Below, one piece after another: positions 1-13,124 of a DNA stretch of 13,124 nucleotides. The DNA lies in contig JASEIO010000041.1 in assembly GCA_030017475.1 (NCBI GenBank), forward strand, positions 1-13,124, written 5' to 3'. Origin of the DNA: a bacterium. Lineage in GTDB: Bacteria > UBA9089 > JASEIO01. Numbering within the stretch: the stretch's first letter is position 1; each line of letters opens with the position of its first letter. The translations under genes and the position numbers were made by a program. The notes beneath the pieces were generated by a model. The model searched no databases and was not told the origin of the DNA. It saw nothing but the letters and a program-made list of their open reading frames with translations.

Positions 1-9
1 AAATATTGT

Positions 10-38
10 TTGACAATTATTACAAGACTGGATACCAT
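10..38 (+). promoter_or_regulatory. possible upstream sigma70-type promoter
   Basis: TTGACA at 10-15 is followed after 17 nt by TACCAT at 33-38 (4 of 6 matches to the -10 consensus). The -35 lies in the same 12-nt word, TTTGACAATTAT, that recurs at the stronger promoter 64 nt downstream. It could be a second, weaker start for the yicC operon, or a chance match in AT-rich DNA. Confidence 0.3.
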
Positions 39-73
39 GTACCTATGCCAGCCACCTTATAAAAAAATTTTAT

Positions 74-101
74 TTGACAATTATGGAAAATAGTGTATAA
101 T
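74..101 (+). promoter_or_regulatory. sigma70/sigmaA promoter of the yicC-coaBC operon
   Basis: A perfect -35 hexamer TTGACA (74-79) and a perfect -10 hexamer TATAAT (96-101) are separated by 16 nt. Transcription should begin near 108, only about 10 nt before the yicC ATG, so the leader is very short. No other strong promoter is visible before the five closely packed genes that follow, so it probably drives all of them. Confidence 0.8.
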
Positions 102-117
102 AGTAGAATGGTGAGAA

Positions 118-984
118 ATGATTAAAAGTATGACAGGTTACGGAAAAGGTAGTAATGAATACTTTAAAGTAGAAATCAGATCCCTTAATCATAAAGCGTG
201 TGAAATAAGAATAAGATTACCTCAAGGCTTTATGTTATTGGAAGACAAGATCAGATCTTATACCAAAGAGAGGTTATCCAGAGGAAGGGTAGATATCTTT
301 ATAGAGGAAGAGAAGCCATTGGACGGCTATACAACTCTTAAAATAGATGAGAATTTAATGAGGGAATTTCTCAATCAATTAGACAATATATCCAAGTCTA
401 TCAAGCTGGAAAATGATCTTAAACTGAGTCATCTTTTGAATATGCCAGATATCATCACTCTTAAAAGAGACTCAATTGACGAGGAGATGGCATGGACCTA
501 CATCAGGGAACCTCTGGGCGAAGCCTTGGAGAATTTAAACGAGATGAAACTAAAAGAGGGTGAAAGGATATTTCAAGATATTAGAAAAAGGATTGATGGT
601 ATGAAAGGAGCTCTTCAAAGGATTAAAAGTAAGGCAGCAGACCTACCCAGGCATACAAAAGAGAAGTTAGAGAAACGTTTGCACGAAATGTTGGGGGAGA
701 GGGAGATTGATGAGAACAGGTTGATGTTAGAAATAGCAATCTTGGCTGATAGGTATGATATTACTGAAGAGATTGTTCGGATAGGTAGTCATATCTCCCA
801 GTTTGAAAGTATGCTGGGACATGATGAATCAATAGGTAGAGAGTTAAATTTCTTATCCCAAGAGTTAAATAGGGAGGTGAATACTATTTCCTCAAAAACT
901 GATAACTTAGAGATAATTCAGGATATACTTTTTATGAAGAATGAATTAGAAAAGATAAGAGAACAGATTCAAAATATAGAATAG
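118..984 (+). CDS. yicC: YicC/YloC family endoribonuclease
   Basis: This 288-aa protein has the normal YicC length. It carries the family N-terminus with MTGYG at residues 5-9, the conserved 'VEIRSLNHK' segment near residue 18, a long charged helical middle, and the diagnostic C-terminal block '[18 protein letters not shown]' near residues 242-259. YicC proteins are cytoplasmic ribonucleases linked to RNA turnover and stationary-phase or stress survival; the physiological substrate here is unknown. The ATG at 118 lies just after a consensus promoter with a very short leader, and only a weak Shine-Dalgarno (GGTGAG) precedes it. It heads an operon with remA, gmk, rpoZ and coaBC, an order common in Firmicutes and several anaerobic phyla. 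Its stop codon TAG is part of the ribosome-binding site of remA. Confidence 0.95.
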
Positions 985-992
985 GAGATTTT

Positions 993-1238
993 ATGGGTCT
1001 AAATTTGATCAATATTGGTTTTGGTAATGTGGTCTCGATGAATCGAATAGTGGCTATAATCTCTCCTGAACCAGCTCCTATGAAAAGGATGAGGGAGGAA
1101 GCAAGGAAAGAGCGAAGATTGATTGATGCTACCCATGGAAGGAAAACAAGGTCGATAATTATAACCGATTCCAACCATGTTGTTCTATCCTCTGTTCAGC
1201 CAGAGACAATCTCGCAAAGGATGAATGATCTACAGTGA
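993..1238 (+). CDS. remA: RemA/DUF370 family regulatory protein
   Basis: This 81-aa protein matches the whole RemA (DUF370, YlzA) family: an N-terminus of the form '[29 protein letters not shown]', seen here in two pieces (residues 5-15 and 16-33), then a basic stretch and '[20 protein letters not shown]' near 44-63. In Bacillus subtilis RemA is a DNA-binding activator of extracellular-matrix and osmoprotection genes. In other phyla the gene simply accompanies gmk, and its targets are unknown. The ATG follows GGAG by 5 nt, and that GGAG overlaps the yicC stop codon. The last codons overlap the gmk GTG start by 4 nt (GTGA), which indicates translational coupling. Assignment by family is secure; function in this organism is inferred. 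Confidence 0.93.
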
Positions 1239-1855
1239 TTATTGTTATTTCTGCACCCTCAGGAACTGGGAAAACTACCATTATAGAAAGGCTATTGGCA
1301 TGTTTTCCTAATCTTACGTATTCTGTTTCTGTATCTACTCGAGAAAAAAGAAAGGGGGAGGTAGAAGGGAGAGATTATGTGTTTGTAGGCGTTGAAGAAT
1401 TTCTGAAAAAGGTAGAAAGGGAGGAATTTGCTGAATGGGCAGAGGTCCATGGTAATTATTATGGAACTCCAAAGAACCTTTTACAAAATTCGCTTCTCTG
1501 TGGAAAGGATGTTCTTTTAGATGTGAATGTTCAAGGAGGACTCCAGCTAAAAAAGGGATATGGGAAAGAGGTATTACTAATATTTATCATTCCACCATCC
1601 TTAGAGGAGTTAAAAAGGCGGTTACTTAATCGAAAGACAGAAAGTGAAGAAGCTATAAAACGCCGTTTATTAATGGCAGAGGAGGAGTTAAAATATCTTC
1701 TTAATTATGACTATTTTGTTGTAAATAAAAAGGTTGCGGATACTGTAAAAGAGATTAGTACAATTATTCGGGCTGAAAGATGCAAGGTAGAAAGGATACC
1801 AAAGGAGCTACTTATTTCTTTAAAGATTAATAAAAGGGGTGATACAGAGAAGTGA
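1235..1855 (+). CDS. gmk: guanylate kinase
   Basis: It phosphorylates GMP to GDP with ATP in the cytoplasm, feeding GTP synthesis and (p)ppGpp metabolism. The 206-aa length is typical. The P-loop SAPSGTGKT lies at residues 6-14. The GMP-binding '[19 protein letters not shown]' segment is at about 32-50, followed by the 'HGNYYGTP' region near 71-78. The start is GTG: an in-frame TGA occurs only two codons upstream, so no earlier start is possible, and the P-loop begins within six residues. It overlaps remA by 4 nt and rpoZ by 4 nt, both as GTGA, consistent with coupled translation. Linkage of gmk to rpoZ and coaBC is very common in bacteria. Confidence 0.97.
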
Positions 1856-2046
1856 TAAGTGATGATATAGATGAATTATTGAAGAGAGTAAATGATAAGT
1901 ATCTATTGGTTGTCATAGCTGCAAAACGGGCTCATCAGCTTATGAAAGGGGGAGAGAAACTTGTAGATATAGATTCTAATAAGGTTACTTCAATTACCTT
2001 GGCTGAGCTTGCTAAAGGTAAGATTGAACTGAAAGAAGATGCTTAA
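1852..2046 (+). CDS. rpoZ: DNA-directed RNA polymerase omega subunit
   Basis: This 64-aa protein has the omega core: 'IDELLKRVNDKYLLVVIAAKRAHQL' spans residues 6-30 and holds the conserved AAKRA motif, followed by an acidic C-terminus ending 'KGKIELKE'. Omega binds the beta-prime subunit and helps assemble and stabilise RNA polymerase. The protein is shorter than the roughly 90-aa E. coli form but within the range of short omegas. It starts with GTG inside the gmk stop (4-nt overlap), with a purine-rich GGGGTGA about 10 nt upstream. It overlaps coaBC by 8 nt. The neighbours gmk and coaBC are the classical omega neighbours and support the call. Confidence 0.9.
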   Translation: MISDDIDELLKRVNDKYLLVVIAAKRAHQLMKGGEKLVDIDSNKVTSITLAELAKGKIELKEDA

Positions 2047-3232
2047 AGGAAAAGAGATTATTTTAGGAATAAGCGGGAGTATCTCGGCTTATAAGTCAGC
2101 TGAAATTGTAAGTAAGCTCACCAAGCTTTCAGCAAAGGTAATCTGTGTTATGACCAAGGAGGCAACCCATTTTATAACCCCTCTTACCTTACAAACCTTA
2201 TCTAAAAATAGAGTTTATACAGATCTCTTTTCAACGGATTTTTCCGAAACACACATCTCTTTAGCCGAGATAGCGAATGTTATCTTAATTGCCCCAGCAA
2301 CAGCAAATATAATCTCGAAGCTCTCCCATGGAGCGGCAGATGATTTATTGACCACAATAAGCCTGGCTACCAAAGCACCTATAATAATTGCTCCTGCAAT
2401 GAATGAAGGGATGTGGCAAAACCCTATATTACAGGAGAATGTTGCGAAATTAAAAAGGCAAGGTTTCCATTTTGTAGAACCTGAAATTGGACACTTAGCC
2501 TGTGGTAAAGAAGGAAAAGGAAGATTGGCAGATGTATCTCGGATAATTAAGGAAGTAGAGTTTGTTTTGGCTCGGAAGGAGTTAAATGGTAAACATGTCC
2601 TTATAACTTCTGGTCCAACTCAAGAACCAATTGATAGAGTTAGGTATATATCAAATCGTTCAACAGGCCGAATGGGATTTTCCTTAGCAGAAGCTGCAGA
2701 GAGAAGGGGGGCAAAGGTTACCTTAATAAGTGGACCTACCCTGCTACCTTCCCCAGATGTTTCCGCCGACATAATATTTGTGGATACCTGTCAAGAGATG
2801 AGGAAAGAGGTAATGAGTCATTTCGATAAGTGTGATATCTTTATATCCTGTGCTGCAGTAGCTGATTATCGGCCGAAAAATCCTGTGGCTACAAAAATTA
2901 AGAAAGAAAAGACCAATCTATTTATTGAATTAGAAAGGAATCCAGATATTCTAAAAGAGGTAGGAAAAATAAAGGGAGATAAAATCTTAGTGGGATTTTC
3001 TGCGGATGAAGAGGATTTGATAGAAAGGGCTTGTCAGAAGTTAAGGGAAAAAAATTTAGATATGATTGTAGCCAATCCAATTGAAAAAGGCTTTGGACAT
3101 GATACAAACAAATGTACACTTATCAAGAGGCAAGGGGATATTATTGATTTGCCTCTTATGTCAAAGCGGGAAGTAGCTGAACGAATGTTGGATGAGATAG
3201 TTAAGATAGTGAGATCGTTCAATAATTCATAA
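2039..3232 (+). CDS. coaBC: bifunctional phosphopantothenoylcysteine decarboxylase / phosphopantothenate-cysteine ligase
   Basis: It catalyses two successive steps of coenzyme A synthesis: CTP-dependent coupling of cysteine to 4'-phosphopantothenate (CoaB), then FMN-dependent decarboxylation (CoaC). The 397-aa length is that of the usual fusion. The N-terminal flavodoxin-like CoaC domain (about 1-180) shows 'GISGSISAYK' (10-19), the active-site His in 'HISLAE' (His72), the substrate-clamp motif 'PAMNEGMW' (119-126) and Cys155 in 'ACGKEGKGRLA'. The CoaB domain starts near 184 with 'ITSGPTQEPIDRVRYISN' (189-206) and has 'AVADYRP' followed by the lysine-rich 'KIKKEK' (286-291). The ATG overlaps the end of rpoZ by 8 nt. 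The gene ends 10 nt before the convergent mnmA gene and no clear terminator lies between them. It uses cysteine as substrate, so it draws on the cysteine supply discussed for the opposite strand. Confidence 0.97.
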   Translation: MLKGKEIILGISGSISAYKSAEIVSKLTKLSAKVICVMTKEATHFITPLTLQTLSKNRVYTDLFSTDFSETHISLAEIANVILIAPATANIISKLSHGAADDLLTTISLATKAPIIIAPAMNEGMWQNPILQENVAKLKRQGFHFVEPEIGHLACGKEGKGRLADVSRIIKEVEFVLARKELNGKHVLITSGPTQEPIDRVRYISNRSTGRMGFSLAEAAERRGAKVTLISGPTLLPSPDVSADIIFVDTCQEMRKEVMSHFDKCDIFISCAAVADYRPKNPVATKIKKEKTNLFIELERNPDILKEVGKIKGDKILVGFSADEEDLIERACQKLREKNLDMIVANPIEKGFGHDTNKCTLIKRQGDIIDLPLMSKREVAERMLDEIVKIVRSFNNS

Positions 3233-3242
3233 CGTGGTGTCT

Positions 3243-4349
3243 TTAGAAAATTGCACACCCAATCTCGGATAACCTCCTTCCCTGTTCTATCCAACCTCCT
3301 CCCAAAACCAAATCATCTTGATAAAAAACTACCGCTTGGCCAGGTGTAATTGAAGGTTGAGGGCTATCAAATCTAACCTTGGCCTTCCCATGAGATAATG
3401 GAAATATCTTAGCAGGAGATTCCTTATGGGAATATCTAATCTTCGCCTTAGCGGTGATTGGCTCATTGGAAGGTTCCCAAGCTATCCAGTTTACATGGGA
3501 GGCGATGAGTTCATTCTGGAAGAGATCCTCTTTATCTCCCACAATCACTGCATTTCTGTCTCTATCAATCTTGATGGTATAGAGTGGTTTGCCATGAACT
3601 ATCCCAAGGCCTTTTCGCTGGCCAATGGTATAATTCTGAATTCCGTGATGTTCTCCCAAGACCTTATCCTGGTTATCCATTATAGGGCCATGTTTCTCTT
3701 GGACTCCTCTACCTTTTAAGAACCTGCGGTAGTCATTATCATGGATAAAACATATCTCTTGTGATTCAGGCTTATCGTACACCTTTAGTCCTAAATCCTG
3801 TGCAATCTTTCTGACGTCTGTTTTTGTAAACTCCCCCAAAGGGAAAAGTATGTATTTTAATTGCTCCTGTCGGAGACTGAACAACACATAAGACTGATCC
3901 TTTCTTGAATCTACTCCCTTCTTTAAGAGGTAATGTCCGTTCTCTTCATCATATTCTACTCTTGCATAATGTCCTGTAGCCACATAATCTGCCTTTAACT
4001 CTTTGGCCTTTTTTAAAAGAGTACCAAACTTTATCCTTTCATTACATCTTATACATGGATTTGGCGTTCTACCATGTAGGTATTCCTCAAGGAAGTAATT
4101 AACTACTTCCTTCTCAAACTCTTCTTTAAGATCAAAGATAAAATGCGAAATACCCAACCTTTCTGCTGCATCCCTTGCATCTTCAAATGCTTGCAAAGAA
4201 CAACAAGTACGAGGATTATCGATCTGGCAACTTGACCGGAATAGATCCATAGTTATACCTATTACTTCGTAGCCACTCTTTAGCAAAAGATATGCAGCAA
4301 CGTTTGAGTCCACTCCTCCACTCATAGCCACTACCACCCTTTTCTTCAT
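3243..4349 (-). CDS. mnmA: tRNA-specific 2-thiouridylase MnmA, three-cysteine type
   Basis: It adenylates and thiolates U34 of tRNAs for Lys, Glu and Gln to give s2U. The 368-aa protein has the PP-loop SGGVDS (10-15), 'RTPNPCIRCN' (94-103), 'ATGHYAR' (124-130), 'DSRKDQSYVLFSL' (147-159) and Cys200 in 'ESQEICFI'. From memory of the E. coli enzyme, the position before ILC102 is Asp99; here it is Cys99, giving Cys99, Cys102 and Cys200. This fits the form of the family in which three cysteines can hold an Fe-S cluster. Extra cysteines occur at 41, 49 and 50. Start choice: ATG at 4349 lies 6 nt after GAGGAG, whereas a GTG one codon upstream would sit only 3 nt from it. It is the last gene of the minus-strand sulfur cluster, 89 nt after SepCysS, so it may share that transcript; no good separate promoter was seen. 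Confidence 0.96.
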   Translation of the reverse strand: MKKRVVVAMSGGVDSNVAAYLLLKSGYEVIGITMDLFRSSCQIDNPRTCCSLQAFEDARDAAERLGISHFIFDLKEEFEKEVVNYFLEEYLHGRTPNPCIRCNERIKFGTLLKKAKELKADYVATGHYARVEYDEENGHYLLKKGVDSRKDQSYVLFSLRQEQLKYILFPLGEFTKTDVRKIAQDLGLKVYDKPESQEICFIHDNDYRRFLKGRGVQEKHGPIMDNQDKVLGEHHGIQNYTIGQRKGLGIVHGKPLYTIKIDRDRNAVIVGDKEDLFQNELIASHVNWIAWEPSNEPITAKAKIRYSHKESPAKIFPLSHGKAKVRFDSPQPSITPGQAVVFYQDDLVLGGGWIEQGRRLSEIGCAIF

Positions 4350-4438
4350 CACTTACTCCTCTTCACAATGAAAGTCTCTTTGGTCTAAGTCAGATGTGCT
4401 GCTTCTGTAAGTTCGCAACCTCAGTTTGCTTGCATGTA

Positions 4439-5563
4439 CTAACCACTAAATTTTTTAACGATTTCCTCAAACGCTTCATATAAATATTTAACCTGGTCCC
4501 AGGTAAGTCCATAGGTGGATAACTTAAACCAATCTGTCTGGCCAGGTTTCAATCCAATTATTCCCCTTTTTTCAAGTTCATAATAAAGGAAATATCCCTT
4601 CTTGCGGTGATGTTTTCCAATCTCCCTTAAAAGAGGTGTCTCAAACCTCAATAGGTCATGTTGGGTAGGTCTTACCCCAAGTTGGGTTATATTACCCAAA
4701 CCCTCCATTCTATCCACAAACCATCTTGCCTTCTCTACCTCTTCATCCCACTTCTTGACCCTCTCTTTTACATAGGGAAGGGCAGCTATTAAGGTAGCCA
4801 CAGCTAGAGATCTTGCAGTACATCCCAAAAGTTCAACATCTTTCTTCTTATAAACTTGGGATTTCCTAAATAGCTCATTTACCCATCTATTAGTTGTTGC
4901 CAATATTCCAATTGCTCCTGGGACCCCAAAGCCCTTATGGCAAGAGCAGACCAAAAAGTCAGCCCCTAATTCCTTACCTTTTACCTCCATCCTCCCTGCG
5001 GTATAGGCTGCATTTAGAAGAAACGGAACATCATACTCCTTACAGATCTCCCCTATCTCTTTTGCTGGGGTTAAATTACCGTACTCACCATCAACATGAG
5101 TAAGAATGGCAAGTTTAGGTGGTTTATTAGTTTCTGACCTTATCTTTTCAATCATCTCACGATAGCCTTCCGGTCTTATTTCGTAACTTGGATATCCTGT
5201 TGATTCTACCTCATAAATTTTAGCCCCTACACGTTCTGCTGCTACATAGGTTGTATAATGACGGTTGGAATCACATACGATTGTATCTCCAGGCTGAAGC
5301 AAGGTATGTATCACTGCAAACTTACCCTCCCTTGCTCCTAAGGTAATCCTTGACTCATCCATATCCAAGAAGCGAGAAAGCTCCCGAGTCAAATCGCAAA
5401 TTGGTGGTTTCTCTATCAAATGGAGCATCCCTTTACAATAATCACAGACTGAATACCCATCAACATACTGCAATGCTACCTTCCTAACCTCTGAATTTGT
5501 CCTACCACCTGTCTGTAAAGGATTTACGTTTATATAGTATTCTTCCCTCTTTCTTTCAATCAT
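4439..5563 (-). CDS. pscS: O-phospho-L-seryl-tRNA:Cys-tRNA synthase (SepCysS)
   Basis: This PLP enzyme converts phosphoserine attached to tRNA(Cys) into cysteine with a sulfur donor. Together with SepRS it makes Cys-tRNA and cysteine in many methanogens. The 374-aa protein shows 'INVNPLQTGGRTNSEVR' (11-27), 'DGYSVCDYC' (35-43), 'EKPPI' (51-55), 'GAREGKFAV' (76-84), an aspartate/histidine segment 'THVDGEYGN' (155-163), and the PLP lysine in 'CSCHKGFG' (Lys210). Cys40, Cys43 and Cys248 match by position and context the three essential cysteines of the Archaeoglobus enzyme (39, 42, 247), which carry persulfide or an Fe-S cluster. The ATG at 5563 follows a strong GGAGGAG by about 7 nt; a longer reading from 5605 would overlap the upstream gene by 50 nt and is not preferred. 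It overlaps the preceding small gene by 8 nt. SepRS is not in the window. A free-phosphoserine or other PLP role cannot be excluded without it. Confidence 0.92.
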   Translation of the reverse strand: MIERKREEYYINVNPLQTGGRTNSEVRKVALQYVDGYSVCDYCKGMLHLIEKPPICDLTRELSRFLDMDESRITLGAREGKFAVIHTLLQPGDTIVCDSNRHYTTYVAAERVGAKIYEVESTGYPSYEIRPEGYREMIEKIRSETNKPPKLAILTHVDGEYGNLTPAKEIGEICKEYDVPFLLNAAYTAGRMEVKGKELGADFLVCSCHKGFGVPGAIGILATTNRWVNELFRKSQVYKKKDVELLGCTARSLAVATLIAALPYVKERVKKWDEEVEKARWFVDRMEGLGNITQLGVRPTQHDLLRFETPLLREIGKHHRKKGYFLYYELEKRGIIGLKPGQTDWFKLSTYGLTWDQVKYLYEAFEEIVKKFSG

Positions 5564-5735
5564 ATATAGCCTCCTCCATCCTTTTAAGTATCTTATTTGC
5601 ATCAAGGATTATGGATAATACCTTTTCTTTCTGTTCAGGTGAAAGGGTATGAGTTGGGGAGGTCTCTCTCCAAATATCTCGTAAATCCTCCATCAATTCT
5701 ATTATAGCAAATGTTCTATCTACATTCTCTTTCAT
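5556..5735 (-). CDS. small helical protein, candidate truncated SepCysE-like scaffold
   Basis: This 59-aa protein is predominantly charged and probably all-helical. An N-terminal helix (about residues 3-21) is followed by a Ser/Pro/Thr-rich turn and a second helix (about 35-57) ending EEAIYD. There are no cysteines, signal peptide or membrane segment. A GTG two codons upstream exists, but AAGGAAG is spaced about 7 nt from the ATG at 5735 and only 1 nt from the GTG. The gene fits exactly between the NIL-ferredoxin gene (11-nt gap) and SepCysS (8-nt overlap), and carries the SepCysS ribosome-binding site, so it is clearly translated with it. Published surveys report that C-terminally truncated homologs of SepCysE, the protein that joins SepRS and SepCysS, are fused or genetically coupled to SepCysS. 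Position, size and helical character fit that, but I identify it by context, not by recognised sequence. Confidence 0.7.
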   Translation of the reverse strand: MKENVDRTFAIIELMEDLRDIWRETSPTHTLSPEQKEKVLSIILDANKILKRMEEAIYD

Positions 5736-5746
5736 ATTCACTTCCT

Positions 5747-6154
5747 TTAGAATTGGATCCTTATTGCCTTATAAGGACATATCTTTACACATTGTTCGCA
5801 AAGGATACATTTTTCTTTGTCAAATGTAACCTCCATTATGCCTCTATCAACATCGAATGCACCAACTGGACATAGAGATACACAATATGTACAATGGGTA
5901 CATCTATCTTCTTGGAAGTTTATATCCTGGGCCAAAGGAGTTACCCTAATCCCAATATCCTTAAGATAATCCATCCCTTTATCTAAAGACTTTTTCTTAC
6001 CACTCACCTCAATTACTAATCGCCCCTCTTCCCGTGGTGTGACCTTTGCCTTTAGGATGTTCACCTCTAAGTCATAATCACGGATCAATCTGCAAGTAAC
6101 TGGTTGTTCCACAAGCCACTTTGGAAAATCTAAAACCACACGTATGCGAGCCAT
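5747..6154 (-). CDS. NIL-domain ferredoxin, homocysteine biosynthesis partner (MA1822-like)
   Basis: The 135-aa protein has an N-terminal NIL domain (about 1-75, an ACT-like fold often found in methionine-related proteins) followed by two 4Fe-4S motifs: [12 protein letters not shown] (Cys85, 88, 91, 95) and [12 protein letters not shown] (Cys116, 119, 122, 126). Together with a DUF39 protein, such NIL-Fer proteins (MA1822 with MA1821 in Methanosarcina acetivorans) are needed to make homocysteine from aspartate semialdehyde and sulfide, presumably by supplying electrons. The start ATG at 6154 follows GGAG by 6 nt; a longer reading from 6211 would run 44 nt into the DUF39 gene and adds a non-family N-terminus. 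It lies 13 nt after the DUF39 stop and 11 nt before the small gene upstream of SepCysS. The DUF39 neighbour makes the specific role likely. Confidence 0.9.
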
Positions 6155-6167
6155 AAGAGTCTCCTTT

Positions 6168-7367
6168 CTACCTCCTCTCAACCAAGGGGCGGAATTTGTA
6201 CCCAGATTCATGTCCTGGAAAGGGTGCTACTGGTTGAGTCAATAAAAATTTACCTTTCAAGATCCAATCCTTTAAGATACCTGCTATCTCTCGTGCCTTG
6301 GCATAACTTGAAAGTCCGGATGTCTTGATCTCCTTTCCTTGAACCACTATCTTTCCACTCTTTAAGTCTTTATAGTTTACCTCTCCTAAAACCTCTCCTT
6401 TTCCATACGGATAGGCCTCGCTATAATCAACTACTGGGGCATATATATCCTCATCCCGAATCAGGGTGTATTCCAAAATCTCCTCATTCAGGATTGGTAT
6501 AGGAACACCAATGCCGACTGCTAATGTCACACCATACCCATACATTGATACACCACGTAGGAATTCTCGATTCATTTGTTTAAGATCACCACATACTGCA
6601 AGGGTTCCTGCTGGGCACCGTGGTACTCCCTTATCTGTTCGTGGAACCCCTGGATTGTGCTGAGTCCCCCAGAAATAGACATATCCTATGCCTCCACCAA
6701 GGAAGATACGTGTGCCAATACCAATCGTCTTATATAAAGGATCATTAAGGAGAGGAGAAAGTTGACCCGAAGAACAATATGTGGCATTTGCCATGTTTGG
6801 ATGAAGGAGCCCCATATAGGTATAGATGGTCTTTCCTGACGTATTCACAGCAACATTATAGTTTTGGTAGGCATTTCTTGGATTAAGGAGCACTGCCTCA
6901 TTTATATCTTTGATATTTATCAATGTCTCTAAGGTCCTTCTTGGATAACAATCTGTCCCATAAGCTGAAACTACTAATCTTACATCTTTACCACTAACCA
7001 AATCCTCAATAACATGACCACCACCATAGCGGAATTCTCCAGGGTGAATCTTATTCCTTGGATCATCGTCTGGTAAGGCTGTTGCACCTATATAAATGTC
7101 CATTGCAGCAATACCAGTGTAAACAGGTACATCATTCAGATATGCCCTTCCTCCACCAATCTTTATCTTAGGCTTTGTATGGCCAATATTGAAATACGCC
7201 CCACTCGAGCACATAGGACCAAAGGTAGCTGTTGTTACTACATCTACTTCTTCTACTATCTTTTTAACCCCCTTTTCCTCTTTCAAATCAATTATCTCTT
7301 CTGCAGTAACAACAACAGCCTCTCCTTTTTTAATCCGTTCGTTGATCTCTGAGATTGTCTTTGGCAT
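6168..7367 (-). CDS. DUF39 homocysteine biosynthesis protein (MA1821-like)
   Basis: DUF39 proteins, with a NIL-ferredoxin partner, carry out sulfide-dependent conversion of aspartate semialdehyde to homocysteine in methanogens and several anaerobic bacteria, bypassing MetB/MetY routes. The 399-aa protein is a single DUF39 domain without the C-terminal CBS pair found in MA1821. Cys53 in '[12 protein letters not shown]' and Cys140 in 'YGTDCYPR' lie in highly conserved contexts and probably correspond to the two cysteines reported to be important in the Methanosarcina protein. Glycine-rich stretches '[11 protein letters not shown]' (69-79) and '[21 protein letters not shown]' (in two halves, around 222-242) are also family-like. 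Translation is coupled to larE through TAATG (stop and start share one base), and AAGGGG lies about 10 nt before the ATG. The partner NIL-Fer gene follows at once. Confidence is high for the family and good for the role. Confidence 0.93.
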
Positions 7368-8203
7368 TAGGAACTAACCCCTTTCTCTTTAAGCTTAATG
7401 TCCATACTCCCTCTTCTATACCCTTCTAAATCAATAGTTATATAGGTATATCCTAACTCTTTAAGCCGGGAGACTATCTTTTCATTCAATCCCCTTTCAA
7501 AAACCCATGGTATCTCATTCCGATTTAACTCTATCCTGGCAAGATCTCCATAGTGCCTGACCCTTACCTGTCTAAGGCCTAATTCATGGATAAGGCGTTC
7601 TGCCTCATCTATCATCTGAAGAGCCTCTAAGGTAATCTTTACCCCATATGGAATTCGAGATACGAGGCATGTGAATGGGGGTTTATCCCATGTCGAAAGG
7701 TCCATCTCTCTTGATATGTAGCGAATCTCCCCCTTTGTAAGTATAGCGTCTTTAAGAGGGCTTCTTATCTTCAGTTCTTCCAATGCCTTTATACCTGGTC
7801 TGAAGTCAGATACATCGTCATAATTTGTTCCCTCAATAACATACCTTAATCCCTCATCTTTAGCCAAATCAAGTAGATTTTGGAATATCTCCCTTTTACA
7901 CAGATAACATCTATTTTCTGAATTATTTACAAACCCAGGAACTTCAAGTATCTTCATATCTATTACTTTATGGCGAAGAATATCGAGGTTTCTTGCCAGA
8001 TTTACTGCCTTCTTTATCCTCTTCTTTGGATAGGTCTCTGTCCCAACAGTTACAGCAAGACATCTATCTTTCAATACATCATTTGCTACTTTAAGTAAAA
8101 GGGTGGAATCTACACCACCAGAATATGCAAGGAGTACACTCTCCATATTTAGCAGAATCTTACGCAATCTTTTTATCTTTTTATCAATTGAAGTTCTATA
8201 CAT
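7367..8203 (-). CDS. larE: LarE-family ATP-dependent sulfur transferase (PP-loop)
   Basis: LarE enzymes adenylate a substrate through a PP-loop and insert sulfur, taken in the Lactobacillus plantarum enzyme from its own Cys176 to form the nickel-pincer cofactor. The 278-aa protein has the PP-loop SGGVDS (28-33), 'NRCYLCKREIF' (Cys99, Cys102), 'EGTNYDDVSDFRPG' (124-137) and 'FTCLVSRIPYG', in which Cys179 occupies the place of the sacrificial cysteine. Only one cysteine is seen in that region, so the three-Cys Fe-S cluster type of LarE is not obvious. No larA, larB or larC is nearby, so cofactor synthesis for lactate racemase is not supported by context; being coupled to DUF39 by TAATG suggests a role in sulfide or sulfur delivery (inference). 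The ATG at 8203 has only a weak Shine-Dalgarno. Upstream codons in frame contain no better start. Confidence 0.85.
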   Translation of the reverse strand: MYRTSIDKKIKRLRKILLNMESVLLAYSGGVDSTLLLKVANDVLKDRCLAVTVGTETYPKKRIKKAVNLARNLDILRHKVIDMKILEVPGFVNNSENRCYLCKREIFQNLLDLAKDEGLRYVIEGTNYDDVSDFRPGIKALEELKIRSPLKDAILTKGEIRYISREMDLSTWDKPPFTCLVSRIPYGVKITLEALQMIDEAERLIHELGLRQVRVRHYGDLARIELNRNEIPWVFERGLNEKIVSRLKELGYTYITIDLEGYRRGSMDIKLKEKGVSS

Positions 8204-8254
8204 TGCTGGTACAATCCCACCCTTTCTAATCCTTTCACCTACTCAAGCTGAACT

Positions 8255-9031
8255 TCACTCGTTCTTTTGTAATATCATCTTAGCTACCTTCTTCCCAGAT
8301 AATAGCATCCCACCAAATATCGGTCCCATCCTTGGACCACCAAATACAGCATTTGATGCCATCCCAGCTACATAAACCCCTGGATAGATCTCCTTGGTAT
8401 TCTCCACTATCATCCTTTCTCCAACCTCAGCCCACATGGGTCGCTCCCCAAGAAAATCGCCAGTTGAAGTAAGTAGTTTTTTACCAATCTTTCTCACGAT
8501 TATATGAGCCACCTCGGCACCATGGCCTGTGGCGTCTATAACATATCTTGATCTCATAGTCAAGGGATCGATATGGAGATGGGCTTCTCCGATAGCACTC
8601 CAGTTTAGGACAAGACCAGTTACCTTCTCCTCTCTAATCATCACATCCTCTACCGAGATGAGGTTGAAGATCTTTGCCCCAGCTTTGATTGTTCCATCAC
8701 AGATAGAAGAGATGGTCTCTAAGGAATCAGTAATGAAATAACCACCTTGGTACTCCTCACATCTTACTCCAAACTCATCAAGGATTGGCTTTGAGGCCTC
8801 CTGAAATACACACTTATTATACATCATCCCTCCACCCCACATACCACCACCAACTGCAAGCTTTCGTTCAAAGATGACCACTTTCTTCCCTTCCTTTGCC
8901 AAATAATACCCAGCAGTCATCCCTGCTGGACCAGCACCCGAAATGGCAACATCAGCTTCCATATAATTCACAAAATCCCGGTAGAAACCTTCCACTATCG
9001 CCTTGGAAATGACTATGTCATCCAACTTCAT
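8255..9031 (-). CDS. thi4: sulfide-dependent ADP-thiazole synthase (Thi4 family, His type)
   Basis: Thi4 makes the thiazole half of thiamine from NAD, glycine and sulfur using Fe(II). The 258-aa length matches archaeal Thi4. The Rossmann motif GAGPAG (32-37), 'ERKLAVGGGMWGGGMMYNK' (55-73), 'VIDATGHGAEV' near 163-173 and the C-terminal 'VYVAGMASNAVFGGPRMGPIFG' block (about 221-242) are all family signatures. At the position of the yeast suicide cysteine (Cys205, before MDP) this protein has His153 in 'LHIDP', as in methanogen enzymes that use free sulfide catalytically. The related ribose-1,5-bisphosphate isomerase of archaea belongs to another family, although some Thi4 entries carry that old name. 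The ATG at 9031 follows GGAGG by 7 nt. The 79-nt gap before it holds no THI-box riboswitch that I can recognise. Context with Fe-S and sulfur genes fits a sulfide-fed enzyme. Confidence 0.93.
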   Translation of the reverse strand: MKLDDIVISKAIVEGFYRDFVNYMEADVAISGAGPAGMTAGYYLAKEGKKVVIFERKLAVGGGMWGGGMMYNKCVFQEASKPILDEFGVRCEEYQGGYFITDSLETISSICDGTIKAGAKIFNLISVEDVMIREEKVTGLVLNWSAIGEAHLHIDPLTMRSRYVIDATGHGAEVAHIIVRKIGKKLLTSTGDFLGERPMWAEVGERMIVENTKEIYPGVYVAGMASNAVFGGPRMGPIFGGMLLSGKKVAKMILQKNE

Positions 9032-9110
9032 AAATCGACCTCCTTTTCAGATCCTTAGATTTTTAGAGAATCTATCTCTTATAATTCCATCCTGAAGAAT
9101 AGATACTGCC

Positions 9111-9413
9111 TTAGAATGTTCTTGCATCTGTAGGACATTCCTCCACGCACCTTCTACACCTAATACAAAATTCTGGAAGGGAACAAGTCTTACCATCACC
9201 TATTGCAACCTTTATATCCATTTTATCCTTTGGTATCTCAGCTATCACAGAGAATACTCCTTCGAGCACTGGTTCTTTCACAAGTGAAATTACATCCTTT
9301 ACTGGGCATATCTTGACACAAACACTACAACCTATGCATAAATCCTCATTTGTCTTAGGGACTTTTGGCTCAGTGGGAACTTTTAGCACTTTATGGATTA
9401 CCAAATCCTTCAC
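9111..9413 (-). CDS. nine-cysteine 4Fe-4S dicluster ferredoxin-like protein
   Basis: This 100-aa protein has two Fe-S motifs separated by a beta-rich spacer of about 40 residues. Cluster 1 is CIGCSVCVKICP (Cys26, 29, 32, 36). Cluster 2 is CIRCRRCVEECP (Cys83, 86, 89, 93), preceded by one extra cysteine, Cys77. The basic N-terminus (KVLKVPTEPKVPK) and the long spacer differ from simple bacterial 2[4Fe-4S] ferredoxins and recall electron-transfer subunits. The start is GTG; AGGTGA lies 6 nt upstream and overlaps the sufB stop codon, so its translation is tied to sufB. Electron donor or sulfur-transfer roles for the SufBC scaffold, Thi4 or DUF39 are all possible; none is shown. No exact family name was recognised. 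Confidence 0.85.
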   Translation of the reverse strand: MKDLVIHKVLKVPTEPKVPKTNEDLCIGCSVCVKICPVKDVISLVKEPVLEGVFSVIAEIPKDKMDIKVAIGDGKTCSLPEFCIRCRRCVEECPTDARTF

Positions 9414-9424
9414 CTGGAATCACC

Positions 9425-10777
9425 TCATAAAACCCTTTTTAGGCTTGTAGAGATTACCTTATCTATCTCGTGGCGCAAAAGGGGTGGAAAACCAGGGGTT
9501 TCGACATCTAAGAAACCTCGGGCTATCATTGATGTTGCCTCGTTTTCAGTTAGCCCTCTCGACATCAAATAGTAGAGTTCCTCATCGGCAATCTTTCCAA
9601 TAGCAGCTTCATGAGTTAGGTCTGCCTCTGGGGATATGCTTCTTAACTGAGGATAAGCCCATGCCTGTGCTAAAGGACTTAGCAATAAACCCCTACACTC
9701 TAAGTGCCCTTTCGTCCGTTTTGCATAACTCTTCAAGTTTCCCCGCATCTTGATTTTCGATTCATCAGTAGCAACTGCACGGGAAATTAGCTCTGCCCTT
9801 GTACCTTCATTAGAGAATATGATAGCGGAGCCGACATCGATTGAAGATTGCTCCACTCCAAGAATGATGCATCGTATTACAGCCTTTGCACCTTCTCCAC
9901 GTAATACTGCTGTTGGATAAGCCTGGTCACTCTTGCAGGGACCAATTATTATGAGGTTTTCTATATAGGTTGCATCTTTCTCAACTATGGCACCAATCTT
10001 TGGTCTGACGTGAAATTCTGGTCCAAAATTATGGATCATTGAATAAGTCACCTCGGCACCTTCTCCTACATATATCTCTGTAATACAGCCATGCAAACCT
10101 GCATTGCACCCAGATTGTGTAAGGCAACCAGATATCAGATGAAGCCTTGAGTGAGGTTCTGCTATTACAAGAATTCGAGGGAGTTGTGCATACATCTGTG
10201 TCTCAACAAAGAAACAGATCTGTAAGGGTAACTCAACCTTCACCCCCTGCTTAACCCAGACAAAGACCCCTCCCCTTGAATAACCAGCATTGTATGCAGT
10301 ATACTTATCAAGATTGATCGGGTAGATATGTGACCAAAGTTTCTCAATCCATGAATATCCTAAGACAGCATCCTCAATATCTTCTACAATCAACCCATCT
10401 GGATACCTTGAAAAGAGTGTCTGCTTTGCCTTTGAAGTAACCGAAAGGTAGGTTGTGGTAGCATCCTCTTGGAGCCTTGTTCCAGTTCTATCGTGCTCCG
10501 AGATTGACTGACCAGCCGATTCTGCTCGTCTTTTCATATCCTCCGAAAGTTCATCCAAACTTCTCCGAGGTGGGTGTTCTTTGCCAATATCTGGGCGGTA
10601 TGCCAGTAGGTCAAAATCAACCCCGAACCGGCAAGCAGGAAACCCCCGCTCTTCATAATCTAAGTATATCTCTCTTGCAAGGGAACGGCTCTTCTTGAGC
10701 CATGCAGGAAATTTCTTGTCATACTCTTCATATACATTCCCTAATTCCCTAATTACTTCCCGTTTCCTTTCATCCAT
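9425..10777 (-). CDS. sufB: SufB-type Fe-S cluster scaffold subunit (SmsB-like)
   Basis: SufB binds SufC and builds Fe-S clusters for transfer to apoproteins. The 450-aa protein has an N-terminal helical region, 'EDIEDAVLGYSWIEKLWS' near 132-149, the beta-helix core (about 170-370) and the C-terminal motif 'HEAAIGKIADEELYYLMSRGLTENEA', covering 389-414. His389/Glu390 match E. coli His433/Glu434, and Cys361 in 'LECRGLL' lies 29 residues before Glu390, exactly the Cys405-Glu434 distance of E. coli, so the catalytic set appears complete. Together with sufC alone, without sufD, sufS, sufE or sufU, this matches the minimal two-gene SmsCB systems of archaea and anaerobic bacteria; residue choice between SufB and SmsB needs a tree. 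The ATG overlaps the sufC stop by 8 nt (ATGGATGA), 9 nt after AAGGAGG. Confidence 0.93.
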   Translation of the reverse strand: MDERKREVIRELGNVYEEYDKKFPAWLKKSRSLAREIYLDYEERGFPACRFGVDFDLLAYRPDIGKEHPPRRSLDELSEDMKRRAESAGQSISEHDRTGTRLQEDATTTYLSVTSKAKQTLFSRYPDGLIVEDIEDAVLGYSWIEKLWSHIYPINLDKYTAYNAGYSRGGVFVWVKQGVKVELPLQICFFVETQMYAQLPRILVIAEPHSRLHLISGCLTQSGCNAGLHGCITEIYVGEGAEVTYSMIHNFGPEFHVRPKIGAIVEKDATYIENLIIIGPCKSDQAYPTAVLRGEGAKAVIRCIILGVEQSSIDVGSAIIFSNEGTRAELISRAVATDESKIKMRGNLKSYAKRTKGHLECRGLLLSPLAQAWAYPQLRSISPEADLTHEAAIGKIADEELYYLMSRGLTENEATSMIARGFLDVETPGFPPLLRHEIDKVISTSLKRVL

Positions 10778-11552
10778 ATTTTTCTACCTCCTTAACCCTT
10801 TCACATACCTGTAACCTTTCTATAAATCCTTCATAACCAACTGATTCAATACATGGTATTAAACAATCCGGATCTCCTCGATCAACAATCCTTCCATCAT
10901 ACATTATGTGGCATAAATTAGGCCTTAGGTATTGTAAGATATGACGGTGATGAGTTATGATCAATACCGCACACCCCTCCTCTTTTTGGAATTCATCGAT
11001 CTCTTTCCCTATTAATTTTAAAGAGTCAATATCAACTCCAGAATCAGGTTCATCCAGGATCATTAGATCTGGTCTTTGGGCAAATAATTGAGCAAGCTCT
11101 GAGCGCTTACGTTCCCCACCTGAGAAACCTAAATTTAAGTCGCGGGACAAGAATCGATCTACGGAAAGTCTAACCTTCTCTATATACCTACTTGCAATAC
11201 CTTCTTTTTCTTCTGTGGGATTCCAAGGTGGAGAGCCTGCAATTAATCGTAGAATATCCCTTAATTTTACCCCCCTTACCTCCGGTGGTGATTGATAAGC
11301 CATTCCGAGACCAAGACGAGCCCTCGAGGTTATATCATGTTTTCGTAAATCTATATCCTTGAAGCGAAGTTCGCCTTTAGTGATCTTATAGGTTGGATAG
11401 CCCATTATCGCTAAAGCAAGTGATGTTTTACCACATGCATTAGGACCCATCAATACATGAATCTCGCCTTTTGAGATATTGAGATCCACTCCCTTGATGA
11501 TTTCTCGCTTATCAACAGTAACCCGGAGACCTTTTATCTCTAATAGACTCAT
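10770..11552 (-). CDS. sufC: SufC/SmsC Fe-S assembly ATPase
   Basis: This soluble ABC ATPase drives conformational change of the SufB scaffold. The 260-aa protein shows Walker A GPNACGKT (36-43), Q-loop Gln87 ('YQSPPEVRG', characteristic of SufC), signature FSGGE (143-147) with the SufC-specific 'RKRSELAQL' after it, Walker B LMILDEPDSGVD (163-174) and the switch histidines (201-202). Walker A carries Cys40 where Ser, Gly or Ala is usual, which is unusual but should not abolish ATP binding. The ATG follows GGAGG by 8 nt. It is the first gene of the minus-strand sulfur cluster: upstream lie a leader of about 130 nt and a good promoter. It overlaps sufB by 8 nt. Confidence 0.95.
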   Translation of the reverse strand: MSLLEIKGLRVTVDKREIIKGVDLNISKGEIHVLMGPNACGKTSLALAIMGYPTYKITKGELRFKDIDLRKHDITSRARLGLGMAYQSPPEVRGVKLRDILRLIAGSPPWNPTEEKEGIASRYIEKVRLSVDRFLSRDLNLGFSGGERKRSELAQLFAQRPDLMILDEPDSGVDIDSLKLIGKEIDEFQKEEGCAVLIITHHRHILQYLRPNLCHIMYDGRIVDRGDPDCLIPCIESVGYEGFIERLQVCERVKEVEKYG

Positions 11553-11609
11553 CTCCGATTCCTCCTTTTCCTTAATTCTTTAGTTATCTCACATAGATCT
11601 TGTAATATA

Positions 11610-11629
11610 GTTGAATCTAAGACTTCAAC
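11610..11629 (-). promoter_or_regulatory. hairpin in the sufC leader
   Basis: On the minus strand GTTGAA pairs with TTCAAC, and a further T-C/G-A pair sits inside with a one-base bulge and a TTA loop, giving an 8-bp stem about 58 nt before the sufC ATG. There is no U-run directly after it, so it is not a typical terminator. It could shape the leader RNA or mark an operator. It may also be chance. Confidence 0.3.
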
Positions 11630-11648
11630 CTTTTGTAGAAATTTGCAT
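11625..11648 (-). other. seven-codon leader ORF, possible relic of an Rrf2-type regulator
   Basis: In the sufC leader an ATG at 11648, preceded at 8 nt by GGTGA, encodes MQISTKG and then TGA. This heptapeptide is very like the start of Rrf2/IscR-family repressors (MxISTKGRYALR), which often sit in front of suf operons. After the stop the same frame gives SLR, and a shifted frame continues open to the sufC ATG with a Lys/Glu-rich end (LRKRRNRR). The roughly 95 nt available is far too short for a whole Rrf2 protein. It may be a decayed regulator remnant, a leader peptide or coincidence. Confidence 0.25.
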
Positions 11649-11686
11649 TAGATCTTCACCTTCTAATCCTTGATTTTTTATAGGTA

Positions 11687-11715
11687 CAGATATCATATAT
11701 TAATAATTTTGTCAA
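11687..11715 (-). promoter_or_regulatory. promoter of the sufC-headed sulfur operon
   Basis: On the minus strand the -35 TTGACA (11715-11710) is followed after 17 nt by TATCTG (11692-11687), preceded by TGA so that it reads as an extended -10 (TGnTATCTG). The -10 alone is weak, but the perfect -35, spacing and extension make a credible promoter. Transcription would begin near 11680 and give a leader of about 128 nt. The -35 lies inside the 3' end of the decayed toxin gene, so the intact toxin, if ever present, would have overlapped it. Confidence 0.6.
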
Positions 11716-11974
11716 GTATTATCCAAAAAATTTCGACCTGTACGGATTTGGATAGGACACTATTAGAATCAAAACAGAAGGCGGAAGTTAGACCAAACCG
11801 GTTCATGATGACAAAACTCGTACAGTCGGTAAAGCTCAATCGCTTATCATCATACTTTTTGAATAGTGTATAAGCCTCTTCTTCAATTTCTGAAGTGACA
11901 TGGTAGATATGATAAAGTGAACTGACCAGTATTTCATCTCTAAACCGACAGGCTGCTGAGTGACTAACATACAT
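11693..11974 (-). pseudogene. C-terminal remnant of a VapC-like PIN-domain toxin
   Basis: The open frame of 93 codons has, from about codon 10 to 70, the typical C-terminal half of a PIN-domain ribonuclease: 'FRDEILVSSLYHIYHVT', then 'EEEAYTLFKKYDDKRLSFTD' and 'CTSFVIMNRFGLTSAFCFDS'. The conserved acidic Asp50 (in FTDCTS) and Asp69 (in AFCFDS) are kept. The N-terminal half, with the first catalytic Asp and the Glu, is missing: an in-frame TGA stands just before the first Met and no upstream frame supplies it. The tail after residue 72 no longer fits the family. A truncated antitoxin start lies 33 nt upstream. VapC toxins cleave specific RNAs; this copy should be inactive. Confidence 0.75.
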
Positions 11975-12006
11975 CCGAATCGCTCAAGGCGATAAAAGCA
12001 GAGGTG

Positions 12007-12111
12007 TCAACTTAGTTGAGAGACACTTTTGCCTTCTTCAACAGCCTTGAATTTAAGGGCCTTAAGCTTTTCACGAGGAAGTCTGATGTTGGTAGCAACT
12101 AAATCTTGCAT
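12007..12111 (-). pseudogene. truncated ribbon-helix-helix (VapB-like) antitoxin
   Basis: From ATG at 12111 the sequence encodes 34 residues: a beta strand 'VATNIRLPREKLKALK' followed by 'FKAVEEGKSVSQLS' and TGA. This is the N-terminal DNA-binding part of an RHH antitoxin; intact relatives continue after 'SVSQL' with a second helix and a toxin-binding tail. GGTGATAAG precedes the start. Together with the PIN remnant downstream on the same strand it marks a vapBC locus that has lost its middle by deletion. Confidence 0.7.
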
Positions 12112-12129
12112 CTTATCACCTTCAATATT

Positions 12130-12160
12130 ATTGTATCATGGTGTATAATGGTATTGTCAA
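12130..12160 (-). promoter_or_regulatory. probable promoter of the decayed vapBC locus
   Basis: On the minus strand TTGACA (12160-12155) is followed by TACAAT (12135-12130, 5 of 6 matches) after 19 nt, longer than ideal. The antitoxin ATG lies about 19 nt downstream of the -10. If still active, its transcript would read through the remnants toward sufC. Confidence 0.45.
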
Positions 12161-12198
12161 TTACTTTTTCTATAAATCCGATATAAGATCACCATAAC

Positions 12199-12237
12199 TA
12201 CCCATCTTCCGCACCCTGAAGGTGCGAAATCTGGGTA
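12199..12237. repeat. imperfect palindrome at the left end of the insertion sequence
   Basis: Two 17-nt arms (12199-12215 and 12221-12237) surround a CTGAA loop. Fourteen of 17 positions pair, including an unbroken inner CGCACC/GGTGCG and an outer TACCCA/TGGGTA. It stands between the toxin-antitoxin relic and the transposase, where an IS end or subterminal transposase-binding site would be. The exact IS boundary cannot be fixed because the right end is not in the window. Confidence 0.65.
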
Positions 12238-12268
12238 ATGTAATTTTATAGTAAAGATTATGCTATTC

Positions 12269-12310
12269 TCCTCCGATAACAATAATAAAAGGGACGTTAT
12301 CATAGGAGGA
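12269..12310 (+). promoter_or_regulatory. hairpin sequestering the transposase ribosome-binding site
   Basis: TCCTCCGATAAC (12269-12280) pairs with GTTATC (12296-12301) and, after a 3-nt ATA bulge, with GGAGGA (12305-12310), which is the Shine-Dalgarno of the transposase. A further ATT/AAT pairing is possible outside one mismatch, reaching the base before the ATG region. The 15-nt loop is AT-rich. Such anti-Shine-Dalgarno hairpins are known in IS elements to prevent transposase translation from transcripts that enter from outside. Confidence 0.55.
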
Positions 12311-12315
12311 AAATC

Positions 12316-13095
12316 ATGAAAAAGATTGATATTGAGAAAGCAAAGTTCTTTACCAAGGTTATAGGTTCTTTAGCACTTCTCAAGCCCTTTATGGAGAAGA
12401 TGGGGATTCGTGAGATTATAGATAGGACTTGTCCTGCTGATCCACAGAAACTTTTATCCCATGGAGTTGTAATTGAATTAATGGGAGCAAATAGACTTTT
12501 ATCACCATCTCCTCTGTATGCTGTAGAAGACTGGGCGTATCAAAGTGGGGTAGAAGAAGTCTATAAGATTGACCCCGGACTTCTTAACGATGACCGTTTA
12601 GGAGATACCCTTGATGCTATACACGAGTACATTCCTGTACTAAAAGGAGAGATCTCCTTAGAGGTAGCTAAAAGATTTCAGATAGGATTAGAACACATTC
12701 ATTGGGATCTAACAAGTTTCTATTTTGAAGGTGATTATGAGAACCAGGAGGAACAATATATCAAAATTGTCTATGCAAAGACAAAAAAGAGTGAAATGGC
12801 CAGAAAATCGGCAAAAATAGGTATCAATATCGCTAATGATGGCAAAGGGCCTGTCCCTATATTCTATGAACCTTTAGATGGTAATGCGACAGGTTTTGAA
12901 GCAACTATCGAGAATATGGAGAATTTGAAGAAACATTTGAAGCTGGATCGACTCATCCGTATTAATGACAGAGGCTGTTTTAGCGAAAAGATAGTAGCCA
13001 AAACAAGAAGAATGGGATTTCATCTTATCTCAAGTATTGCATGGTCACCAACATACGAATCTATCTTAACCCAAGTTCATGACTTCAAAAAATAA
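12316..13095 (+). CDS. IS1634/IS4-like DDE transposase, truncated by an early stop
   Basis: The 259-aa frame matches the N-terminal and central part of IS1634-type transposases: 'LLNDDRLGDTLDAI' (89-102), the first catalytic Asp in 'HWDLTSFYFEG' (Asp131), and the second in 'INDRGCFS' (Asp218) before 'GFHLISSI'. These proteins are usually well above 400 aa, and the region with the catalytic Glu is absent. The TAA at 13093-13095 directly follows an A6 run (AAAAAAT). In the -1 frame the sequence continues open to the window end as ISSVKSMGYNF, and the +1 frame is also open, so a one-base indel or ribosomal frameshift is plausible. The ATG follows GGAGG at 6-7 nt, inside the hairpin just upstream. 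Family is confident, exact subgroup less so. Confidence 0.8.
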   Translation: MKKIDIEKAKFFTKVIGSLALLKPFMEKMGIREIIDRTCPADPQKLLSHGVVIELMGANRLLSPSPLYAVEDWAYQSGVEEVYKIDPGLLNDDRLGDTLDAIHEYIPVLKGEISLEVAKRFQIGLEHIHWDLTSFYFEGDYENQEEQYIKIVYAKTKKSEMARKSAKIGINIANDGKGPVPIFYEPLDGNATGFEATIENMENLKKHLKLDRLIRINDRGCFSEKIVAKTRRMGFHLISSIAWSPTYESILTQVHDFKK

Positions 13096-13124
13096 GTTCT
13101 GTAAAATCAATGGGTTACAACTTC

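Follow-up and report, generated by a model that had tools for sequence, protein, structure and literature searches.

A probable sulfide-assimilation island of mostly archaeal-style genes in an anaerobic bacterium

Ten minus-strand genes at positions 3243-11552 of a 13,124-nt window (the whole stretch of bacterial DNA analysed) raise the question of whether a single locus could let a bacterium make cysteine, homocysteine, thiamine and Fe-S clusters from hydrogen sulfide, as its mostly archaeal-style gene families suggest it can. Open reading frames and profile matches confirmed all ten genes, in agreement with the sequence-only reading that they lie on one strand with short gaps or overlaps; in order from SmsC to MnmA the intergenic distances are -8, 11, 79, 51, -1, 13, 11, -8 and 89 nt. 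Coupled overlaps join SmsC to SmsB, LarE to HcyBio and SepCysSn to SepCysS, and a purine-rich ribosome-binding site precedes most of the ten starts. No terminator-like site was found within any island gap, promoter-like sites were no more frequent than in shuffles, and searches of the window with Rfam and ARAGORN returned no riboswitch and no tRNA, respectively. The gene spacing is compatible with a single co-regulated operon, and the three gaps of 51-89 nt could accommodate internal promoters. In the upstream flank, a transposase of the IS1634 type is encoded and a toxin-antitoxin pair has decayed.

The first two genes had been read as SufC and SufB; both are present, and their identities are better given as SmsC and SmsB. 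SmsC (10770-11552), a SufC-like ATPase, scored 226 bits on TIGR01978, over the cut-off, and its residues 3-229 aligned with M. jannaschii SmsC (9h78_A, E 4e-48). Its C-terminal tail is Cys-rich (four Cys in the last 50 residues), a property found in every phylum member examined, with a pattern and spacing unlike the C218/CxxC of the M. jannaschii protein. For SmsB (9425-10777), a SufB-like scaffold partner encoded without SufD, NF052511 was the best NCBIfam match at 233 bits, under its cut-off of 650, and PF01458 matched at 159 bits. The 98.5% complete genome encodes no SufB/D protein other than SmsB, and no IscU/NifU/SufU scaffold was found there. As far as the SufB/D, NifU_N and SufU families show, the genome holds an SmsC-SmsB pair without SufD or SufU/IscU and lacks the scaffold or SufD that would mark a desulfurase-dependent SUF or ISC system. 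SmsCB is reported to use sulfide in vivo (PMC12192291). A 2x[4Fe-4S] ferredoxin gene (9111-9413; two PF00037 stretches) follows SmsB and was not seen in the islands of relatives.

Cysteine synthesis appears to be represented by SepCysS (4439-5563; 374 aa from the ATG at 5563), which scored 524 bits on TIGR02539 (cut-off 365) and whose Cys37, Cys40 and Cys245, in the numbering of the aligned stretch, are invariant in 12 homologues. A genome-wide check for SepRS and CysRS, proposed with the sequence-only reading, turned up both, the CysRS being of the normal kind. SepRS lies on another contig (C89:47793-49265; 454 bits, cut-off 381) and completes the SepCysS branch; SerC, which makes phosphoserine, is also encoded. 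An in-frame TAG in SepRS was considered as a pyrrolysine hint and rejected, since it precedes the ATG and leaves an open frame of 491 aa. The small partner gene (5556-5735; 59 aa) runs 8 nt into the beginning of SepCysS, and a family alignment places a similar ORF directly before SepCysS in relatives, in Methanofastidiosa and in ADurb.Bin236. Searching PDB with phmmer and the single 59-aa protein gave PhoP-type chance matches only, and a family profile was needed, the top match of which was SepCysE MJ1481 (E 0.024). The predicted structure (pLDDT 95) superposed on SepCysE 42-100 over all 59 residues with Z 7.8, in nearly the same register as the profile match; because unrelated helix hairpins score equally, reaching 8.6, the structural match alone cannot identify the protein. 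We assign it as SepCysSn, which corresponds to the half of archaeal SepCysE that binds SepCysS. In a quick tree, SepCysS grouped with Methanofastidiosa and other bacteria (support 95-99), making transfer likely. A plasmid origin was rejected after tblastn of SepCysS against plasmids returned, among the matches listed, nothing but generic PLP enzymes (24-26% identity).

The remaining genes belong to families with sulfur-linked chemistry. HcyBio/DUF39 (6168-7367; PF01837, 506 bits), a homocysteine synthase component, is the only DUF39 copy in the genome, and its Cys53 and Cys140 are invariant in 14 sequences. It adjoins a MA1822-like protein with a NIL domain and a 2x[4Fe-4S] ferredoxin (5747-6154; PF09383 NIL, 59 bits, and Fer4), the start of which was set at the ATG at 6154 with AAGGAG upstream. 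Homocysteine formation requires DUF39 together with NIL-ferredoxin (PMC5764234); both are present here, and genome-wide checks for alternatives found neither a MetY/MetB/MetZ-type enzyme nor CysK/CysM. Thi4 (8255-9031; TIGR00292, 331 bits; best PDB match 7rk0, E 3.5e-87) places His153, in HLHIDP, at the position of the plant Thi4 Cys in SCMDP and is thus a non-Cys enzyme of the putative sulfide type; His-type Thi4 uses sulfide (PMC8454699). The LarE-type PP-loop sulfurtransferase (7367-8203; TIGR00268, 309 bits) combines SGGxDS with the CxxC-C arrangement of [4Fe-4S] LarE, its RCYLCK and TCLVSR aligning with RCYNCK and TCMATR of 8cnz and being kept in relatives; three-Cys LarE forms [4Fe-5S], and in vitro IscS served T. 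maritima LarE as a sulfur source (PMC9283937). The tRNA 2-thiouridylase MnmA (3243-4349; NF001138, 457 bits) is C-type, its CC-CxxC-C arrangement lying in the motifs RTCCS, PNPCIRCN (PNPCxxCN) and SQEICF. Residues and ORFs accordingly bore out such fine details of the sequence-only reading as the His-type Thi4, the three-Cys MnmA and the 59-aa partner.

That reading had also stressed the lack of a cysteine desulfurase, which holds within the window and fails genome-wide. One full-length desulfurase-family gene (C45:41556-42653; TIGR01977, 514 bits), with the catalytic loop RTGLHCAP kept, lies on another contig, where it adjoins moaA and an ArsA-type ATPase gene rather than the sms genes. With this gene and a normal CysRS, sulfur donors other than sulfide are conceivable in this species, and sulfide-only wording, which the gene families would suggest, does not suit this genome; the core idea of a sulfide network otherwise survives the correction. 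The desulfurase-family protein might feed SmsCB, MnmA or LarE, and its full-length frame and catalytic Cys loop, together with the in vitro function of Thermococcus kodakarensis SmsCB with a separately encoded desulfurase (PMC12442378), allow an unlikely reading in which the genes are clustered while this one enzyme passes cysteine sulfur to the Fe-S scaffold, MnmA and LarE, leaving SepCysS, HcyBio and Thi4 as the only direct users of sulfide. Its neighbours and the missing IscU/SufU partner, however, argue otherwise, as does the distribution in relatives: no cysteine desulfurase was detected in 10 of 19 phylum genomes, some of them 96-100% complete although drafts can miss genes, and most of these retain island genes.

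Conservation of the neighbourhood, which the sequence-only reading had left to be looked for, was found within the bacterium's own candidate phylum, probably UBA9089 ("Desantisbacteria"), in another six families. At least two of the island's gene families adjoin in each, in an order shuffled between families, so the island is more than chance; placing it in a bacterium was correct for this genome and too narrow as a single case, since the trait is phylum-wide. The arrangements include Rrf2-SmsC-SmsB-Thi4-HcyBio-NIL-MnmA (G004), SepCysS-HcyBio-NIL-Thi4-SmsC (G012), Thi4-HcyBio-NIL-SepCysSn-SepCysS (G008), HcyBio-NIL-Thi4-LarE..MnmA (G006), NIL-Thi4-SmsC-SmsB (G017), HcyBio-NIL..Thi4-SmsC-SmsB (G016) and SepCysSn-SepCysS-SmsC-SmsB (G003). 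One family has CysK in the place of SepCysS beside the same partners, and the substitution takes the form Thi4-HcyBio-NIL-CysK in G009 and CysK-LarE-MnmA in G015. In seven relatives the cluster begins with, or lies next to, an Rrf2 gene of the IscR/CymR-like kind, and SepRS is present in every near-complete phylum genome without CysRS. That the locus is a loose set of transferred archaeal genes, together by chance and with no shared regulation or logic, is very improbable: the SepCysS tree, the shuffled order and the transposase-bearing flank speak for it, whereas several families share these partners, which also persist where CysK replaces SepCysS, coupled overlaps bind three gene pairs, and SepCysS loci of archaea and other bacteria lack the island gene set.

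Gene identities, ligand residues, gene order, conservation and missing alternatives together favor, with fair confidence, an anaerobic bacterium's island for sulfide assimilation, which would serve Fe-S clusters, cysteine, homocysteine, thiazole and thiolation together. In this proposal SmsCB would assemble iron and inorganic sulfide into [4Fe-4S] clusters and supply them to the island's other proteins. SepRS would load phosphoserine onto tRNA-Cys; SepCysS, helped by SepCysSn, would exchange phosphate for sulfur to give Cys-tRNA, and no other way for the cell to make new cysteine is visible. HcyBio and NIL-ferredoxin would convert aspartate semialdehyde and sulfide to homocysteine, Thi4 would form the thiamine thiazole with sulfide, and MnmA and LarE may each use a three-cysteine cluster carrying an extra sulfide to thiolate tRNA or a nicotinate-derived cofactor. 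We infer that these clusters are occupied, that sulfide is the real donor, that the genes are co-transcribed and that the lone desulfurase beside moaA has another task.

A broader reading, which is plausible and somewhat short of even odds, is that inorganic sulfide supplies the sulfur for biosynthesis throughout the phylum by way of one conserved set (Fe-S, cysteine, homocysteine, thiazole and 2-thiouridine, controlled in relatives by an IscR-like regulator), with about half of the species lacking a desulfurase, about half lacking CysRS and coding cysteine only via SepRS/SepCysS, and CysK and SepCysS acting as interchangeable plug-ins. UBA9089 members have been reported in sulfidic groundwater, with sulfate/sulfite reduction genes (PMC10591310, PMC11382960, PMC11484514), a setting that fits the sulfide-based reading. 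Most study of desulfurase-free, sulfide-fed Fe-S assembly with RNA-dependent cysteine synthesis has concerned methanogenic archaea; a bacterial phylum that unites the set in an island, with natural losses of CysRS and desulfurase and with SepCysS-CysK exchange, allows a comparison of what keeps the archaeal route in use and of whether a cysteine desulfurase is dispensable in bacteria.

All of the island's enzymes belong to known types, and no description of the island or of the CysK swap was found in the literature searched. The SmsCB pair resembles the known SMS system (PMC12192291, PMC12442378) in its two overlapping SufC/SufB-type genes, lack of SufD and Cys-rich SmsC tail, but has a bacterial host and other Cys spacing in that tail than M. 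jannaschii, contains the genome's sole SufB/D protein and lies together with biosynthesis genes of the sulfide-using kind. A DUF39 gene next to one for NIL-ferredoxin, without MetY/MetB, recalls the pathway of methanogens and Desulfovibrio (PMC5764234), but the pair is placed here with SepCysS or, in relatives, CysK. SepRS/SepCysS has already been published for "Desantisbacteria-like" bacteria (PMC5424206, PMC8762117), and the likeness to the pathway of methanogens and some bacteria extends to SepRS, the three-Cys SepCysS and SepCysSn directly before it; relative G001 has a SepRS with a ThrRS editing domain (PF08915), as reported for those bacteria. Unlike in the published pathway, SepCysS lies apart from SepRS, amid Fe-S, homocysteine, thiazole and tRNA-thiolation genes, and CysRS coexists in this species. 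A further close precedent is the methanogen-type sulfur set that co-occurs with SepCysS in Chloroflexi (PMC5424206), the same gene families in one bacterial genome; whereas co-occurrence was reported there, the genes are physically clustered here, with CysK standing in for SepCysS in one family.

Profile searches of its open reading frames resolve the island on C47, a contig of 13,124 bases that coincides with the window and belongs to a 1.64-Mb draft genome that is 98.5% complete, into ten minus-strand genes running from 11552 down to 3243. Nine have a family match, the exception being a 59-amino-acid ORF that matches no Pfam model, and the ten-gene, one-strand island proposed in the sequence-only reading is thus borne out. 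Successive genes are separated by -8, 11, 79, 51, -1, 13, 11, -8 and 89 nt, a purine-rich ribosome-binding site precedes most gene starts, and terminator-like sites, no more frequent in the window than expected by chance, do not occur in the island gaps; we infer that the island is co-transcribed. The convergent neighbours at the island end, named from sequence as coaBC, gmk, remA and yicC, are ordinary bacterial housekeeping genes, and the contig is therefore bacterial. The interval between smsC and the transposase (11690-12120) holds a decayed toxin-antitoxin-like pair, in which the antitoxin-like start (MQDLVATNIRLPREKLKALKFK...) is stop-ended and the PIN-like remnant is frame-broken and without a match in a Pfam search. 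An IS1634/DUF4277-type transposase fragment at the contig end (12316-13095; 88 bits, cut-off 100) is probably the cause of the assembly break.

The 59-residue protein, whose gene overlaps that of SepCysS by 8 nt, is most likely SepCysSn (named by Mukai et al., PMC5424206) because of its position before SepCysS and a profile match to SepCysE, with which the alignment of its structural model agrees. The same small ORF lies directly upstream of SepCysS in five relatives and six Methanofastidiosa-type archaea; bacteria with this arrangement are ADurb.Bin236, USMO, USCA, DeMMO6 and Dive96. Searched against the PDB, a 15-member profile of the family gave M. jannaschii SepCysE (MJ1481) as top match (E 0.024), and the AlphaFold model, two helices with a mean pLDDT of 95, aligns over its full length with residues 42-100 of SepCysE, its register being close to that of the profile match. 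The corresponding SepCysE domain binds the SepCysS dimer (PMC5688128).

Alignment of the island Thi4 places His153 of HLHIDP at the position of the sacrificial Cys of Arabidopsis (SCMDP), a histidine also aligned in methanogen Thi4 sequences, in keeping with the earlier assignment to the His type, enzymes of which use sulfide (PMC8454699). The three-Cys MnmA assignment likewise holds, the CC, CxxC and C set being the C-type pattern (enzyme classes in PMC11784392). LarE carries SGGVDS plus CxxC and C, cysteines that align with those in 8cnz; T. maritima LarE, with the same Cys motif, has a [4Fe-4S] cluster accepting extra sulfide (PMC9283937). Two cysteines of HcyBio, the DUF39 protein, are invariant across 14 aligned sequences. 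SmsC has a Cys-rich C-terminal tail, in which the Cys spacing differs from that of M. jannaschii SmsC.

Profile searches of the genome found SepRS on contig C89 (454 bits) and standard CysRS on C17 (572 bits), so both charging routes exist. CysK/CysM was not detected at E 0.001, and the best MetY/MetB/MetZ score across 19 genomes was 46 bits, to a generic PLP fold; because these enzymes were not found and SepRS, SerC (phosphoserine synthesis) and a single HcyBio, that of the island, are present, de novo cysteine most likely arises solely via SepRS/SepCysS and homocysteine solely via HcyBio. The island SmsB is the only SufB/SufD family member of the genome, in which no IscU/NifU/SufU was found. 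Extending the lack of a cysteine desulfurase to the whole genome proved wrong, as one TIGR01977 protein (514 bits) adjoins moaA and an ArsA-type ATPase gene; it may serve the molybdenum cofactor or another use. We propose that SmsCB would build Fe-S clusters from sulfide, as its relative from M. jannaschii does in E. coli (PMC12192291), with SepCysS, MnmA, LarE and the two ferredoxins as recipients, and that sulfide would then enter tRNA-bound cysteine, homocysteine, thiazole and 2-thiouridine as well as the product of LarE.

Parts of the neighbourhood recur among the 18 further genomes covered (19 with this one) of the phylum, which, judging from names, is most likely GTDB UBA9089, a group that has been equated with Ca. 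Desantisbacteria in review (PMC10591310) and listed as Ca. Omexiota of sulfidic groundwater and springs (PMC11382960). Island genes are adjacent in shuffled order, as in G004 (Rrf2-SmsC-SmsB-Thi4-HcyBio-NIL-MnmA), G008 (Thi4-HcyBio-NIL-SepCysSn-SepCysS; Rrf2-SmsC-SmsB..LarE) and G012 (SepCysS-HcyBio-NIL-Thi4-SmsC). Further arrangements are HcyBio-NIL-Thi4-LarE..MnmA (G006), SepCysSn-SepCysS-SmsC-SmsB (G003), HcyBio-NIL..Thi4-SmsC-SmsB with SepCysSn-SepCysS-MnmA (G016), NIL-Thi4-SmsC-SmsB with SepCysSn-SepCysS-MnmA (G017), SepCysS..HcyBio with SmsC-SmsB-LarE (G018) and SmsC-SmsB-LarE (G013). Family f6 has neither SepRS nor SepCysS, and CysK occupies the SepCysS slot of other families (G009, L267 247-5161, Rrf2-Thi4-HcyBio-NIL-CysK; G015, L277 3980-7018, CysK-LarE-MnmA). 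In seven relatives an Rrf2 gene stands at the head of, or next to, the cluster with Thi4-HcyBio or SmsCB (L264 8842-9318, L265 6790-7248, L266 2743-3186, L267 4703-5161, L270 7900-8328, L273 1188-1748 and L342 5249-5692); the Rrf2 proteins match IscR/CymR models below cut-offs and have three Cys spaced by about 8 and 5. No Rrf2 gene was found in the window's genome.

A full cysteine desulfurase was not found in 10 of the 19 genomes searched (G004, G005, G006, G009, G011, G012, G013, G016, G017 and G018), several of them 95-100% complete. Two of these, G013 (C60:9974-10321) and G017 (C222:9434-9781; L349 4360), have an IscU-like scaffold gene despite the lack of a detected desulfurase. CysRS is missing in ten genomes, and all seven of those at least 95% complete carry SepRS. 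CysRS remains in G004 (C185:473-720, L065 region), in which model positions 4-48 are followed directly by 429-465, are apparently an internally deleted gene in a genome with SepCysS. In a quick tree, SepCysS of the phylum forms a single group (support 99), excluding three divergent copies (G001, G007 and G010), that is nested in a set made up of bacteria and Methanofastidiosa (support 95). Apart from isolated weak matches, the island set was absent from the archaeal SepCysS loci examined, many of which are truncated by the ends of their contigs. The divergent SepCysS of G007 (L046 201-2128; 42% identity, 8-residue insertion) has a ThiF/MoeB-like gene as its neighbour; neither HcyBio nor SmsB is present in this genome, which may have a different sulfur carrier arrangement. 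Long SepRS frames occur in G006 and G008 as well as in G001, where the editing domain of archaeal ThrRS (PF08915, 114 bits) is fused to the N terminus of SepRS (L348 165-2087).

The literature searched held neither the physical island and its phylum-wide spread nor the SepCysS-CysK exchange and the absence of a desulfurase in many members. SepRS/SepCysS in bacteria has been published, among them 'Desantisbacteria-like' bacteria whose SepRS has an editing domain (PMC8762117), as seen in G001. The island enzymes are all of known kinds; what is new is how these known components are arranged.
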